A stretch of DNA of 64,000 bases from contig QCKJ01000001.1 of NCBI GenBank assembly GCA_003215435.1, positions 62,001 to 126,000 on the forward strand. Reading direction: 5' to 3'. This DNA is from Prochlorococcus sp. AG-409-M05. GTDB taxonomy: Bacteria; Cyanobacteriota; Cyanobacteriia; PCC-6307; Cyanobiaceae. Below the pieces are notes generated by a model that saw only the letters and a list, made by a program, of their open reading frames with translations, did no database searches and was not told where the DNA came from. This document shows positions 1 to 64,000 of this stretch, in pieces (position 1 is the stretch's first letter; the number at the start of each line of letters is the position of its first letter). A program made the translations under genes and the position numbers.

Positions 1-221
1 AGCAAAGTGGTTAACACCTGCCAGGTTGCTCGGGTATTACTTCGCTTAAGAAAAGACGCAATGATGAAATCAGAACGTCTCATTGGATCAACTTCATAAA
101 CTTAAGTATGAGGCAAGAATGCTGGATTAGATACAAACACCCAAAAAAGAAAATTGAATGAAGAGAAGAAAGTGGCCTCGTTCAAACTCTGCTCAAACTT
201 CCTGATTTTCACGCGTCGACT
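1..221. other. Left edge of island, no gene recognised
   Basis: I see no convincing coding sequence here. Positions 182-199 hold a paired motif (ttcaaac ... ctcaaac), the kind of arm repeat that flanks the other EVE-derived sites. The island therefore probably continues beyond the left edge of the window. Confidence 0.4.
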
Positions 222-330
222 TTGATCCCATCCTTGCTTAAGAAATTAACTACTAGCTAAAGAACAGTTAAAAGCTATTAATTCCGATGGATTAGGAGGA
301 ATCCCTAAAACCTGTTCGAACTTTATGAAC
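222..330 (+). repeat. EVE-derived att-like site 1 (degenerate)
   Basis: Positions 242-267 align with the EVE start region (gaaattaactactagctaa), preceded by tgatccca as in the intact gene. The right arm (tta.., ggattaggaggaatccctaaa, then cctgttcgaac at 311-321) is of the same type as sites 10 and 11. The core carries substitutions, so this is probably an old inactive copy. Confidence 0.6.
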
Positions 331-332
331 TC

Positions 333-455
333 TTAATTCAAAAGATAACGCGCTAAGCCAAGAGCTATGCAAAGCCCAATGCCTGCATTCCAAATCAAAG
401 CTTGATGTCTTAGAAGCCAACGCATCAGATGTTTACCATCTAGAAGGTGCATCAT
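333..455 (-). CDS. Putative 40-aa membrane peptide
   Basis: Reads MMHLLDGKHL then one hydrophobic segment (about residues 20-38) and stops. It overlaps the 3' end of the upstream small gene by 23 nt, in a different frame. An in-frame TTG a few codons upstream could extend it. I do not recognise a family. It would be the last member of a run of overlapping tiny genes read leftwards from 1091. Coding status is uncertain because of its size. Confidence 0.35.
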   Translation of the reverse strand: MMHLLDGKHLMRWLLRHQALIWNAGIGLCIALGLARYLLN

Positions 456-567
456 GCATGAAATACCAACCAACCCATGCCACTAAATTCAAACCAACAA
501 CAAAAGCCCAAACTTTCCAAGGTTGATCTTTATCTGGCTTAGTAGGAGTGAGTTTTTTGAGAGGCAT
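433..567 (-). CDS. 44-aa single-span membrane protein
   Basis: MPLKKLTPTKPDKDQPWKV begins a charged N-terminus, followed by one hydrophobic span (about residues 20-36) and a short tail ending PSRW. Its ATG shares one base with the stop codon of the DUF2905 gene (TAATG), which implies translational coupling. No family recognised. Part of a compact operon of small membrane proteins; function unknown. Confidence 0.55.
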   Translation of the reverse strand: MPLKKLTPTKPDKDQPWKVWAFVVGLNLVAWVGWYFMHDAPSRW

Positions 568-770
568 TAGGAGGATCGGAACAAATTAAGCAGAACCGAA
601 AGAAGCAAACTAATGACAATACAACTAACTACTGGGAAATAAAACGTTGAGTTTTCTCCCTTCAAAATCATGTCCCCAGGAAGTTGGCCTAAACCCAATT
701 GCCTTAAGTAAGGATATAGAACACCTATAGCAACAATTCCGAGTCCCAGAGTAATTAGCAGTTTTTGCAT
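567..770 (-). CDS. DUF2905 family small membrane protein
   Basis: 67 aa with two hydrophobic segments (about 3-20 and 45-63) separated by a conserved stretch LGQLPGDMILKGEN followed by FYFP. This GRLPGD-x-NFTFYFP pattern and the size match DUF2905, a widespread bacterial membrane protein of unknown role. The start ATG overlaps the stop of the upstream 40-aa ORF and the stop overlaps the next start, both as TAATG, so the genes are probably translated in a coupled chain. Confidence 0.8.
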   Translation of the reverse strand: MQKLLITLGLGIVAIGVLYPYLRQLGLGQLPGDMILKGENSTFYFPVVSCIVISLLLSVLLNLFRSS

Positions 771-892
771 TATTTATTTCCAAAAAATCTGTTGAACTGC
801 CAAACCAAATAGGCAGAGGTTGCTGTGAGCACAAATAGTCCGGCAGTTCCTACTGCTCTATTAGCAGCCTCAATTGTTGGCCAGTCATCCAT
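770..892 (-). CDS. 40-aa single-span membrane protein
   Basis: MDDWPTIEAANRAVGTAGL leads into one hydrophobic segment (about residues 13-31) and a basic tail ending NRFFGNK. It overlaps the end of the upstream 68-aa gene by 8 nt and the start of the DUF2905 gene by 1 nt. Unrecognised family. Its place in an unbroken chain of overlapping ORFs is the main argument that it is real. Confidence 0.5.
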   Translation of the reverse strand: MDDWPTIEAANRAVGTAGLFVLTATSAYLVWQFNRFFGNK

Positions 893-1091
893 CTTTTTGA
901 CCTTTGCCAAAGAGGGGCCCAGTAAATAAAAAATAGCCAATGGCTACAAGAAACAAACCAAAAGCAATGAGATTGGGGATTATTCCTCCAAAAATTACAG
1001 CTTTAGCGAAATAAGGATTCGCTACTTCTAGGGCTAAGAACGTCATCACGACAAATAGCCTCGCCCAGTTATCAGCAAAATTCATTACCAA
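885..1091 (-). CDS. 68-aa two-span membrane protein
   Basis: Two hydrophobic segments (about residues 10-24 and 30-60) with a short hydrophilic C-terminus GKGQKDG. Start could be the first ATG (MVMNFADNW) or the one two codons later. It is the first gene of a five-gene leftward chain (1091 to 333) in which each ORF overlaps the next. I do not recognise the family; a role at the membrane is inferred from composition only. Confidence 0.55.
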   Translation of the reverse strand: MVMNFADNWARLFVVMTFLALEVANPYFAKAVIFGGIIPNLIAFGLFLVAIGYFLFTGPLFGKGQKDG

Positions 1092-1188
1092 TCAGGATAA
1101 ACGTAATCATCACCTATCCGTTCCTCATAACAGTCTCCTACATCGATACCTTTTTGATAAGCATTAAGGAACGCAAGAAGTCAACGTT

Positions 1189-1353
1189 TCAAGAGTAATA
1201 ACGATCCGCCATTTCTTGGAGCATTTTTCGTATGTGCTCGTCTTGGGCGTGGGTTTCTTCTTTTAATTTCTCGCAAGCGCCTTTAACCTGCATCCAAACA
1301 GCTTGCATCACTTCTCTCTCTTCTTCAGATGGTTTCCACTTAGATGTTTCCAT
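1189..1353 (-). CDS. 54-aa acidic/helical hypothetical protein
   Basis: Reads METSKWKPSEEEREVMQAVW and continues as a charged, probably helical peptide ending MADRYYS. Soluble, no signal peptide. Unrecognised; small conserved ORFs of this kind are common in picocyanobacterial genomes. It lies between the membrane-protein operon and att-like site 2 and would be transcribed in the same direction as that operon. Confidence 0.45.
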   Translation of the reverse strand: METSKWKPSEEEREVMQAVWMQVKGACEKLKEETHAQDEHIRKMLQEMADRYYS

Positions 1354-1400
1354 AGAAGAGATAATAGAAGCAATTTGAAGACATGTTCAACAGCTTCTAT

Positions 1401-1530
1401 TCAACTCTGTTCGAACCACCCCTTTTTGCTGAGGGCCATGGCTCAACAGGAACCTGGCTACTGACTAATGATCAAGTACATTTGAGTGAGGGGAAGCGAT
1501 TACAAGGAATTTGCAAAATCCGTTCACACT
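1401..1530 (+). repeat. EVE-derived att-like site 2
   Basis: atggctcaacaggaacctgg at 1438 is a close copy of the EVE gene start, but the Tyr-Trp codons became TAC TGA. Upstream, ttcaactctgttcgaacc (1402-1419) is a paired arm motif. The right arm (tacatttgagtgaggggaagcgattacaag) matches site 4 and ends in ccgttcacac, a degenerate arm repeat. Confidence 0.75.
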
Positions 1531-1543
1531 TTTGAGGCTCTAA

Positions 1544-1684
1544 ATGACAGAAGAAAAGAGACCAAATCCTATGAGGGAATTTCTAGATAAGTTCTTTGAT
1601 TTATGTAAGGAATATCAGCAGGAAATACCACCACAAAAAATGGCAGAGGTTTTAAGAGACTATGCAGAAAGGTTGGATGGGTGA
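1544..1684 (+). CDS. 46-aa hypothetical protein
   Basis: MTEEKRPNPMREFLDKFFDL begins a small soluble helical protein ending AERLDG. Starts right after the arm repeat of site 2, so it is the first cargo ORF of this cassette. Unrecognised family. The amino-acid composition is protein-like and the ORF is followed by the integrase remnant, but coding is not certain. Confidence 0.4.
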   Translation: MTEEKRPNPMREFLDKFFDLCKEYQQEIPPQKMAEVLRDYAERLDG

Positions 1685-1728
1685 TGAAAGACCTACCACT
1701 TTTCCTGTCTTGTATTCAATAAAAAATA

Positions 1729-2376
1729 ATGCCCGATAAGCCTTCGAAATGGGTTACCTCCCTGCGAGAAGAAATTCGACAGGAATGTGGCGAGGGATGG
1801 ATGGTCCGCGGCATAGGGAAAGGTCTTGTTCAAAAAGTTCAGCTGACATTTCGTTTTGAGGATGGCAACCGAACCAGCATTGTTCTTGGGCCAAAGGCCA
1901 AGAGCGATCCCGATTTTGTTCCATGGGTAGCAACAAGTGCCGGATGGATATTGAAAATCTCCAAAGACATTTCGCTAATAATGAAATCTCAAGAGATGGG
2001 TTTAGCTGAAGCATATGAGCTAGTGAAACAAAAGAACGAATCTGGATTAAATGGTGCACTCGACTGGGAACAACTAGCTAGAAAATTCAAATCACATAAA
2101 ACAAGTAATGGGAAGAAAGGATTACGAGTTTGGAACCGAAACTACCGAACTCCTATTGCTCGCACATTGCTTATCCTTACTAGCGAAACCTCTATATCAA
2201 GTGGCTACTTGGTTTTAAAAACCCTTGTTGAGCTTCATGGAGGAGAGCCTGGCTCAGCAAGCCGACGACTCCGGGTCAAATATGCAGCGGAATTTTTACG
2301 CTTTGCCTTTAAGAATGGAGCTAATAGAAGTTGGCTACCACCAGAGGATCTGAATACTTTTATTGGAGAGAAGTAA
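1729..2376 (+). pseudogene. N-terminal remnant of a tyrosine recombinase (integrase)
   Basis: The 215 aa match, by eye, the N-terminal half of cyanobacterial phage-type integrases. There is a beta-rich arm-binding segment (about 25-60, VQLTFRFEDGNRTSIVLGP), then a helical core-binding domain (about 100-210) ending WLPPEDLNTFIGEK. The catalytic domain with R-K-HxxR-Y residues is absent; the ORF stops exactly where it should begin and the next 200 bp do not encode it. It lies directly after att-like site 2, where an element's integrase would be expected, so it is probably the decayed recombinase of that element. A regulatory or binding role for the truncated product cannot be excluded. Confidence 0.7.
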
Positions 2377-2397
2377 TTCAGCAAGACGTACCAACCG

Positions 2398-2580
2398 TTG
2401 GTAATGACATATCGCAGCACCAGACACGATCGAGAAGAATCGACATCACCTCTCAAAGCTTTGAGAGGTGATGTCGATTCCTATGACTTGCTAGACAGAG
2501 ATCTACGGGGATATTTGTATTGTTCAGATGCTGCCTACGAGGAACGTCCTTACTATGAAATTGTTGGGTTAAAGGAGTGA
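2398..2580 (+). pseudogene. Short ORF with metallophosphatase-like fragment
   Basis: The second half of this 60-aa ORF reads LRGDVDSYDLLDRDL, which resembles LRGDLETYDLIQRDL at the start of the phosphoesterase-like gene at 14545. The first half runs across a 44-bp perfect palindrome and looks unlike protein. It may be a decayed fragment of a related gene. The similarity is short and could be chance. Confidence 0.25.
2437..2480. repeat. 44-bp perfect palindrome
   Basis: Both strands read the same from 2437 to 2480: gaatcgacatcacctctcaa, then ag, then ct, then the exact reverse complement of the first 20 bases (the centre lies between 2458 and 2459). The two arms meet with no spacer. It lies 60 bp after the truncated integrase. 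No T tract follows, so it is not a standard terminator. It could be a recombination scar, a resolvase or replication site, or a protein-binding site. Confidence 0.9.
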
Positions 2581-2711
2581 TGCACCACTGATTACTTCTT
2601 CTACCTCTAATACTGGGGATCACCTCACCGGTTTATGCAGATTTAGGACAGGCAGGTACAAATACAAGCCCTAAGGCTGAGGTGCCTAAGCAAAGCAGGT
2701 TCAATGCTTAA
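2580..2711 (+). pseudogene. Broken small secreted peptide gene
   Basis: ATG at 2580 overlaps the preceding stop (TGATG) but codon 4 is TGA. After it the same frame reads a typical leader, LLLLPLILGITSPVYA, then DLGQAGTNTSPKAEVPK and stops at 2711. A signal peptide interrupted by one nonsense codon suggests a recently inactivated exported peptide. Read-through or a sequencing difference is possible. Confidence 0.3.
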
Positions 2712-3026
2712 TGCGTAAACAAAAGAACAACTCAATGCATCAATTAAGATCTAGTTGATCTAGACGATATAGTCATAGAGGAAACTTGCTCTAATTCCAG
2801 CAAGCTATCAGGTTTTTAAATCCTGCTCTCAAAACAAATAGTAGGCAAAACTCCATCTACAAATAATTTTGTTTTTAAGTGAAGGGTTATTTCCTTTGAG
2901 AGAAGACCCTTTTGATTAACAAAACAATTGATCAGCTTGGATAACACACAACCATCTATCCCAAACCAAAAAAAATTTAGGCCTATTCGGTTTTCTGGTC
3001 TCAAGGGAAAGGCTCTTGAAATAAAG

Positions 3027-4136
3027 ATGAGTGATATCCCAAGCATGAAAGCTATTACGGAAGTTGTTCCTAAGCACTGTTTCGCACGTAAGACATCAAC
3101 TTCCTTGGCCTACCTTTTGCGAACAGTCGCAATCCAGGCAGTAATTGTCGCGATAGGACTAGCCATTCCTTTCACGCAAGCAATGATTCCAGTTTGGATT
3201 CTCTATGCCTTTATTTCAGGGACTACCGCAATGGGCTTCTGGGTTATCGCTCACGAATGTGGGCATGGAGCCTTCTCTGATAATCGGACTTTGCAAACAG
3301 TGATTGGCTATCTGCTGCACTCGTTCTTGCTCGTTCCATACTTTTCTTGGCAACGAACACATTCCATTCACCATCGTTTTACTAATCACATAACGAATGG
3401 CGAAACCCACGTGCCAATAGTGATCGATGGCAATGGAATTAGCGAAAAAGTCGGAGGAGAGAACGAATTAGCTCTCTCAACTGCTCTAGGAAAAACTATA
3501 TACGGGCTAATGCAACTCCTATTGCACCTTGGCTTTGGTTGGCCTGCATATTTGTTGACTGGCAGCACAGGGGGACCTAAATACGGGACTTCGAACCACT
3601 TTTGGCCAAGGGAACCCTTCTCTACAAAACTGTGGCCTTCTAATTGGGTAAAGAAGGTTTGGATCTCAGATCTTGGGATAACTTTGGTATTAGTAGGACT
3701 TTTTATATCGGGGCTTAAATATGGAGTAACTCCTTTAATAGCAATGTATTTAGGTCCTTTATTAGTAGTCAATTGCTGGCTAGTTATATACACCTGGCTT
3801 CACCATACGGATACAGATGTTCCCCACCTCTCCAACTCAGACTTCTCTTTTATGAGAGGTGCCTTCCTCTCAATTGATCGACCTTATGGAAAAGTTTTGA
3901 ATTTCCTACATCATCAAATTGGCTCAAGTCACGTAATTCACCACATTTTTCCAACAATTCCTCATTACCACGCTAGAGAGGCAACTATTGCAATACAAAA
4001 AGCTTTCCCTAAGACCTATCTTTTCAACCCAGTCCCAATACATAAAGCTCTCTGGAATATCGCTTGTCATTGCATTGCTGTTGAGTCAGAGAAAAATGAT
4101 GGTCGATATATATGGCAAAACTCTTACATAAATTAG
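3027..4136 (+). CDS. Fatty acid desaturase, FAD2/delta-12-like
   Basis: Integral membrane diiron desaturase that would insert a double bond into acyl chains. The three His boxes are present: HECGH (about 76-80), HSIHH (112-116) and HVIHH (302-306), with hydrophobic spans between. The context VPYFSW-x3-H-x2-HH, the C-terminal PHYHAREAT and the N-terminal VPKHCF closely resemble the eukaryotic-type microsomal omega-6 desaturase FAD2. I chose ATG 3027, which aligns with the start of the family domain; an in-frame TTG at 2928 would add 33 residues. It lies in a cassette with an integrase remnant, so horizontal acquisition is likely. Substrate and position specificity are inferred. Confidence 0.8.
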   Translation: MSDIPSMKAITEVVPKHCFARKTSTSLAYLLRTVAIQAVIVAIGLAIPFTQAMIPVWILYAFISGTTAMGFWVIAHECGHGAFSDNRTLQTVIGYLLHSFLLVPYFSWQRTHSIHHRFTNHITNGETHVPIVIDGNGISEKVGGENELALSTALGKTIYGLMQLLLHLGFGWPAYLLTGSTGGPKYGTSNHFWPREPFSTKLWPSNWVKKVWISDLGITLVLVGLFISGLKYGVTPLIAMYLGPLLVVNCWLVIYTWLHHTDTDVPHLSNSDFSFMRGAFLSIDRPYGKVLNFLHHQIGSSHVIHHIFPTIPHYHAREATIAIQKAFPKTYLFNPVPIHKALWNIACHCIAVESEKNDGRYIWQNSYIN

Positions 4137-4406
4137 GATTAATTTTCCCATGGATAGTGGAAATATTTTTTACGTTCCAAAAGGAAATAAATGGATTTAA
4201 TCACATTAGAAAGGAATCCTCCCGATCATCGAACGATGTTGCTATCAGAATCCATCCATCAAAAGGAATGAAGAGGAGTCAGATATTCCTAGATGCTGAA
4301 ATCAGCTTCATTAAATGTCTTGTCGAGAGGTAGAAATCAAGAAACTCAAGGCTTATAGATAAAGAGAATAGACTAGAGCTTCAAAGCTCATTGATAAAGA
4401 ACTTTT

Positions 4407-4748
4407 ATGGACAAGAAAGGAGCAAAGGGTTACTGGATTTCCACGGCAACGGTAACTAATCCAGAGTTATTTGCTGAATATGTAGACAAAGTGGGTCCAT
4501 GGTTAAAAGAAGTTGGTGGGGAAGTATTTGCAAAAGACACAGAGCCTCAAGGGAAAGAAAGAACAGAAGGAGCAAACTTGGCAGTAATTTGTGAATTCCC
4601 TTCTATGCGAGCAGCAGTGGGAGCTTATGAATCCGCTAAATATCAAGAGTTATCGAAGCTTCGTAAAGCTGCGACAAGCAACGGGACTTTCACAATAATG
4701 GAAGGTATGGACGAGGCTACAAAACTAAAAAGGGCCATGGGACTTTAA
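4407..4748 (+). CDS. DUF1330 family protein
   Basis: 113 aa with the pattern KGYWISTATVTNPELFAEYV near the N-terminus, GGEVFAKD in the middle and FPSMRAAVGAYESAKYQEL further on, as in DUF1330, a small dimeric alpha/beta-barrel family of unknown function. Soluble, no signal peptide. It is the last gene before att-like site 3. A possible short hairpin (agaatt ... aattct, 4747-4761) follows the stop. Confidence 0.8.
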   Translation: MDKKGAKGYWISTATVTNPELFAEYVDKVGPWLKEVGGEVFAKDTEPQGKERTEGANLAVICEFPSMRAAVGAYESAKYQELSKLRKAATSNGTFTIMEGMDEATKLKRAMGL

Positions 4749-4831
4749 GAATTAGAAATTCTGTTTCTGCCTGTCCTGAAGTATTAAGAGATTGCAGAAG
4801 TCCCCCATTGGGTATCTAACGATTGCTCAGG

Positions 4832-5014
4832 TGCATCAAAAACTCTATGAATAAAGGAAGCAATTCAAAAATTCCTTCATCTAAAAGTCAGGAGCCCTGA
4901 GATCGAAGGTCTATCCAAACCGCCCATTATCGCCCAAACCGATTGATTTGACTAAAATCACCTACTAACTAATGCAGTGTGAGCCAGATATTTTTCCTAG
5001 TCATACCAATTGAT
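4832..5014 (+). repeat. EVE-derived att-like site 3
   Basis: ttgactaaaatcacctacta at 4948 corresponds to the MTKIN-type EVE start, with TAC TAA instead of Tyr-Trp. After the core it continues as EVE (gtgagccagatattttt, peptide CEPDIF) before diverging, so it retains more EVE sequence than most copies. To the left are ctatccaaac (4911) and gcccaaacc (4932), and a ctctatgaataaag hairpin-like motif at 4842. Confidence 0.7.
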
Positions 5015-5163
5015 CAAGTCTATTTCTGCCTTGTTTCTATTTAGCTCGAGCAGCAAGCAATAGCAACTAATTTATATTTAGTCCAAAGATCATGTTCAGA
5101 ACAAGAAAACAAAGCCAATCAAAATTGCCAAAAAGGATGAAAAGCTTCTTAGCAATTAAAGAA

Positions 5164-5195
5164 GTAAAAAAAGGTGGTTCATATAGAACCACCTT
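5164..5195 (-). terminator. Rho-independent terminator of the barrel-protein gene
   Basis: Stem aaggtggttc / gaaccacctt (5171-5180 and 5186-5195) with a 5-nt loop. On the minus strand it is followed by a run of T (the a-tract at 5164-5170). It lies 47 bp past the stop of the minus-strand outer-membrane gene, so it ends that transcript. Confidence 0.8.
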
Positions 5196-5241
5196 AAGAA
5201 TGAAGATTGACTTTTAATCAACTCGCTCTTTAAAAAGAGAA

Positions 5242-5916
5242 TTAGAAGCGGAAGCGAACACCTCCTTGAAAAGTCCAAGAACTAGTGGGGTCGAAGTCAG
5301 TGCCTTCTATTTCAACGTCGTCGATCGATGTAAATGCGGCTTCACCATAAAGATCAGCCTTTTCAGCAATTTCATAACTTGTGCCAATCTTTAGCAGATA
5401 AGATGTCGCGTCTCCATCGCCATCACCAGTATTTATCCCTGCAATTGTTAGCTGCTCAATTGCAACTTTTGTAGTGCCAATGCCAGCGCCTACATAAGGG
5501 GTCCATTTGCTTTCATTTTCAAAATCGTAATATCCTGTGAAGGCCCAAGTTGTTATGTCAACATCCCCAGATGCTGTTGTGGTTACCCCAGAACCACCCG
5601 TAGTAGCCGTCACGGACGAGATATCATTATTAGCTTTGTTGTAGCTTCCTTCAATACGAAACATTCCAAAGTCATAACCAAGACCTCCTGAAAACGAGAA
5701 TCCACTATCAAGTTCAAAATCAATTTCGTATTTTGTACCACTTAAGGTTTCACTTGCTCCAACGTCATCCAACTGAGTAATACCGCCGCCTACAAAGCCA
5801 TAAAAACCTTTATTTCCCTCTTCAGCTTTAACAGAAGAGAATGCATCAGCTAAAGATGGAGCAGCTACAGAGCCTAAAACAAGTCCTGCAGTTAGCAGTT
5901 TTCTTCTGAAAGCCAT
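5242..5916 (-). CDS. Outer-membrane beta-barrel protein (OmpA/Ail-like)
   Basis: 224 aa from ATG 5916, which has a GAGG ribosome site 7 nt upstream; a start five codons earlier is less likely. A Tat-like or Sec leader (MAFRRKLLTAGLVLGSVAAP) precedes alternating hydrophobic/aromatic strands, GFYGFVGGGITQLDD, GYDFGMFRIEGSYN, WTPYVGAGIGTTK, and a C-terminal strand SSWTFQGGVRFRF ending in Phe, the typical barrel C-terminus. Probably a surface porin or adhesin-like barrel; substrate unknown. Sole gene of its cassette, with its own terminator. Surface proteins are typical island cargo, consistent with phage or grazing pressure (inference). Confidence 0.8.
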   Translation of the reverse strand: MAFRRKLLTAGLVLGSVAAPSLADAFSSVKAEEGNKGFYGFVGGGITQLDDVGASETLSGTKYEIDFELDSGFSFSGGLGYDFGMFRIEGSYNKANNDISSVTATTGGSGVTTTASGDVDITTWAFTGYYDFENESKWTPYVGAGIGTTKVAIEQLTIAGINTGDGDGDATSYLLKIGTSYEIAEKADLYGEAAFTSIDDVEIEGTDFDPTSSWTFQGGVRFRF

Positions 5917-6041
5917 TTGTTCCTCACACAAAAATTAGAAGAATTCAAGCTACCATTTACTATCTAGATCTACTAGATGGAATAGACAGTATGGAAACTT
6001 GGTTGCAATGGGATAGAGATAAGAAGCTGAGAATATCAAGC

Positions 6042-6169
6042 CATCCACACATTGCAATATCGCTGAGATCCCATGGCACAACAGGAAATCACCTACCAGC
6101 TAATGAACAAGTGCATTTGAGTGAGGGGAAAGCGATTACAAGGAGTTACCCAAATTCATGCCAAACAAG
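6042..6169 (+). repeat. EVE-derived att-like site 4
   Basis: cgctgagatcccatggcaca at 6061 is identical to the sequence at the intact EVE start. The frame reads MAQQEITYQLMNKCI and stops. Left block ccatccacacattgcaatat is shared with sites 12 and 14. The right arm (tttgagtgaggggaaagcgattacaag, then caaattcatgccaaac) is shared with site 2. Confidence 0.8.
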
Positions 6170-6275
6170 CACTAGTAGGATTTTTTTGAAGAGTGTCAAA
6201 ATCTAACTGTATAAGCAGGCTCTTTTGAAAGTGCCTTATTTGAGCTTCAAAATAGTGGATATATATACGTATCAG

Positions 6276-6605
6276 ATGAGAATTCTCCTCTCAAGCTTTT
6301 TAGCTCTATGTATAGGGCTCTTCGCTCCACAGATGGCAATGGCAGATGGAGCAGGAACTTTTTCGGCGAATTGTGCCGCCTGTCATGCCGGTGGAGGAAA
6401 TTTAGTCAACCCAGAAAGAACTCTTTCACAAGCTGATTTAAAAAGCTTTTTAGCAAATTACGACTCAGACCATGAAGCTGCGATTGTTGCTCAAGTCACA
6501 AATGGTAAAAATGCAATGCCATCTTTCAATGGTGTATTGACATCATCCGAGATAAGCGAAGTTGCAGCTTATGTTGAATCCCAGTCTTCCAAAGGGTGGG
6601 GTTAA
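6276..6605 (+). CDS. petJ: Cytochrome c6
   Basis: Soluble lumenal c-type cytochrome that carries electrons from cytochrome b6f to photosystem I (or to a terminal oxidase). The Sec signal MRILLSSFLALCIGLFAP...AMA is followed by GTFSANCAACHAGG with the CAACH haem site, and by NAMPSF, the axial Met region. The mature size of about 85 aa fits the family. I chose ATG 6276, which gives a clean signal peptide; the longer frame from 6225 adds 17 residues. It is the only cargo of the cassette between sites 4 and 5, so it may be an additional petJ copy; I cannot see the rest of the genome. Confidence 0.9.
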   Translation: MRILLSSFLALCIGLFAPQMAMADGAGTFSANCAACHAGGGNLVNPERTLSQADLKSFLANYDSDHEAAIVAQVTNGKNAMPSFNGVLTSSEISEVAAYVESQSSKGWG

Positions 6606-6680
6606 TTAGACAGTAAAAGTTCATCCGCTTGATTTCGTTAAATACAAATATGCTGTCGTTATTGCTCAGCAGATCAAAAG

Positions 6681-6880
6681 CCCTATTAATAGAGGGAACC
6701 AAGCTGGTGCCTTGCTGAACAGCTTCTGTTCACACGTTGTTCACATCAAGCAATTCACCCAAACTCCTTGATATGACTGATATTAGCTACTGGCTAATGA
6801 AAAGTTCCTTTTGAGTGATATCAATCGTTCTCAGCGAATGAGGGATTTCTATTCAAACTTTTTTCAAACTAGAGAAATGG
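6681..6880 (+). repeat. EVE-derived att-like site 5
   Basis: atgactgatattagctactggctaatg begins at 6773 (peptide MTDISYWLMKSSF, stop). The left arm has an inverted repeat ccctattaatagaggg at 6681, about 91 bp before the ATG, and gttcac..gttcacatc at 6729. The right arm ends with attcaaacttttttcaaac (6851) and agagaaatgg (6871). Confidence 0.85.
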
Positions 6881-6954
6881 CTGAAATGCCCTTAATGATG
6901 TATCCCTTACTTAAATGCGTTAATAATAGGTATAACAATCTTTCCCATCACTAA
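6877..6954 (+). CDS. Leader ORF encoded by the right arm of site 5
   Basis: ATG 6877 lies in the att right arm and opens a 25-codon frame beginning MAEMPLMMYPLLK. Its stop TAA (6952-6954) directly abuts the ATG of the next gene at 6955. Sites 6 and 9 have equivalent leaders. This arrangement suggests translational coupling of cargo to the att arm rather than a functional peptide. Confidence 0.4.
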   Translation: MAEMPLMMYPLLKCVNNRYNNLSHH

Positions 6955-7161
6955 ATGGCATCTTTTCGCGACAGAGTGAATGCTCATCTGCCAATAGTTC
7001 TTCAATTCCTCAGCACAGCATCATTAGTAGTTATTGCACTGAGCAGTATTTGCGGTTCAAAGTCTTTGAAGCAACTAGCTGGCAGCCATGAGATGCAAGG
7101 AGCTAGTCAAATGCATAAAGGGCACATGATGCATAAACACCATATGCACAGAAACCGATAA
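6955..7161 (+). CDS. Small membrane protein with His/Met-rich tail
   Basis: 68 aa: basic N-terminus, one hydrophobic span (about 13-33) and a tail containing HEMQGASQMHKGHMMHKHHM. The dense His/Met pattern resembles metal (copper, silver or nickel) binding tails, so metal sequestration at the membrane is a reasonable guess, not a recognised family. It is the only full gene in the cassette between sites 5 and 6 and starts immediately after the leader ORF. Confidence 0.6.
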   Translation: MASFRDRVNAHLPIVLQFLSTASLVVIALSSICGSKSLKQLAGSHEMQGASQMHKGHMMHKHHMHRNR

Positions 7162-7170
7162 GAAGCGAAA

Positions 7171-7366
7171 GCTTTATTAATAGAGAAGGGAAGCAGGCTT
7201 GTTTTGGGTTTAAGCACGCTAAAAGACTCATACTTGAGAATATTGCCATCGAGATCTCTTGATATGAACAACATTACTGGCTAATCAAAATAGGCGTTTG
7301 AGTGAGGGTAATCGTTCTCGGGAAATCAGCTATTTCTATCCAAACTTTATCCAAACTAGAGAAATG
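7171..7366 (+). repeat. EVE-derived att-like site 6
   Basis: Core atgaacaacattactggctaat at 7264 is shorter and reads MNNITG then stop. gctttattaatagag at 7171 is the left hairpin-like motif, about 91 bp upstream. The right arm (aggcgtttgagtgagggtaatcg) ends in a clear pair tatccaaactttatccaaac (7336-7355) followed by agagaaatgg. Confidence 0.8.
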
Positions 7367-7396
7367 GTGAAAATGAAAGAACTAGCGGCAGCATGA
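7364..7396 (+). CDS. Leader ORF encoded by the right arm of site 6
   Basis: Ten codons, MVKMKELAAA, starting at the conserved agaaatgg of the att right arm. The stop TGA (7394-7396) overlaps the ATG of the next gene (7393), an ATGA coupling. Probably serves to load ribosomes onto the cargo operon. Confidence 0.4.
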   Translation: MVKMKELAAA

Positions 7397-7575
7397 AAGA
7401 CCTTCCACCTCACTTCTTTCGCGAAAAAGAGAAAGAAGTTGTCTTCCATATTCCTGGTGCATTCCCAACACCGATGGTTGATGAACTAATGCAGGAATAT
7501 TTCCCTGAATACAAGACTGATCTTATTCGCTGTGCTGAAACCTTTTATCGGATGCGTGAGGGTGCAAGGGTATGA
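7393..7575 (+). CDS. 60-aa hypothetical protein, first of a coupled small-gene operon
   Basis: MKDLPPHFFREKEKEVVFHI starts a soluble protein with no signal peptide or transmembrane segment. The ATG overlaps the leader stop and the end overlaps the next start by 4 nt. Unrecognised family. The tightly packed run of six tiny ORFs from here to 8639 looks phage-like or satellite-like in architecture. Confidence 0.55.
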   Translation: MKDLPPHFFREKEKEVVFHIPGAFPTPMVDELMQEYFPEYKTDLIRCAETFYRMREGARV

Positions 7576-7778
7576 CTGTTAATTGGAAAGAATCAGATGG
7601 AGCAGAGTGGAGGGAAGAGTTCAAGCAACTCAAAGGGACTGTCTCTATTGATGACATCAAATTGCTGGATGAAGGAGCAACAACCATGAAAGAGGCATGG
7701 CGACTAGGTGCACTTCATTCTGAATACAAACGACTGAAGAGAAACCAACCACCAGACCTGCCAGATATAAAGCGATGA
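7572..7778 (+). CDS. 68-aa hypothetical protein
   Basis: MTVNWKESDGAEWREEFKQL begins a charged soluble protein containing KEAWRLGALHSEYKRLKRN. Overlaps the preceding gene by ATGA and the following one the same way. The basic helical C-terminal half might bind nucleic acid, but I recognise no family. Confidence 0.5.
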   Translation: MTVNWKESDGAEWREEFKQLKGTVSIDDIKLLDEGATTMKEAWRLGALHSEYKRLKRNQPPDLPDIKR

Positions 7779-7891
7779 ACTATTCCAATGCCCTGTTCAT
7801 ATTTGCTCCCACCATTGGATTAGTGATTTTCTTTGTGGTGATGAATATCGTGATTACAAGGGTCTTCACCAATGACCGAAACAGCAGATGA
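7775..7891 (+). CDS. 38-aa single-span membrane peptide
   Basis: MNYSNALFIFAPTIGLVIFF is almost entirely one hydrophobic span (about 6-28), ending with a polar tail FTNDRNSR. It overlaps both neighbours by ATGA junctions, the main support for translation. A small membrane peptide inside a phage-like operon could be holin-like; that is speculation. Confidence 0.45.
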   Translation: MNYSNALFIFAPTIGLVIFFVVMNIVITRVFTNDRNSR

Positions 7892-8097
7892 TTGATGCCT
7901 ACACCTTTGAGCAATGCAAGAAAGATAAGGAGATTAGACAACTCAAAATCAAGAACTTGGAGCATGCCATCTACCAGTCAGAAGCGATGATCGCTGAATC
8001 GCAAATGGATGGAGATGCCTTGACCTTTTTAAGGAGGAAGGTTGCCGACTCCAGGCAAGATCTAGAAGTGCTTTGTTTAATGAATAATCAGGAGTAA
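7888..8097 (+). CDS. 69-aa helical hypothetical protein
   Basis: MIDAYTFEQCKKDKEIRQLK begins a mostly helical protein with coiled-coil character (IKNLEHAIYQSEAMIAESQ). Stop TAA is directly followed by the next ATG. Unrecognised. Confidence 0.5.
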   Translation: MIDAYTFEQCKKDKEIRQLKIKNLEHAIYQSEAMIAESQMDGDALTFLRRKVADSRQDLEVLCLMNNQE

Positions 8098-8307
8098 ATG
8101 AGACCCTGCTACAAAAGACAAGAGGACTCAATTGACACTGAAGTTTTGACTATGGATTGGGACGCAGCAAGAGCACACTGCAAAGAGAAAAACTGGAAGT
8201 GGACTCTGGACTTGATCGACACGTATCAGAAGGAGATGGAAGAACTAAAAGGCGAGAATGTGAAACTCAAGCGTCAGTTAGTCCTTCGCTCTCAACTGAA
8301 CAAGTAA
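8098..8307 (+). CDS. 69-aa coiled-coil hypothetical protein
   Basis: The C-terminal half (YQKEMEELKGENVKLKRQLV) has a heptad pattern typical of a short coiled coil. ATG 8098 abuts the previous stop; an alternative start at 8152 (MDWDAARAHC) would give a 51-aa protein. The stop overlaps the next start as TAATG. Unrecognised family. Confidence 0.5.
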   Translation: MRPCYKRQEDSIDTEVLTMDWDAARAHCKEKNWKWTLDLIDTYQKEMEELKGENVKLKRQLVLRSQLNK

Positions 8308-8639
8308 TGCCAGTCTTAATAATTGGTTGGAGCGTGTACGACAAACTCCCAGAGGGAGAGCAAAAGGAGTTTGCGTTAGTAGAGCGGTATAGGACTAATT
8401 ATTTCTATGAGTGCTATGAGTATGAAAATGCGAAGGGGAATAAAAATTATGAGTGGAATGATCGATGCTTTAAGAGTCAGGAAGAGTTATTGGACTTCTT
8501 TGGTTATGAAATGATCGAAGACTTAAATGCAGATACCGTGTATGCAAGAAGGATAGAGCCCTTTACTGATGAGGAAGAAAAGAAGTGGATGAAATTAAGC
8601 GACGGTGGCAATCAAGTCAAAGTTATGGGATTCGCCTAA
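8307..8639 (+). CDS. 110-aa hypothetical protein
   Basis: From ATG 8307 the product reads MPVLIIGWSVYDKLPEGEQK and continues as an acidic soluble protein rich in Tyr and Glu (YFYECYEYENAKGNKNYEW). The upstream part of the open frame is out of frame with the coiled-coil gene and is ignored. Last gene of the coupled operon. No family recognised; the acidic, aromatic profile is reminiscent of small phage accessory proteins. Confidence 0.55.
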   Translation: MPVLIIGWSVYDKLPEGEQKEFALVERYRTNYFYECYEYENAKGNKNYEWNDRCFKSQEELLDFFGYEMIEDLNADTVYARRIEPFTDEEEKKWMKLSDGGNQVKVMGFA

Positions 8640-8905
8640 AAACCTTCCTTAATTACCCAAGAACGAGAACGTTCTCTCTCTTATTTCTCTGTACTTTTGC
8701 CTATGCATCTGTGGCGTTCAAGAAGAAGAAAGAGAACCCCAAGATCTCTAGGGAAATCACCATTCTGTAATAAATCATCAATTTACTCTTTTTCTATTCT
8801 CCTATCTAAGCAAGCAATTTTCGCTTTTTATTTTATATCTATAACTTTACTGGAGAGGAGCTTAATTTCTACCTGAATACTAATAGAAAGTCAATCTACT
8901 AATTC
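8640..8905. other. Non-coding gap with 12-bp palindrome
   Basis: AT-rich gap between the small-gene operon and the convergent methyltransferase gene. It holds a 12-bp palindrome gagaacgttctc (8665-8676). I see no convincing gene or terminator. Confidence 0.4.
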
Positions 8906-9631
8906 TTAAACTTCATCGAAGATTTTTTTAAAATAGTTTTTACTGAATTTGGCCAATTTATAAATCCAAAAAATAATTGAGAACTTAGAAATTGAAATTT
9001 CCCTTCTAAGTTGAAGATTTTGGTCTATTTGAGTACTTAGCTGCCCTCTCGCACGTGCCAATGCATCAGTAAGATCTAATACGTCTGAATTATTAATTTC
9101 ACTATTCCTTATGCCCCAAAAAAATGTATCGCCGTGAGTTGCATCAACTTCAAATGAGTATGATTTGAAATAATAATTGAAATCTATTGCTTTATTAAGT
9201 TCTACAATTCCAAGATTCTTGTAGTAATTAGTTGTGTATGGAGATGACCCAATATTAGTATCTATTGTCCCATGCGTAGGTCTACCAATCCCTGCACATG
9301 TAACAATCACCAAACCATCAGGCTTAGTGATTCTTATCATATTTAATAAGATGTTTGACCAGTTTTCAGTATGTTCAAAACATTCAGTTGATATTGATAT
9401 ATCTGACCAACCATCAGGAAGTTGAATAAGTTCTCCTGGGATAACAAGATCTACCCCTTTCCCAGGTCCGATATCAATTCCTAACCAATTACTATTAGAT
9501 GGAAAGTACTCCCTAACACTTCCATTGATATCTTGCGAACCTACTTCTAGGATATTCATATCTTGTTGAACAAAAGATTTAAATCGCCTTATCAAATAAT
9601 GAAAGAAATCTTTCTGCTCTTGGTGAGCCAT
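8906..9631 (-). CDS. Class I SAM-dependent methyltransferase
   Basis: 241 aa. Motif I is NILEVGSQDINGS followed by WLGIDIGPGKGVD and a post-motif ISISTECFEHTENW, the Methyltransf_11-like fold seen in sugar or lipid biosynthesis clusters. The C-terminal 60 residues look helical and end with a basic amphipathic segment (FWIYKLAKFSKNYFKK) that may contact membrane. Its AT-rich codon use differs from neighbours, suggesting separate transfer. Substrate unknown; surface-polysaccharide modification is a guess. Confidence 0.75.
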   Translation of the reverse strand: MAHQEQKDFFHYLIRRFKSFVQQDMNILEVGSQDINGSVREYFPSNSNWLGIDIGPGKGVDLVIPGELIQLPDGWSDISISTECFEHTENWSNILLNMIRITKPDGLVIVTCAGIGRPTHGTIDTNIGSSPYTTNYYKNLGIVELNKAIDFNYYFKSYSFEVDATHGDTFFWGIRNSEINNSDVLDLTDALARARGQLSTQIDQNLQLRREISISKFSIIFWIYKLAKFSKNYFKKIFDEV

Positions 9632-9692
9632 CTTAGTGATGTCATACTCTAACGATTTTAGCTTTGCAAGATCTTTTTGATCTAAATATTAA

Positions 9693-9875
9693 CTAAATTA
9701 ACTTAAGCTTCAATGTAGAAATAAATTTATAATTGACTCCAAGTTCTATACAAATAGGTTCTAGATCCTGGTGGTTTGAAACAACAATGGGCACTTCCAT
9801 GAAAAACTCACCACTTCGAATACGCCAAAGCAAGTCCAACATACAGTGACTTTGTTTGCCGACAAAAATTGACCC
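9693..9875 (-). pseudogene. purU: Fragment of formyltetrahydrofolate deformylase gene
   Basis: The minus strand encodes, without a start codon, GSIFVGKQSHCMLDLLWRIR followed by SGEFFMEVPIVVSNHQDLEP and GVNYKFI. This matches the linker and start of the formyltransferase domain of PurU (hydrolysis of 10-formyl-THF to formate and THF). About 60 residues remain of the usual 280 or so; the ACT domain and the catalytic C-terminus are missing. A backbone gene fragment carried into the island is the simplest explanation. Confidence 0.75.
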
Positions 9876-9968
9876 TCAATTCATCAGATAGCGAGCCAAG
9901 CTAAGAGCAATTCATGAACCTGCGTACAGGCGTATAAGTAAGACACCTCTGAAATTTATAATATTTTT

Positions 9969-10472
9969 TTAAATAGATTCTTCAATAGCTTTTTTCTTGC
10001 ACGCTGTTTCTGCTGAATTAAGCGTATAAGCACTGCCAGTATTGAACTCATTTGATGGGCATGTGCCATAGCGGAACCACTCAAGTTTTTGAACGCCATT
10101 CCAAGGATCACCAATCCTGTCTGTCTTGCTTTGTTTATCGACAACGGGATTGCATTTTCTATCTCGCCACTCACCACCATCCATCCAAGTCTCTTGATCG
10201 TCACCCAAATCAATCAAGTAGCCTGTAGGAATTTTTCTAGTTGCAGGAACCTTAGTAGAAGAAACAATTAAAATGTCTTTGCCTAAAAGTCCTTTAATGC
10301 AAGAAGCTAAGGATTTTTGTTTGCACTCAGTCAAGGCAGCATCGGGAGAGACCCCGAGAGCAGTATATTTTTGAATGCACGCAAACAATGCTGCTTCATC
10401 TGCCTTCGCTGAAGGAAAGAAAATCGCTGCGGTTGAAAAGACTGAAGCAGCTGCAAGAAACAACCGTTTCAT
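9969..10472 (-). CDS. Secreted hypothetical protein with paired cysteines
   Basis: From ATG 10472 the product starts with a clear signal peptide (MKRLFLAAASVFSTAAIFFP...AKA). The mature part has a Cys-spaced segment FACIQKYTALGVSPDAALTE, then CKQKSLASC, and a C-terminal half with three more cysteines (KCNP, GTCPS, TACKK). An earlier ATG at 10493 adds seven residues. I do not recognise a Pfam family; the motif C-x2-KY-x2-LG looks like a picocyanobacterial exported-protein repeat. Periplasmic or extracellular. Confidence 0.65.
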   Translation of the reverse strand: MKRLFLAAASVFSTAAIFFPSAKADEAALFACIQKYTALGVSPDAALTECKQKSLASCIKGLLGKDILIVSSTKVPATRKIPTGYLIDLGDDQETWMDGGEWRDRKCNPVVDKQSKTDRIGDPWNGVQKLEWFRYGTCPSNEFNTGSAYTLNSAETACKKKAIEESI

Positions 10473-10533
10473 GTAGGCAATCCTTGAACTCATTCCAAAG
10501 TTAATACTAACGATTGCTCAGCAGCTGCAAGAG

Positions 10534-10727
10534 CTCTATGAATAGAGAAGAAAACGTAGGTATTTGATGGGTTTGAACGCCAAAAAAAGCCTAAAAACAA
10601 CAACTTTTACCCCCCTAATCCCTTGCTATGGCAGACATCCAGTGGTGGCTAATAAAGAGTTCCCTTTAGGTGATAGCAACCGATCTCAGCGAATCAGGAA
10701 TTTCTATCCAAACTTGCATCAAAGACC
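10534..10727 (+). repeat. EVE-derived att-like site 7
   Basis: atggcagacatccagtggtg at 10628 reads MADIQWWLIKSSL and stops. The left arm has the inverted repeat ctctatgaatagag (10534-10547), 94 bp before the ATG. The stretch 10533-10649 is nearly identical to 15320-15436. The right arm is of the sites 5/9 type (gtgatagcaaccgatctcag) and ends in tatccaaacttgcatcaaa. Confidence 0.85.
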
Positions 10728-10908
10728 TGAAAGGTTGAATCCACCTCCCGATTTATTCCTCAAGAGTTGGCTAACTGAGAGGCAATGGAAATCTAGAGAA
10801 ATCCCTGAGATCGGGCAGTTCACAAAGTGCAACCTTTGCTAGGAATTGCCTAATGATTAATGCTCCATTTTATTAGAATTAGTTGATTACAATTAAGACT
10901 CAAGATCA

Positions 10909-11214
10909 ATGCGAATATTTCTTCTGCTTTCTTCCTTGTTGATATTGGCTGCTCCCTCTTATGCCGATAGTAATTCCAGAGTAAAAACTTGTATTGCAGC
11001 AATTATTGATAAAAATGCAGATAATGGTAAGTGGGTGAATGCCCGTGCTGTTCGGAGAAATTGTGCTTGCCACGAAGATAGTGTTGCTAATGGATTATTG
11101 AATCCTTATGGTTGTCCAGGTTACAGAGTAGCTATTATTGATTTTAACAAGGGTACTTTTATTGAACAGCACGGTAGTTTAACTGAACAGCAAGTCGATG
11201 AATATTTCGACTAA
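10909..11214 (+). CDS. Small secreted Cys-containing protein
   Basis: 101 aa with signal peptide MRIFLLLSSLLILAAPSYA. The mature part has cysteines in VKTCIAAI, RRNCACHED and YGCPGY. CACH is not a CxxCH haem motif. Unrecognised family; probably periplasmic. The last codons (EYFD, stop) fall inside att-like site 8, so the cargo gene runs directly into the att sequence, and the C-terminus may be partly att-derived. Confidence 0.6.
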   Translation: MRIFLLLSSLLILAAPSYADSNSRVKTCIAAIIDKNADNGKWVNARAVRRNCACHEDSVANGLLNPYGCPGYRVAIIDFNKGTFIEQHGSLTEQQVDEYFD

Positions 11215-11306
11215 AAGTAACAACTGGCTAATGAAAAGAAGTGTTTGAGTGATAGCAAGCGCTTTCAGCGAATCGTCGAGATTTACTCAAACTTTACTCA
11301 AACTCC
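11205..11306 (+). repeat. EVE-derived att-like site 8
   Basis: ttcgactaaaagtaacaact leads into ggctaatgaaaag (11226-11238), aligning with gatatgactaaaattaacta at site 9, but the ATG is lost. The right arm gtttgagtgatagcaagcgc ... atcgtcgagattt is the same type as site 12, ending in actcaaactttactcaaac (11285-11303). Confidence 0.8.
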
Positions 11307-11401
11307 AATTCACTTCAATTAATAGAGGTTTTCATAACCTATCTCTATTGACATTGAAGGAATATCTTTATTCTTGAGAGCAAGAATTAAGCACTTAAAT
11401 A

Positions 11402-12661
11402 ATGAAATTATCATCTCTTCAGCAATACGGGATCGTTACTACAAATTATTGGGCGTTCACTCTGACTGATGGCGCACTTCGGATGTTGGTGGTCTTTCAT
11501 TTTCACCAACTTGGCTATACAGCTTTAGAAATTGCGTTTCTTTTTTTGTTTTATGAGTTCTTTGGGATCATTACTAATCTCTATGGCGGCTGGATTGGTG
11601 CTCGTTATGGCTTACGACTAACTCTCTGGGCCGGAACACTTCTTCAGATCAGTGCTCTTTTGATGTTGGTTCCTGTTGCTTCAAGTTGGCCGAAATTTCT
11701 GAGCGTTAGTTATGTGATGGTTGCGCAAGCAATTAGTGGTATTGCTAAAGACCTCAACAAAATGAGTGCAAAGAGTGCAATCAAAACAGTCGTACCTGAA
11801 ACCCCTGAAGAAGAACAAAAAGGAAAAAAGAAGTTATTCAAATGGGTTGCTGTTTTAACAGGATCAAAAAATGCCCTAAAGGGGGTTGGGTTTTTCCTAG
11901 GAGGGGCATTACTAACTGGATTTGGTTTTAATAATGCTGTTGGGCTAATGGCGATTGGCTTGGCGTTGTCATTTCTTATGACATTGATCTTGCCTGGTGA
12001 TATTGGACGGATGAAGGAAAAACCAATATTTAAGGACCTTTTCTCAAAATCAAAAGGAATTAACACTCTCTCGACTGCACGTTTCTTTCTCTTTGGAGCT
12101 AGAGATGTGTGGTTTGTAGTTGCATTACCTGTTTTCCTTGAGACATCACTTGATTGGAACTTCTCTGAGATTGGAGCTTTCCTAGGCCTATGGATTATTG
12201 GGTACGGTTTTGTACAAGCATTGGCACCAAGTTTAAGAAATCTTTGGGGAAAGAAGTCGAGCCCAGGAATTTCAACGGTTCAATTTTGGAGTGCGTTGCT
12301 GATGGGGATACCTGGACTCATAGCCATTGCATTATGGAGACAGAATGATCCAAGCATTGCCATTACTGCTGGTTTAATTGCGTTCGGAATAGTTTTCGCA
12401 ATGAATTCTTCTATTCATTCATACATGGTTTTGGCTTATACAGATACTGAAAATGTCAGCCTCAACGTTGGCTTCTATTACATGGCAAATGCAGCCGGCA
12501 GGCTTATTGGGACGCTTCTATCAGGAGTTTTATTTGTACTGGGAGATACTCCTTATTTAGGCATGCAGATTTGTTTGTGGTGTTCCAGCTTATTTATCCT
12601 CTTCTCATGGTTGAGCAGCCTTCAGCTTCCTTCACTAAAGAACTCTGAATGCCTTAATTAA
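11402..12661 (+). CDS. arsJ: Organoarsenical efflux MFS transporter ArsJ
   Basis: 419-aa, about 12-span inner-membrane transporter. ArsJ exports 1-arseno-3-phosphoglycerate, made by a companion GAPDH, and so gives arsenate resistance. Diagnostic stretches are NYWAFTLTDGALRMLVVFHF at the N-terminus, GISAKDLNK-like SGIAKDLNKMSAKSAIK (about 113-129) and LTGSKNALKGVGFFLGGAL (about 152-170). The usual GAPDH partner is not next to it; it is the only gene between sites 8 and 9. It may use a chromosomal GAPDH (inference). High phosphate-scavenging in marine surface water makes arsenate a real stress, so a mobile arsJ is plausible niche cargo. Confidence 0.9.
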   Translation: MKLSSLQQYGIVTTNYWAFTLTDGALRMLVVFHFHQLGYTALEIAFLFLFYEFFGIITNLYGGWIGARYGLRLTLWAGTLLQISALLMLVPVASSWPKFLSVSYVMVAQAISGIAKDLNKMSAKSAIKTVVPETPEEEQKGKKKLFKWVAVLTGSKNALKGVGFFLGGALLTGFGFNNAVGLMAIGLALSFLMTLILPGDIGRMKEKPIFKDLFSKSKGINTLSTARFFLFGARDVWFVVALPVFLETSLDWNFSEIGAFLGLWIIGYGFVQALAPSLRNLWGKKSSPGISTVQFWSALLMGIPGLIAIALWRQNDPSIAITAGLIAFGIVFAMNSSIHSYMVLAYTDTENVSLNVGFYYMANAAGRLIGTLLSGVLFVLGDTPYLGMQICLWCSSLFILFSWLSSLQLPSLKNSECLN

Positions 12662-12689
12662 GTTGATCAGCTAAAACAGAAAAAGAATT

Positions 12690-12842
12690 TACTCAAACTT
12701 TACTCAAACCGCCCATTTTCGCCCAAATCCCTTGATATGACTAAAATTAACTACTGGCTAATGAAAAGTTCCTTTTGAGTGATAGCAAGCGATCTCAGCG
12801 AACCAGGAATTTCTATTCAAACTTTATTCAAACTAGAGAAAT
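12690..12842 (+). repeat. EVE-derived att-like site 9
   Basis: atgactaaaattaactactg at 12737 reads MTKINYWLMKSSF and stops. The left arm has ttactcaaactttactcaaa (12690) plus ccgcccattttcgcc, matching the region before the intact EVE gene. The right arm has attcaaactttattcaaac (12814-12832) and agagaaatgg. One of the best-preserved sites. Confidence 0.9.
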
Positions 12843-12879
12843 GGCAGAAATGAAAGAAGAAAAAATCAGGGATACATAA
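12841..12879 (+). CDS. Leader ORF encoded by the right arm of site 9
   Basis: Twelve codons, MAEMKEEKIRDT, from the conserved agaaatgg of the right arm. The stop is TAATG, overlapping a further mini-ORF (MKMVIVLMF, to 12908). The first cargo gene starts at 12942, so coupling is less direct here than at sites 5 and 6. Confidence 0.35.
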   Translation: MAEMKEEKIRDT

Positions 12880-12941
12880 TGAAAATGGTTATCGTTCTCA
12901 TGTTCTGATATTTTCGTAGGGAGATTGTCATTGTTCAAAAA

Positions 12942-13727
12942 ATGAGCCAGACATGGCTGATCTCGGGTTCGCCAGGCTGCGGCAAAACCAGCTGGATACT
13001 CAAAACAATGCGAAGCCATCAAGGCAAATGCGGATATTTGCGACTAGATGGCTATCCCTCTAACGGGCTAGAGCAGGTGTCTGACTCAGGAATCGATAAG
13101 ACATTTCTCAAGGATCAATTCCCTGAACTAATAGATCTATCGGATTCCCATCATGCCTCCAGATCGCAACAAGGTGACCTGCTCACATTGATTGAGCTCC
13201 CCCAGTTCCAGTCTCCTCAGCAGGCAGGCCTAATGGGTATGGATCCTCGCGTCAAAAATCAGCTTGAAGCCTTGCAACTTCATCCTGACAGGCATCTCCA
13301 CTTTGGTCGGGATCCTGAATTACCAAACAAAGACACATTGGAATTCAAAAAACTTGAATCTTTCAGCCTCACTCTTAATGCCAGCGTCTGGGATCCACCC
13401 AGTCTGAATACCTTGTGGTTCGAGCTAGTGAACGGAGCATATGGCGACGTCTATCGAGCTAAGGCCTTGATGAACTTGCCAGATGGGCGCTCTATGTTCT
13501 TCAACTGGATCGTGAGTCAAGAAAGCTCACAGTTCATTCCACTTGAAGAAATTTCAGCTCCAAATGGCAGGCCTGCCAGCTTGTCTGAGCTTGTCGTGCA
13601 AGGAAAACATCTTGATGGCTTACGTATTCAATCAACGATCGACCTCTGCCTACTAAACGATGCCGTACTTGAGATGCATCAAATGCCTCTTAGGGATCGA
13701 CAAAAAGAAGCTATTCCCTCAACTTAA
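12942..13727 (+). CDS. CobW-like P-loop protein (COG0523-related)
   Basis: 261 aa. The Walker A motif GSPGCGKTS is at residues 9-17. A C-terminal domain (about 145-200) contains FSLTLNASVWDPPSLNTLWF and NGAYGDVYRAKALMNLPDG, recalling the CobW C-terminal domain of G3E metal-chaperone GTPases. It is shorter than typical COG0523 proteins (about 320-400 aa) and I cannot see the usual CxCC zinc motif or NKxD. Followed by two phosphoesterase-like genes, the nearest 5 bp away, so one operon. A link to zinc or cobalt metabolism is inference. GC is visibly higher than in neighbouring cassettes. Confidence 0.65.
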   Translation: MSQTWLISGSPGCGKTSWILKTMRSHQGKCGYLRLDGYPSNGLEQVSDSGIDKTFLKDQFPELIDLSDSHHASRSQQGDLLTLIELPQFQSPQQAGLMGMDPRVKNQLEALQLHPDRHLHFGRDPELPNKDTLEFKKLESFSLTLNASVWDPPSLNTLWFELVNGAYGDVYRAKALMNLPDGRSMFFNWIVSQESSQFIPLEEISAPNGRPASLSELVVQGKHLDGLRIQSTIDLCLLNDAVLEMHQMPLRDRQKEAIPST

Positions 13728-13732
13728 TCGCC

Positions 13733-14548
13733 ATGAATCACGCAATTATCTCCTGTCTACACGCCAATCTCCCTGCAGCGGAAGCTGTCTTGAATGACAT
13801 TGATAGGCAAGGGATTGACACCATTACCTGTCTTGGTGATCTAGTGGGCTATGGCCCCCAGCCCAACGAAGTAGTTGAGCTGATACGAAAGCGTGGTATA
13901 GCGACCTGCCAGGGCTGCTGGGATGAAGATATCATCGATGGTCTTAATGCCTGCGAGTGCAGCTACCCTTCTCAGCTAGCAGAAAGACGTGGGCACCTGG
14001 CCCACCAATGGACAGATGATCAGCTAACGGACGAAAACAAAAGTTTTTTGGCCAGCCTCCCAACATCATTACGTCGTGATCGACTCCTCTTCGTGCATGG
14101 CAGTCCCAACAGTCAGCATGAGTATCTTCTTCCGGACATGGATGCATTTGCAGCTCTCGAGCGAGTAGAAACAGCGGGTGCCGATATCCTGTTTTGCGGG
14201 CATACTCACCAGCCTTATGTACGTGAATTGAGAGATGGATCTATTCGTGTGCGTTTACAAAACGCCGACCATGGCAACGATCAGGGTGAAGAACTAACCC
14301 TGCCGATGCGCAAAATCGTCAATGCTGGATCAGTGGGCGAGCCACGTCATGGAAGTACCAATGCCACCTATGTAATTCACAACGATGCAACTGATGAAGT
14401 TGAGATAAAAGAGGTGGCCTATGACGTTGGTCGAACGTGTCAAGCGATTGTCGAGGCGGGGCTACCGAAAGTCTTCGCATGGCGACTGAGTCATGGGTTT
14501 GAATTCGCCGAGCAGGCCGAAGATGCAAGTCATGTGTGTGAACGATGA
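13733..14548 (+). CDS. Calcineurin-like metallophosphoesterase (Metallophos_2)
   Basis: 271 aa. Metal-binding motifs appear in order: S8-C-L-H-A-N (variant of DxHGN), GDLVGYGPQPNE, GCWDED (variant of GNHD), FVHGS and CGHTHQP. These match the YfcE/MJ0936-like branch of dimetal phosphatases. The normal first Asp is replaced by Cys in SCLHAN, which may alter metal binding. Starts 5 bp after the CobW-like gene and overlaps the following gene by 4 nt (ATGA). Substrate unknown; the pairing suggests a metal-dependent phosphatase supplied by the P-loop protein (inference). Confidence 0.75.
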   Translation: MNHAIISCLHANLPAAEAVLNDIDRQGIDTITCLGDLVGYGPQPNEVVELIRKRGIATCQGCWDEDIIDGLNACECSYPSQLAERRGHLAHQWTDDQLTDENKSFLASLPTSLRRDRLLFVHGSPNSQHEYLLPDMDAFAALERVETAGADILFCGHTHQPYVRELRDGSIRVRLQNADHGNDQGEELTLPMRKIVNAGSVGEPRHGSTNATYVIHNDATDEVEIKEVAYDVGRTCQAIVEAGLPKVFAWRLSHGFEFAEQAEDASHVCER

Positions 14549-15258
14549 TTGAAAGATGGGCACTAGTAAGTGGTCTACGCGGAGATCTCGAGACCTATGA
14601 CCTAATTCAACGGGATCTAAAGAAGACTCGTGGAGTTACAGCCTTATTTGTCCTTGGAGACCTCGTCGGGCCCGAACGCAACTGTGACGCACTGTTGGAT
14701 CGACTAAGGAATCCCCATCGCGGCGATTTAAAACCAGATTGCATCTATGGCTGGTGGGAAGAGCAACTACTTGCAGAGCGTGGGTTTCGTGGTGAACGCA
14801 AAGCTGATGCTCTGCGGCTCAGCCAAGGTGAAGACGCAGTCAGCGCACTGCTGAATACGGTTAATCCTTCTCACCTGAAATGGCTGGCATCACTGCAATT
14901 TGGCTTCATTGAACTTGACTGTGCACTCATTCATGGGAGCTCTTCAGACGTGGCTGACAACCTCACATCTGAAACATCTCCACTGATCCTCCTTGATCGA
15001 CTCACCCGTCTCAATGTGAACAGACTGTTCACAGCGCGCAGTACTAAACAATTTCATCTTGAACTGACTGGAGGAGGGATCAATTCACAAGTAAAGGATC
15101 TGAACGGTAAACGTGAACAACAACAGGAAGTTCCCAAGCGAAGCGTGATTGGAATTGGAGCTGGCTTGAATTACACCCTTTATGACATTGGTAGCGATAA
15201 AACGCACTTCCTTACCGCCGGCAGCAAAACAAATCCCAAAGGGAAGGGTTTCGCATAA
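14545..15258 (+). CDS. Degenerate metallophosphoesterase-like protein
   Basis: 237 aa with the same plan as its upstream neighbour: SGLRGDLETYDLIQRDL at the start, LFVLGDLVGPERN, YGWWEEQLL in place of GNHD, ALIHGSS, and LFTARSTKQF where the GHTH motif should be. Several metal ligands are missing, so it is probably non-catalytic, perhaps a regulatory or heterodimer partner of the 13733 protein. Fused to it by a 4-nt overlap, hence co-translated. Identification is by motif order and gene pairing, not by search. Confidence 0.6.
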   Translation: MIERWALVSGLRGDLETYDLIQRDLKKTRGVTALFVLGDLVGPERNCDALLDRLRNPHRGDLKPDCIYGWWEEQLLAERGFRGERKADALRLSQGEDAVSALLNTVNPSHLKWLASLQFGFIELDCALIHGSSSDVADNLTSETSPLILLDRLTRLNVNRLFTARSTKQFHLELTGGGINSQVKDLNGKREQQQEVPKRSVIGIGAGLNYTLYDIGSDKTHFLTAGSKTNPKGKGFA

Positions 15259-15319
15259 ACCTCGTCATTATTTTGAGAGAGAGATTGATAGCCACAAATA
15301 TTGTTCAGTAGGATCAAAA

Positions 15320-15515
15320 GCTCTATGAATAGAGAAGAAAACTTAGGCATTTGATGGGTTTGAACGCCCAAAAAAGCCTAAAAACAACAACTTTTATCCC
15401 CCGAATCCCTTGCTATGGCTGACATCCAGTGGTGGCTAATGAACAGTTATAGGTCATTGATACCAATGGATTAGAAGAAATCGATAAATCCTGTTCGAAC
15501 CTTGTTCGAACCTGG
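15320..15515 (+). repeat. EVE-derived att-like site 10
   Basis: atggctgacatccagtggtg at 15415 reads MADIQWWLMNSYRSLIPMD and stops. The left arm (ctctatgaatagag at 15321) is nearly identical to that of site 7 over about 115 bp. The right arm is the ccattgataccaatggatta type, as in sites 1 and 11, and ends in tgttcgaaccttgttcgaac (15492-15511). Confidence 0.85.
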
Positions 15516-15561
15516 AAAGCTATTACCCAAAATCAAAAGCAAACAAGTAATCATTTAACCG

Positions 15562-16902
15562 TTATTTTGCTAATTCCATAAAATCAGATTCAGGAAGTCC
15601 AGCTTTTGATGCGCCATCTTTGCAAAAGAAGTGAGCCAAGGTACCGTTCTCAGAACGACTCTCGAATTTCTTCCAGCCATCTACTTTTACATTGTTCTCA
15701 TATGCAGCCCATGTTCTATCTTTACAATCAATTATGACGTCAATGCGGCCCTGCCTAACACCAGATGGAACAGCAGATTTTCCTGGAATAGTTATTTTAT
15801 TAGCTGGAGTAGTAGTGCAATTTAGGCCTGACCCAAAGTAAGTAGAAGTGCAATTAGTTGTGGCATTCCCAAGTGTAAGGTTTCTAGCAGAAGTACCAGC
15901 TTTATACTCTTGATACCATCTAATTATCCTTCTACGGCCTATATATCTTCCATATTCACCGCGAACCATAACTTTATACATTTTTGGTAGTGTAAATTCT
16001 AATTTCCCTATTCGATGCTTTCTTGTTGTGTGTTCGGTGTACCCAACTCTTCGGTTAACAGGGTCTTGAATGTAACGCCAACCTTTAAGTTTTGGCATCC
16101 CGAGAATATCCTTACCATCTCCAGCAATGCACCATCCTGCCATATCACAATCGCTATCACTTTGATTTGATTGATTGCTACGAGTAGCCTTTTGAGCCTG
16201 ATAGTTCATGCACCCTTCATAATCTCTCGCATCGTTGCAGTCAGACTGCATTTCAGTAACAGTTTTTTTATTAACTGATGCTCCACAATTGTATTTTATG
16301 TAAAGATCATCTGCATTTTCATAACCACCAAGATATTTTATTTGATTCAAGTCATTGCAAGCACTTTTAATCTGACCTAATGAATAGTTTGTCCTGGCTC
16401 GCCACCAATACAAAGAGGGCTTATCAGGGAAAAACTCAATTCCTTTATCAAAATCAAATTTTGCCTTTTGATAATCATCCAGTTGAACTCTAGTAATCCC
16501 CATTGATTCGAATACATTCTTATTGTTAGGCTCTAGTTCTAAGACCTTTTCGAAATCAGAAAGTGCACCAAGATAATCTGTTAAGATGCCTTTAAGAGTC
16601 CCTCGTAAAAGATATGCCGAGGCATAATCAGGTTTCAAATCTATTGCTTGGTTAAAATCAGAAAGACCACCAGCAAAATCTCCTGAATCCATTTTCTTAT
16701 ATCCACGATCTAAGTAAAAGTAGGCGCTTTCAGCAGTCGCTTTCATAGGAGTAGAAAGCAGTGCTATAGCAGAAGTCAAGGCAACACCAGAACCAATCAG
16801 CAAAGGTTGTCCAAATCGCATTAAAAATAAAGCATTAGCGATAGAAATCGACCGGAATTTAATCCTAGATATTCTTCTTATGCATCTTAAAGAAATTTTC
16901 AT
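15562..16902 (-). CDS. Secreted TPR protein with C-terminal Cys-rich domain
   Basis: 446 aa. A hydrophobic segment near residues 33-55 looks like a late signal or anchor; the true start may be downstream (for example MRFGQP). Three to four TPR repeats follow (about 60-200, e.g. GGLSDFNQAIDLKPDYASAY). The C-terminal half starts with CNDARDYEGCMNY and holds YKVMVRGEYGRYI, AGTSARNLTLG and VIIDCKDRTW, also seen in the protein at 23745-24854. Its start overlaps the upstream TPR gene by 4 nt. Probably an exported scaffold. No known function for the C-terminal domain. Confidence 0.7.
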   Translation of the reverse strand: MKISLRCIRRISRIKFRSISIANALFLMRFGQPLLIGSGVALTSAIALLSTPMKATAESAYFYLDRGYKKMDSGDFAGGLSDFNQAIDLKPDYASAYLLRGTLKGILTDYLGALSDFEKVLELEPNNKNVFESMGITRVQLDDYQKAKFDFDKGIEFFPDKPSLYWWRARTNYSLGQIKSACNDLNQIKYLGGYENADDLYIKYNCGASVNKKTVTEMQSDCNDARDYEGCMNYQAQKATRSNQSNQSDSDCDMAGWCIAGDGKDILGMPKLKGWRYIQDPVNRRVGYTEHTTRKHRIGKLEFTLPKMYKVMVRGEYGRYIGRRRIIRWYQEYKAGTSARNLTLGNATTNCTSTYFGSGLNCTTTPANKITIPGKSAVPSGVRQGRIDVIIDCKDRTWAAYENNVKVDGWKKFESRSENGTLAHFFCKDGASKAGLPESDFMELAK

Positions 16903-17495
16903 TTACAATACTTAGCTAAATCTCGCTTGGCTGAGATGTCTCCTAAGTTTGAGGCTTTTTTTATATCTGGACAGCCTCCTTTTTGATCACCTAATGTTAA
17001 CTTTAAAAATCCTCGAAGACCAAGTGCTGGGGCAAAATTTGGATTAATATCTATTGCTTTATTGGAGGCAGAAATAGCTCCAGGATAGTCCTTATATTTA
17101 GTCTTTTCTAGTGCAATAAGATGATAGTTAGATGCATTAGGTTGCAATTCAACGGCTTTTGTAAGGTCTGCCAGAAAGCCAGGTATATCATTTAATTTCT
17201 CCTTAGTTTTATACCGCATTATATAGCACCATAAACAATCAGGGTATTTTTTTATTGCCTTATTTAAAACGCTAATTGTCCCTTTGTAATCACTGGCGTG
17301 GGACTTCCTCTTTGCCGAATTAAGAAGTTCCATAAGTTCCTTATCAATAACTCCATGGTGATTTGCATGTGCTTCGGAAATGCCGAGGGAAGCCATCCCT
17401 AATACAGCAACAACAGCTGAACTCAACGCAATGGGTTGCACTAGAGAACACAATGAAAAGGCGGCCACAATAAAGTTAGTTTTGCTTTTCTTCAA
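16899..17495 (-). CDS. Secreted TPR-repeat protein
   Basis: 198 aa with an N-terminal signal peptide (hydrophobic about 9-40, cleavage probably near EAHA/NHH) and TPR-like repeats, for example YKGTISVLNKAIKKYPD and YPGAISASNKAIDINPNFAP. The C-terminal segment resembles Sel1/TPR ends (DIKKASNLGDISAKRDLAKY). Overlaps the larger TPR gene by ATGA, so the two form an operon and may act together. Partner and function unknown. Confidence 0.7.
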   Translation of the reverse strand: MKKSKTNFIVAAFSLCSLVQPIALSSAVVAVLGMASLGISEAHANHHGVIDKELMELLNSAKRKSHASDYKGTISVLNKAIKKYPDCLWCYIMRYKTKEKLNDIPGFLADLTKAVELQPNASNYHLIALEKTKYKDYPGAISASNKAIDINPNFAPALGLRGFLKLTLGDQKGGCPDIKKASNLGDISAKRDLAKYCK

Positions 17496-17604
17496 AATCC
17501 ATTACCTGATAATCCAAATTTAATTTACGCGAAACCGGCTTTGAAGTTCCTTTTATGACAACCAATCAAAAGATCCTAGTGATTCTGATCTTAAGCAGTG
17601 CAAA

Positions 17605-17797
17605 GCGTTATTAATAGAGAAGAAAAGCAGCCCTTTCCCTGGTTCGAACGCTAGAAAAACGGTTATTTTAGCAAAATTTTTCCTCGAAATGGATTGGCAT
17701 GACTGACATTTCCTACTGGCTAATGAAAAGTTATATCCCATTGATACCAAGGGATTAAAAGGAATCCCTAAATCCTGTTCAAACTCTGTTCAAACTT
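17605..17797 (+). repeat. EVE-derived att-like site 11
   Basis: atgactgacatttcctactg at 17699 reads MTDISYWLMKSYIPLIPRD and stops. The left motif cgttattaatagagaag is at 17606, about 92 bp upstream. The right arm (ccattgataccaagggatta) ends in tgttcaaactctgttcaaac (17776-17795). Confidence 0.9.
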
Positions 17798-17941
17798 TTT
17801 CTACCCAGAAAAGAAATGTGCCTATTACTAATACCCCTACTAACTGCTATTGGGGGAAGTTACGCCTTCTATTTGCCAGGATTTTTCTCCGATTGATATC
17901 TCAACAGGTACTAGAGGATTTGTTGCGCTGGCGGCGCATTA

Positions 17942-18097
17942 TTAAAATTTATCTCTCCATATATAACTGATCCAACATAGAAATAGGACTATTCCAAACC
18001 AGTTTCCCAACCAATAGTCGCCATATAAAATGAGTCCAAAAACTCCTCCAAGTATCCCTGCAATAATAATGCAAACAAGTAATTCAATGAGATTCAT
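17942..18097 (-). CDS. 51-aa two-span membrane peptide
   Basis: MNLIELLVCIIIAGILGGVF begins a protein that is almost wholly hydrophobic (about 3-24 and 31-46) with a short polar end WRDKF. No family recognised. It lies between site 11 and the pilin-like gene, in the same orientation as the latter. A small membrane accessory of pilin export is possible, but only from proximity. Confidence 0.45.
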   Translation of the reverse strand: MNLIELLVCIIIAGILGGVFGLILYGDYWLGNWFGIVLFLCWISYIWRDKF

Positions 18098-18228
18098 TTA
18101 CTTAGCTAATCCATTTTTCCTAAGAATATACTTTTACTTTTCTCCATTTCTCCTAGCACTACAACCATTTAATTTTTTTAGTCATCTAGAGACAGCAGCG
18201 AGTAGGGGTAGTAATAAGTAGCGCATGA

Positions 18229-18648
18229 TTACCATTCTCCATTCCTTCTAGCACTGCAACCATTAAGTGGTCCTGTTGGGCCTTCATGCGAGCAGGTCTT
18301 TTCTCCTATTTCGACGTTGTAAGAAAAAGTTGGATATTTCTCTGTGTTTTTGGACTGAGCTGTTATTAAGTTATTTGCATCGCCATCGCAATCTCCATTT
18401 GTTGGCGTAAAGGCGTATTTATCTAGTTTTGGAACATCAAAAGTTGAATTTATTTCTCCATTAACTTTTTTGACTGCACATTCCATAGCGATAGTTGCAA
18501 TAGTGTTCATGGCTGATGCACTTCTTGCTTTTTCGTTTATGCGGGTGAACGAAGGAATAGCTACGAAGGCCAAAATCGGGAATATGAAAAGCGCTGCACA
18601 ACCAGTCATTATTGGTTCTGTGAAACCATTTTTCTTTGATTTATCCAT
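18229..18648 (-). CDS. Type IV pilin-like (pseudopilin) protein
   Basis: From ATG 18648 the product reads MDKSKKNGFTEPIMTGCAAL, a short basic leader, a GFT prepilin-peptidase site and a hydrophobic helix (FIFPILAFVAIPSF), then NEKARSASAMNTIATIAMEC as in type IV pilins. The C-terminal domain has two cysteines (KTCSHE, NGCSARR) that could form the pilin disulfide loop. The usual Glu at mature position 5 is displaced (GFTEP). An ORF extension to 18753 seems spurious. Probably a minor pilin for DNA uptake or adhesion. Pilins in islands often vary between strains. Confidence 0.75.
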   Translation of the reverse strand: MDKSKKNGFTEPIMTGCAALFIFPILAFVAIPSFTRINEKARSASAMNTIATIAMECAVKKVNGEINSTFDVPKLDKYAFTPTNGDCDGDANNLITAQSKNTEKYPTFSYNVEIGEKTCSHEGPTGPLNGCSARRNGEW

Positions 18649-18936
18649 GCCTTCATATTGAACAGTTTTATGGGGAACGTCTATCTCTTTGAGAGCTTGA
18701 CGGATTGCAAACATGCCTCGATTCGCTCCCCCATACCACCCCTGATGCAACATGAGTGAAACATCAAATTAGCAGTCGGACGCAGATAAAACGCCTTCAA
18801 GAAAGGACTACACCGATGTCAGAGTCAGGCTTCCAAACCACATGATTGATAAGATTGAAGAGCTCCGCAAGGAATGGGGGCTACAGTCCAGAAGCTCAGT
18901 ATTAGCAAAGCTTCTTATTAGTAATAGAGATATTTT

Positions 18937-19152
18937 TGTCAGTTGCGATCTGTTTTTATTAGTAATAGAAACTTGATTGAAATAGAATAAAGAAATGAGG
19001 GTGAGAATGTTAAGCCATCCACACATCGCAATATCGCTGAGATCCCATGGCACAACAGGAAATTAACTACTGGCTAATGAAAAGAGGCGTTTGAGTGATA
19101 GCAAGCACTCTCAGCGAATCGTCGAGATTTACTCAAACTTTACTCAAACTCC
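18937..19152 (+). repeat. EVE-derived att-like site 12
   Basis: atggcacaacaggaaattaa at 19047 reads MAQQEINYWLMKRGV and stops. The left arm 18956-19046 (ttattagtaatagaaacttg ... ccatccacacatcgcaatat) is shared with 27600-27702. A tgtcagttgcgatctg block at 18937 recurs at 26585. The right arm is like site 8 and ends in actcaaactttactcaaac (19130-19148). Confidence 0.9.
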
Positions 19153-19243
19153 TATTTACTTAAATCAGGAAAGTCGATTTCAGCTTAATTAATATAAAGG
19201 ATTTAAACAAAATAAAGTTTTTTAACCTATCAAAATAGGCACA

Positions 19244-19705
19244 TTAAAAAGGTAGTTCATCATCATTACTAGTCTTTCCCTCTTCATTTTGATCTCCAAC
19301 TTCTAAATCGTTAAAAATATGTTCAAGAATAGATTTCAGATTACCAATCTCATCTTTATAATCATCCTCGACACTGTCATCCTCTGAACCATTATCAATT
19401 ACATAATCAATTTCTCTAAGCTTTTCCAAACCACCAGTGAGAAGCTTCTGGGTAATAAATTGAATCAGATTAGGATTTTGATTATTTAATGGAAAGACCC
19501 AACAATTCCCATCAGAAGTAGGTAGAAACTCTAATAGACAGCCCATGAGAAGCTGCACATGCTGAATTGGCCAACAAGACTGATAAAGACGACTTATGAG
19601 TATCCCAAAATCTTTATGTTCTAATTGCACAACAAGGTAATTACCGTATTCGTCCTTTGAACGATATAGAATATTTTTAAAATAACCTCTACACATGAAA
19701 CTCAT
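19244..19705 (-). CDS. Putative SSB-like protein with acidic DDELPF tail
   Basis: 153 aa. The C-terminus is an acidic disordered stretch ending NDDELPF, very like the DDDIPF tip by which bacterial single-stranded DNA-binding proteins recruit partners. The N-terminal 90 residues may form a small beta-rich domain, but I cannot confirm an OB fold. The start overlaps the stop of the nuclease gene (TAATG), so the two are co-translated. Likely a DNA-processing partner of that nuclease; the assignment rests mainly on the tail. Confidence 0.5.
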   Translation of the reverse strand: MSFMCRGYFKNILYRSKDEYGNYLVVQLEHKDFGILISRLYQSCWPIQHVQLLMGCLLEFLPTSDGNCWVFPLNNQNPNLIQFITQKLLTGGLEKLREIDYVIDNGSEDDSVEDDYKDEIGNLKSILEHIFNDLEVGDQNEEGKTSNDDELPF

Positions 19706-20403
19706 TATTCCCCTCTCTTATATGGTTTATAGCAATTATTCTTATTAATACAGAACTGGCATTCACTACTTGATGGAGAAAACATATCTAGTTCAATATT
19801 TAGAATCAATTCTAACTTATCCAGGCATTTAGGAATAGTCTTTAAATCAACTAAATCCCTTATTTTTAGATGAGGGTTAATCTTATTAGAAGTAAATTTG
19901 TAAGGCTTTTGATAAATCTCTTCTATTCTGTTGCTAGGCTTAAAATAATTCTTATCTGGTGAGACTAAGTATAAAGCATTTATTTTTTTTGCCTTTTCAG
20001 AATAAAGCATTAACAATGCATAAAGGAAGAGCTGATGCTCATGAAAATTTCGATGTCGTCCAGTTTTAATTTCATATATATCAACAGATCCATCTTGCTT
20101 AGTTGCGGTAATATCTGGTCTTCCAGATAAAATAAAAACACTTCCTTTTACATTAAATCTCACTTTTATGTTTTCATAGTTTTCCCAACTATGAATAAAT
20201 TTGTAATCAGATCTTCTTTCAAGAGCCTTAGCAATTTGAACGACGCAGAAATCATGTTCTGCGACAGGCCTTGAAAACGACCTAGCAGAAGGCGGATATT
20301 TACTGCCATTCAGATATCGATTTAAGAGAGTCATTCGATTTAATCCTTGGTATGGGTTGAAAACTTCAAAAGAGAATTCTTTTTGCGAATTGGGACAAGG
20401 CAT
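19705..20403 (-). CDS. PD-(D/E)XK nuclease, RecB/Cas4-like
   Basis: 232 aa. The RecB-family nuclease signature is complete: H50 (VAEHDF), D97 in SGRPDI, E111-x-K113 in IYEIKTG, and Q124-x3-YA (HQLFLYAL). A Cys cluster C215-x2-C218-x5-C224 near the end suggests the Fe-S cluster of Cas4/AddB-type nucleases. No CRISPR array or cas1/2 is present, so it is not an adaptation nuclease here. With the SSB-like partner it probably processes DNA ends for the mobile element or against invaders (inference). Confidence 0.8.
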   Translation of the reverse strand: MPCPNSQKEFSFEVFNPYQGLNRMTLLNRYLNGSKYPPSARSFSRPVAEHDFCVVQIAKALERRSDYKFIHSWENYENIKVRFNVKGSVFILSGRPDITATKQDGSVDIYEIKTGRHRNFHEHQLFLYALLMLYSEKAKKINALYLVSPDKNYFKPSNRIEEIYQKPYKFTSNKINPHLKIRDLVDLKTIPKCLDKLELILNIELDMFSPSSSECQFCINKNNCYKPYKRGE

Positions 20404-20525
20404 TTCTTATCCCCTGAGATCAACTCAGCAAGCTCTACAACAGTGATATGCCTCACTAGGTTTTTTTTGCGGATGGACTGAGAGATGATTAAACAAAACG
20501 CGACTGAACCACAATATACCACAAA

Positions 20526-20614
20526 ATATTATTCTGTGTAAAATACTAGTACTCTCTCTTCTGGAGCGCCTTTTGGCAGGCACTTTTGAGGATTCCAGAT
20601 ATTATTCTGTGTAA
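20526..20614. repeat. Pair of 16-bp direct repeats in a divergent control region
   Basis: atattattctgtgtaa occurs at 20526-20541 and again at 20599-20614. Both lie upstream of the leftward nuclease operon and of the rightward gene at 20683. The spacing of 73 bp (seven helical turns) suits an operator pair or an iteron-like site. A tactagta palindrome lies between them. Confidence 0.6.
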
Positions 20615-20682
20615 CTGAGCCCCTTGTTCTTTTGGCCTCTTCTAAAACCTGGGAGCACTTTTACCGGCTTCGTGTTCGAGCT

Positions 20683-21351
20683 ATGACCCCAGGTCTGACA
20701 TGTGCACCGAGCGGCAGAGGGCCTAGTCGATCTACCCAGCTGAGGTGGCTGCGGCCCCACTCCTCGAACTCAAAAAATCAGAAAAATAGAGAAACAGCAA
20801 AAGACGGGTTCGAATATGCAAGCTCGCGGGAACTACCCTGGGAAGAAAGTGCGGTAGATCGAAACCTATCAATCATCAAACGAACCGTTGAACTAGCCCG
20901 ATTAGATGTTTTTAATAGCCTTAGAGAATGCCTTCTTGAAGCTATTGTCCAGCAACTAGATATAGATGGTGAGTTACTTGAAGTTGGCCCAGACGATGAC
21001 TCCTATGACTCCTATTGGCATGGCCATAGTCTTGTAGATGGAATGAAACCGCCTGGACTACTTGAGCAAGAGAATCAATCCCTATCTAGTAATTCATTAA
21101 CAAAAGAAGTTAAAGAGCCAGAAGACAGCTCTTTCAATCCAGTTAATCCAAAGTTAGAGATAAGTATTTCTGGTGGCCATGATTCATTGTTGAATTACTG
21201 GTCTAAGGCTGAGGGTATCGAAACAAAATTACTAGCAGAACAAGTTTTCGCCACCGGCATACGATATGTACTTAGAGAACATCTCATTCCCCAAAATGCT
21301 GTTCGAGAATGGGAAAAAGAACAAGAAGCTGACCCCTCCAAACAAAAATAG
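20683..21351 (+). CDS. Hypothetical acidic protein with unusual N-terminal segment
   Basis: 222 aa from ATG 20683 (an upstream TTG at 20632 is also in frame). Residues about 1-35 are encoded by a GC-rich stretch and read like random sequence (Arg/Ser/Pro rich); the rest is acidic and protein-like (KRTVELARLDVFNSLRECLL, LEISISGGHDSLLNYWSK). The real start may lie further downstream. Unrecognised family. Divergent from the nuclease/SSB-like operon and in the same cassette, so possibly of related function. Confidence 0.45.
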   Translation: MTPGLTCAPSGRGPSRSTQLRWLRPHSSNSKNQKNRETAKDGFEYASSRELPWEESAVDRNLSIIKRTVELARLDVFNSLRECLLEAIVQQLDIDGELLEVGPDDDSYDSYWHGHSLVDGMKPPGLLEQENQSLSSNSLTKEVKEPEDSSFNPVNPKLEISISGGHDSLLNYWSKAEGIETKLLAEQVFATGIRYVLREHLIPQNAVREWEKEQEADPSKQK

Positions 21352-21378
21352 AAAGCCTTGTTCTCTAAGATTTATGGA

Positions 21379-21527
21379 TTACCCAAACTTTACTCAAACC
21401 GCCCTTTTTCGCCCAAATCCCTTGATATGACTGACATTTCCTACTGGCTAATGAAGTGCGTTAGATGAGTGTATAACTGGCTTCTGAGCGATTAACCTGA
21501 TTCCATTCGAACTTCATTCGAACTTTC
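21379..21527 (+). repeat. EVE-derived att-like site 13, adjacent to the integrase
   Basis: atgactgacatttcctactg at 21427 reads MTDISYWLMKCVR and stops. The left arm is ttacccaaactttactcaaa at 21379. The right arm is unlike all others (gtgcgttagatgagtgtata) and ends in attcgaacttcattcgaac (21504-21522), only 33 bp before the integrase start codon. It is the best candidate for the attachment site of that integrase. Confidence 0.9.
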
Positions 21528-21559
21528 AGTTCGTTTTTCTAGTTGCTCAAACCTCAGTA

Positions 21560-23113
21560 ATGCCAGCGATTTTAGAGAAAAGAAAAGTCTTAAATGGTAG
21601 GGGCATTGTCGGTATTTGGGCCAATGGAACGAGTGCTGGCAAATACTTTTATCGAGAGAAAGTAGAAGGCAGGAAAGCCTATCGATTTAAAGAACTCCCT
21701 GATGCCAAGAATCTGGATGAGGCTGAATCGTTAGCCGCTGATGCAGCCATCGAATTAAGAGATGAACTCAAGGATGCAGAACGAATCGTCGAGACCTATG
21801 ACCCGATGAATTTGGTTCAAAGGGAAGAGAAACTGCTCAAGAAAAAAGAAAAGCTTGCACGAGAACAGCAGAAGAAAGAGAACCCAAAGATCTCGATTGA
21901 GAAAGCGATGGATCAATGGTTAGTTGAACAGCAGAGAAGAGTCGATGCTGGGACGTTCTCTCAGAACAGTTATGAGCACAAGTTGAATTGCTCGAAGCAC
22001 ATCATGGACTTCCTCAAGAAAAGGAAAGTCCTTCTCACAAGCCAAATCACCAACACGACTTTTGATCAATACCCTGAGTTCAGGATGCGGCAAACACAAA
22101 GACGCATCGTGATTCATCGAGAGCTTGCAGTCTTAGGGGAATTTATCAAGAGCTATCTGGTCAAGCACAAATACATTCCTGCTCACCTCTGGCTGGATGG
22201 TCAGTTCTTACCAAGAATCAAAGTTAGGGATACCGATCGAGACGCTAACCCTGCCATCAATCCAGAGGATTGGACAACGATTATTAATTACATCCGAGAA
22301 GAATGGAGGCCATTGGCATATGAGAAAGATCAGTTCGGTAGACGTTCCGAAAAGTCCATCTATTTCCGCAACATGTTCTGGCATTGGTTACTCATCGCCA
22401 AGAGCACAGGGATGTCCCCCGAGGAGATCTGCAAGATGAAATGGAAGAGTGTTGAGATTATTGATGTCGGAAGAATCAGTAAATCAAAAGCGATAGAGGA
22501 GTATGAACAGATCCTCGATGAGATCAAAGAAGAAGGGAAAGAAGATGAGATCTATATCGAACCTCCAGACTTAGACGTAAACCCATCTGATTGGGTTCTC
22601 AATCACGATGCTTGGGGACGAGAAGAAAGGCTCATTTCATTTATCACTACTGTTAGAGCCAAGACTTCCAGAGTCAGAGAGATCCCTTGCAACCTTGGTT
22701 ATGTCTTTAGAAGGTGGAAATACTTTCTAGAGAATGAGATGAACCATGTAGTTAGAGGTGATGACTTTGTCTTTGCTCAGATCCATAACGAGATGAAGCA
22801 ACCCAATCAAAGAAAGATTCAACAGCATTGGAGATGGACGGTTGATCAGTTGATGGATGAAGGAAAGCTCAAAGGTCACAAGTTCTCTGATCGTCCCTAT
22901 ACCCTCTATTCACTGCGTTCTACTTTCATTGAAAATCACTTAATGAAAGGGACAGATATCTTCCTGTTAGCTCGTATTTGTGGCAACAGCGTCAAGACAA
23001 TCATGGACACCTACGAAAGAATAGACATAAGGAAAAGAACAAAGGAGATCACGGATATTGAGTACGGCAAGAAAACAAGCAATGCAGCAGTGGTTCAGTT
23101 ATACGCCGATTAG
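21560..23113 (+). CDS. Tyrosine recombinase (integrase)
   Basis: 517 aa. The N-terminal beta-rich arm-binding segment is about 10-45, a charged coiled linker about 85-108, core-binding helices about 110-215, and the catalytic domain about 230-490. Catalytic-box residues: LLIAKSTGMSPEEICKMKW, where Ser286 sits at the usual Arg I position; Lys368 in RAKTSRVREIP; Y450-S-L-R453 in place of HxxR; N476 in CGNS in place of GH; nucleophile Tyr485 (MDTYERID), correctly nine residues after N476. A 60-residue insertion separates boxes I and K. It directly follows att-like site 13 and is the only complete recombinase in the window, so it is the likely engine of the array. The altered active site needs an alignment to judge. 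Confidence 0.9.
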   Translation: MPAILEKRKVLNGRGIVGIWANGTSAGKYFYREKVEGRKAYRFKELPDAKNLDEAESLAADAAIELRDELKDAERIVETYDPMNLVQREEKLLKKKEKLAREQQKKENPKISIEKAMDQWLVEQQRRVDAGTFSQNSYEHKLNCSKHIMDFLKKRKVLLTSQITNTTFDQYPEFRMRQTQRRIVIHRELAVLGEFIKSYLVKHKYIPAHLWLDGQFLPRIKVRDTDRDANPAINPEDWTTIINYIREEWRPLAYEKDQFGRRSEKSIYFRNMFWHWLLIAKSTGMSPEEICKMKWKSVEIIDVGRISKSKAIEEYEQILDEIKEEGKEDEIYIEPPDLDVNPSDWVLNHDAWGREERLISFITTVRAKTSRVREIPCNLGYVFRRWKYFLENEMNHVVRGDDFVFAQIHNEMKQPNQRKIQQHWRWTVDQLMDEGKLKGHKFSDRPYTLYSLRSTFIENHLMKGTDIFLLARICGNSVKTIMDTYERIDIRKRTKEITDIEYGKKTSNAAVVQLYAD

Positions 23114-23404
23114 AAGCTGGTGAAACCCCATACACAAGAAGGTGTTTCGAGATGGCGGACTTAAAAGGGGAAGGGGAACCTAAAGACAACAAGAATCTCC
23201 TTTACTAATGGTCCGGTGAGCGCAGCGAACGACCATCACGAAAGCACCGTCTTAATCTCCCAAACCACAACAACTCACTCACTCTCTACCTCTCAAAATT
23301 CAACCCTGATGATGCGTATGTCCCCTCAATGGACATTCCGTTTCATCCCTGTTGAGACTGTATGGATAGATAGTTATTTAATTCATTCACAATCACTACT
23401 AGCT

Positions 23405-23545
23405 ATGAAAAGACCAGAACTTACTGATGAACAAAGGCAGGAAAAGGAAGGACTAAAGGAAAGACTGCTGAAAGCTATCGATGGGAATCAAGGTGAAGAA
23501 AAGAAAATCTCTCATCATTTCAGAAGAGCTTTCTCAAGAAAGTAA
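23405..23545 (+). CDS. 46-aa charged hypothetical protein
   Basis: From ATG 23405: MKRPELTDEQRQEKEGLKER, highly charged and helical, ending RRAFSRK. A longer frame from 23216 has a less protein-like N-terminus. Small basic/acidic ORFs behind an integrase sometimes act as excisionase or regulator; here that is only a possibility from position. Confidence 0.4.
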   Translation: MKRPELTDEQRQEKEGLKERLLKAIDGNQGEEKKISHHFRRAFSRK

Positions 23546-23744
23546 AGAAAATCCAGAGAGTTAAAAAGGAATCTAGGCTTCAGTATTTCTACCCCCTGGC
23601 AACCTCCAAATCTTCTGGTTTAGATGATGGTCCGCATCAAAATAATGGATGGACGAAAGCAAGCCAGAAGGCACCAGCAAGCAAGAGAACTCGATCGTTG
23701 AAGCTGAATGAAGATGCAAAATCGGCTTGTTATTTAATTCCTTT

Positions 23745-24854
23745 CTATTCATATTTAGTGAAATTTGATTTCTCAAGTGAAGATATACGGGAACAACTAG
23801 TTTCTGCAATGGTAGCCCCTATTGAAATCCTAGCCCCTATTGATTTTTTTCCTAGCGGTCTCCATTTGGATGCGTGGTTTTTCTGGCCATTCCACCAACT
23901 TATTGTTGTTCCTTCTTTACAGTCAATAATTTGATCAACTTTATATTGAACTAGCCCACCAGGTCTTGCTGGAGTCCCTGAAACATCAAATGTTGTTGTA
24001 GTGCAATCCAATGAACCTCCAAATCCTGGTGTGCAGGTAGCAGTACCCAAGCCAGAAGAATAACCAGAGGTTCCTGCTTCAGGGTTTTGGTAATACCTAT
24101 ATACTTTAGATATGTGAATATACCTTCCATACTTGCCTCTTACTTTCACCTTATAAGTCTTTGGATCGATGTAAAGTACATTGTTCTCAGCAGGACTTTC
24201 CTTATAAAGCCAACCTACTAAGCTTGGCTTCCCTAGAAAATCTTTTTCCCCAGTCCCCATACACAATCTCTTAGAGCAATCCTTACCTTTATTAAATTTC
24301 CTGGCATTAATTATTTCAGAACTTAATTCATTTGATTTAGTTTCTTTTTGACCAGTCTCATACGTCATACAACCTTCATAGTCAGCAGCTTTTAAACATC
24401 TATCTCTTACGTTATTGACAGGTGTAGTTCTCGCATTTTTCTCCTCTTTTGTTGAATAGGGAGTACTTTCCTCCGAGATCAAATGGGAAAGTTCTTTGAG
24501 AAGTGCCGTTGTAAGTTCATCATTACTTTTGCCTGATGTATTATATTTTTCATCCATCTCACAAGTTAAGAAATTCATATAATGTTTAAACATTACTACC
24601 GTGGCATGGCGACCCTCTTGGGTTTTTAGCCAAGGGACTTTTTTCTCTCTATTTGTTTTTTCTCTTTGATAATCTATACCTTCATACTCTTTATATTTTT
24701 CGGGACCCAAACCCCCTGCTTTATAACGTTCATATATACACATCTTTTGCCCTGCAGCTATTAAAGCATTCATTCTCTGATCAGCTAATTCATTAGCATT
24801 AGCAGAAGGTGTAATGAAAGCTATTGATGCTGTAATAGCGAGAAATTTTCTCAT
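23745..24854 (-). CDS. Secreted protein with C-x2-A-x-DY-x-GC motif domain
   Basis: 369 aa with signal peptide (MRKFLAITASIAFITPSANA). The middle contains RDRCLKAADYEGCMTYETGQ. The C-terminal domain has YKVKVRGKYGRYI, EAGTSGYSSGLGTATC, and VDQIIDCKEGT, paralogous to the C-terminal half of the TPR protein at 15562-16902 in a different cassette. Its start overlaps the upstream secreted-protein gene by 4 nt. Exported, Cys-rich, function unknown. Confidence 0.7.
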   Translation of the reverse strand: MRKFLAITASIAFITPSANANELADQRMNALIAAGQKMCIYERYKAGGLGPEKYKEYEGIDYQREKTNREKKVPWLKTQEGRHATVVMFKHYMNFLTCEMDEKYNTSGKSNDELTTALLKELSHLISEESTPYSTKEEKNARTTPVNNVRDRCLKAADYEGCMTYETGQKETKSNELSSEIINARKFNKGKDCSKRLCMGTGEKDFLGKPSLVGWLYKESPAENNVLYIDPKTYKVKVRGKYGRYIHISKVYRYYQNPEAGTSGYSSGLGTATCTPGFGGSLDCTTTTFDVSGTPARPGGLVQYKVDQIIDCKEGTTISWWNGQKNHASKWRPLGKKSIGARISIGATIAETSCSRISSLEKSNFTKYE

Positions 24855-25897
24855 TTTTCCCCTTCTTCATATCTCATACAGCCGGCATAATCAGCAGCTT
24901 TCAAGCATATATCTCTCGGATTTTGTTTCGACTCAGTTGATTGTGATGAGTTGTTGTTAAGTATTCTTTGGAATAAATTAGATTGATTCTTTTTCTCCGC
25001 ACTTTTTGTATTCGACATATTAGAAGTTTGCTTCTTTGCTACAGGATATTTATCCTTACACTTCTGTATACTTTCTTCCCTATCAGTAGGCCTCCAGTAA
25101 ATGTCGGTATACTCTATGCAATCTTTTCTGAGTTTATCTATCTCTTTCTGGGTATAGTTTTCTAGAGTTGGAGTATTCCTAAGTATATGTATTTTATAAG
25201 CATGTGATTTAATATTAATATCGATATTATCTTTTGGTTCAATTATAGGACCTGCTGGCAAATACAATTGATTCCACTTATCTTCCACGGGCCAAAAGCC
25301 AATTTTTTTATTTCCCCTCATTGTTTTCTCCCATTTAAAATTCCTTTTACTTCGCTCATGTTGAATGACCGCTGATTGATATTGGTTATATGTTAAACCA
25401 AGCTTATTTAAGTCCCTTAGGTATATCATCTCCTTATATGGATGTTGACTATCCAATATATCTTTACTATTGAGATCAATATAGGTTGGAGTTTTACCTC
25501 TACAAACGAGTTTATATATTTTCCAAAGCAATTTTATATCCAAAGAACTTTCCTCGATTTCTCTTTTACTCATTTTGTCAGTGTTAGGAATTACTCCTGT
25601 AAATTCAGTTTTATTACCAGTTTCTGTTTCCATTCTTCTTGTTTCACAATTAATACCTTTCCAAGTTGCTTTTTTGAAATTTTCAGAATTTTTATGATAG
25701 AGATCATCATGCCGTTTCTCTGCATAAATAGTTATTCCATCCTTTGTGAGTAACAAATTGTCTTTATCCAGATAATCATCCCAGTAATGTGTACCAACCA
25801 TGATGAATGAACGATATTTCACCCATTCAGGTTCGGCTTTTGCAGGAGAAGCAAAACCAACTGCTAATAGTAGTGATGTAACAAGTAAGCGTTTCAT
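24851..25897 (-). CDS. Secreted protein ending in the same Cys motif
   Basis: 348 aa. Signal peptide MKRLLVTSLLLAVGFASPAKA, then a charged domain of unknown family (YRSFIMVGTHYWDDYLDKDN opens it), a basic linker, and a C-terminus PRDICLKAADYAGCMRYEEG matching the motif in the downstream gene. Overlap by ATGA suggests one operon and possibly an interaction through the shared motif. AT-rich. Unrecognised. Confidence 0.65.
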   Translation of the reverse strand: MKRLLVTSLLLAVGFASPAKAEPEWVKYRSFIMVGTHYWDDYLDKDNLLLTKDGITIYAEKRHDDLYHKNSENFKKATWKGINCETRRMETETGNKTEFTGVIPNTDKMSKREIEESSLDIKLLWKIYKLVCRGKTPTYIDLNSKDILDSQHPYKEMIYLRDLNKLGLTYNQYQSAVIQHERSKRNFKWEKTMRGNKKIGFWPVEDKWNQLYLPAGPIIEPKDNIDINIKSHAYKIHILRNTPTLENYTQKEIDKLRKDCIEYTDIYWRPTDREESIQKCKDKYPVAKKQTSNMSNTKSAEKKNQSNLFQRILNNNSSQSTESKQNPRDICLKAADYAGCMRYEEGEK

Positions 25898-25920
25898 CTT
25901 CCCTTTCTAGCTTATCTAGC

Positions 25921-26109
25921 TCAAGTCTTCAGCAAGAAGCGGTAATCAAAAACCTCAAAGAACAACAACAAGCAACGCATCCAGAAGAACTGGCATCGAC
26001 AGCAGACATCCTGACCTCAGTGTTTAGCAAAATTGAAAGTCGATCTCTTGGCACATCAGTCGCTGGCATCCCTGTCAATTTCTACGACCTTGATGCCATT
26101 AAAAGCTGA
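25921..26109 (+). pseudogene. Start-less ORF fragment
   Basis: The frame reads SSLQQEAVIKNLKEQQQATH, then PEELASTADILTSVFSKIES and GIPVNFYDLDAIKS before a stop, with no start codon. It looks like genuine protein sequence cut at its 5' end. I do not recognise it. It overlaps the DUF4116 fragment that follows. Confidence 0.35.
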
Positions 26110-26227
26110 TCGGGAAATTGTTCTTACGGCTGTTATGAACGATGGAGGTGCACTTAAATTTGCCTCTGCAAAACTACAAGCCGATCCTGAGTTGATAAAA
26201 ATATCGAAGCAAATCACGCTGAATTAG
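26099..26227 (+). pseudogene. DUF4116 repeat fragment
   Basis: LKADREIVLTAVMNDGGALK is followed by FASAKLQADPELIKIS. This matches the repeat unit of DUF4116 (D-x-E-V-V-L-x-A-V ... A-L-x-x-A-S-x-x-L), usually present in many tandem copies. Only about one repeat remains, so this is a relic. Confidence 0.6.
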
Positions 26228-26703
26228 GTAATTAAGAGGCTCCTAAATTAATAAAAAATTTTGCACAAATATCTGAGCTCATATAACGATATAGACAGGA
26301 CAGATAAGCCCCATACGCCCCTCTAGAAAGTCACCATGAAGGATGAATGATTGATTCATCGAACTGATTTCTAAAGTCTTGGAATCGATTCGCAACGTCG
26401 GAGAGAAAGAAACCTTGAATACTCCCAAGAGAAACACGCACCACCTTGGTATGGCTCCATCAATGAGCGATGTGTGGATAGGTTTTGAAAATGGTGTGGA
26501 TAGAAAAAATTGGAATAACTCAGATCTGTTGCCGTTACTCAATTTCTCAACAGAGGGTTCTTATTAGGAATTGAGGAGTTTTACTGTCAGTTGCGATCTG
26601 TTTTATCTATTAGGTGGTCTAACAATTATTTCTCTGATCTTTTGAAACTGCTTTTTCCAAAAGCTAATAACAGAATCAGGGATCGGTTTATTGATAGGCA
26701 TGT
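26228..26703. other. Gene-poor stretch with a left-arm remnant
   Basis: No gene I would support. Positions 26584-26604 (ctgtcagttgcgatctgttt) copy the block at 18937 that precedes att-like site 12, without an EVE core after it. This looks like the leftover of a lost or rearranged site. Confidence 0.5.
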
Positions 26704-26952
26704 TTATTTGCCTTTGACGCATACATAGTCCCTGCCTTTACCGTCTTGCCATAACACATGGTGCCAAGTACCATCCTTAAATTTTTCCCCAGCCATTTCA
26801 CACTCAGCTAATGAATTAGTTGGAACAGACCAGGTCAGACCACCACCACCGCCACCTCTACCACCAGCCATTAACCACCAAGTCTCACCAGCATTAGCAG
26901 CAGTTGGGAATAGGGCGCCCATACCAAGAGCAATAGCAAATAGAGCGCGCAT
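26704..26952 (-). CDS. Small secreted Gly-rich protein
   Basis: 82 aa from ATG 26952 (another ATG two codons upstream). Signal peptide MRALFAIALGMGALFPTAANA, then ETWWLMAGGRGGGGGGLTWS, a six-Gly run, and a conserved-looking tail SLAECEMAGEKF ... YVCVKGK with two cysteines. Unrecognised family. Possibly cell-surface or periplasmic. Confidence 0.6.
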   Translation of the reverse strand: MRALFAIALGMGALFPTAANAGETWWLMAGGRGGGGGGLTWSVPTNSLAECEMAGEKFKDGTWHHVLWQDGKGRDYVCVKGK

Positions 26953-27021
26953 AATCATCTACTAGAAAGACAGTCAAACCGTATCAGATTTGCATAGGGA
27001 GTAGTAAACGACGCTTTATCT

Positions 27022-27510
27022 TTAATTCTCGAATGGATTTAAACCTTTATCTCTACCGTGTGTGTCCTGTGGACCTTGGCTATTAGGGAAGTCATAGTTT
27101 GGTTGTGGTCTTGGATCCTGGGCATGCCAACGAGCTAAGGCGAGCCCAAATTCTCTTGCTGCACCGGTATGAGTAAAAAGGAATAAAGCAGTACTTTTTT
27201 CCCCTTTGCTATTCATATAGTCGACATAAAAATACCTTTCCATTGTGCCCAAAAAGACCTCAATATCGGTTTTTGACCGGTAGCCAATTAGTTGATTTCG
27301 TTCAATCCCTTTAAAACCTTCAACAAACATTTTTCGCCCAGTAAATCTGACGCGGCATTTGCGATTTAATTGACGGCAAAAAGCATCGTGATAGCTCTTG
27401 GGAGAACCAACTTCTACATCACTAGGGAAGTCAGCATTACCAAAGTCATTAGCATTAACGGCTACAGGTAAAGCGAGCACAGCGAGTAGGGGAAGTACTA
27501 GGCGTTTCAT
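27022..27510 (-). CDS. Secreted hypothetical protein
   Basis: 162 aa from ATG 27510, which yields a good signal peptide (MKRLVLPLLAVLALPVAVNA). The mature part has two cysteines (DAFCRQLNRKCRVRF) and a C-terminal Pro/Asn-rich tail. The frame extends upstream to 27579 but that part overlaps repeat sequence. Unrecognised; one more exported protein in the integrase cassette. Confidence 0.6.
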   Translation of the reverse strand: MKRLVLPLLAVLALPVAVNANDFGNADFPSDVEVGSPKSYHDAFCRQLNRKCRVRFTGRKMFVEGFKGIERNQLIGYRSKTDIEVFLGTMERYFYVDYMNSKGEKSTALFLFTHTGAAREFGLALARWHAQDPRPQPNYDFPNSQGPQDTHGRDKGLNPFEN

Positions 27511-27599
27511 ATCCGAATTATGCAGCTTTAGCAGTTGGATTCCTGTTGACGTAAAGATCAGCCGTCCCTTCAGGAACAAAACATGCGTCTCTTTCTTTG

Positions 27600-27770
27600 G
27601 TTATTAGTAATAGAAACTTGATTGAAATAGAATAGAAATACGAGGGCGAGAATGTTAAGCCATCCACACACCATCCACACACCGCAATATCGCTGAGATC
27701 CCATGGCACAACAGGAAATTAACTACTGGCTAATGGAAAGCGAGCCTGACGTTTACGCCTCAAAAAGATA
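27600..27770 (+). repeat. EVE-derived att-like site 14
   Basis: atggcacaacaggaaattaa at 27703 reads MAQQEINYWLMESEPDVYAS then KR and stop. It keeps EVE sequence seven codons past the core before diverging. The left arm duplicates that of site 12. The ccatccacaca motif is itself doubled (27660-27682). The segment gtcataccaatggatc (27773 region) recalls the right arms of sites 3, 10 and 11. Confidence 0.85.
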
Positions 27771-27829
27771 GTCATACCAATGGATCTACCTCTTTCTTTG
27801 CTAATTTCTCTTTACTTTTAAGTATAATT

Positions 27830-28336
27830 ATGCGCCGCTTACTTCTCCTATCACTACTACTTAGTTTTTCTTCTTCTGCCCAAGCAACTGTTGATCGTAC
27901 AACTCACAAGAAATGTCTTCAAGCAAAGGATTACTTAGGTTGTGTGAAAGCTCATTCTGTAGATTCTGGTCTTAAAGAAGTCATTACTAATCCAGGAACA
28001 GCTACTGCAAATGGCAATGCATGTCCAATTGGTTATGCCTATATAGGTCAAGGGTATTGTCGTGAAGTCTTATGCACCTGGATGGGCAAAAATTCCACCG
28101 TACTTGGCGGAAAAAAATGGAAGTGTCCTCCTTCTGGTATTGATGGATTTTCGCTCGCATTTGGAGCACAATCACGCATAGGGAATGATCCAGCTTGCTC
28201 TAGTGGAGAGCCTGAGATCGGATGGACAAGTACTTGCGAAGCACCCTATAAGGAGCCACCAAAGTCAAAGAGAACTGAGGGAAGAAGAATTAGCGGTTGG
28301 AATAATCAAAATCCAGGCTTTTTACTGCCTAAGTAA
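27830..28336 (+). CDS. Secreted protein with C-x2-A-x-DY-x-GC motif
   Basis: 168 aa with signal peptide MRRLLLLSLLLSFSSSAQA. Soon after the predicted cleavage it has KKCLQAKDYLGCVKAH, the motif also found in the proteins at 15562, 23745 and 24851. Further cysteines (GNACPIGY, GYCREVLC, KCPPSG, ACSSGEP, STCEAP) suggest a disulfide-stabilised exported protein. Only gene in the last cassette, next to the intact EVE gene. Function unknown. Confidence 0.65.
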   Translation: MRRLLLLSLLLSFSSSAQATVDRTTHKKCLQAKDYLGCVKAHSVDSGLKEVITNPGTATANGNACPIGYAYIGQGYCREVLCTWMGKNSTVLGGKKWKCPPSGIDGFSLAFGAQSRIGNDPACSSGEPEIGWTSTCEAPYKEPPKSKRTEGRRISGWNNQNPGFLLPK

Positions 28337-28445
28337 TTATCAGAACCCTTCGATACATACCTACGTCGTCATAAGGAAATGAAGCCAACCCATCTATTAA
28401 GCGTCAATATGGAAAAGTGGCCCCGGAAAACCCCTGAGATCGAAG

Positions 28446-28528
28446 GTTTACCCAAACTTTACCCAAACCGCCCATTTTCGCTGAGATCCCATGGCACAAC
28501 AGGAACCTAACTACTGGCTAATGAAAAG
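28446..28528 (+). repeat. Intact EVE start region, att-like site 15 (right border)
   Basis: ttacccaaactttacccaaa (28448-28467) followed by ccgcccattttcgc and gagatcccatggcac. The core tactggctaatgaaaag (28512-28528) here continues into an uninterrupted reading frame. It is the functional member of the family and the probable present-day target or border. Confidence 0.85.
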
Positions 28529-28967
28529 CGAGCCAGATGTTTATGGAATCAATAAGCTCAAAGACGAAGGTAAAACACTTTGGGATGGCATTAGAAATTA
28601 CCAAGCACGTAACTTCATGCGATCCATGCAAATTGGCGACCGTGCATTCTTTTACCACTCGAACTGCAAGCCTCCTGGGATAGTAGGCCTAATGGAGGTT
28701 ATAAATACACACTTAACAGACCCAACCCAGTTTGACGTTAAAAGCAAATACTACGATCCAAAATCTACTGTTGAGAAGCCAAGGTGGGACTGCGTTGAGC
28801 TTCAATACATAGGTCAATTCTTCTCAATGATTACACTGGAGAAACTGCGTTCAATCTATTCTGCAGAGGAGTTACCTCTAGTAAGGAAAGGCAACCGACT
28901 TTCAATTATTCCAGTTCCTAAAACAACAGCCAATCAACTTCTCATAATGGCTGGAGATCTAAAATAA
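28491..28967 (+). CDS. EVE-domain protein
   Basis: 158 aa spanning one EVE domain, a PUA-like fold. The hallmark NYWLMKSEPDVYGI opens it, followed by LWDGIRNYQARNFMRSM and DRAFFYHSNCKPPGIVG, all typical of the THYN1/YgiF-like EVE family that binds modified bases such as 5-methylcytosine derivatives. Known relatives are linked to DNA/RNA modification sensing and defence. The gene forms the right border of the island, and its promoter and first codons carry the repeat copied 14 times upstream, so its expression signals have probably been replaced by integration events (inference). Confidence 0.9.
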   Translation: MAQQEPNYWLMKSEPDVYGINKLKDEGKTLWDGIRNYQARNFMRSMQIGDRAFFYHSNCKPPGIVGLMEVINTHLTDPTQFDVKSKYYDPKSTVEKPRWDCVELQYIGQFFSMITLEKLRSIYSAEELPLVRKGNRLSIIPVPKTTANQLLIMAGDLK

Positions 28968-29000
28968 GAATAAGTAGAAACATTTCCGATCAGACAAGGC

Positions 29001-29309
29001 CTATTCAGTTAGCTCTTTGAAAGAAGCACTGCTAAACATATTTGCTAAATAAAGTCGAGTTATAGACCTTGAATCGACTCCATTTTGAACCAAAAAGCCT
29101 GACAAGGCAGCTTGAATTAAGCGGTACTGGTCCCAATTGGGATATTGCTCAATAAACCCCTTCATTGCTGCTTGAAGTGTTAAAGGGAGTTGTTCCTGGA
29201 AACTAACCACACTTTCCTCTAAAGAGTTTTCTTGACAAAGTTCTTCTTTGCGTTCAGAGCCATCTTCAAGATTGAGTTTTCCTATGACATCGGAATAAGC
29301 CGTTTGCAT
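29001..29309 (-). CDS. DUF2811 family protein
   Basis: 102 aa. The C-terminal two thirds, VSFQEQLPLTLQAAMKGFIE, QYPNWDQYRLIQAALSGFLV and RSITRLYLANMF, match the cyanobacterial DUF2811 family (small helical, function unknown). The acidic N-terminal 35 residues are less conserved in appearance. First backbone gene to the right of the EVE gene, convergent with it. Confidence 0.85.
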   Translation of the reverse strand: MQTAYSDVIGKLNLEDGSERKEELCQENSLEESVVSFQEQLPLTLQAAMKGFIEQYPNWDQYRLIQAALSGFLVQNGVDSRSITRLYLANMFSSASFKELTE

Positions 29310-29334
29310 TAAAACCTCTATGAATGAACACTAG

Positions 29335-29567
29335 TTCTCCACAAACAAAGCCAACAGTCAAGCCCCCCCTTTTGTTCTTGTCTCAAGCCATCTCATACCA
29401 AGAACCAAACTCTGACTGGACTTAATGGAAATATTTCACACAAACGAGAAACAGGAGTGGCTGTAACGGATTTCGTCAAGGCCTACAAGAATAAAACCTT
29501 CCTTTTCCACAGATCTTAGGACGGTTTTAGGTTTTCAAAAAAAAGTCTGTGGAAAACCTGTGGATTA
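29335..29567. promoter_or_regulatory. Cluster of DnaA-box-like 9-mers
   Basis: ttttccaca (29503-29511), its complement tgtggaaaa (29548-29556), tgtggatta (29559-29567, complement taatccaca) and ttctccaca (29335-29343) lie in one 314-bp intergenic region. ttttccaca matches the DnaA box reported for cyanobacteria. Three of them fall within 65 bp. Whether this marks a replication origin, a DnaA-regulated promoter or chance is unknown; no dnaA or dnaN is in view. Confidence 0.5.
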
Positions 29568-29622
29568 ACAAGCCGCAGTCAGGGGAAAGATCAAAGCAAC
29601 CTGTTTTGATAAGCCTCACTAA

Positions 29623-30000
29623 TCAATAAACGGAATCCCACATCTTTCTCATGGCAATTACGACTTGTTGCGCAGCTGGCGCTGGCCAGGAAACCTCTAA
29701 TCCTCTACTACTCTCAAACTCTCCGGAAAGTACCAGTTGAAGACTCCACGATTCCCTATCACCATCTAAACAACCCCACCAAGGATCTCTTTCCATTTCA
29801 AGAGAAATTGACTCCTCCGCCATCAATTCTTCTTGCATTTGATGATGTTGCTTAGAAAGAGAAGTGGCTAAATAAGCCAACTGACTACCTTCGTGTTCGG
29901 TGAGCTCAAAAGCCCAATTTTCACCTTCAATTAAAACGGAAAACCTATCTCTCTCTGAGTCCCTAGACAATCTCCAGCCAGGGCCCTTCTCCTCAATCAC
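29623..30000 (-). CDS. DUF1818 family protein
   Basis: 125 aa. GPGWRLSRDSERDRFSVLIE followed by WAFELTEHE and ERDPWWGCLDGDRESWSLQL is characteristic of DUF1818, a cyanobacterial family of small beta-rich proteins without known function. It starts 6 bp after the rpoZ stop, so the two are one operon, as in other picocyanobacteria. Confidence 0.85.
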   Translation of the reverse strand: MIEEKGPGWRLSRDSERDRFSVLIEGENWAFELTEHEGSQLAYLATSLSKQHHQMQEELMAEESISLEMERDPWWGCLDGDRESWSLQLVLSGEFESSRGLEVSWPAPAAQQVVIAMRKMWDSVY

Positions 30001-30006
30001 TACTAA

Positions 30007-30255
30007 CTACCCAGGTAATAAATCCGGTTGATCTTGTTCATCACTCAATTCAACTATTGCTCTTTGGACAGGCTTAACACTGGACTCTTCAAGAAGCCCA
30101 TCAAAATCATCAAAGCGCCGTTGCTTTGCTCGAAAGGCTATTCGCACTGTTGTGAGATAACGGTTACTAGATTGCCGAATAAGACTTTCCCCCCTTTTCG
30201 CAAGATCTTGGGGATCAACACCAGCTGCAATCACTTTTACTCTAGAAACTTCCAA
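30007..30255 (-). CDS. rpoZ: RNA polymerase omega subunit
   Basis: 82 aa. Omega stabilises the beta' subunit of RNA polymerase. [35 protein letters not shown] and [14 protein letters not shown] match cyanobacterial RpoZ over its whole length. First gene of the rpoZ-DUF1818 operon and divergent from the Hsp70-like gene. Confidence 0.93.
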
Positions 30256-30434
30256 TATCTTAATTGAATGGAGTCCTGATTCTCAAGTCATCAAACAATT
30301 CACTAAAAAAAGGTTCAAAATACTTGAGGTGTATCTCCTGGCAATTTTAATTATCCCTATTCTTCCAAGGGTCAAGTTTAAGGCCCTCTCCCTGGAGCTC
30401 ATCTTGATCTCGTTCAGAAAAATCAGCAACTTCA

Positions 30435-32051
30435 ATGGATTCAAAAAAAAGGCCCTCCCAACCTCTTAAAGAATCAAAGCAAGTAGGAACCTTGGCTATT
30501 GATCTAGGAAATACAACCACAGTTATTGCTTTTCAAGAAGAAGGAGACCAAAGTCTTAATTTATTAGATCTACCACCAATTACTAGATTGCCTGGGGAAA
30601 TACCCAGTCTAATTTGGGCAAATAGAGCTGAGAGTTCTTCTATATTGATAGGACAAGAAGTGATCCGAAATGATCGGCTAGATCAAAACGACCCTTATTT
30701 AACAAAAGATTTTAAGAGTTTTATTGGTCAAAGTAATTCATTCGTTGAAGAGGAGAGTCCCATACTCTCTCCTGAAAAAGCTGGCGAGCTGTTTCTGATA
30801 CAAATCTGGTCAAGACTTCCAAAAGATCTAATAATTAAGAGACTTGTGATTACTTCACCTGTTGATACTTACAGGTCTTATAGAAGATGGTTAATTGATG
30901 CCTTTAAATGTTTCCCTGTAGATGAAGTTGCCTTGGTAGACGAACCAACAGCTGCTGCCCTTGGAGCAGGACTGCATCCTGGTTCGAAACTACTTGTTGT
31001 TGATCTAGGTGGAAGCACTATTGATATATCACTTGTTGCCCTTGAAGGGGGTGAAGGACGTGCAGCCCCTATTGCACAATTACTCCGTTTCAATGGGAAA
31101 GATATAGAACAAACAAGCCGCCAAGCATCTAGACATGCAAAGGTTTTAGGAAAAGCAGGGTTAAGACTTGGTGGGAGAGATATAGATAAGTGGATAGCAA
31201 ATCATTTATTTCCAGAAGTTGAGCTTTCAGAAAAAATCTTAAATTCTGCGGAAAGACTAAAGTGCAGACTCAGTAATACATCTCTAAAAGCACATAAGGT
31301 AATTGCAGAGCAATCAACTGAAGTCAATAGAAATGGCACAAAGGTCCTAAGCCTATGCAGAGCAGACCTCGAAAAATTACTTATAAGTAAAGGCTTGCTG
31401 GAAAGTCTGGACGGCCTTCTTAAAAAGGTGCTTTCAAGCGGAAGAAGCCAAGGTTGTGAAATTAATGACCTTGATGGAGTTCTTTTAATAGGAGGAGGAT
31501 CGCGAATACCACTAGTAAAAGATTGGTTAGCCAAACAAACTCATCCTGCGAAATTACTCACACCTCCACCAATTGAAGCAGTGGCAACAGGTGCCTTAAG
31601 CCTTACTCCTGGAGTGAAAATTAGAGATGTTCTTGCTAGAAGCTTTTATTTACGCTGTTGGGACAAAAGAAGTGAGTCACATTTCTGGCATCCACTATTT
31701 GTGACAGGTCAACCCTGGCCTACTACAAATCCATTAGAGATTGTTCTGGCTGCAAGTCATTTAGATCAAGATGAGATCGAGCTTGTAATTGGGGAAAATG
31801 AAAAAGAAGGTAATCATGAAGTGATCTATACGAATGGAATACCTGGTGTCCATTTATTAAAAGGTGAACCAATCGTAAAAACGATCCCTGAAGCCTCAAT
31901 ATCACTTTTGCTTAATCCCCCGGGTCAGCCAGGAGAAGATTGTCTCAGCTTGGAATTTAGAATCAATGAGAATGCATATTTACAACTTGAGGGTATAGAT
32001 ATAAGAACAGAGAAGAAAATCCCAAGAAGAATGATTAGCTCCATAAGATAA
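30435..32051 (+). CDS. Hsp70-family (DnaK-like) protein
   Basis: 538 aa. The actin-like ATPase signatures are present: LAIDLGNTTTVIAF (about 23-36), DEPTAAALGAGL (about 171-182), LLVVDLGGSTIDISLV (about 188-203) and LLIGGGSRIPLVKDWL (about 352-367). The C-terminal substrate-binding region is shorter and divergent compared with DnaK (about 640 aa), so this is an Hsp70-like protein rather than the main chaperone. Unknown clients. No grpE or dnaJ nearby. Confidence 0.85.
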   Translation: MDSKKRPSQPLKESKQVGTLAIDLGNTTTVIAFQEEGDQSLNLLDLPPITRLPGEIPSLIWANRAESSSILIGQEVIRNDRLDQNDPYLTKDFKSFIGQSNSFVEEESPILSPEKAGELFLIQIWSRLPKDLIIKRLVITSPVDTYRSYRRWLIDAFKCFPVDEVALVDEPTAAALGAGLHPGSKLLVVDLGGSTIDISLVALEGGEGRAAPIAQLLRFNGKDIEQTSRQASRHAKVLGKAGLRLGGRDIDKWIANHLFPEVELSEKILNSAERLKCRLSNTSLKAHKVIAEQSTEVNRNGTKVLSLCRADLEKLLISKGLLESLDGLLKKVLSSGRSQGCEINDLDGVLLIGGGSRIPLVKDWLAKQTHPAKLLTPPPIEAVATGALSLTPGVKIRDVLARSFYLRCWDKRSESHFWHPLFVTGQPWPTTNPLEIVLAASHLDQDEIELVIGENEKEGNHEVIYTNGIPGVHLLKGEPIVKTIPEASISLLLNPPGQPGEDCLSLEFRINENAYLQLEGIDIRTEKKIPRRMISSIR

Positions 32052-32073
32052 AGCCAAAAAAAAGAAGTACTTT

Positions 32074-32628
32074 CTAATCAGATGTTTTACGGAGATAGAT
32101 CCCTTCCTCTCCATCAATATCTTTTAAGCGTAACTCAATGTTCTCAGACCTTTTTGTAGGCACTTTCCTGCCACAGAAATCTGGCTGGATTGGCACTTCT
32201 CTGTGCCCTCTATCAACCATAACGAGCAACATCATTTTTTTAGGCCTACCCCATGCTAATAACGCTTCAAGAGCTGCTCTTACTGTGCGCCCTGTAAAGA
32301 TAACGTCATCAACTAGAACTATCTGACGACCCTCAACACTAGAAGGAAGGTCAGTAGGCTGAGCGATTCTGGTACCAATACTAACCAGATCATCACGATG
32401 AAAAGTAGGGTCAAGACTTCCGTGGTCTATCGAATGTCCAGTTAAAGATTCAAGTTCTCTTGCTAAGACTTGAGAGAGCTGAACTCCTCTAGTTGGAATG
32501 CCCACTAGGAAGAGCTCCTCACTGTTTGAGACAGATTCAAGAACCTGGGATGCCAATCTATTAATAGTTCGACCTAATGCCTTTTCAGAGAGAATTTCCA
32601 CCCTGGAATCTATTAAAGGATCGACCAT
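32074..32628 (-). CDS. pyrR: PyrR bifunctional pyrimidine regulator / uracil phosphoribosyltransferase
   Basis: 184 aa. The PRPP-binding motif VLVDDVIFTGRTVRAALEAL is at about 102-121, preceded by LFLVGIPTRGVQLS and followed by LLVMVDRGHREVPIQPDFCG, as in PyrR. The family binds pyr mRNA in some bacteria and makes UMP from uracil; in cyanobacteria the regulatory role is less clear. Divergent from gpmI. No pyr genes adjacent. Confidence 0.92.
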   Translation of the reverse strand: MVDPLIDSRVEILSEKALGRTINRLASQVLESVSNSEELFLVGIPTRGVQLSQVLARELESLTGHSIDHGSLDPTFHRDDLVSIGTRIAQPTDLPSSVEGRQIVLVDDVIFTGRTVRAALEALLAWGRPKKMMLLVMVDRGHREVPIQPDFCGRKVPTKRSENIELRLKDIDGEEGIYLRKTSD

Positions 32629-32791
32629 GGAGAATTCCTTGCGATGACAATTTTATATCGAATAACCCCAATGAAGAAGGTTCAGGCCATTCGCAAAAGC
32701 TAACAGAACTACCTACAAATGCTTTGATAGACCTCTTAGGAAGTAATTTGATACTGGAAAAACTCTTAAGGAATAATTAGCGCGAGTCAGA

Positions 32792-34414
32792 ATGCCGAGC
32801 ATTAGTTCTGGAGACTCAATTATTTCCCATCAGGTATCGCCTGTTGTGTTGGCGATACTTGATGGGTGGGGGCATAGCAATGAGAAAGTCCACAATGCTA
32901 TCCGCAGTGCAGATACCCCTGTAATGGATGCTCTCTGGCATGCATATCCTCACGCTTTAATAGAAGCCAGTGGTGCTGATGTGGGGTTACCAGATAACCA
33001 AATGGGAAACTCAGAAGTTGGCCATTTAACAATCGGAGCTGGAAGAATTATCCAACAAGAGCTCGTTCGAATAACCGCAGCGGTTAAAAATGAAACTCTT
33101 GGGAAAGCTCCTGCATTAATAAATCTTGCCAGAACACTCAAAGAGGTTGATGGAACGCTGCACTTAATTGGACTCTGCTCAGATGGAGGAGTCCACAGCC
33201 ACCTGAACCATCTTTGCGGCCTCCTAAAATGGGCCTCATTAGCCGGCTTAAAGAAGGTAGCTATACATGCAATATCAGACGGGAGAGATACACCTACTCA
33301 AAGTGCTTCTAAATACATCGATGTTATCCAAGAGGCTGTCATATCAAATGGTATCGGTGAAATTGCAAGTCTTTGCGGGAGATATTGGGCAATGGACCGT
33401 GATAATCGTTGGGAACGAACTGAAAAAGCCTTTGAATTGCTTACCAATCCTGAATTTGACGTTAACAAAGATTCTCCAATAGAGATCCTCAAAAAAAGCT
33501 ATGAGAATGGAATTACTGATGAATTTCTAGAGCCAACAAGACTTACTAATACTTACTTGAAAGAAGGAGACGGGCTAGTGATGTTTAATTTCAGGCCCGA
33601 CCGTGCTAGGCAGTTGATCCAATCTCTTGCAAAACATGATTTTGATTCCTTCCCTAGGTCTCAGTGGCCAAAGCTAAATTTAGTTACTTTTACTCAATAC
33701 GAAGCTGAGCTCCCTACATCGGTTGTCTTCCCTCCAGAAACACTTGATCAACTTCTAGGTCAAGTAGTTTCTGAGAATGGGCTTCGGCAGTACAGAACTG
33801 CAGAAACTGAGAAATATCCTCACGTAACATATTTTTTAAATGGTGGTATAGAAAAGCCTTTAACTGGCGAAGACCGACACCTTGTTCCGTCTCCAAGAGT
33901 TGCAACGTATGACCTCTCACCAGCCATGGCTGCAGATGCACTGACTGAAAGTTGCTCAGCTGCAATTGAGCGAGGTATTTATTCCTTGATAGTCATTAAC
34001 TATGCAAATCCCGACATGGTTGGTCACACTGGCCAGATGGAAGCAACAAAACAGGCAATAACAACTGTTGACCGTTGTATTGGAAAACTCTTAGAAGCAA
34101 CCGGTCGAATGAGCGGGACACTTTTAATCACTGCTGACCACGGCAATGCCGAATTAATGGAAGGTCCTAACGGAGAAGCATGGACTGCCCACACTACAAA
34201 CCCTGTACCAGTAATACTTGTTGAAGGAGAAGGCAGAAAATTAATTGGGCATGGAAATGCTATCCGCCTCAGAGAAGATGGAGGCCTTGCAGATATTGCA
34301 CCTACCCTTCTTCAGCTTCTAAACCTTCCCAAGCCAGAAGCCATGACAGGGAGATCTTTAATTGAATCTATTGAATCACCACAACGCAAAGACCCTCTGC
34401 CACAGCCTGTCTAA
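32792..34414 (+). CDS. gpmI: 2,3-bisphosphoglycerate-independent phosphoglycerate mutase
   Basis: 540 aa, standard family size. Converts 3-phosphoglycerate to 2-phosphoglycerate in glycolysis and in carbon export from the Calvin cycle. [12 protein letters not shown] opens the metal-binding phosphatase half, [13 protein letters not shown] carries the catalytic Ser, [12 protein letters not shown] and [10 protein letters not shown] the transfer domain, and [11 protein letters not shown] the second metal site. Upstream of secG, 43 bp apart, a usual arrangement in Prochlorococcus. Confidence 0.96.
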
Positions 34415-34457
34415 AAAAAACAAAAAAAAGACACCACCCTCTCTCTAAAATATTTAA

Positions 34458-34688
34458 ATGATCACTTCCTTACTTACTTGGACTTGGGTCTCCTCAGGAG
34501 TTCTGCTAATTATCCTTGTGCTTCTCCATAGTCCTAAAGGGGATGGAATGGGAGGACTTGCAGCTAGTGGAAGCTCAATGTTTACAAGTGCAAGCAGTGC
34601 TGAAGCTGCACTAAATAGAGTTACCTGGACTTGTTTAGCAATCTTTCTAAGCCTGGCAATAATTCTCAGCGCAGGGTGGCTGAGGTAA
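34458..34688 (+). CDS. secG: Protein translocase subunit SecG
   Basis: 76 aa with two hydrophobic spans (about 6-24 and 56-74) flanking HSPKGDGMGGLAASGSSMFT, the conserved cytoplasmic loop of SecG. Stimulates SecYE-dependent protein export. Between gpmI and a small hypothetical gene that starts 2 bp after its stop. Confidence 0.92.
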   Translation: MITSLLTWTWVSSGVLLIILVLLHSPKGDGMGGLAASGSSMFTSASSAEAALNRVTWTCLAIFLSLAIILSAGWLR

Positions 34689-34690
34689 GC

Positions 34691-35131
34691 ATGTCCTACA
34701 AAGAGTCAAAAGACAGGGACAGTAAAGACAATGCCATCCGGCATTTTATTTTCGGAGGAGTTCTCCTGCTTGATGCACTTGGTGAAGTGATTTTCAATTT
34801 AATAATCACACCTTATGAAAAAGCAAAGAAAGCAAAGCGAGAGAAACTTCTTCTTGAGAAAAGGAAACAATTACTATCTTCTAAAACAAATGATCAATTA
34901 AGGGCTCTGCTAAACGGGATTAAACTGACCTCAGGGCTAAATAAAGCAGAATTAATCCATAGCATTTTATCCAATGAAAAATCCATAGAAAAATTAATTA
35001 TTGAAGAGAAGAAAGAAAAACTTATGTTTAAAACAAATCAAGAACTAAAGTCCATTCTAAAAATGCCAGACAAGGCCTCTAGGCTCACCAAATCTCAATT
35101 AGTAGAATTAATCATGTCTCAAGAAAAATAA
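34691..35131 (+). CDS. Hypothetical protein with one membrane segment and helical repeats
   Basis: 146 aa from ATG 34691 (the frame extends back into secG but that part is not coding). A hydrophobic segment lies near residues 18-38. Two related C-terminal units follow, KTNDQLRALLNGIKLTSGLN-KAELIHSIL and KTNQELKSILKMPDKASRLT-KSQLVELIM, each resembling a SAP or Rho-N-like helical motif. Function unknown; possibly a nucleic-acid or membrane tether. Ends at a strong bidirectional terminator shared with groEL. Confidence 0.7.
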   Translation: MSYKESKDRDSKDNAIRHFIFGGVLLLDALGEVIFNLIITPYEKAKKAKREKLLLEKRKQLLSSKTNDQLRALLNGIKLTSGLNKAELIHSILSNEKSIEKLIIEEKKEKLMFKTNQELKSILKMPDKASRLTKSQLVELIMSQEK

Positions 35132-35134
35132 ACT

Positions 35135-35183
35135 AATAACCAATAAAAAAGAGGGTTTAATACCCTCTTTTTTATTGGTTATT
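35135..35183. terminator. Bidirectional rho-independent terminator
   Basis: A 21-bp perfect stem (35135-35155 with 35163-35183) around a 7-nt loop, containing aaaaaagaggg / ccctctttttt. It lies between the convergent small gene (stop 35131) and groEL (stop 35195) and offers T tracts in both directions. Confidence 0.92.
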
Positions 35184-35194
35184 TAGCGGGTTTA

Positions 35195-36847
<1,653 letters not shown>

Positions 36848-36891
36848 TTAAGGAGTGTGGTGAGTTAGAAAGAAGAATTTGAACTGAAAGC

Positions 36892-37203
36892 TCAGTTAAC
36901 GACAGCCAAAATGTCCTTCTCGGACAAAAGGACATATTCGTCACCACCAAGCTTTATGTCTGTACCGGCATACTTGCTGTAGAGAACTTTGTCCCCGACA
37001 CCTATTTCAGGAGTCTGACGAGAACCATCATCATTTCGCTTGCCGGGACCAACTTGGGCGACCTCGCCAACTTGGGGCTTTTCTTTAGCGGTATCTGGAA
37101 GAAGAATCCCCCCCGCTGTTTTCTCTTCTGATTCAGAGACTTTTACAAAAACCCTGTCTCCAAGAGGTTTAACTGTGGAAACACTAAGAGATACAGCTGC
37201 CAT
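36892..37203 (-). CDS. groS: Co-chaperonin GroES (Hsp10)
   Basis: 103 aa. Heptameric lid of Gro[22 protein letters not shown] contains the mobile loop ([15 protein letters not shown]) and the roof loop KRNDDGSR; ends EKDILAVVN. First gene of groESL. A small hairpin ggcgttttaacgcc (37227-37240) sits in the leader just before the start. Confidence 0.96.
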
Positions 37204-37255
37204 GAGTGAATTCAGTAGCTAAAAAAGGCGTTTTAACGCCACAAGTCAGAATGAG

Positions 37256-37282
37256 TTAGCACTCGAGTCCGACGAGTGCCAA
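37256..37282. promoter_or_regulatory. CIRCE operator of groESL
   Basis: ttagcactc - 9 nt - gagtgccaa: matches CIRCE (TTAGCACTC-N9-GAGTGCTAA) at 17 of 18 positions, the last-but-two T replaced by C. It lies 53 bp upstream of groES and is the binding site of the HrcA heat-shock repressor. Confidence 0.93.
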
Positions 37283-37395
37283 CTTATTCCTTAAGGTGCA
37301 TTGAGACTACTATTAGTCTGTGCGGGTGACCGAACCCCCATACAAGAATCCCTCAAAGTGGTAGTCTTGCGCCGCTACTGAAGAGCATGCGCTAA

Positions 37396-38892
<1,497 letters not shown>

Positions 38893-38982
38893 CATCCTCT
38901 AAGCCTTAAATAGTTCTACCTAGAGTCATCCGATACCTATGAGGCCTCAACTTAAAACTACTCCCCTAAACTCATTCTGCAA

Positions 38983-39393
38983 ATGACCCTCACCCTCCGA
39001 GTGCTCGCGCCTGATCAAAGTGTGTTTGATGGCATCGCTGATGAAGTAATTCTCCCAAGCACAACAGGCTTATTAGGGATACTCCCTGGTCATATCTCTC
39101 TTGTTACTGCAATAGATATAGGTGTACTTCAAGTACTATCTAATGGCAATTGGAGCTCAATTGCACTAATGGGAGGCTTTGCAGAAGTGGAAGCAGACGA
39201 TGTCACTGTTTTAGTTAATGGTGCTGAACTTGGTACTAATATTGATACCAATATTGCTGAAGCTGAACTCGAAAAAGCCAAGACTGAATTAGATCAATTA
39301 ATTACTTCAGCTAACTCTTCAGAAAAATTAAAAGCTGAAGAAAAATATAATCGAGCTAGAGCTAGAGCCCAGGCGAGTAACCCAAAATCATGA
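38983..39393 (+). CDS. atpC: ATP synthase subunit epsilon
   Basis: 136 aa. MTLTLRVLAPDQSVFDGIAD, LPSTTGLLGILPGHISLVTA and GGFAEVEADDVTVLVNGAE match the epsilon beta-sandwich; a C-terminal helical pair follows. It couples and regulates rotation of F1. Second gene of the atpDC operon. Confidence 0.96.
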   Translation: MTLTLRVLAPDQSVFDGIADEVILPSTTGLLGILPGHISLVTAIDIGVLQVLSNGNWSSIALMGGFAEVEADDVTVLVNGAELGTNIDTNIAEAELEKAKTELDQLITSANSSEKLKAEEKYNRARARAQASNPKS

Positions 39394-39420
39394 TTAATCC
39401 CTAAGTGAAAGGGAGTTTTT

Positions 39421-40092
39421 GTGAATTTTTCACTGCTTTTAGATAATGCCGATCCCTTGCTCTGGGAAAGGTGGATGCCAATAGGGATATTTTCAGGAAT
39501 CACAACAAACCCAACTCTTTTAAGGCAAGCTAAGCAACCTTGCACAATTAATTCTTTAAAATTCCTCGCCAGAAAAGCTGAGTCACTTGGGTGCAAAGAA
39601 ATACATTTTCAAGCTTGGGGAGGCACCTATCAAGAGCTATTTGAATGCGGAATAGCTCTTGGTGAATTAGCGACTAAGGACCTAAATGTTTATATAAAGG
39701 TGCCTATAACTTTTCAAGGAAGCCAAGCAGCCAAGGAACTTATCAAGTCAAATCTTTCAATAACATTCACAGCATGCTATGAAATTCAGCAGATTCTAAT
39801 TGCGGCTGCCATTGGAGTTGAATATATTGCGCCATATATGGGCCGAATTAGTGACCTAGGAATTGATGCATTCTCAGAACTAGTTTCAATGCAAAAGACT
39901 CTAGATAATATTAATAGTAACTGCAAGATTCTTGTCGCAAGCATCAGAAAAAAAAGTGATATCGTCAGCCTTTTAAATGAAGGGTTAAACACCTTTACCA
40001 TAAGCCCCCGACTTGCAGAAGACTTATTTAATGTGAAAGAAACAGTCAAAGCATCTGATGACTTCGAAAGAGCAGCAAAAGGGATAAAATAA
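39421..40092 (+). CDS. Transaldolase-like / fructose-6-phosphate aldolase family protein
   Basis: 223 aa from GTG 39421. GITTNPTLLRQAKQ near the start and VYIKVPITFQG with the Schiff-base Lys are typical of the small TalC/FSA branch; YIAPYMGRISDLG matches the APYxGRxxD motif. It would cleave or transfer dihydroxyacetone units of sugar phosphates. Follows atpC by 27 bp and may be read from the same promoter. The activity (aldolase or transaldolase) is not decided by sequence inspection. Confidence 0.83.
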   Translation: MNFSLLLDNADPLLWERWMPIGIFSGITTNPTLLRQAKQPCTINSLKFLARKAESLGCKEIHFQAWGGTYQELFECGIALGELATKDLNVYIKVPITFQGSQAAKELIKSNLSITFTACYEIQQILIAAAIGVEYIAPYMGRISDLGIDAFSELVSMQKTLDNINSNCKILVASIRKKSDIVSLLNEGLNTFTISPRLAEDLFNVKETVKASDDFERAAKGIK

Positions 40093-40152
40093 CAAAATAT
40101 TCGATTATATTCAACATTAACTACTTTTAAACTTGAACAACAAAGTTACTTT

Positions 40153-40662
<510 letters not shown>

Positions 40663-40730
40663 TTAAATGATCAAACAATCTCAATGAAGATCTAACCTAA
40701 CAGCCCCCATACTCACTTTAGGTTCTTAAC

Positions 40731-41510
40731 TTGCAAGGTCTTCTTCTATTTGATATTGACGGTGTCATTCGGGATGTTTCAAAAAGCTACCGGCTGGCCA
40801 TAAAAGAAACCGTTTTTCACTTCATAGGATGGCGTCCTGATTCAGAGGACATAGACACGCTCAAAGCCGAAGGGAACTGGAATAATGATTGGTATTTAAG
40901 TTTTGAGCTCATCAGCAGGCATAAGGAAGCAAAAGGGTTATCCAAGGAGCTACCAAGTGAAAAAGAATTAATAGATGTTTTCAGCGACTTCTATTTCGGA
41001 GGCAATCCAGATGGTGAAACAAGCCAATGGAACGGATTTATCCTTAATGAGCCACTTCTAGTAGAAAAAGCTTTCTTTACGGAACTCAACTTGAGAGGGT
41101 TCTCGTGGGGGTTTTTAAGCGGGGCAGAACCTCCCTCTGCAAAGTTTGTCTTAGAAAACCGGTTGGGCTTAAAAAAACCTCCTTTAATTGCCATGGGAGA
41201 AGCGCCTGAAAAGCCAGATCCAACAGGCCTAATTAAATTGGCCACAAAGCTTGCAGGGAAAGATCTTGAAAATGAAACTCGGCCAATAACTTATTTAGGT
41301 GACACTGTTGCAGATGTTCTTACTGTTATAAATGCCAGGGAGGAAAATCCAAAACAACGTTTCATAAGTTTTGGCATAGCCCCACCTCATCTACAAAAAG
41401 CCGAGAAGCGCGCTGCGAGAAAAGCCTATGAACACAAGCTAAAGGAAGCAGGAGCAGACAAAATCCTGAGATCCACCAATGAACTTCTAGATCATTTGCA
41501 TAACTTGTAA
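40731..41510 (+). CDS. HAD-superfamily hydrolase
   Basis: 259 aa from TTG 40731. HAD motif I is LLFDIDGVIRDVSKSYR, motif II GFLSGAEP, motif III near KPPLIAMGEAPEKPDP, and motif IV YLGDTVADVLT. This spacing matches the cyanobacterial IA-type HAD family (HAD-SF-IA-hyp1-like). Phosphatase of unknown substrate. Convergent with pepP. Confidence 0.8.
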   Translation: MQGLLLFDIDGVIRDVSKSYRLAIKETVFHFIGWRPDSEDIDTLKAEGNWNNDWYLSFELISRHKEAKGLSKELPSEKELIDVFSDFYFGGNPDGETSQWNGFILNEPLLVEKAFFTELNLRGFSWGFLSGAEPPSAKFVLENRLGLKKPPLIAMGEAPEKPDPTGLIKLATKLAGKDLENETRPITYLGDTVADVLTVINAREENPKQRFISFGIAPPHLQKAEKRAARKAYEHKLKEAGADKILRSTNELLDHLHNL

Positions 41511-41536
41511 AAGGACAAAAAATATAATTGCTTTAT

Positions 41537-42856
41537 TTAGTCCTGCATAGATTGAACAGAGGATTTTGCCTCTCCACTTAACACCTCATGACCATCTTTG
41601 GTAACTAATACATCATCTTCGATTCGAATACCGATCCCTTTCCATTCTTCTTTAATAGCAGGCTGTCCATCTGGAACAGGCAATCGATCGCTTATATATA
41701 AACCCGGCTCAACAGTCAGAACCATCCCTGACTGAAGATCAACTGGATATTCACCCAGCCTATACGCTCCTACATCATGAACGTCAAGCCCTAACCAGTG
41801 TCCCGTTTTATGCATATAAAGATGACGATATGCACCCTTTTCTATCACCTCGTCAATAGTGCCTTTTAGGAGACCAAGCTCTAACAAACCCTCGACCAAA
41901 GAACGAACAGCTACGGCATGCACTCCTTCAGCATTTTGGCCTGGGGTCACCGACTCAATAGCCGCTTTCTGCGCAGAAAGAACAACCTCATAAAGCTCTC
42001 TCTGTTCCGGAGTGAATCTTCCATTAATTGGGAAAGTCCTCGTAATATCTCCGTTGTAATAATCGGGGAGTGAGCACCCTGCATCGATCAATAAAAGGTC
42101 CCCATCACGTAGTTCAGAATTATTTGCGGTGTAATGCAAAACGCAAGCATTGTCTCCTCCCGCAACAATCGACCCATAAGCTGGGCCTCTAGCCCCTGCA
42201 TCAAGAAAATATTGCTCGATTAATGATTGGATTTCTCTCTCGTTCATTCCAGGTCGAACTTTCTTCCTTGCAAGCTCATGTGCTTCAGCTGAAATTCTGA
42301 TGGCTTTTCTAAGCCTTTCAACCTCATTGCCATCTTTTAAAAGTCGCAACTGATGTAACAGTGGACATGGAGCTTCAAGAGATAAAGCTCCCGAACCAGT
42401 CCTCTGAAAGTGATCTAGTTGCTCTCCCCAAAGTCTTAAGACCAAAGATTCGACATGAGGATGCTTCCCCACTCGAAAAACTATTCCCTCAGAGCCAATC
42501 AAATAATCCGAGAGTCGCTGAGGCAACTCAGCAAGAGGATGGGCTATATCAGCACCGAAGTCAGCAACAGCACCCTCAATCCCAGAACGGAACCCATTCC
42601 AAACTTCTGCACCTGGCTCTTTAGGGTGAACAAATAGTACAAATCGTTCACCCTTAGGTCTGTATGGAAGAAACAAAGCGACAGCATCAGGTTCATCAAA
42701 TCCAGTGAGATACCAAAAATCACTATTCTGCCGAAAGGGATAGTGGCAATCTGCATGATGGGTCACGAGCTGAGCAGCGGGGACAACAGCCGCCTTCCCA
42801 TTCAATTTCGCTATAAAGCGTTCTCGGCGATTAAAAAAAGTATTCAAAACAGTCAC
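41537..42856 (-). CDS. pepP: Xaa-Pro aminopeptidase
   Basis: 439 aa pita-bread metallopeptidase that removes N-terminal residues before proline. The N-terminal creatinase-like domain has QNSDFWYLTGFDEPDAV; the catalytic domain has LLIDAGCSLPDYYNGDITRT (two metal Asp), HKTGHWLGLDVHDVG (His), and TVEPGLYI and GIRIEDDVLVT (Glu ligands). Full length. Confidence 0.93.
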   Translation of the reverse strand: MTVLNTFFNRRERFIAKLNGKAAVVPAAQLVTHHADCHYPFRQNSDFWYLTGFDEPDAVALFLPYRPKGERFVLFVHPKEPGAEVWNGFRSGIEGAVADFGADIAHPLAELPQRLSDYLIGSEGIVFRVGKHPHVESLVLRLWGEQLDHFQRTGSGALSLEAPCPLLHQLRLLKDGNEVERLRKAIRISAEAHELARKKVRPGMNEREIQSLIEQYFLDAGARGPAYGSIVAGGDNACVLHYTANNSELRDGDLLLIDAGCSLPDYYNGDITRTFPINGRFTPEQRELYEVVLSAQKAAIESVTPGQNAEGVHAVAVRSLVEGLLELGLLKGTIDEVIEKGAYRHLYMHKTGHWLGLDVHDVGAYRLGEYPVDLQSGMVLTVEPGLYISDRLPVPDGQPAIKEEWKGIGIRIEDDVLVTKDGHEVLSGEAKSSVQSMQD

Positions 42857-43177
42857 TTGAAAAACAAATCTGCTTTAAGCAGTCCAAGTAGAGAATTGCC
42901 GACTCTTGACTTAGTTGCTTTACCTCTTTGCAGTCTGATCTAAAAAGAAGTTGTCTTGAACAGCAGCATTTCAAGAGTTTTCGCCTCTCAACATGGCCAA
43001 CTTGAAAGTTGACGGCACAATTTACATATTATCCAAAGCTTTTATTTTAAAAGGAGAACTTGCGATGAGCTCAGAGTAAGCAAGACTAAAAATGTTGAAA
43101 ACTGATTTTCCAACAATTCAGTTGAACCCCTCCCTCGAAAAAAGCCTCTTCGAAAACTCTCTTGGTGTTTCATTAAA
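42857..43177. other. Intergenic region, no gene supported
   Basis: Divergent gap between pepP and the CNNM-type gene. It contains a strong Shine-Dalgarno-like aaaaggag (43050-43057) ahead of ATG 43065 that opens only MSSE before a stop. That could be a tiny leader or nothing. No RNA gene recognised. Confidence 0.4.
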
Positions 43178-44176
43178 ATGAGCACAGACATACTTTTCTT
43201 GGCAATACTTGTTGTAATAGTTGTGGCAGGGTCTGCACTTTGCTCAGGCATAGAAGCAGCACTTTTAACCGTAAACCCTTTACGTGTCCATGAACTAGCC
43301 GAAAGACCTAAACCCATCACCGGGGCAAGACGTCTAGCGAAATTACGCAAACATCTAGGTAGAACCCTTTCTGTACTAGTAATAGCGAATAATGGTTTCA
43401 ATATCTTTGGCAGTCTTATGCTTGGCGGGTTCGCCGCATCTGTCTTCGAGGCACGCGCGATAAGCGGAGTTGCATTACCAATTTTCTCTATTGGTTTAAC
43501 CGTATTAGTAATAATGCTCGGAGAGATCCTTCCAAAGTCAATTGGTAGTCGTCTGGCACTAGAGGTTTCTCTAGCAAGTGCGCCTATTCTGCACTTCTTA
43601 GGCCTAGTAATGCGTCCATTAGTTTTACTACTTGAACATCTGCTACCAGCAATAACAGCAGAAAATGAAATCAGTACCGATGAAGACGAAATACGAGAAC
43701 TAGCAAAAATAGGCTCCTTAAAAGGCCAAATAGAAGCCGATGAAGCTGCAATGATCTCAAAGGTGTTTCAACTAAATGATCTAACAGCTCGAGACCTAAT
43801 GACTCCTCGAGTAGCTGCTCCTACTCTCGATGGCTTATCAAGTCTTTCGACGATCAAATCCAGTCTTCTAGCCAACAATGCTCCTTGGTGGGTCGTACTT
43901 GGAGAGGGTGTTGACAAGGTTTTAGGTGTAGCCAGCCGAGAACGACTATTAATCGCTCTTATAGAAGAGAAAGGTGATCTAACACCAACTGACCTAAGCC
44001 AAAAAGTGGAATTTGTACCTGAGATGATTAGAGCTGATCTACTTTTAAGTAATTTCCAAGATGATAAAGACAACGTGCGAGTAGTTGTAGATGAATTCGG
44101 TGGCTTCGTAGGAGTCATTGGTGCAGACGCAATATTGGAAGTTTTGGCAGGGTGGAGAAGGAAGTCAACAAAATGA
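43178..44176 (+). CDS. CNNM/DUF21-CBS domain membrane protein (HlyC/CorC-like, short)
   Basis: 332 aa. N-terminal CNNM (DUF21) domain with three to four spans (ALCSGIEAALLTVNPLRVHE, MLGEILPKSIGSRLALEVSL), then IRELAKIGSLKGQIEADEAA, and a CBS pair (about 200-325) with TARDLMTPR and VRVVVDEFGGFVGVIG. The C-terminal CorC_HlyC domain of longer relatives is absent. The family is linked to Mg2+/Co2+ transport. Stop overlaps the next start by ATGA. Confidence 0.85.
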   Translation: MSTDILFLAILVVIVVAGSALCSGIEAALLTVNPLRVHELAERPKPITGARRLAKLRKHLGRTLSVLVIANNGFNIFGSLMLGGFAASVFEARAISGVALPIFSIGLTVLVIMLGEILPKSIGSRLALEVSLASAPILHFLGLVMRPLVLLLEHLLPAITAENEISTDEDEIRELAKIGSLKGQIEADEAAMISKVFQLNDLTARDLMTPRVAAPTLDGLSSLSTIKSSLLANNAPWWVVLGEGVDKVLGVASRERLLIALIEEKGDLTPTDLSQKVEFVPEMIRADLLLSNFQDDKDNVRVVVDEFGGFVGVIGADAILEVLAGWRRKSTK

Positions 44177-45501
44177 ACACAACCACTACGCCTTCAACTG
44201 CCGATAGATGTCGCCTTCTTCTTAAGAGTTGGCGAAACAATCTAAAATTGAGTCATAGAGAATCCAGTCAACTAGCAGGAGAGCTTATAAACCTAGACAA
44301 GCAAATAGACAGATTAATGAAGAGGTCCTTTCGAATAGCAATCTTTGGGCGTGTTGGGGTTGGAAAATCCAGTTTGGCAAATGCTCTAATTAATGAAAAA
44401 GTTTTTGATACAGATGTAGCACATGGCTGTACAAGGTATATACAATCAGCTCTCTGGAATGAACCCATAAAGAACATTAATCGAGTTGAGCTAATTGACA
44501 CACCAGGAATAGACGAGATTTCAGCAGAAGGACGAGCAAGACTTGCAGCACGTGTTGCTCTACAAGCAGATATAGTTTTATTAGTCCTTGATAGCGATAT
44601 CACCACAGTAGAGATAGACGCTATCGAGTCGCTATCAAAAAACGGGAAACCAATAATGATTGTTCTAAATCAATGTGATCAATGGACCCCTAGTGAACGT
44701 GATGAATTGATTTCCAGTATTTCTAATCGTTTGCCGATGGAAGCAAAGTTCTTAGACATTCAAGCAATTTCCGCCGCACCTCGAACTGCCAGGGTGCTAG
44801 CTGACGGGCGAGTCAGGAGCCATCCAACTCATCCAAAAATAAAACCGCTAAGAAAAGCCTTAAAATCACTTCTTACTTGCCATGGAGAACTTCTTCTAGC
44901 CCTCAATTCCCTTAAGCAAGCAGATCAATTTTTTCAAAGCCTACAGCACCTTCGTTTGCGAAAAAACAAAGCAGAAGCACAAGGACTAATAGGACGATTT
45001 GCAGCCATGAAAGCATCAGGCGTTGCAGCAAACCCTCTTATCCTTTTAGACCTCGCTGGCGGATTAGCATTTGACACAGCACTAGTAATGCAACTATGCA
45101 AGGTCTATGAAATACAAGTGAGTGGTTCTAAGGCTAAAGAGTTGATTAGAACACTCTCTGGATACAACGCCCTTCTAGGAGGAGTTCAAATATTCATTCA
45201 ATTGCTTCTTGGAGCTTTACGACAATTTCTATTATTTGCCTCTCCCTTTACAGGTGGAGTCGCTCTAGCCCCTACAGCTCCTGTTGCCATAGCCCAAGCT
45301 GCTCTTGCTATTCACACTACGAAACTTACTGGTCGACTAGCCGCGAAAGAACTATTAACTGGAAATCATTTAAAAGGGGCACAACCAAGAGCCCTTTTAA
45401 GGCGACTTGCAGATTGTGATCCTCAAGTCAAACGCTTACTTATATTTTGGCCCAAGCAATTAACGATTGATCCCCAGGCAACCAAGGCCTTGCTTCCATG
45501 A
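44173..45501 (+). CDS. Era/YcjX-like GTPase with DUF697-type C-terminus
   Basis: 442 aa from ATG 44173, which overlaps the previous stop (ATGA) and is preferred over a start seven codons earlier. G1 FGRVGVGKSSL, G3 DTPGIDE and G4 NQCD are visible. The C-terminal half is hydrophobic in places (about 340-400, LGGVQIFIQLLLGALRQFLL), as in DUF697-associated membrane GTPases. Role unknown. Overlaps nadD by 4 nt, so CNNM-GTPase-nadD is one operon. Confidence 0.82.
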   Translation: MNTTTTPSTADRCRLLLKSWRNNLKLSHRESSQLAGELINLDKQIDRLMKRSFRIAIFGRVGVGKSSLANALINEKVFDTDVAHGCTRYIQSALWNEPIKNINRVELIDTPGIDEISAEGRARLAARVALQADIVLLVLDSDITTVEIDAIESLSKNGKPIMIVLNQCDQWTPSERDELISSISNRLPMEAKFLDIQAISAAPRTARVLADGRVRSHPTHPKIKPLRKALKSLLTCHGELLLALNSLKQADQFFQSLQHLRLRKNKAEAQGLIGRFAAMKASGVAANPLILLDLAGGLAFDTALVMQLCKVYEIQVSGSKAKELIRTLSGYNALLGGVQIFIQLLLGALRQFLLFASPFTGGVALAPTAPVAIAQAALAIHTTKLTGRLAAKELLTGNHLKGAQPRALLRRLADCDPQVKRLLIFWPKQLTIDPQATKALLP

Positions 45502-46097
45502 TCAAAAATGGGAATCAAATTGCCCTCCTTGGGACCAGTGCAGACCCTCCAACATCTGGACACCAGGCTCTCTTAGAGGGCCTCCTGAGGCTATTCCCAA
45601 AAGTAATAACTTGGGCAAGTGACAATCCAATGAAAAGTCATACTGTCTCTCTCCAACATCGACAAAGCTTGCTAATGGCTCTTGTCCAAGAAATTAACAA
45701 TCCTAATTTAGAGATCAAACAGGATGTTAGTAGTCCATGGACAGTAGAGACCTTAGAAAGAGCTGCGTTATTTTGGCCAAATCAAGAGCTGGTTTTTGTT
45801 GTGGGAAGTGATCTTGCCCAACAAATTCCAACCTGGTCACAGACAAAAGCAATTTTTGAGAAAGCACGTCTTGCAATAGTCCCTAGAGAAGGTTGGCCGG
45901 TCCAACAAGATCATCTAGAGGTTTTACAACGCTTAGGAGCAAACATTGATCTTTTGCCTTTACAAATCCCTGCGTCATCGAGTTCATCAATTCGAAGCAA
46001 ATACCAGGTCGACCAAATCCCCGCTGCGGTATTGCAAATACTATTAAAACAAAATTTATATGGCCTCACACCTAGTAGAAGTTCAAAGCTGACTTGA
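45498..46097 (+). CDS. nadD: Nicotinate-nucleotide adenylyltransferase
   Basis: 199 aa. Makes deamido-NAD from nicotinate mononucleotide and ATP. ALLGTSADPPTSGHQALLEG carries the nucleotidyltransferase H-x-G-H-type site (here TSGH), WASDNPMKSH follows, and the C-terminal SSSSIRSK corresponds to the conserved ISSTxIR. The usual first His of HxGH is Thr, which is seen in some cyanobacterial members. Overlaps the upstream GTPase gene by 4 nt. Confidence 0.85.
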   Translation: MIKNGNQIALLGTSADPPTSGHQALLEGLLRLFPKVITWASDNPMKSHTVSLQHRQSLLMALVQEINNPNLEIKQDVSSPWTVETLERAALFWPNQELVFVVGSDLAQQIPTWSQTKAIFEKARLAIVPREGWPVQQDHLEVLQRLGANIDLLPLQIPASSSSSIRSKYQVDQIPAAVLQILLKQNLYGLTPSRSSKLT

Positions 46098-46198
46098 CGA
46101 ATAAATCTCTTATTTAAGCCATTTTCATAGTCATAATTAAAACAAAGCCTGGTCAGTTCGTGATGATGTAGCCAAGCTATGGGTAGTTACTGTCGCCT

Positions 46199-47338
46199 AT
46201 GGCGTCTTCTGTACTTTCTGCTCCGATGGCCAGCATCGGTGTTCCCACTGAAATCAAAGCAGATGAGCTAAGAGTAGCCCTTACCCCAGATGGAGTAAGG
46301 GAACTAACTACACAAGGATTAGAGGTACTAGTTCAAGCTGGCGCTGGTTCTGGTGCGGGCATTGGAGACGATTCATTTGCAAGGGCAGGCGCCAAGATTG
46401 TCAGCCGTGAAGAGGCCTGGTCAGCGCATCTGATTGTAAAAGTCAAAGAGCCTCAAGAAGAGGAGTTCACTTTCCTCAGGCCAGATATGGTGCTATTCAC
46501 ATATCTACACCTCGCAGCTTATCCCAATGTCGGCAAAGCCCTACTTGAAGCTGGAACCACAGGGCTGGGATATGAAACAGTTCAAATGGAAAGTGGCACC
46601 CTGCCTCTACTAGCTCCCATGAGCGAAATTGCTGGGCGCCTAGCCGCTCAAGTGGGTGCCCATCTACTTGAGCGGCCCCACGGAGGCAGTGGTGTTCTTA
46701 TAGGGGGCTGTACAGGAGTGAGGCCTGCAAGGGTAATCGTTTTAGGGGCAGGCACAGTGGGGTGGAATGCAGCAAGGCTTGCAGCCGCAATGGATGCAGA
46801 AGTCATGCTTCTAGATCGTTCTCCGGAAAGACTGCGCAATCTAGAAGCAGACAGAAGAGGAAGACTTATTAGCATAGTGAGCAGCAGAGGCTTACTTGAA
46901 AGGCTCATTCCGTCTGCAGACCTTTTAATTGGGGCTGTGCTAACCCCCGGAGGACGCGCACCCACATTGGTCGATGAAGAATTAGTGAAGCAAATGAAAG
47001 CCAATTCCGTGATTGTGGATGTAGCAATAGACCAAGGTGGTTGTGTTGCGACAAGTTTAGAAACTACTCACACCAATCCAACCGTCACTATTCACGGAGT
47101 ACAACACTATGCCGTAGGCAATATGCCTGGTGCAGTACCTTTCACCTCCACAGAAGCACTAGTAAGTGTGACACTCCCGTACATCCTGGGGGTTGCCGGT
47201 CGAGGGTTAGAAAAAGCAGTTAGTGAGAGACCAGAGCTACTCTCTGGTCTTAATACAGTTAGAGGATCAGTATGTCACCCAGGTGTTGCAAAAGCTCTTG
47301 GGGTACCTCCTCGACATCCAATGGCTTGTTTGCGCTGA
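46199..47338 (+). CDS. ald: Alanine dehydrogenase
   Basis: 379 aa. Reversible NAD-dependent deamination of L-alanine to pyruvate. IGVPTEIKADELRVALTPDG (substrate-binding), FTYLHLAAYP with the catalytic His, and the NAD Rossmann motif VLGAGTVGWNAARLAAAMDA are all present. C-terminal GVPPRHPMACLR. Family length normal; the short N-terminal extension MASSVLSAPMAS may reflect a later true start. Confidence 0.93.
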   Translation: MASSVLSAPMASIGVPTEIKADELRVALTPDGVRELTTQGLEVLVQAGAGSGAGIGDDSFARAGAKIVSREEAWSAHLIVKVKEPQEEEFTFLRPDMVLFTYLHLAAYPNVGKALLEAGTTGLGYETVQMESGTLPLLAPMSEIAGRLAAQVGAHLLERPHGGSGVLIGGCTGVRPARVIVLGAGTVGWNAARLAAAMDAEVMLLDRSPERLRNLEADRRGRLISIVSSRGLLERLIPSADLLIGAVLTPGGRAPTLVDEELVKQMKANSVIVDVAIDQGGCVATSLETTHTNPTVTIHGVQHYAVGNMPGAVPFTSTEALVSVTLPYILGVAGRGLEKAVSERPELLSGLNTVRGSVCHPGVAKALGVPPRHPMACLR

Positions 47339-47405
47339 TTACAGAAGATATGGCTATCAAAGCTTTATCAAGGCGACCATTATTCGACGTACCTCACTCA
47401 AGGAA

Positions 47406-48518
47406 TCAATCGATGATCTCTAAAGGACACACTGGCCGAAATAGAGACTGAACATTTATGCCCTCGCGTAAAAGCATTATCAAGCCAGCAGCTTCAGGAT
47501 AGTTTCTTGCACGCAAAAGCATTTGACCTCCACCCCCCAAACTAATTTTGTCTATTCCTAAGGATTCTGGGTTTACATCTATTGAAGTTGGGTTTTCAAC
47601 TGTAATTAAAGGCACTCCTTTCTCTATACAAGCCAAGACCGCCTCCCCTCCTAATGCGCTTACTGGAGCGACTATAGCGGCGAGATCAGCCGGTTTAATA
47701 TCTAAGGCTGAAGACCCCATAGAGCAATTATCCACTCCTTGCAGAGAAACCAAATCAGGAGCACTACTAAGACCGACGAGTACACAAGGCAAAAATGAAT
47801 AGCCCAACTCTTCCCCAGCAGCTCGTGGATCTAGGGAATGGTCTAAAGGTAACGGAGAAAGTGCAGGGGCATGAGCACAAGGCAACCCAAACTCTTTCAC
47901 CAACAAATGACTGATAACTGCCTCTGCACCGGCTAAAGCATCGACACCAGTACCCCGTCGATAATCAACAACGATCTCACTATCATGATCATCTGGAAAT
48001 CGGGTGACTACCGCAAGGGCTGTCGCACCAGAATTGATAAGTTTTCTGCCAGCCCTTAATAAAGCATCTGGATGAAGAAGATCTCCCCAACTAATACCGC
48101 TATATCCAGAATTCAATCTGACTTCTAAAGGAAGATCCGTTTTTGTAATGGGGCCAATATCCAGTCCAAGACTAGTTCGGCATGCATCAACTACTTGCAA
48201 ATGCCGGTAAAGCAACTCTGTCTCAATACCTCGATCAAGAATTAAACCTATTCGTTGCTTCCTAACAGGCCTTAAAGCGATCTCCCCTGCAGCAAAACGA
48301 TCAAGAGAATACCCCTCTACATAATGAAGGCGAGAGTCTCTCCAATAAAGAGAGGCAGCATTCAAAACATTCGGATGTGTAATCAAGCACCCACTCGCAG
48401 CTGCCAAAAGACGAGCCGCTGGGATTGCATCACCAGCAAATCCACCGATCGCACAACCTATTCCCGAGGGGACCACCATGAGGGTGGGGAAGGACTCCGA
48501 CACTGCCTTAGAGGTCAT
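47406..48518 (-). CDS. DUF3326 family protein
   Basis: 370 aa. VVPSGIGCAIGGFAGDAIPA, ITHPNVLNAASLYW and VENPTSIDVNPESLGI are characteristic of DUF3326, a cyanobacterial and plastid family without assigned function. Soluble, Gly/Ala-rich, with repeated Rossmann-like strands. Convergent with ald. Gene 48530-48754 lies just upstream with 11 bp between. Confidence 0.85.
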   Translation of the reverse strand: MTSKAVSESFPTLMVVPSGIGCAIGGFAGDAIPAARLLAAASGCLITHPNVLNAASLYWRDSRLHYVEGYSLDRFAAGEIALRPVRKQRIGLILDRGIETELLYRHLQVVDACRTSLGLDIGPITKTDLPLEVRLNSGYSGISWGDLLHPDALLRAGRKLINSGATALAVVTRFPDDHDSEIVVDYRRGTGVDALAGAEAVISHLLVKEFGLPCAHAPALSPLPLDHSLDPRAAGEELGYSFLPCVLVGLSSAPDLVSLQGVDNCSMGSSALDIKPADLAAIVAPVSALGGEAVLACIEKGVPLITVENPTSIDVNPESLGIDKISLGGGGQMLLRARNYPEAAGLIMLLREGINVQSLFRPVCPLEIID

Positions 48519-48529
48519 CTCGCAAAAAC

Positions 48530-48754
48530 CTAAGGAGCTAAACCTTCAAGTTCTTCAGGCTTAGAAAGAATCACCACAGCTTCAATCTTTAGTTTTCTAT
48601 CCTCTGTTCTACTAATAGTCTCAATGGAAGTCACCGCCCACCTTAAGGGATAACCGTGATCAGAAATCTGATCTCGAATCCATTTTCGCAGATCCTTAAG
48701 AGAGACTTGTTCTGGCCAGGTCAACTCTAAATTGAGCATTTTCAATTTCATCAA
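48530..48754 (-). CDS. 74-aa hypothetical protein
   Basis: MLNLELTWPEQVSLKDLRKW follows a short alternative N-terminus (MMKLK); either ATG could serve. The remainder (YPLRWAVTSIETISRTEDRK ... IEAVVILSKPEE) looks like a small alpha/beta fold. No family recognised. Probably co-transcribed with the DUF3326 gene. Confidence 0.6.
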   Translation of the reverse strand: MMKLKMLNLELTWPEQVSLKDLRKWIRDQISDHGYPLRWAVTSIETISRTEDRKLKIEAVVILSKPEELEGLAP

Positions 48755-48825
48755 GAAATTGCTTAAATGAAAATCAATATAAATCCACGGAACAGAGTAA
48801 TAAAGAGTTAATTAAAAACTCAAAA

Positions 48826-49776
48826 TCAAGCGCAGGAACCTCCTACTACCTCCAATATTTCTTGAGTAATTGCAGCTTGACGGGCTTTGTTGTAATCCAA
48901 AGTAAGTGTCTTTGCTAGTTCCTTAGCATTATCACTAGCATTATTCATTGCTGTCATACGACTAGCCAATTCAGAAGCAGCTGATTCTTGCAATGCACGT
49001 AACAGTTGGTTTTGAAGATATAACGGCAACAGAGAATTAAGTAGTTGCTCAGGACTTTGCTCAAAAACTATGTCTGAAGGCAAAGGAGGCTGTTCATTAG
49101 AAGGTCCTGAGGTCTTTTCAACAGTTAGGCGACTATCCTTTGTTGTAAGCCTAAAGATTTCGTCATCTGCCTCGGCTATTCCTTGCGGGTCTAGAGGCAG
49201 AAGAGTTTGAACAACAGGGTTGCAGCTCACAAGGTTAATGAACTTGGTATAAATCAGTTCAACCCTGTCAGTACTTTCAGAAAGGAATTCAGCTAATACT
49301 TCACTAGTAATTGATTCTGCATCGTCAGCAGTTGGAACTTGTTCCAAGTCGGCAAAAGTTGAGCGGATCGAATATTGGCTGGATCGATTTTGAAAATAAC
49401 CAATAGCTTTACGACCAATCAATACAAGATCAGGGCTATAACCTTGGCCCTTCAATTCTGCATAACGCTGTTCGGTTCTCTTAATGATGTTGGAGTTATA
49501 ACCTCCACAAAGGCCTCGGTCCCCAGTCACAGCAACCAAAGTAATAGAGCTGATGTTCCTTGTTTTCAAAAGAGGGGCATCCGCCATCTCAAAGCGCATC
49601 CGAGATTGAATGTTCTCCAATACACGTGCTAAGCGATCTGCAAAAGGACGGCTCCTAAGAACCTGTTCCTGTGCCCGACGCACTTTTGCCGCAGCCACCA
49701 ACCGCATTGCCTCAGTGATCTTGCGTGTGTTTTTAACCGAAACAATCCTGTCTCGGATGTCCTTAAGATTGGCCAT
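48826..49776 (-). CDS. atpG: ATP synthase subunit gamma
   Basis: 316 aa. Central rotor shaft of F1. [20 protein letters not shown] opens it, [10 protein letters not shown] is present, and the C-terminal helix [20 protein letters not shown] closes it. Longer than the E. coli subunit owing to the cyanobacterial/plastid insertion near residues 195-235, which here lacks the two Cys of the chloroplast thiol switch. Last gene of the large atp operon. Confidence 0.96.
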
Positions 49777-49806
49777 AAGTGATGTTCTCCTGTATTTCTT
49801 AAAGGA

Positions 49807-51363
<1,557 letters not shown>

Positions 51364-51383
51364 TTAGGTTGTTAGGGAAAGAT

Positions 51384-51935
51384 CTACGTGACCTTAGCCA
51401 AAGCAAGTCCTAGTCGACGAATCTGACCGGCAAGACTAGCGTCAATGACCTTAGAGCCAACATTGACAACGAAGCCCCCGATCAATTCAGGGTCAACCAA
51501 AAGGTTTACCTCGAGATTTTCAGTGCCAGCAACAGTTTGAACTTTCTTGAGAAGTTCAGACTCCTGCTCATCATTCAGATCCGAAGCTGAAGTGATTGTC
51601 ACAAGAGCTATGTTTCTTTGTTCACGATAAAGCTCTAGCAAACGCTCAAGGACTGAATCGAGAAAGCCAATTCTTTGCCGATCAGCTAAAAGTTTTAACA
51701 AGTTGAGGAATGAAGGAGTTACTTGCTTGCCAAAAAGCTTCTCCAAAGCTGCCTTCTTAGCTTCCACTTCTAAGACAGGGGATGACATGGCTTCACTTAA
51801 CTCAGGGCATTCCTTCCAAAGGGCGAGTATGTCCTTAGCCTGATCAACAACCTTGTCAACCTCCTTAAGGCTGGCTGAAACTTGTAGAAAAGCTTCTGCG
51901 TACGGAGTTGTAATTGTATTCAGAAGAGGCATCAA
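51384..51935 (-). CDS. atpH: ATP synthase subunit delta
   Basis: 183 aa. Connects the peripheral stalk to the top of F1. TITTPYAEAFLQVSASLKEV at the start and LLVDPELIGGFVVNVGSKVI DAS near the C-terminus fit the OSCP/delta family. Its start overlaps the atpF stop by 4 nt. Confidence 0.94.
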   Translation of the reverse strand: MMPLLNTITTPYAEAFLQVSASLKEVDKVVDQAKDILALWKECPELSEAMSSPVLEVEAKKAALEKLFGKQVTPSFLNLLKLLADRQRIGFLDSVLERLLELYREQRNIALVTITSASDLNDEQESELLKKVQTVAGTENLEVNLLVDPELIGGFVVNVGSKVIDASLAGQIRRLGLALAKVT

Positions 51936-52447
51936 GCTTCACCCATGGTTTTAATGGACTGACTAACCAATTTGGCCTGAGCTTTTTTGTCGAGTTTGGC
52001 TGGCATTACAGCAAGAGCTTTTTCAATAGCCAAACGTGCAGCCTCTAAACGAAGCTGATTACTGACTCTTGATGCCTCAGCATTCAAGTCAGATGCTGCG
52101 CCTTGCTTTATACGTGCCATTTCTTCAACGGTACGTTTTTCGCTCTCAAGCCGAATCGCTTCTGCTCGAGCTTTGCAATCTGAGCGGATCTGATCAGCTT
52201 TTTTAGCAGCTTGCTCTAGACCCTTTTTGGCCTCTGCAAGTGCTGTAGAAGCTTGAGAAAGCCTCTCTTCAGCCTCATTCAAATCAACCAGAATTGCTTC
52301 ACGGCGTCTTTGAAGCATTCCACCAAGGAAATTTGGGAGGAATTTATAAAGGCCAAAAATAACAACTGCCAAGTTAAGAACATTGGTCTCAAATAAATCG
52401 AGATTTAGACCAAATCCATCAGCAGCGAATAGGAAAAGAGAGTTCAT
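51932..52447 (-). CDS. atpF: ATP synthase subunit b
   Basis: 171 aa. One hydrophobic span near residues 22-42 anchors it; the remainder is a long charged helix ([20 protein letters not shown] onward) that forms the peripheral stalk with the b' subunit. Overlaps atpH and the b' gene by 4 nt each. Confidence 0.94.
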
Positions 52448-52920
52448 TTGGCAGCCAGCAAACGATCAACTATCAAGTCACCAAGTTTTTCAGCATCAGC
52501 TCTTAACTGATCAAAAGCATTGTCTCTCTGAGAATCAATATCCTTACGAGCCTTTTCTCGTAAGGCATTGGCTTCATTTGTAGCCAATGTTAGAGCTTCT
52601 CTATAAAGCTTGTCAGAGTCTTGCTCTGCATCACTAATGAGCTTTTGAGCAGCTTGGCGCGCGGATTTCAATTGGTGCTTTAAATCATCCTCAAGACTTT
52701 TAACCTCCTCAAGCTTGCGCTTGGCCTCAGAACGAGTAAGGGTCACATAGCTCTCTCTTTCCTCAACGACCCTTCCAACGGGCCTGAAGAAAAGAGAATT
52801 TAGGATGAAAGTGAGGAGAACCACCTGAAGCGCCATTAGCGGGAGGGTGGCATCAAAGTCAAAAAGACCTCCCTCAGTAGCCCCGAATAAAAGCAAGCTG
52901 GTCATTTGACAACAGTGCAA
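52444..52920 (-). CDS. atpF': ATP synthase subunit b'
   Basis: 158 aa. Second, photosynthetic-type stalk subunit: hydrophobic span near residues 27-47 ([20 protein letters not shown]), then [20 protein letters not shown] and a long charged helix. Paired b/b' subunits are typical of cyanobacteria and chloroplasts. Follows atpE after an intergenic stem-loop. Confidence 0.93.
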
Positions 52921-52984
52921 ACGGTTGAAGCAGAAGGCAAAGCCGGATGAGAAATAGGAAGTACAAGGTTTGAATCGTTGGTTT

Positions 52985-53026
52985 TTTTTCTGACCACATT
53001 TTGAAAGCTTTTAGTGGTCAGAAAAA
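52985..53026 (-). terminator. Stem-loop between atpE and atpF'
   Basis: 13-bp perfect stem tttttctgaccac (52985-52997) / gtggtcagaaaaa (53014-53026) with a 16-nt loop. It lies between the atpE stop and the atpF' start and ends in A/T tracts on either strand. A partial terminator or an mRNA-stabilising hairpin here would raise atpE output relative to downstream subunits, matching the many c subunits per ring (inference). Confidence 0.65.
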
Positions 53027-53049
53027 GCAACAGTTTTCAGGACTTCCTA

Positions 53050-53301
<252 letters not shown>

Positions 53302-53469
53302 TTAACTAAGGATGTGAGACGCTTGAAAAGCGTTGGGAAAGACCGGGAGTTTATACCTGCGAGGGGGACATCTCAGATTTTTCTGAAATGGGTCCCGATT
53401 TAAGAAAGGACCATCGCGGGAAGAATTTGCAAAACAGGGTAGTTAGCCCCTCGCAAAATAAATTTGAGG

Positions 53470-54198
53470 TTAATGATGTTCTTCGACAGCTTCACCGATG
53501 TAATAAGCGGCAAGAGTGGCAAAGATCAAAGCCTGAATGGCACTTGTAAAAAGGCCAAGGAACATGACAGGAACCGGTAGAACGAGAGGTACCAAAAAAA
53601 CGAGAACCGCTACTACCAATTCATCCGCAAGGATGTTTCCAAACAAACGGAAAGAAAGGGAAAGAGGTTTCGTAAAATCCTCAACGATCTTGAACGGAAG
53701 CATTATCGGAGTCGGGTGCACGTAATACTCGAAATAGCGCAACCCTTTTCGACTTAGTCCTGCATAAAAGTATGAGAGTGAAACCAACAGAGCCAATGCA
53801 ACAGTTGTGTTGATATCAGCAGTTGGTGCTCCAAGCTCACCACTAGGGAGGTGAATCAACCTCCAAGGAACTAAAGCTCCACCCCAGTTACTTACAAAGA
53901 TGAATAAAAACAGGGTGCCAATAAAAGGCATCCAATCACGGTATGCCTTTTCACCTATCTGAGTACGAGCTAAATCACGGATGTAATCCCAGAGAAACTC
54001 AAGAAGATTTTGGACTCCGCGAGGATCGCGTTCCATCTTCCTTGTACCCACAACAACTAATGCCAAAAGGGCACCTATTACGATCCATGAGGTCAAGAAA
54101 ACCTGGCCATGGAGCCTAAGGTTCCCCAGTTGCCAGTAGAGGTGTTGGCCAACCTCCAATTCTGCAAAAGGAAAAACAAATGGCATGAAACCCATCAA
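53470..54198 (-). CDS. atpB: ATP synthase subunit a
   Basis: 242 aa with five to six membrane spans. Forms the proton half-channels. [20 protein letters not shown] carries the essential Arg; [20 protein letters not shown] closes the protein. Second gene of the operon, 172 bp ahead of atpE. Confidence 0.96.
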
Positions 54199-54253
54199 GC
54201 TTTTAGTGAGTTGTCGCTTTTACGACTTTGTAAGAAAAGAAAAGTTCTCAAGT

Positions 54254-54796
54254 TCAATTTTTTAGATTTGAGGTTTCCCAAGACTCAAGTAAAACCTGAA
54301 TAATCATTGCGGGCTTATAAAGTAGAAAACCCAAAATGGCAGGAATCAATTCAAGTTGAGGAAGCCTTACAACAACTAGAAAAAGAACTATCGGAACTAA
54401 CAGCTGCGTCTTGCTTACATTCTTCGATCCGTTACCTAACTTTCCAACACTGCGACCCAGAAGCCACAGATAAAGAATTCCAGATAAGGCACCTGCAAGA
54501 AGGCTGCTGGCGACATGCAAATCAAAGAAAAAAGCACTAATGGAAACTGCCAGAGCAGAAACCATCAAAGCTGCCAGGAGGATGCGACGCAAAAGCTTCG
54601 CATATTCATCAGAGCTAGGCTTGGAAGCCTCGCCTGAGGAATCAAGAACAAGAGGTTTTTCGGAGCTCAAACTACCGTCTACCACTTTTTCCAACACAAA
54701 CTTTCCTCCCTTTGGAGAATCCGGTTCGGGTTGGAGCTGCGGAGATGCCAGCAAAGGCGCCGAGGCTCTGTCTATAAGGCCCGCGGAATCTACCAC
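54254..54796 (-). CDS. atpI: ATP synthase protein I
   Basis: 180 aa. About 75 polar N-terminal residues, then four hydrophobic segments (about 89-180) with SSLLAGALSGILYLWLLGRS, the pattern of AtpI, an assembly factor of the c ring. First gene of the large atp operon. The long polar N-terminal stretch is less typical. Confidence 0.82.
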   Translation of the reverse strand: MVDSAGLIDRASAPLLASPQLQPEPDSPKGGKFVLEKVVDGSLSSEKPLVLDSSGEASKPSSDEYAKLLRRILLAALMVSALAVSISAFFFDLHVASSLLAGALSGILYLWLLGRSVGKLGNGSKNVSKTQLLVPIVLFLVVVRLPQLELIPAILGFLLYKPAMIIQVLLESWETSNLKN

Positions 54797-54806
54797 GCAG
54801 CAGGAC

Positions 54807-56018
54807 TCAAGCAGGAGATAACAACAAGACCTGTTTTCGGATTAAATCCCTTGCAATAGAAGTGATTGCAGAAGATTCATCGCAAAAAGATAATTCTCCT
54901 AATGTTGTCCCCAAGGGAGCAACTTCTATTGCCTTCATTAGTTTCCTTGCTTCAAGACTTAATTGAAGCGGATTCATTTCATAGTCAAGCAAAGACTCCT
55001 CTGGCCACCCCCAAATACATCTAGAAAGACGTGGAGTTGACTTCATTAAAAAAGATTCATCTGACCAGTCATATTTGCGAAGAACGCCTTTTGATAGAAA
55101 AAACTCAAAATGTCTTATATCAGGATCCAGGTCTTCTATTAACTTCCATTGTTGAAGTTGAGGCAAGGAGCTTGCTCTCTCAAGCAATTCATCACTTAAG
55201 AGCCTGTCCAGACGCCAAATATGGGGATTAGAAAAACCAACAAAATCAAGGTCCGTACAATTGAGAAATTTAAATAGAGACTCAATGTTGTAACTAGTTT
55301 CCTGTGGGTGGAGGTAAATATCTGCAAAATTAATATCAGAAGAGCATTCCTGTGACCATCGCTTTTCATAACTAACCCTCAAGCGATTTTCTTCAGGTAA
55401 AGAGGTAAGCAGCTTTCGACCCAAACGCAATCCGTCTTGATCGTGAGCAACGCCCAATGCCTTTAAAACACGCTGTGTGCGTTGAACTTCCCATCGTCCA
55501 CCATCTGCATAAAGAAACAAATGTATTAAGCCTCCATCTTTTAACATTTTTGATAATGCTTTAAGGCCAGATTTAGGTTGGCTTAAATGATGAAGTACAC
55601 CCACTGAATTGATGTAATCAAAAGAACATTCCTCCCGAAGTTCTAAAAGACTTATCTTCTGGAAAGTCACTTCAGCTTTCTCAAATCCACCAGAAAGGGT
55701 TAGGCGCTTAGAAGCTAATTCAAGCGCCCTAGCAGAAATATCAATTCCAAGGACCTCAGAGCCTGGATTTAAATGTGACAAATAATCAGTACTCACCCCA
55801 CTACCACAACCTGCATCAAGTATTCGCAATTTCTGACAACTTCTACCAGCAGGTGAGCTCGCACCTGTCAAAAAAGCGTAAGCAGAATCAACACACCATC
55901 GCCAGTTATATCCTGGTGGTGGTCCATTCCCTAATTGATCACATGGGAAAGGGAACTGATCATAAAAAGCACTCACCAAAGATATAGATGGGTCTTCAAG
56001 TCTGGTTTCAAAAGACAT
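54807..56018 (-). CDS. Class I SAM-dependent methyltransferase
   Basis: 403 aa. Motif I RILDAGCGSGVSTDYLSHLN and motif II VLGIDISARAL are clear, followed by FDYINSVGVLHHL, typical of Methyltransf_11/12. A C-terminal region of about 150 residues of unknown fold follows. Immediately upstream of atpI (10 bp), so possibly co-transcribed. Substrate unknown. Confidence 0.82.
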   Translation of the reverse strand: MSFETRLEDPSISLVSAFYDQFPFPCDQLGNGPPPGYNWRWCVDSAYAFLTGASSPAGRSCQKLRILDAGCGSGVSTDYLSHLNPGSEVLGIDISARALELASKRLTLSGGFEKAEVTFQKISLLELREECSFDYINSVGVLHHLSQPKSGLKALSKMLKDGGLIHLFLYADGGRWEVQRTQRVLKALGVAHDQDGLRLGRKLLTSLPEENRLRVSYEKRWSQECSSDINFADIYLHPQETSYNIESLFKFLNCTDLDFVGFSNPHIWRLDRLLSDELLERASSLPQLQQWKLIEDLDPDIRHFEFFLSKGVLRKYDWSDESFLMKSTPRLSRCIWGWPEESLLDYEMNPLQLSLEARKLMKAIEVAPLGTTLGELSFCDESSAITSIARDLIRKQVLLLSPA

Positions 56019-56252
56019 CCAAGAAAATCCAAAACAATAAGGAGTTTCTTAAGCGTAATAGATCTAACTGAAATCAGTCCCTCAATTAATTCTAACAACC
56101 CAAGACATCATTAATGAAACAATTAATACTGGTACAAGCAGAAGACAAAAGTGATTGTTAAAGAAAAATTGATTTGCATACTTTTAATCTCTAAGGGTTG
56201 GCAAAAAAGGATTAAGACGTCTCAATGGGACAATTCATGAATTCATTATCTT

Positions 56253-57494
56253 TTGAGGAGTCCCAACGAAATAAAAAGTGGGACTTGCCGTAGTCGGCAA
56301 GGCAAGGCAAGACAATTGCGCAAAATTGATACCGCAAAGCTTTCTTTCTTCCAACAATTTCTGCCGATTCCTTGGTCTCTCTGGCCATCTGAATCAAGGT
56401 TACTTATTACTCTAATTGCATTCTGGAGTCTGGCAGGACTATTAATACTTGGATCAGCAAGTTGGTGGGTTGCCAGTCGCGAAATGGGAGATGGGGCCTA
56501 CTACCTAAAACGACAGATCATATGGATGGGAGCAAGCTGGAGCCTCTTTTTTCTCGTAATATCATCAAATCTTAGAAGTTGGTTAAAGAATGCAGGACAA
56601 GGCTTTTGGGTTGGTCTTATTTTAATTTTAACAACATTAATGTTTGGCAGAACAGTTAATGGTGCAAGTCGTTGGCTTGTAATCGGAGCTTTACAAATAC
56701 AACCATCTGAGCTAATCAAACCATTTGTAATCCTTCAAGCTGCAAATATCTTTGCAAACTGGAATAGACTCTGCACTGATCAGAAATTGCTTTGGCTTTC
56801 AAGCTTCGGAATCCTTTTACTACTGATTCTCAAGCAACCCAACCTTAGTACTGCTGGGCTAATTGGAATATTAATTTGGCTAATAGCATTAGCCTCTGGA
56901 GTTAAATTTTTCAGCCTTTCTATAACTGCCCTAGGGGGGTTGCTATTAGGCCTAACAAGCATCCTCATAAATGATTACCAAAGAATGCGTATTGTTTCTT
57001 TTCTAAACCCATGGGAGGATCCTCAAGGCAATGGATACCAATTAGTCCAGAGCCTTCTAGCAATTGGTTCTGGAGGCTTTTTTGGAGAAGGATATGGCCT
57101 TTCAACACAAAAATTGCAATATCTTCCTATTCAAAGTACAGATTTTATATATGCAGTCTTTGCAGAGGAGTTCGGTTTTGTGGGTTCCGTGATGTTGTTG
57201 TTATTCCTAATGTTCATAGCGTTCTTAGGCTTCAGAGTCTCACTAAAATGCAATAGCAATCAGACACGGCTGATTGCTATTGGGTGCACAACTGTTCTTG
57301 TAGGTCAAGCAATAATGCATGTTGCAGTTGCTTCTGGAGTAATGCCAACAACAGGGTTACCTCTCCCTCTAGTTAGTTACGGAGGTAATTCGCTTATCTC
57401 TAGTTTAATGATTGCAGGATTACTGGTTCGCTCTTCACTTGAATCTACAGGTTTGATCGGAGGGCGCAGAGACAGGAATACCTTGCGTCATTAG
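56253..57494 (+). CDS. ftsW: FtsW/RodA-type SEDS glycosyltransferase, probably FtsW
   Basis: 413 aa from TTG 56253; an in-frame TTG at 56316 is an alternative start. About ten membrane spans. LVIGALQIQPSELIKPFVIL, AIGSGGFFGEGYGLSTQKLQ, STDFIYAVFAEEFGFVGS and PTTGLPLPLVSYGGNSL are SEDS signatures. The family polymerises lipid II into septal peptidoglycan. No ftsZ/ftsQ or mur genes adjacent. Confidence 0.9.
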   Translation: MRSPNEIKSGTCRSRQGKARQLRKIDTAKLSFFQQFLPIPWSLWPSESRLLITLIAFWSLAGLLILGSASWWVASREMGDGAYYLKRQIIWMGASWSLFFLVISSNLRSWLKNAGQGFWVGLILILTTLMFGRTVNGASRWLVIGALQIQPSELIKPFVILQAANIFANWNRLCTDQKLLWLSSFGILLLLILKQPNLSTAGLIGILIWLIALASGVKFFSLSITALGGLLLGLTSILINDYQRMRIVSFLNPWEDPQGNGYQLVQSLLAIGSGGFFGEGYGLSTQKLQYLPIQSTDFIYAVFAEEFGFVGSVMLLLFLMFIAFLGFRVSLKCNSNQTRLIAIGCTTVLVGQAIMHVAVASGVMPTTGLPLPLVSYGGNSLISSLMIAGLLVRSSLESTGLIGGRRDRNTLRH

Positions 57495-57525
57495 ATAATG
57501 TCATTAACGAATTTTTTATCCGGCC

Positions 57526-58245
57526 ATAGCTGACCTTCAACTAATCATTTCTGATCTTGCCCGCACAAGCGAAGTCTTATTAAAGGAAGGGCTAAGTCAT
57601 CCAGGGCCGCTAACTATTGCATTGGTTTTTGGAGGCGGCCTTCTTACGAGCCTTGGTCCATGCTCTATATCGCTCTTACCAATCACAGTTGCATATTTAG
57701 CTGGCTTTAATGAGCAACAAAATGCACTACAAAAAAGCTGCGTATTTTGTAGTGGGATAGTGAGTGCCTTAATCATTCTTGGAAGTATCAGTGGATTAGC
57801 GGGAGTTATTTATGGACAAACCCCTGAACTTTTAACTCTTCTTGTCGCAATACTGTCAATAGTTATGGGGCTAAATCTAATTGGGCTTGTAAGTATTCGA
57901 TTCCCAACGGGCCCTAATCCAAAATCCTTTGAAAAACTTGTCCCTAATGCCATAGCCCCTTATGCAGCAGGTCTTGCATTCGGTCTAGCAGCATCACCAT
58001 GCACAACACCTGTTCTAGCCGTCCTTTTGGGATGGATTGTTCAAACCGGGAGTCCACTTACTGGTGTTCTACTACTAGCCGCCTTTGGGGTCGGTCAAGT
58101 CCTACCTCTCCTAATTGCTGGTACAGCAGCTGGGGCAATCCCAAATCTAATAGCATTAAGGCCTTTGGCTCAATGGATCCCTCCTGCAAGTGGGGTAGTA
58201 CTAATTACAACTGGTGTCATGACCCTTCTCGCTCGATGGACCTGA
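57526..58245 (+). CDS. ccdA: Cytochrome c biogenesis protein CcdA
   Basis: 239 aa if translation starts at ATA 57526, giving ADLQLIISDLARTSEVLLKE before the first span. The only ordinary start codon (TTG 57622) would cut into the first membrane segment. Six spans; the redox cysteines are in TSLGPCSISLLPITVAYLAG and AASPCTTPVLAVLLGW. It relays electrons from stromal thioredoxin to the lumenal side for haem attachment (System II). Followed 4 bp later by ccs1, its partner. The start codon is the unresolved point. Confidence 0.85.
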   Translation: MADLQLIISDLARTSEVLLKEGLSHPGPLTIALVFGGGLLTSLGPCSISLLPITVAYLAGFNEQQNALQKSCVFCSGIVSALIILGSISGLAGVIYGQTPELLTLLVAILSIVMGLNLIGLVSIRFPTGPNPKSFEKLVPNAIAPYAAGLAFGLAASPCTTPVLAVLLGWIVQTGSPLTGVLLLAAFGVGQVLPLLIAGTAAGAIPNLIALRPLAQWIPPASGVVLITTGVMTLLARWT

Positions 58246-58249
58246 ATAA

Positions 58250-59539
58250 ATGAAATTAATTAAAAAGCTAATTTTATGGATATCTAACTTAAAAGTTGCA
58301 ATAGGTCTATTAGTAATAATTGCAATCGCAAGCGGTCTCGGAACAGCCATTCCTCAAGGTGAACCAAAACCTACCTATTTGGATGTGTATAACGAGCATC
58401 CATTCTTGGGTTTTATAAATGGAACAATTCTTCTTCACCTTCAAATAGATCATATTTATTCAAGTGTTTGGTTCTTATTCCTCCTTACCTGGCTTGGGCT
58501 AGCACTAATTATTTGCAGTTGGAGAAGGCAATGGCCATCTCTAAAAGCAGCAATGAAATGGATTGATTACAAAGAGCCCCATCAACTCAGCAAATTAGCC
58601 CTAGCAGAAACAGTCTCAATCGATGAGAAAGAAGCAAGCCTGTCCCAACTTGCCTCATTTCTTGAAGAGAAAGGTTGGAAAGTTAAAAAAAAACCAAACC
58701 GTATAGCTGCGAGGAAAGGAGTAATAGGGCGAGCAGGTCCTCTTCTTGTTCATATTGGACTAATTTTCCTAATGATTGGTGCGACATGGGGTTCCCTTGG
58801 AGGGCAAAAAATAGAAAGGTTCTTAGCCCCTGGAAGATCTATCGATCTAATGAGCCTTGAAGGGGAGAAGCAACTAACTCTTACTCTTAAAAACTTCAAA
58901 ATAGATAGAGATGCAGCAGGGAGAACCGAGCAATTTCGCTCAAAAATAGAACTAAGCAAACCAAATCAAATTCAAAAAGATATTCAAGAAATAAGTGTCA
59001 ATCATCCTTTGCGTTTTGAGGGTTTAACTGTTTATCAAGCTGACTGGTCTTTAGCAGCAATAACTCTTCAAATAGGTGAGAGCCCTAAATTACAATTACC
59101 TCTAAAAAGTTTTCCTGAGCTTGGAGAACAAATTTGGGGACTCGTACTTCCAACTCGTCCTGATGGAACCGAGCCAGTTCTACTCACTGTTACGAACGAG
59201 CAAGGGCCTGTAGAAGTTATTGATGATACTGGAGATATTATCGCAAATTTAATACCAGGGGGCTCATCTACTAATATCAAAGGTGTGCCAATAAAAGTAA
59301 CAAACCTCCTCCCTGCGAGTGGCCTACTTTTAAAACGCGATCCTGGGGTCCCCCTTGTTTATATCGGTTTCACTATTACTCTAATTGGTGGAGTTCTAAG
59401 CATTATCTCAACACGGCAACTTTGGGCAGTAGCCGATACAAAGAAATCTTTACTTCATGTAGGTGGACTATGCAATCGAAATCTTACAGGCTTAGCACAA
59501 GAACTACCAATAATCCTCACTACTATTTCTAATAAATAA
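58250..59539 (+). CDS. ccs1: Cytochrome c biogenesis protein Ccs1 (ResB)
   Basis: 429 aa. Hydrophobic segments near 14-30, 71-89 and 165-180, a large lumenal domain with [20 protein letters not shown], and a last span near 370-390 ([20 protein letters not shown]). This is the ResB half of System II, which works with CcsA and CcdA to attach haem to c-type cytochromes (f, c6, cM). Pairs with ccdA in one operon. Confidence 0.94.
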
Positions 59540-59947
59540 TCAGCAAGATTTTCTTTCACCATGAGTAACTCTCACAATCATATGTACATTTCCACGTGGG
59601 TTAAAATCAGCCTCTAATTGAATCCATTGTGGATTGCAGACTGAAACAAGGTCATCAATAATTCGATTAGCGACCTCTTCATGTGAAATCGCCTGATCGC
59701 GATAGCTATTGATATAAAGCTTCAAAGCTTTAAGCTCTAAAACGCTTGGCCCCGGTTGATAAAGCAATCTCAAAACCGCAAAGTCAGGGTAACCTGAAAA
59801 CGGGCACTTACAGGTAAATTCTGGCAGCTCTACAGAAATTTCATATGGTCTATTTTTCGTAGGATTATCAAAACAAATCAGCTTTGCATCGGCTATCTTT
59901 CGCTCTCCATACAGTGGACTCTGGGTTGAACTATTGATTGTGCTCAC
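59540..59947 (-). CDS. queF: NADPH-dependent 7-cyano-7-deazaguanine reductase
   Basis: 135 aa. Reduces preQ0 to preQ1 in queuosine synthesis. [15 protein letters not shown] carries the catalytic Cys (CPFSG), with [20 protein letters not shown] and FNPRGN following. Single-domain type I QueF of normal size. Convergent with ccs1 (stops adjacent). I see no preQ1 riboswitch motif in its leader. Confidence 0.94.
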
Positions 59948-60102
59948 GAGGAACTTTAGAGATCTCTAAAAGAACTTAAATCTCTGACCTTGCTTAGTCC
60001 AAGTCCATTGCACTGAAGTTCATAGAAAAAGGGTTTGGTATCAACAATAACAACTCCAGTCGTTGTTTCACCCCCTAATAGGGGGGCACCAAAGAGATTT
60101 AA

Positions 60103-60348
60103 ATGGACATTTGGCTGACTCGGCAAGGTGATAGCACCCAGATCCATCCTCTTTCTGTACATGGAATGCTTTGGCTGCAAACTCATTTTGAGGACCAATA
60201 CTGGGAGGCATTAGCCGAAAGCAGAGTCAAGCTGCCTAATGAAGATATTCAGCTGCTTACCAATGATGCAAAAGACGCAGGACTTATCTTGAGTTGCTTA
60301 TCTGAAATGAATACAACAAACCTTTCAAGTTCAGAAAAATTTCTATAA
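60103..60348 (+). CDS. 81-aa hypothetical protein
   Basis: MDIWLTRQGDSTQIHPLSVH then WLQTHFEDQYWEALAESRVK, a small soluble protein without recognised family. It ends 28 bp before glnB and may be co-transcribed with it. A C5-TAATA-G5 hairpin (60071-60086) lies in its 5' region and could be a structure in either divergent leader. Confidence 0.65.
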   Translation: MDIWLTRQGDSTQIHPLSVHGMLWLQTHFEDQYWEALAESRVKLPNEDIQLLTNDAKDAGLILSCLSEMNTTNLSSSEKFL

Positions 60349-60363
60349 CCTCAATCAATATGA

Positions 60364-61514
<1,151 letters not shown>

Positions 61515-61669
61515 TTCTTCATAAAAGCAACTAAGAATCGGAACAAAAACCAATCAAAAGACAAGAAACATGAAAACTGGCTAGAGGATCAGCACAAATC
61601 GCAAAAACCATTCTGTCCGTTCCTCATCCTCCCTCATCAAGATCTAAAGGCAGAAAGCATCTACATGTT

Positions 61670-61864
61670 GTGCCTTTAAGAGAGGCAGCAACAGTGCTTG
61701 AACTGCTATCTCCTGGAAGCTTTGTAACTCTAGACACCCATCCAAATGATCTTCCTCCATTTGAACTAATCCATTGCCGAGGAGGAAGATGCTTGGTTAG
61801 GCAACAGACCTGGGGGAAATATATTCAATGGGAAGTCGAACATAAGCGGCTAAAGTCAGCATGA
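61670..61864 (+). CDS. 64-aa hypothetical protein
   Basis: From GTG 61670: VPLREAATVLELLSPGSFVT then HCRGGRCLVRQQTWGKYIQW, a compact basic protein with two cysteines. The open frame continues upstream without a good start codon, so the true N-terminus is uncertain. Unrecognised family; located directly before purB in the same direction. Confidence 0.65.
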   Translation: MPLREAATVLELLSPGSFVTLDTHPNDLPPFELIHCRGGRCLVRQQTWGKYIQWEVEHKRLKSA

Positions 61865-61908
61865 GCCCAAGGGCTTAAGTTCTATATCTCTTTACCAATT
61901 TAGAAAAG

Positions 61909-63204
61909 TTGATCGACCGCTACACATTGCCAGAAATGGGACTGGTTTGGACAGACCAAGCCAAGTATCAAAGTTGGCTTGATGTCGAGATTGCTGCATG
62001 CGAGGCCAACTGCAAGCTTGGCCGCATACCAAAATCAGCTATGAATGAGATCCGACAAAAAGCAAGCTTTGACGAAAATAGAATTCTTGAGATTGAAGCC
62101 GAAGTTCGACATGACGTAATAGCTTTTCTTACTAATGTGAACGAAAATGTTGGAGATGCAGGCAGATTTATACATGTTGGGATGACTAGCAGTGATGTTC
62201 TTGACACAGGCCTCGCTCTTCAACTCAAAACTTCGCTCCAACTTCTTCAGAATGAGCTAAAAGAGCTTTCTGAAGCGATAAAGAGGCTTGCAACGACTCA
62301 TAAAAATACTGTGATGATTGGTCGCTCTCATGCAATTCACGGAGAGCCAATTACCTTTGGATTCAAGCTCGCCGGGTGGTTAGCTGAAACAAACCGAAAT
62401 AGCGAAAGACTTAAAAGGCTTGAGAGCGACATCTCAGTTGGTCAAGTCAGTGGTGCGATGGGAACTTATGCAAATACTGATCCAGAAGTTGAACGACTTA
62501 CTTGTGAAATTCTTGGCCTCTCACCTGATACTGCAAGTACCCAAGTGATTTCTCGAGATCGCCATGCTGATTATGTTCAAACATTGGCACTTATAGCTGC
62601 TTCATTAGACCGTTTTGCAACAGAAATCCGTAACTTACAGAGAACAGATGTACTTGAAGTAGAAGAAAGTTTTCACAAAGGCCAAAAGGGGAGTTCAGCG
62701 ATGCCCCACAAAAGGAATCCAATACGAAGTGAACGAGTTAGCGGACTTTCAAGGGTCCTAAGGGGGTACGTAATTGCCGCCCTTGAAAACGTTGCCTTAT
62801 GGCATGAGCGAGATATCAGTCACAGCTCTAATGAAAGGATGATGCTCCCTGACTGTTCCATCACGCTCCACTTCATGTTGAGAGAAATGACACAAATAAT
62901 TCAAGGCCTTGGGGTCTACCCAGACAACATGAAACGGAACATGAACATATATGGCGGTGTTGTGTTTAGTCAGCGCGTACTTTTAGCACTTGTTGAAAGT
63001 GGCCTGACTCGCGAGGATGCTTACAAACTCGTTCAGCGAAATGCTCATTCAGCCTGGAATCAGGAATCAGGAAATTTCCGGGCAAACCTTGAAGCAGATT
63101 CAGAAGTGAGCAAACATTTACAAGCTTCTGAGCTCGAGGAGTGCTTCAACACTGATATCCATCAAAAAAACCTAGCCGTTATATGGGAAAGACTTGGCCT
63201 TTGA
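61909..63204 (+). CDS. purB: Adenylosuccinate lyase
   Basis: 431 aa from TTG 61909. Catalyses two fumarate-releasing steps of purine synthesis (SAICAR cleavage and adenylosuccinate cleavage). VGMTSSDVLDTGLALQL, IGRSHAIHGEPITFG (catalytic His) and the superfamily signature GSSAMPHKRNPIRSE are present. Full length. The related fumarase gene follows 53 bp later. Confidence 0.96.
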   Translation: MIDRYTLPEMGLVWTDQAKYQSWLDVEIAACEANCKLGRIPKSAMNEIRQKASFDENRILEIEAEVRHDVIAFLTNVNENVGDAGRFIHVGMTSSDVLDTGLALQLKTSLQLLQNELKELSEAIKRLATTHKNTVMIGRSHAIHGEPITFGFKLAGWLAETNRNSERLKRLESDISVGQVSGAMGTYANTDPEVERLTCEILGLSPDTASTQVISRDRHADYVQTLALIAASLDRFATEIRNLQRTDVLEVEESFHKGQKGSSAMPHKRNPIRSERVSGLSRVLRGYVIAALENVALWHERDISHSSNERMMLPDCSITLHFMLREMTQIIQGLGVYPDNMKRNMNIYGGVVFSQRVLLALVESGLTREDAYKLVQRNAHSAWNQESGNFRANLEADSEVSKHLQASELEECFNTDIHQKNLAVIWERLGL

Positions 63205-63257
63205 AATCTCCATTAAAAAACTAAAATTAGTTTCGTCTGTGTACACCTCTAAAAGTG

Positions 63258-64000
63258 ATGGCTGACCATGTTCGTATTGAACACGACAGCATTGGGGAAG
63301 TAGAGATCCCTGCAGAAGCCCTATGGGGTGCACAAACTCAACGGTCACTGAGAAATTTTGCGATAAGCGAGGACAAGATACCTATAAAACTCATTTATGC
63401 ATTAGCTCTAATCAAGCAGGCCTCTGCATCTGCTAATGCTCGGCTGGGAGTATTAGATGAGAGCAAGAAGGAATTAATTATTAATGCCGCATCTGCTATC
63501 GCAAATGGCGCTCATGATGATCAATTTCCTTTAAAGGTCTGGCAAACAGGAAGTGGCACACAAAGCAATATGAATCTGAATGAGGTAATAAGCAACCTCG
63601 CATCTCAAGCCACACAAGAGCCCCTAGGTAGCCATAGACCTATTCATCCTAATGACGATGTAAACAAATCTCAATCCACAAATGATGTCTTCCCTACTGC
63701 TATTCATGTTGCGGCAGTCCAAGGAATCACCAATCGATTACTCCCAGAACTTCAAAGAATGATTGATGCGTTATCAAAAAAAAGTGAAGATTGGAATCAC
63801 ATCATAAAAATGGGTCGTACTCATCTTCAGGATGCTGTCCCAATAACACTTGGCCAAGAATGCTCGGCCTGGCAAGATCAACTTTCTACTGCTGCCAATA
63901 GAATTCATTCAGGCCTTCAAGAGCTATACCCTCTCCCTTTGGGCGGGACTGCAGTAGGTACAGGATTAAACACTCCTTACAACTTTGATAAAGAAGCAAT
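63258..64000 (+). CDS. fumC: Class II fumarate hydratase (partial, cut by window end)
   Basis: About 247 codons are visible and the frame is open at the right edge. MADHVRIEHDSIGEVEIPAE, WGAQTQRSLRNF, QTGSGTQSNMNLNEV, NDDVNKSQSTNDVFPTAIH and GRTHLQDAVPITLGQE are FumC motifs. Interconverts fumarate and malate; follows purB, whose product fumarate it can use. Confidence 0.95.
   Translation, partial: MADHVRIEHDSIGEVEIPAEALWGAQTQRSLRNFAISEDKIPIKLIYALALIKQASASANARLGVLDESKKELIINAASAIANGAHDDQFPLKVWQTGSGTQSNMNLNEVISNLASQATQEPLGSHRPIHPNDDVNKSQSTNDVFPTAIHVAAVQGITNRLLPELQRMIDALSKKSEDWNHIIKMGRTHLQDAVPITLGQECSAWQDQLSTAANRIHSGLQELYPLPLGGTAVGTGLNTPYNFDKEA

Follow-up and report, generated by a model that had tools for sequence, protein, structure and literature searches.

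A probably acquired two-gene cassette of a Cas4-like nuclease and an SSB-tipped partner in Prochlorococcus sp. AG-409-M05

Gene organization and sequence features of the pair

Within the window, that is, the whole 64,000-nucleotide stretch of Prochlorococcus sp. AG-409-M05 DNA analyzed here, two adjoining open reading frames on the minus strand encode a nuclease and a small second protein, hereafter the partner. Both ORFs, as well as a divergent ORF, two direct repeats and the surrounding dispersed repeats, are listed in Table 1. The two ORFs lie where the initial annotation had placed them, and the junction between them, which reads AAGAGAGGGGAATAATGAGT, contains the TAATG overlap that it had described: the stop codon TAA and the start codon ATG have one A in common, and the sequence GAGGGG is present just upstream of the partner start. 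The overlap is consistent with translational coupling, and co-translation of the pair fits the sequence. The GC content of the pair is 32–33.5%, compared with 41–43% for most of the window, and since the genes are so A+T-rich (33% GC vs. 41–43% around them), the pair was probably acquired from elsewhere. What this ocean picocyanobacterium carries is a two-gene cassette, probably of foreign origin.

Table 1 Coordinates of the cassette, its control region and the repeats of the island within the window
Feature	Position	Strand	Basis or remark
Nuclease ORF, 232 aa	20403..19705	minus	ORF call, PF12705 match and catalytic residues
Partner ORF, 153 aa	19705..19244	minus	ORF call
TAATG stop/start overlap, with GAGGGG upstream	19703..19707	minus	sequence reading
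SSB-tip-like C-terminus NDDELPF of the partner	19247..19267	minus	comparison with host SSB, pattern and shuffle tests
Sigma-70-like promoter candidate for the pair, TTTACA-18-TATATT	20513..20542	minus	matches no commoner here than in shuffles
Direct repeat ATATTATTCTGTGTAA, 16 bp exact, first copy	20526..20541	plus	overlaps candidate -35
16-bp direct repeat, second copy	20599..20614	plus	exact match
Divergent ORF, 222 aa	ATG 20683 (or TTG 20632) to 21351	plus	same repeat-bounded cassette
Dispersed island repeat, cassette boundary on one side	18911..19165	plus	repeat comparison
Dispersed island repeat, cassette boundary on the other side	21379..21455	plus	repeat comparison
Dispersed repeats separating island cassettes	5988-6154, 6754-6888, 7275-7381, 10613-10715, 11209-11322, 12687-12863	plus	window 5988-28528
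Dispersed repeats, continued	17699-17797, 18911-19165, 21379-21455, 26428-26613, 27601-27740, 28478-28528	plus	window 5988-28528

Judged by its sequence, the 232-aa protein is a Cas4/RecB-type PD-(D/E)XK nuclease. It matches PF12705 in Pfam (E=3.1e-7, 31 bits, curated cutoff 22), and every residue of the H-D-ExK-QxxxYA set and of the three-Cys cluster noted earlier was found at its place: the catalytic set is complete (H50, D97, E111xK113 and Q124xxxY128A129), and the C-terminal cysteines C215, C218 and C224 are present. Although identity to relatives is only about 25%, these catalytic residues have been retained. The match to the family exceeds chance, and in PADLOC the best, though remote, match was Cas4 (E=2e-6), accompanied by weak matches to several Cas4-like models. 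With 24.7 bits, the protein falls below the cutoff of 65 of the CRISPR Cas4 equivalog TIGR00372, and it is therefore Cas4-like rather than a CRISPR Cas4. No CRISPR-like array is present within the window, where only a single 2-copy tandem repeat was found, in agreement with the earlier remark that none lies near the pair. A nuclease profile built from four members matched PD-(D/E)XK proteins among the solved structures, with the cyanobacterial-type chains 9iac and 9iab as top matches, followed by Cas4 and Dna2. The structure model of the nuclease itself (pLDDT 32) was unusable. An upstream Cys shared by the other three members has no aligned counterpart in the window nuclease, which has C3 and C53 instead, so that an iron-sulfur cluster of the four-Cys Cas4/AddB type is uncertain in this protein.

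The partner gave no matches in Pfam, NCBIfam, PHROGs or PADLOC. Its C-terminus was described as the SSB partner-binding tip, and it does carry an acidic tip closing in [IL]PF: the partner ends in NDDELPF, the true SSB of the same genome in PDTDEIPF (tip DTDEIPF), the SSB of a relative in PDTDDIPF, and the tip of E. coli SSB is DFDDDIPF (PMC10164576). When 597 ORFs of 100 aa or more from the compared loci were tested, the partner was the sole fit to a strict acidic-[ILMV]PF tail pattern, and a looser pattern applied to 207 ORF ends gave one other match, a genuine SSB (PEVDEIPF). None of 119,400 shuffled tails fitted the pattern, and shuffles of the partner's own composition did so at a rate of about 3e-5. 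The SSB-type tail of the partner is not due to chance. The exact tip is lacking in the partner's relatives; several of them have an acidic C-terminal stretch, and the last residue is F in one and L in another. Because the other members do not keep the tip, SSB mimicry is a trait of the window member and not a mark of the family.

As to its fold, we take the partner to be a small and probably OB-like protein. Residues 5–72 are predicted to be mostly beta, followed by helices, and the order of the predicted strands (5–18, 21–30, 34–41, 56–62 and 67–72, then helix) is compatible with an OB barrel. For the proposed check of an OB fold in the 153-aa protein, the structure model was too poor to argue for or against such a barrel: the AlphaFold2 model, made from 3 sequences, reached a pLDDT of 48, and Foldseek with this model returned no significant match. 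Comparison of the partner with cyanobacterial SSBs by hhalign detected no similarity (E 0.26), in a weak test with a small and badly aligned SSB set in which one row was blank. Matches of the partner family to PDB profiles (Pumilio, ubiquitin-like domains) were weak and were judged to be chance.

Recurrence of the pairing and the wider partner family

About 400 genomes of the host's family were searched with each of the two proteins, and few matches were obtained. Nuclease homologues were confirmed at four loci (the window, G108, G218 and G399), each with a partner-family gene in the same module. In G108 (Prochlorococcus AG-363-C20) the nuclease gene is followed by the partner gene, the G218 module comprises a 182-aa protein, the nuclease, the partner and a further small protein, and in G399 the nuclease stands between a 182-aa protein and a small protein. 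When the two 182-aa proteins, from G218 and G399, were compared with the partner family by hhalign, E was 2.7e-4 with 3 sequences and, with 11, 2.1e-5, where a reversed and an unrelated control gave 0.4–0.7; they belong to the partner family, and therefore a partner-family gene is present at all four nuclease loci. The pairing, whose recurrence in other genomes had been put forward as a check, is real and recurrent, and it joins a known kind of nuclease to a partner family that is nameless in the libraries searched. The description of the pair as a compact module not tied to known systems also holds, as its components matched no single PADLOC system: no named anti-phage system was obtained there from the weak Cas4-like matches of the nuclease, and the partner had none. 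No known defence genes were recognized beside the pair.

The partner also occurs next to other enzymes. In G072 (Prochlorococcus sp. AG-363-P19) it lies directly before a 1146-aa TM0106-type RecB nuclease/helicase fusion, and in G345 directly after RmuC. In G371 it is located at a contig edge with no nuclease visible, and in G260 only a remnant of it is left. Two further matches were set aside as spurious, one inside an 821-aa phenylalanyl-tRNA-synthetase-like gene (G396) and one in a housekeeping-gene region (G335).

The remaining genes of the modules are less uniform. The small third genes have no detectable shared homology; the small gene after the G108 partner (L012 5402-5710) gave a match to NblA (phycobilisome degradation) that slightly exceeds the Pfam cutoff; this match is weak and perhaps incidental, NblA being an unusual companion for a nuclease module. 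As to the divergent gene at 20683, which was said to share the control region with the pair, the ORF exists, but it has no counterpart in other modules and was dropped as a conserved module component. The divergent genes of the modules do not all belong together, a match being obtained only between the G218 and G399 genes, and structural searches with the divergent proteins gave no matches. The 16-bp direct repeat in the shared region is present in two copies against 0.05 expected, with none elsewhere in the window, and may be an operator. Among five other modules examined, no repeat of this type was found in four and a short imperfect one in the fifth. That the 20683 gene regulates the pair is a guess, for which the 16-bp repeat is the only ground.

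The SSB-tailed subfamily was represented in 291 genomes across the class by the window's own copy only. No relatives were found by tblastn in 50,697 phage records (three queries) or in plasmids (one query), nor when viral contigs were scanned for patterns taken from two alignments and from three single proteins. Of two scans of genome contigs, the first was empty and the second returned only two loci already known. Within the sensitivity of these searches, the module is chromosomal or element-borne, not phage-borne.

With a profile of the 182-aa subfamily, 12 more matches were obtained, spread over 11 members of the host's family whose genomes measure 2.5–4.1 Mb. In six loci (five genomes), the partner homologue is convergent with a Rad52 gene at a distance of about 80 bp to 1.1 kb; Rad52 was confirmed by Pfam in three of the six (E ~1e-41) and judged in the others from matching protein ends only. 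Sipho_Gp157 adjoins Rad52 in two loci, as assigned by Pfam. Rad52 and the partner homologue are linked and convergent, not co-transcribed, and this linkage speaks for a function in handling ssDNA or in recombination, more weakly than the operon evidence does. At the remaining larger-genome loci, no convincing DNA enzyme was found in an operon with the partner homologue. An SNase homologue near the larger-genome homologues at several loci (Pfam-tested in L060) is convergent and probably secreted, and was not counted. The chromosomal pair of Rad52 and Sipho_Gp157, a set of SSB-annealing type, is located at L062 6168-8075 and L067 3347-4874, beside partner-family homologues.

Repeat island and mobile surroundings

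Two copies of the dispersed island repeats enclose the pair together with the divergent ORF, and a tyrosine recombinase at 21560 is located just outside. The dispersed repeats of the island are direct, on the same strand and about 20–250 bp long, and one of them has 15 matches in the genome, all on one contig, from 6 to 91 kb. The same repeats are found in Prochlorococcus AG-363-P19 (L013/L025) around different cassettes, and copies there also flank its own partner-family cassette. The two islands are otherwise unlike, except for a 956-bp stretch with 96% DNA identity (window 7356-8311 vs. L013 3054-4009), which suggests a recent exchange. The divergent tyrosine recombinase of the window (517 aa, 21560-23113) matches the integrase family PHROG 1 at E 1e-13 and PF00589 below its cutoff, and some of its catalytic positions look altered by eye. 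An EVE-domain protein (PF01878, E 5e-53) is encoded at 28491-28967, at the edge of the repeat island.

At two other loci, the module is associated with tRNA genes. The G218 module lies inside an 8.4-kb integrative element (L011 4222-12779) of about a dozen genes. The two tRNA-Thr(GGT) genes that bound this element match each other along 72 bases, and the first of them is immediately followed by a tyrosine recombinase. The G399 module abuts a tRNA-Thr at one end and is flanked by an integrase at the other; a copy of the tRNA 3' end, 40 nt long, is present about 19 kb away. A SIMPL-like protein in the G218 element has 63% identity to one beside the G399 module, compared with 24–32% for the module genes. 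Just outside the G218 element, there is a stretch of 327 bp (L011 14351-14677) with 93% identity, on the opposite strand, to window 8302-8628. Neither the window nor the 32 kb to its left contains a tRNA, and Rfam gave no match in the window. A tycheposon architecture has been described for Prochlorococcus (cited second-hand from PMC10872708). The G218 element resembles it in having tRNA-Thr, tyrosine recombinase, cargo and a second tRNA-Thr copy, whereas the window cassette differs from it in having no tRNA near it and dispersed repeats as its bounds.

Comparison with known systems and proposed role

Roles in defence or repair have already been proposed for solo-Cas4 (Hudaiberdiev et al. 2017, PMC5704561). 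Like solo-Cas4 and MGE-Cas4, the module has a Cas4-like PD-(D/E)XK nuclease in which cysteines are clustered at the C-terminus, and it apparently lies outside CRISPR loci, in small-genome hosts or mobile elements; unlike them, the window nuclease is below the Cas4 equivalog cutoff and is assigned by Pfam to PF12705, which is treated only briefly in that paper. A search of its text gave no mention of SSB or OB fold. Since phage SSBs stimulate several nuclease defences (Hachiman, Nhi, Retron-Eco8, AbpAB and Hna; PMC13381803), control of a nuclease via single-strand binding is a known theme, and the window pair may share with these five systems a DNA nuclease whose control involves single-strand-binding proteins. 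Hna and Hachiman, however, have their own helicase/ATPase parts and sense phage SSB, whereas the window pair encodes a separate small SSB-tipped partner beside a helicase-free nuclease. Cas4-like nucleases outside CRISPR are common, with jobs that are largely unknown, and a dedicated SSB-tipped partner suggests a testable way of aiming such a nuclease. Moreover, one small nameless protein family travels with several unrelated DNA enzymes. If its role is defence, the module would represent an unrecognized layer of resistance to phages or elements in Prochlorococcus and its relatives.

We propose, at roughly even confidence, that the pair is a horizontally acquired, mobile DNA-end-processing module consisting of an adaptor and an exchangeable nuclease. 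The nuclease and the partner would be made together, with the partner acting as a small, probably OB-like adaptor that binds either ssDNA or the usual protein ligands of SSB. By means of its SSB-type tip, the partner would attach to SSB-tip-binding proteins or bring the complex to DNA that is exposed and coated with SSB, and the Cas4/AddB-type nuclease, the catalytic set of which is intact, would then resect or degrade the SSB-coated or exposed DNA. On the sequence level, an adaptor-nuclease module is supported by the gene structure, the intact residues, the likeness of the tip to that of the host SSB, the recurrent pairing, the unity of the partner family and the mobile context. That the module protects against phages or other elements has close to an even chance, and this use is somewhat more likely than the main alternative, recombination or repair, because varied nucleases stand beside one partner family, the distribution is patchy, the divergence is strong, and the carriers are islands or a tRNA-anchored element. 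It is a bolder and rather unlikely extension that these are an undescribed family of mobile picocyanobacterial defence modules, with a single dedicated adaptor family that mimics SSB in some of its members and directs one of several interchangeable nucleases (Cas4-like, RmuC, RecB-helicase) to invader DNA that is exposed or SSB-coated. Against the proposed module, neither protein has a confident structure, the partner has no detectable sequence similarity to SSB, relatives do not preserve the exact tip, and no known defence gene was recognized beside the pair. In its larger-genome branch, the partner family is linked to Rad52 and not to defence, several loci of that branch are without a convincing adjoining DNA enzyme, and the G371 partner at its contig edge has no visible nuclease.

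The pair could also serve recombination, either for a mobile element or for the host itself; the nuclease would resect ends and the partner would protect the ssDNA or hand it over for annealing, as in phage exonuclease-plus-annealase or exonuclease-plus-SSB sets. We regard this as a possible, minority explanation. The plan of the pair resembles such sets: in those of lambda Red type, too, an exonuclease gene adjoins a gene for ssDNA handling, and the wider partner family shows linkage to Rad52 and Gp157 (convergent with Rad52 in the six loci, three of them Pfam-confirmed, with Sipho_Gp157 next to Rad52 in two). In addition, the G218 module lies in an integrative element with its own recombinase, and the window cassette lies among repeats that could recombine. 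Nevertheless, no annealase or recombinase of RecT/Rad52 kind was found beside any of the four nuclease modules, the nuclease is Cas4-like, the Rad52 genes do not form one operon with the partner homologue, and the phage and viral-contig searches, at the sensitivity applied, returned no relatives. It is improbable that a toxin-like or self-limiting nuclease is masked by the partner and freed on contact with foreign or SSB-coated DNA; the tight coupling to a small acidic-tailed protein and the possible operator repeat over the promoter would agree with such masking, but the nuclease gene comes before the partner gene in the window and in G108, and members of the partner family are also found with other types of enzyme and with Rad52. 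Very improbable is a decaying passenger without present function; the partner remnant in G260 and the window integrase with its PF00589 match below cutoff might suggest one, but in the window neither frame is broken, the overlap persists, and the catalytic residues have been retained despite an identity to relatives of about 25%.

Follow-up and report, generated by a model that had tools for sequence, protein, structure and literature searches.

The first active-site arginine of tyrosine recombinases (Arg I) is regarded as almost essential, and recombinases are classed as active or dead according to whether they have it; it is present in Cre, Tn1549 Int, and XerH. IntDOT, the integrase of CTnDOT, has a serine (Ser259) at the Arg I position and an Arg285-x-Lys287 motif in which Lys287 is catalytic, the same residue and the same spacing as Ser286 and Arg366-x-Lys368 of the protein described here. 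In Cre and Flp, replacement of either arginine by a neutral residue removes nearly all chemical competence, and cleavage by such mutants is restored once the scissile phosphate is neutral (PMC4499138). IntDOT-type members indicate that the superfamily tolerates absence of Arg I (PMC8138268): in the CTnDOT integrase, a downstream arginine is described as replacing its function (PMC8138268, citing Kim 2010), and members of the IntCTnDOT subgroup have this arginine at either of two positions (Smyshlyaev et al., 2021, PMC8138268). No such residue exchange outside the Bacteroidota is stated in the titles and abstracts found in the open literature. Among picocyanobacteria, Flamholz, Biller and Kelly described an integrase family (cluster158946; WP_052038630) whose model protein keeps the equivalents of Arg212, Lys235, Arg311, and Tyr342 and adjoins tRNA-Phe or tRNA-Cys (PMC10187409).

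The window, a 64,000-nucleotide stretch of a Prochlorococcus contig, carries an integrase gene and a series of repeats derived from a gene for an EVE-domain protein (Table 1). The integrase reading frame starts with ATG and contains no internal stops. The PHROGs integrase family phrog_1 matched its product at 1e-13, and the Pfam profile Phage_integrase (PF00589) scored 19.3 bits, below the cut-off of 27.1. A control alignment paired Ser286, Lys368, Tyr450/Arg453, Asn476, and Tyr485 with R212, K235, H308/R311, H333, and Y342 of lambda Int, and Ser286 was located within the box TGMSPEEICKMKW. Translation and alignment showed that the residues picked out in a first-pass annotation (Ser286, Lys368, Y450-S-L-R453, N476, and Tyr485) had all been identified correctly. 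Of the characters that define the tyrosine recombinase superfamily, the protein has the catalytic fold and the nucleophilic tyrosine, as well as the hairpin lysine (Lys368) and Arg II (Arg453); the arginine of the TGxR box is replaced by Ser286 and the histidine of HxxR by Tyr450. On the island of the integrase, a frame at 19705-20403 (-) encodes a protein resembling PD-(D/E)XK nucleases (3e-7 to Pfam PDDEXK_1, with PHROG matches to exonucleases and to Cas-associated proteins). Elsewhere in the window, two 22-nt arms that form a perfect inverted repeat around a 5-nt loop (35135-35183) lie between convergent reading frames and resemble a terminator.

Table 1. Features of the integrase gene and of the EVE-gene repeats, in window coordinates.
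Feature	Position	Strand	Basis or remark
Tyrosine recombinase (integrase) gene, 517 aa	21560..23113	+	ORF; phrog_1 integrase, 1e-13; AlphaFold model; fold matches
Integrase domains: N-terminal arm-like beta; core-binding, residues ~110-220; catalytic, residues ~223-498			
Ser286 codon (TCC), Arg I position	22415..22417	+	Translation; lambda Int alignment
Arg366 codon (AGA), 2 residues before the catalytic Lys, proposed Arg I replacement	22655..22657	+	Family alignment
Lys368 codon (AAG), catalytic lysine, beta hairpin	22661..22663	+	Lambda Int alignment
Tyr450-Ser-Leu-Arg453, HxxR box in YxxR form, with Arg II	22907..22918	+	
Asn476 codon, second His/Trp position	22985..22987	+	Family alignment
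Tyr485 codon, nucleophile	23012..23014	+	Lambda Int alignment
Intact EVE-domain gene, 158 aa, presumed target	28491..28967	+	Pfam PF01878, 5.4e-53; core at 28512-28523 in the 5' end
Attachment-site-like copy of the EVE 5' end	21405..21455	+	Start codon 21427; core TACTGGCTAATG at 21442-21453
EVE 5' end core copy	27724..27735	+	Repeat search
EVE 5' end core copy	19068..19079	+	Repeat search
EVE 5' end core copy	17714..17725	+	Repeat search
EVE 5' end core copy	12752..12763	+	Core scan
EVE 5' end core copy	6788..6799	+	Core scan

An AlphaFold model of the integrase, built with 28 sequences (pLDDT 79.7, pTM 0.51), was compared with recombinases in the PDB. It matched the MRSA integrase 3nkh (Z 18.1, 3.4 Å, 196 aa), XerH (Z 17.2), Tn1549 Int (Z 17.1), lambda Int (Z 15.7), and Cre (Z 15.4). 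Whole-chain rmsd values against PDB recombinases were large (~7 to 14 Å), presumably because the domains move; the isolated catalytic core of lambda fitted the model at 2.4 Å (Z 15.1). DSSP assigned the end of a strand to residue 365 of the model, which places Arg366 at the hairpin turn. A sequence search of the PDB returned no integrase catalytic domain at E < 1; it did return a core-binding fragment (3nrw, 0.014), and its kinase and calmodulin matches were attributed to chance. Phage and plasmid collections gave no match at 1e-5 with the window protein as query, and IMG/VR gave none with the single protein. When the alignment was used as query, IMG/VR yielded one relative (L094), with S286/R366.

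Matches to the integrase at 1e-10 occurred in 59 of 400 genomes of the taxonomic family of the source organism. In a phylum-wide search, 20 of 386 genomes matched, all within that same family, and a scan of GTDB contigs with a 20-row alignment gave 30 loci, each assigned by its title to Prochlorococcus, Synechococcus, or Synechococcaceae. From 127 blastp hit frames, 17 that were shorter than 350 aa were set aside and examined separately, and the other 110 reduced to 62 distinct proteins. The resulting family set, limited to frames of 350 aa or more, comprised 63 distinct proteins, including the window protein and with one IMG/VR locus among its sources. At the Arg I position, 31 of these proteins had Arg, 31 had Ser, and one (L034) had Tyr. 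In a tree built with columns 286 and 366 masked, the 32 proteins devoid of Arg I formed one clade (support 100/99), nested among Arg-I-bearing lineages. Lys368, Arg453, and Tyr485 were kept in all 32 clade members. The tyrosine of the YxxR box was found in 31 of the 32 and in all 30 alignable Arg-I-bearing relatives, while position 476 held Asn (18), His (13), or Gln (1) in the clade and His (26), Asn (2), or Thr (2) in the relatives. Of these departures from the canonical set, only the loss of Arg I is specific to the clade; Tyr450 is family-wide and position 476 is variable.

These results support part of the first-pass annotation, which had described a non-canonical catalytic set. Ser286 stands as a clade-specific character, and the suggested check of its conservation in homologues gave Ser in 31 of the 32 clade members. 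The YxxR box, listed there as an oddity, proved usual across the family, and Asn and His simply alternate at position 476. Nor did homologues with Arg I reveal a point mutation, as had been envisaged, since they form separate lineages. Ser286 is not a point mutation, and the gene is not decaying. The protein with Tyr at the Arg I position (L034, 551-2011, -) is a diverged clade member and a more extreme variant: the HxxR box has Phe and residue 476 is Gln, yet the RxK motif is kept.

Residue 366 was Arg in 32 of 32 Arg-I-less proteins and in 0 of 31 Arg-I-bearing ones, where Lys (8), Asp (6), Ser (5), Asn (3), His (3), Glu (2), Tyr (2), Thr (1), and Val (1) were found. Two distinct fragments shorter than 350 aa that cover both positions agreed with this pattern (S/R and R/D at 286/366). 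When all 517 query columns were scanned, 366 was the sole column in which every clade member has Arg and no other family protein does. Loss of Arg I and gain of Arg366 mapped to one branch (support 100/99). Within the picocyanobacterial family the exchange is one event, and this one independent pair is too few for a sign test. Met285, Glu288, and Thr364, which adjoin the two sites, were also clade-specific; Arg366 may therefore be one part of a larger change in which the pocket was remodelled as a unit.

Other arginines were considered as substitutes and rejected. Arg246 occurs in 30 of 32 clade members but also in 12 of 31 Arg-I-bearing relatives, and Arg250 in 28 of 31 clade members but also in 4 of 29 such relatives; Arg305 is shared with 23 of 29 of them. 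Arg270 is fixed in the clade (32/32), as would be expected if the alignment were wrong and this or another arginine of the region were the true Arg I. However, Arg270 is also present in 23 of the 31 relatives that have the TGxR-box arginine, and R212 of lambda Int aligns to Ser286 with the box free of gaps, so that such a mis-alignment was judged extremely improbable. At the position two residues before the lysine, Arg-I-bearing lambda Int has Gln. P4-type integrases had been expected to break the rule by combining Arg I with Arg at this position; the alignment gave Gly there in the P4 integrase, which has Arg I, with an Arg three residues before the lysine, so that the rule is not broken.

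For comparison, a set of 20 Bacteroidota integrases was assembled from plasmids and phages, for which 16 of 70 phage and plasmid matches were taken, chosen to cover Bacteroidota and their phages. Among the six in which Arg I is replaced by Ser or Ala, five showed the RxK motif and the sixth (L131b), a 191-aa fragment, did not; none of the 14 that carry Arg I had Arg two residues before the lysine. The integrase of a Tn4555 copy had Arg I, in agreement with the published description (PMC8138268). In a joint alignment, the RxK arginines of the cyanobacterial and Bacteroidota proteins fell in one column. The joint catalytic-domain tree contained 38 of the 63 cyanobacterial rows, hand-picked for spread and without L034 (Tyr286), and 18 of the 20 Bacteroidota rows, without L127 (a near copy of L126) and the fragment L131b. 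In this tree the exchange occurred twice, in separate lineages. The 38 cyanobacterial rows lay on one side of a branch with 100/100 support, and a single Arg-I-less clade across both phyla was rejected (cost 93 log units, p-AU 3.7e-5). The two exchange events in all permit no significant sign test. With respect to the IntCTnDOT subgroup, the window protein has the sequence pattern of a downstream replacement of Arg I (Arg366), and common descent with the Bacteroidota integrases, which here stand in for IntDOT, was not found.

An enzyme with altered chemistry and no substitute arginine would have Arg453 as its single catalytic arginine; charge stabilisation would be divided among Lys368, Tyr450, and Ser286, and Arg366 would serve elsewhere, for example in contact with the DNA backbone. 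The near-invariance of Ser286 (31/32) and the clade specificity of Glu288 and Thr364 are what a redesigned pocket would show, and the family-wide Tyr in the HxxR box indicates that the pocket was already unusual. This explanation was nevertheless considered unlikely, in view of the near-inactivity of Cre and Flp with either arginine neutralised (PMC4499138) and of the recurrence of RxK in Bacteroidota, for which a substitute arginine has been published (PMC8138268). Of the three options raised in the first-pass annotation (a substitute arginine, altered chemistry, or impairment), the substitute is by far the best supported, by the distribution of Arg366 (32/32 versus 0/31) and the CTnDOT precedent. 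Impairment fits poorly, because the serine is clade-wide and purifying selection is strong.

Values of dN/dS for 11 close pairs of the Arg-I-less clade were 0.03-0.12, and those for the catalytic domain 0.02-0.08; synonymous sites were saturated in a twelfth pair, which bears Arg I. The integrase gene is under strong purifying selection. Its close relatives were found in different genomes with largely different flanks. Degraded family copies (fragments, in-frame stops) were present in several genomes and, together with the severity of Arg I loss in model enzymes (PMC4499138), are consistent with an impaired or repurposed protein that binds its sites without recombining them and either persists as a DNA-binding protein or is heading for loss. 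Retention of Lys368, Arg453, and Tyr485 throughout the clade, the low dN/dS values, and the occurrence of close relatives in different genomic surroundings all argue against such an impairment, which was therefore regarded as very unlikely.

The EVE-gene repeats were analysed as candidate attachment sites. With at most one mismatch, the core TACTGGCTAATG matched 11 times in the window, against 0.37 matches expected. A genome-wide search with a 17-base core, allowing at most two mismatches, also gave 11 matches, which shared a single strand and fell within a 55-kb stretch (contig 35735-90528), the last of them at the EVE gene itself; a reversed-pattern control for this core gave 0 matches in the whole genome. 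In window coordinates, the co-oriented repeats extend over 1459-28523 and the array ends at the intact gene. The core copy at 21442-21453 lies 118 bp upstream of the integrase start. Co-oriented repeats of the EVE 5' end, one of them so close to the integrase gene, argue for an active site-specific recombinase. The array was interpreted as the product of accretion at a single attachment site, located in the 5'-terminal part of a protein-coding gene. The copies offer alternative start-codon contexts (for example MTDISYWLMK), and each insertion seems to give the target gene a new 5' end and start. Two longer direct repeats, at 18949-19099 and 27594-27755 (77- and 92-nt families), contain the EVE 5' end together with sequence preceding it and may mark the limits of modules that were inserted separately. 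Scans of the window and of 32 loci around relatives of the integrase revealed no tRNA gene, and the EVE gene is not stated to be an integration site in the titles and abstracts found in the open literature.

Upstream sequence was available for 28 other members of the clade, and 11 of these had an EVE repeat 90-121 bp upstream of the integrase gene; none of the 31 Arg-I-bearing relatives had one. EVE genes or their 5' fragments also recurred beside clade relatives. Arrays of EVE sites were, in addition, detected in genomes without a detected family member, for example in G003, with 13 co-oriented matches ending at an EVE gene, so that another recombinase may use EVE sites. Similar arrays of the EVE 5' core, some without a detected integrase-family member, were located at G003:C1:1494858-1525226 and G064:C1:893725-937641 and in G010, G025, and G001. 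Such arrays might represent cargo modules that are moved in trans or by a different recombinase. In G004, which carries a distant clade member, the EVE core array was absent.

Taken together, it was considered likely that the window protein is a working site-specific recombinase with a relocated first catalytic arginine, which integrates at the 5' end of the EVE gene via the TACTGGCTAATG core. In the proposed mechanism, the TGxR arginine would have changed to Ser in the ancestor of the clade, and an arginine would have been gained two residues before the catalytic lysine, giving Arg366-x-Lys368 in the beta hairpin. Rescue of Cre and Flp mutants by a neutral phosphate implies that Arg I serves to stabilise charge at the phosphate, a task that an arginine from the neighbouring hairpin could perform. 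From the conservation of Arg366 in the alignments, we infer a catalytic role: presumed side-chain geometry would allow it to reach the scissile phosphate from the hairpin and to take over this charge-stabilising job. Arg453 would act as Arg II, Lys368 as the acid, and Tyr485 as the nucleophile, with Tyr450 and Asn476 probably occupying the two ancillary positions. The element would insert at the 5' end of the EVE-domain gene by recombination, between putative attP and attB sites, around the core that lies just upstream of the integrase gene.

On balance, and with caution, relocation of Arg I to RxK may be viewed as a general second active-site design that was reached independently at least twice, in Bacteroidota and in marine picocyanobacteria. 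The cyanobacterial version, with its YxxR box, would then rank among the least canonical pockets of a recombinase that still drives growth of an island at an EVE gene. A second lineage in which Arg I is lost and Arg appears two residues before the lysine suggests a rule for annotation: where Arg I is missing, RxK should be looked for. Sister clades with and without the exchange form a natural pair for testing the relocation of a catalytic residue by a two-position swap, and the integrase is thereby linked to the way genomic islands grow in phototrophs that are very abundant in the ocean.

The catalytic fold and the order of the boxes, the latter verified for lambda, are shared with lambda Int, Cre, Tn1549 Int, and XerH; lambda Int differs from the window protein in having Arg in box I and Gln two residues before the lysine. 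The family of Flamholz, Biller and Kelly is similar in consisting of Prochlorococcus and Synechococcus tyrosine recombinases that reside on variable islands and miss several canonical residues (PMC10187409). By its published description, that family is distinguished by an equivalent of Arg212 and a downstream tRNA-Phe or tRNA-Cys, whereas the window protein has Ser286 in that place and lies at an EVE gene, with no tRNA gene in the window or in the 32 related loci. Tycheposon integrases (Hackl et al., 2023, via PMC10187409) are likewise tyrosine recombinases that drive genomic islands of Prochlorococcus; they were compared by description rather than by sequence, and no tRNA gene was detected at the 32 loci around relatives of the window integrase. 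IntDOT is the closest parallel, with Arg I lost and a downstream arginine in its stead (PMC8138268), and the RxK column is shared with its Bacteroidota relatives. In contrast to IntDOT, the cyanobacterial clade is a separate lineage nested among Arg-I-bearing cyanobacterial integrases, has YxxR instead of HxxR, and has a longer stretch from box I to the hairpin. The exchange itself is already known from IntDOT; that it arose independently here and occurs together with YxxR is apparently new, as far as the open literature shows.
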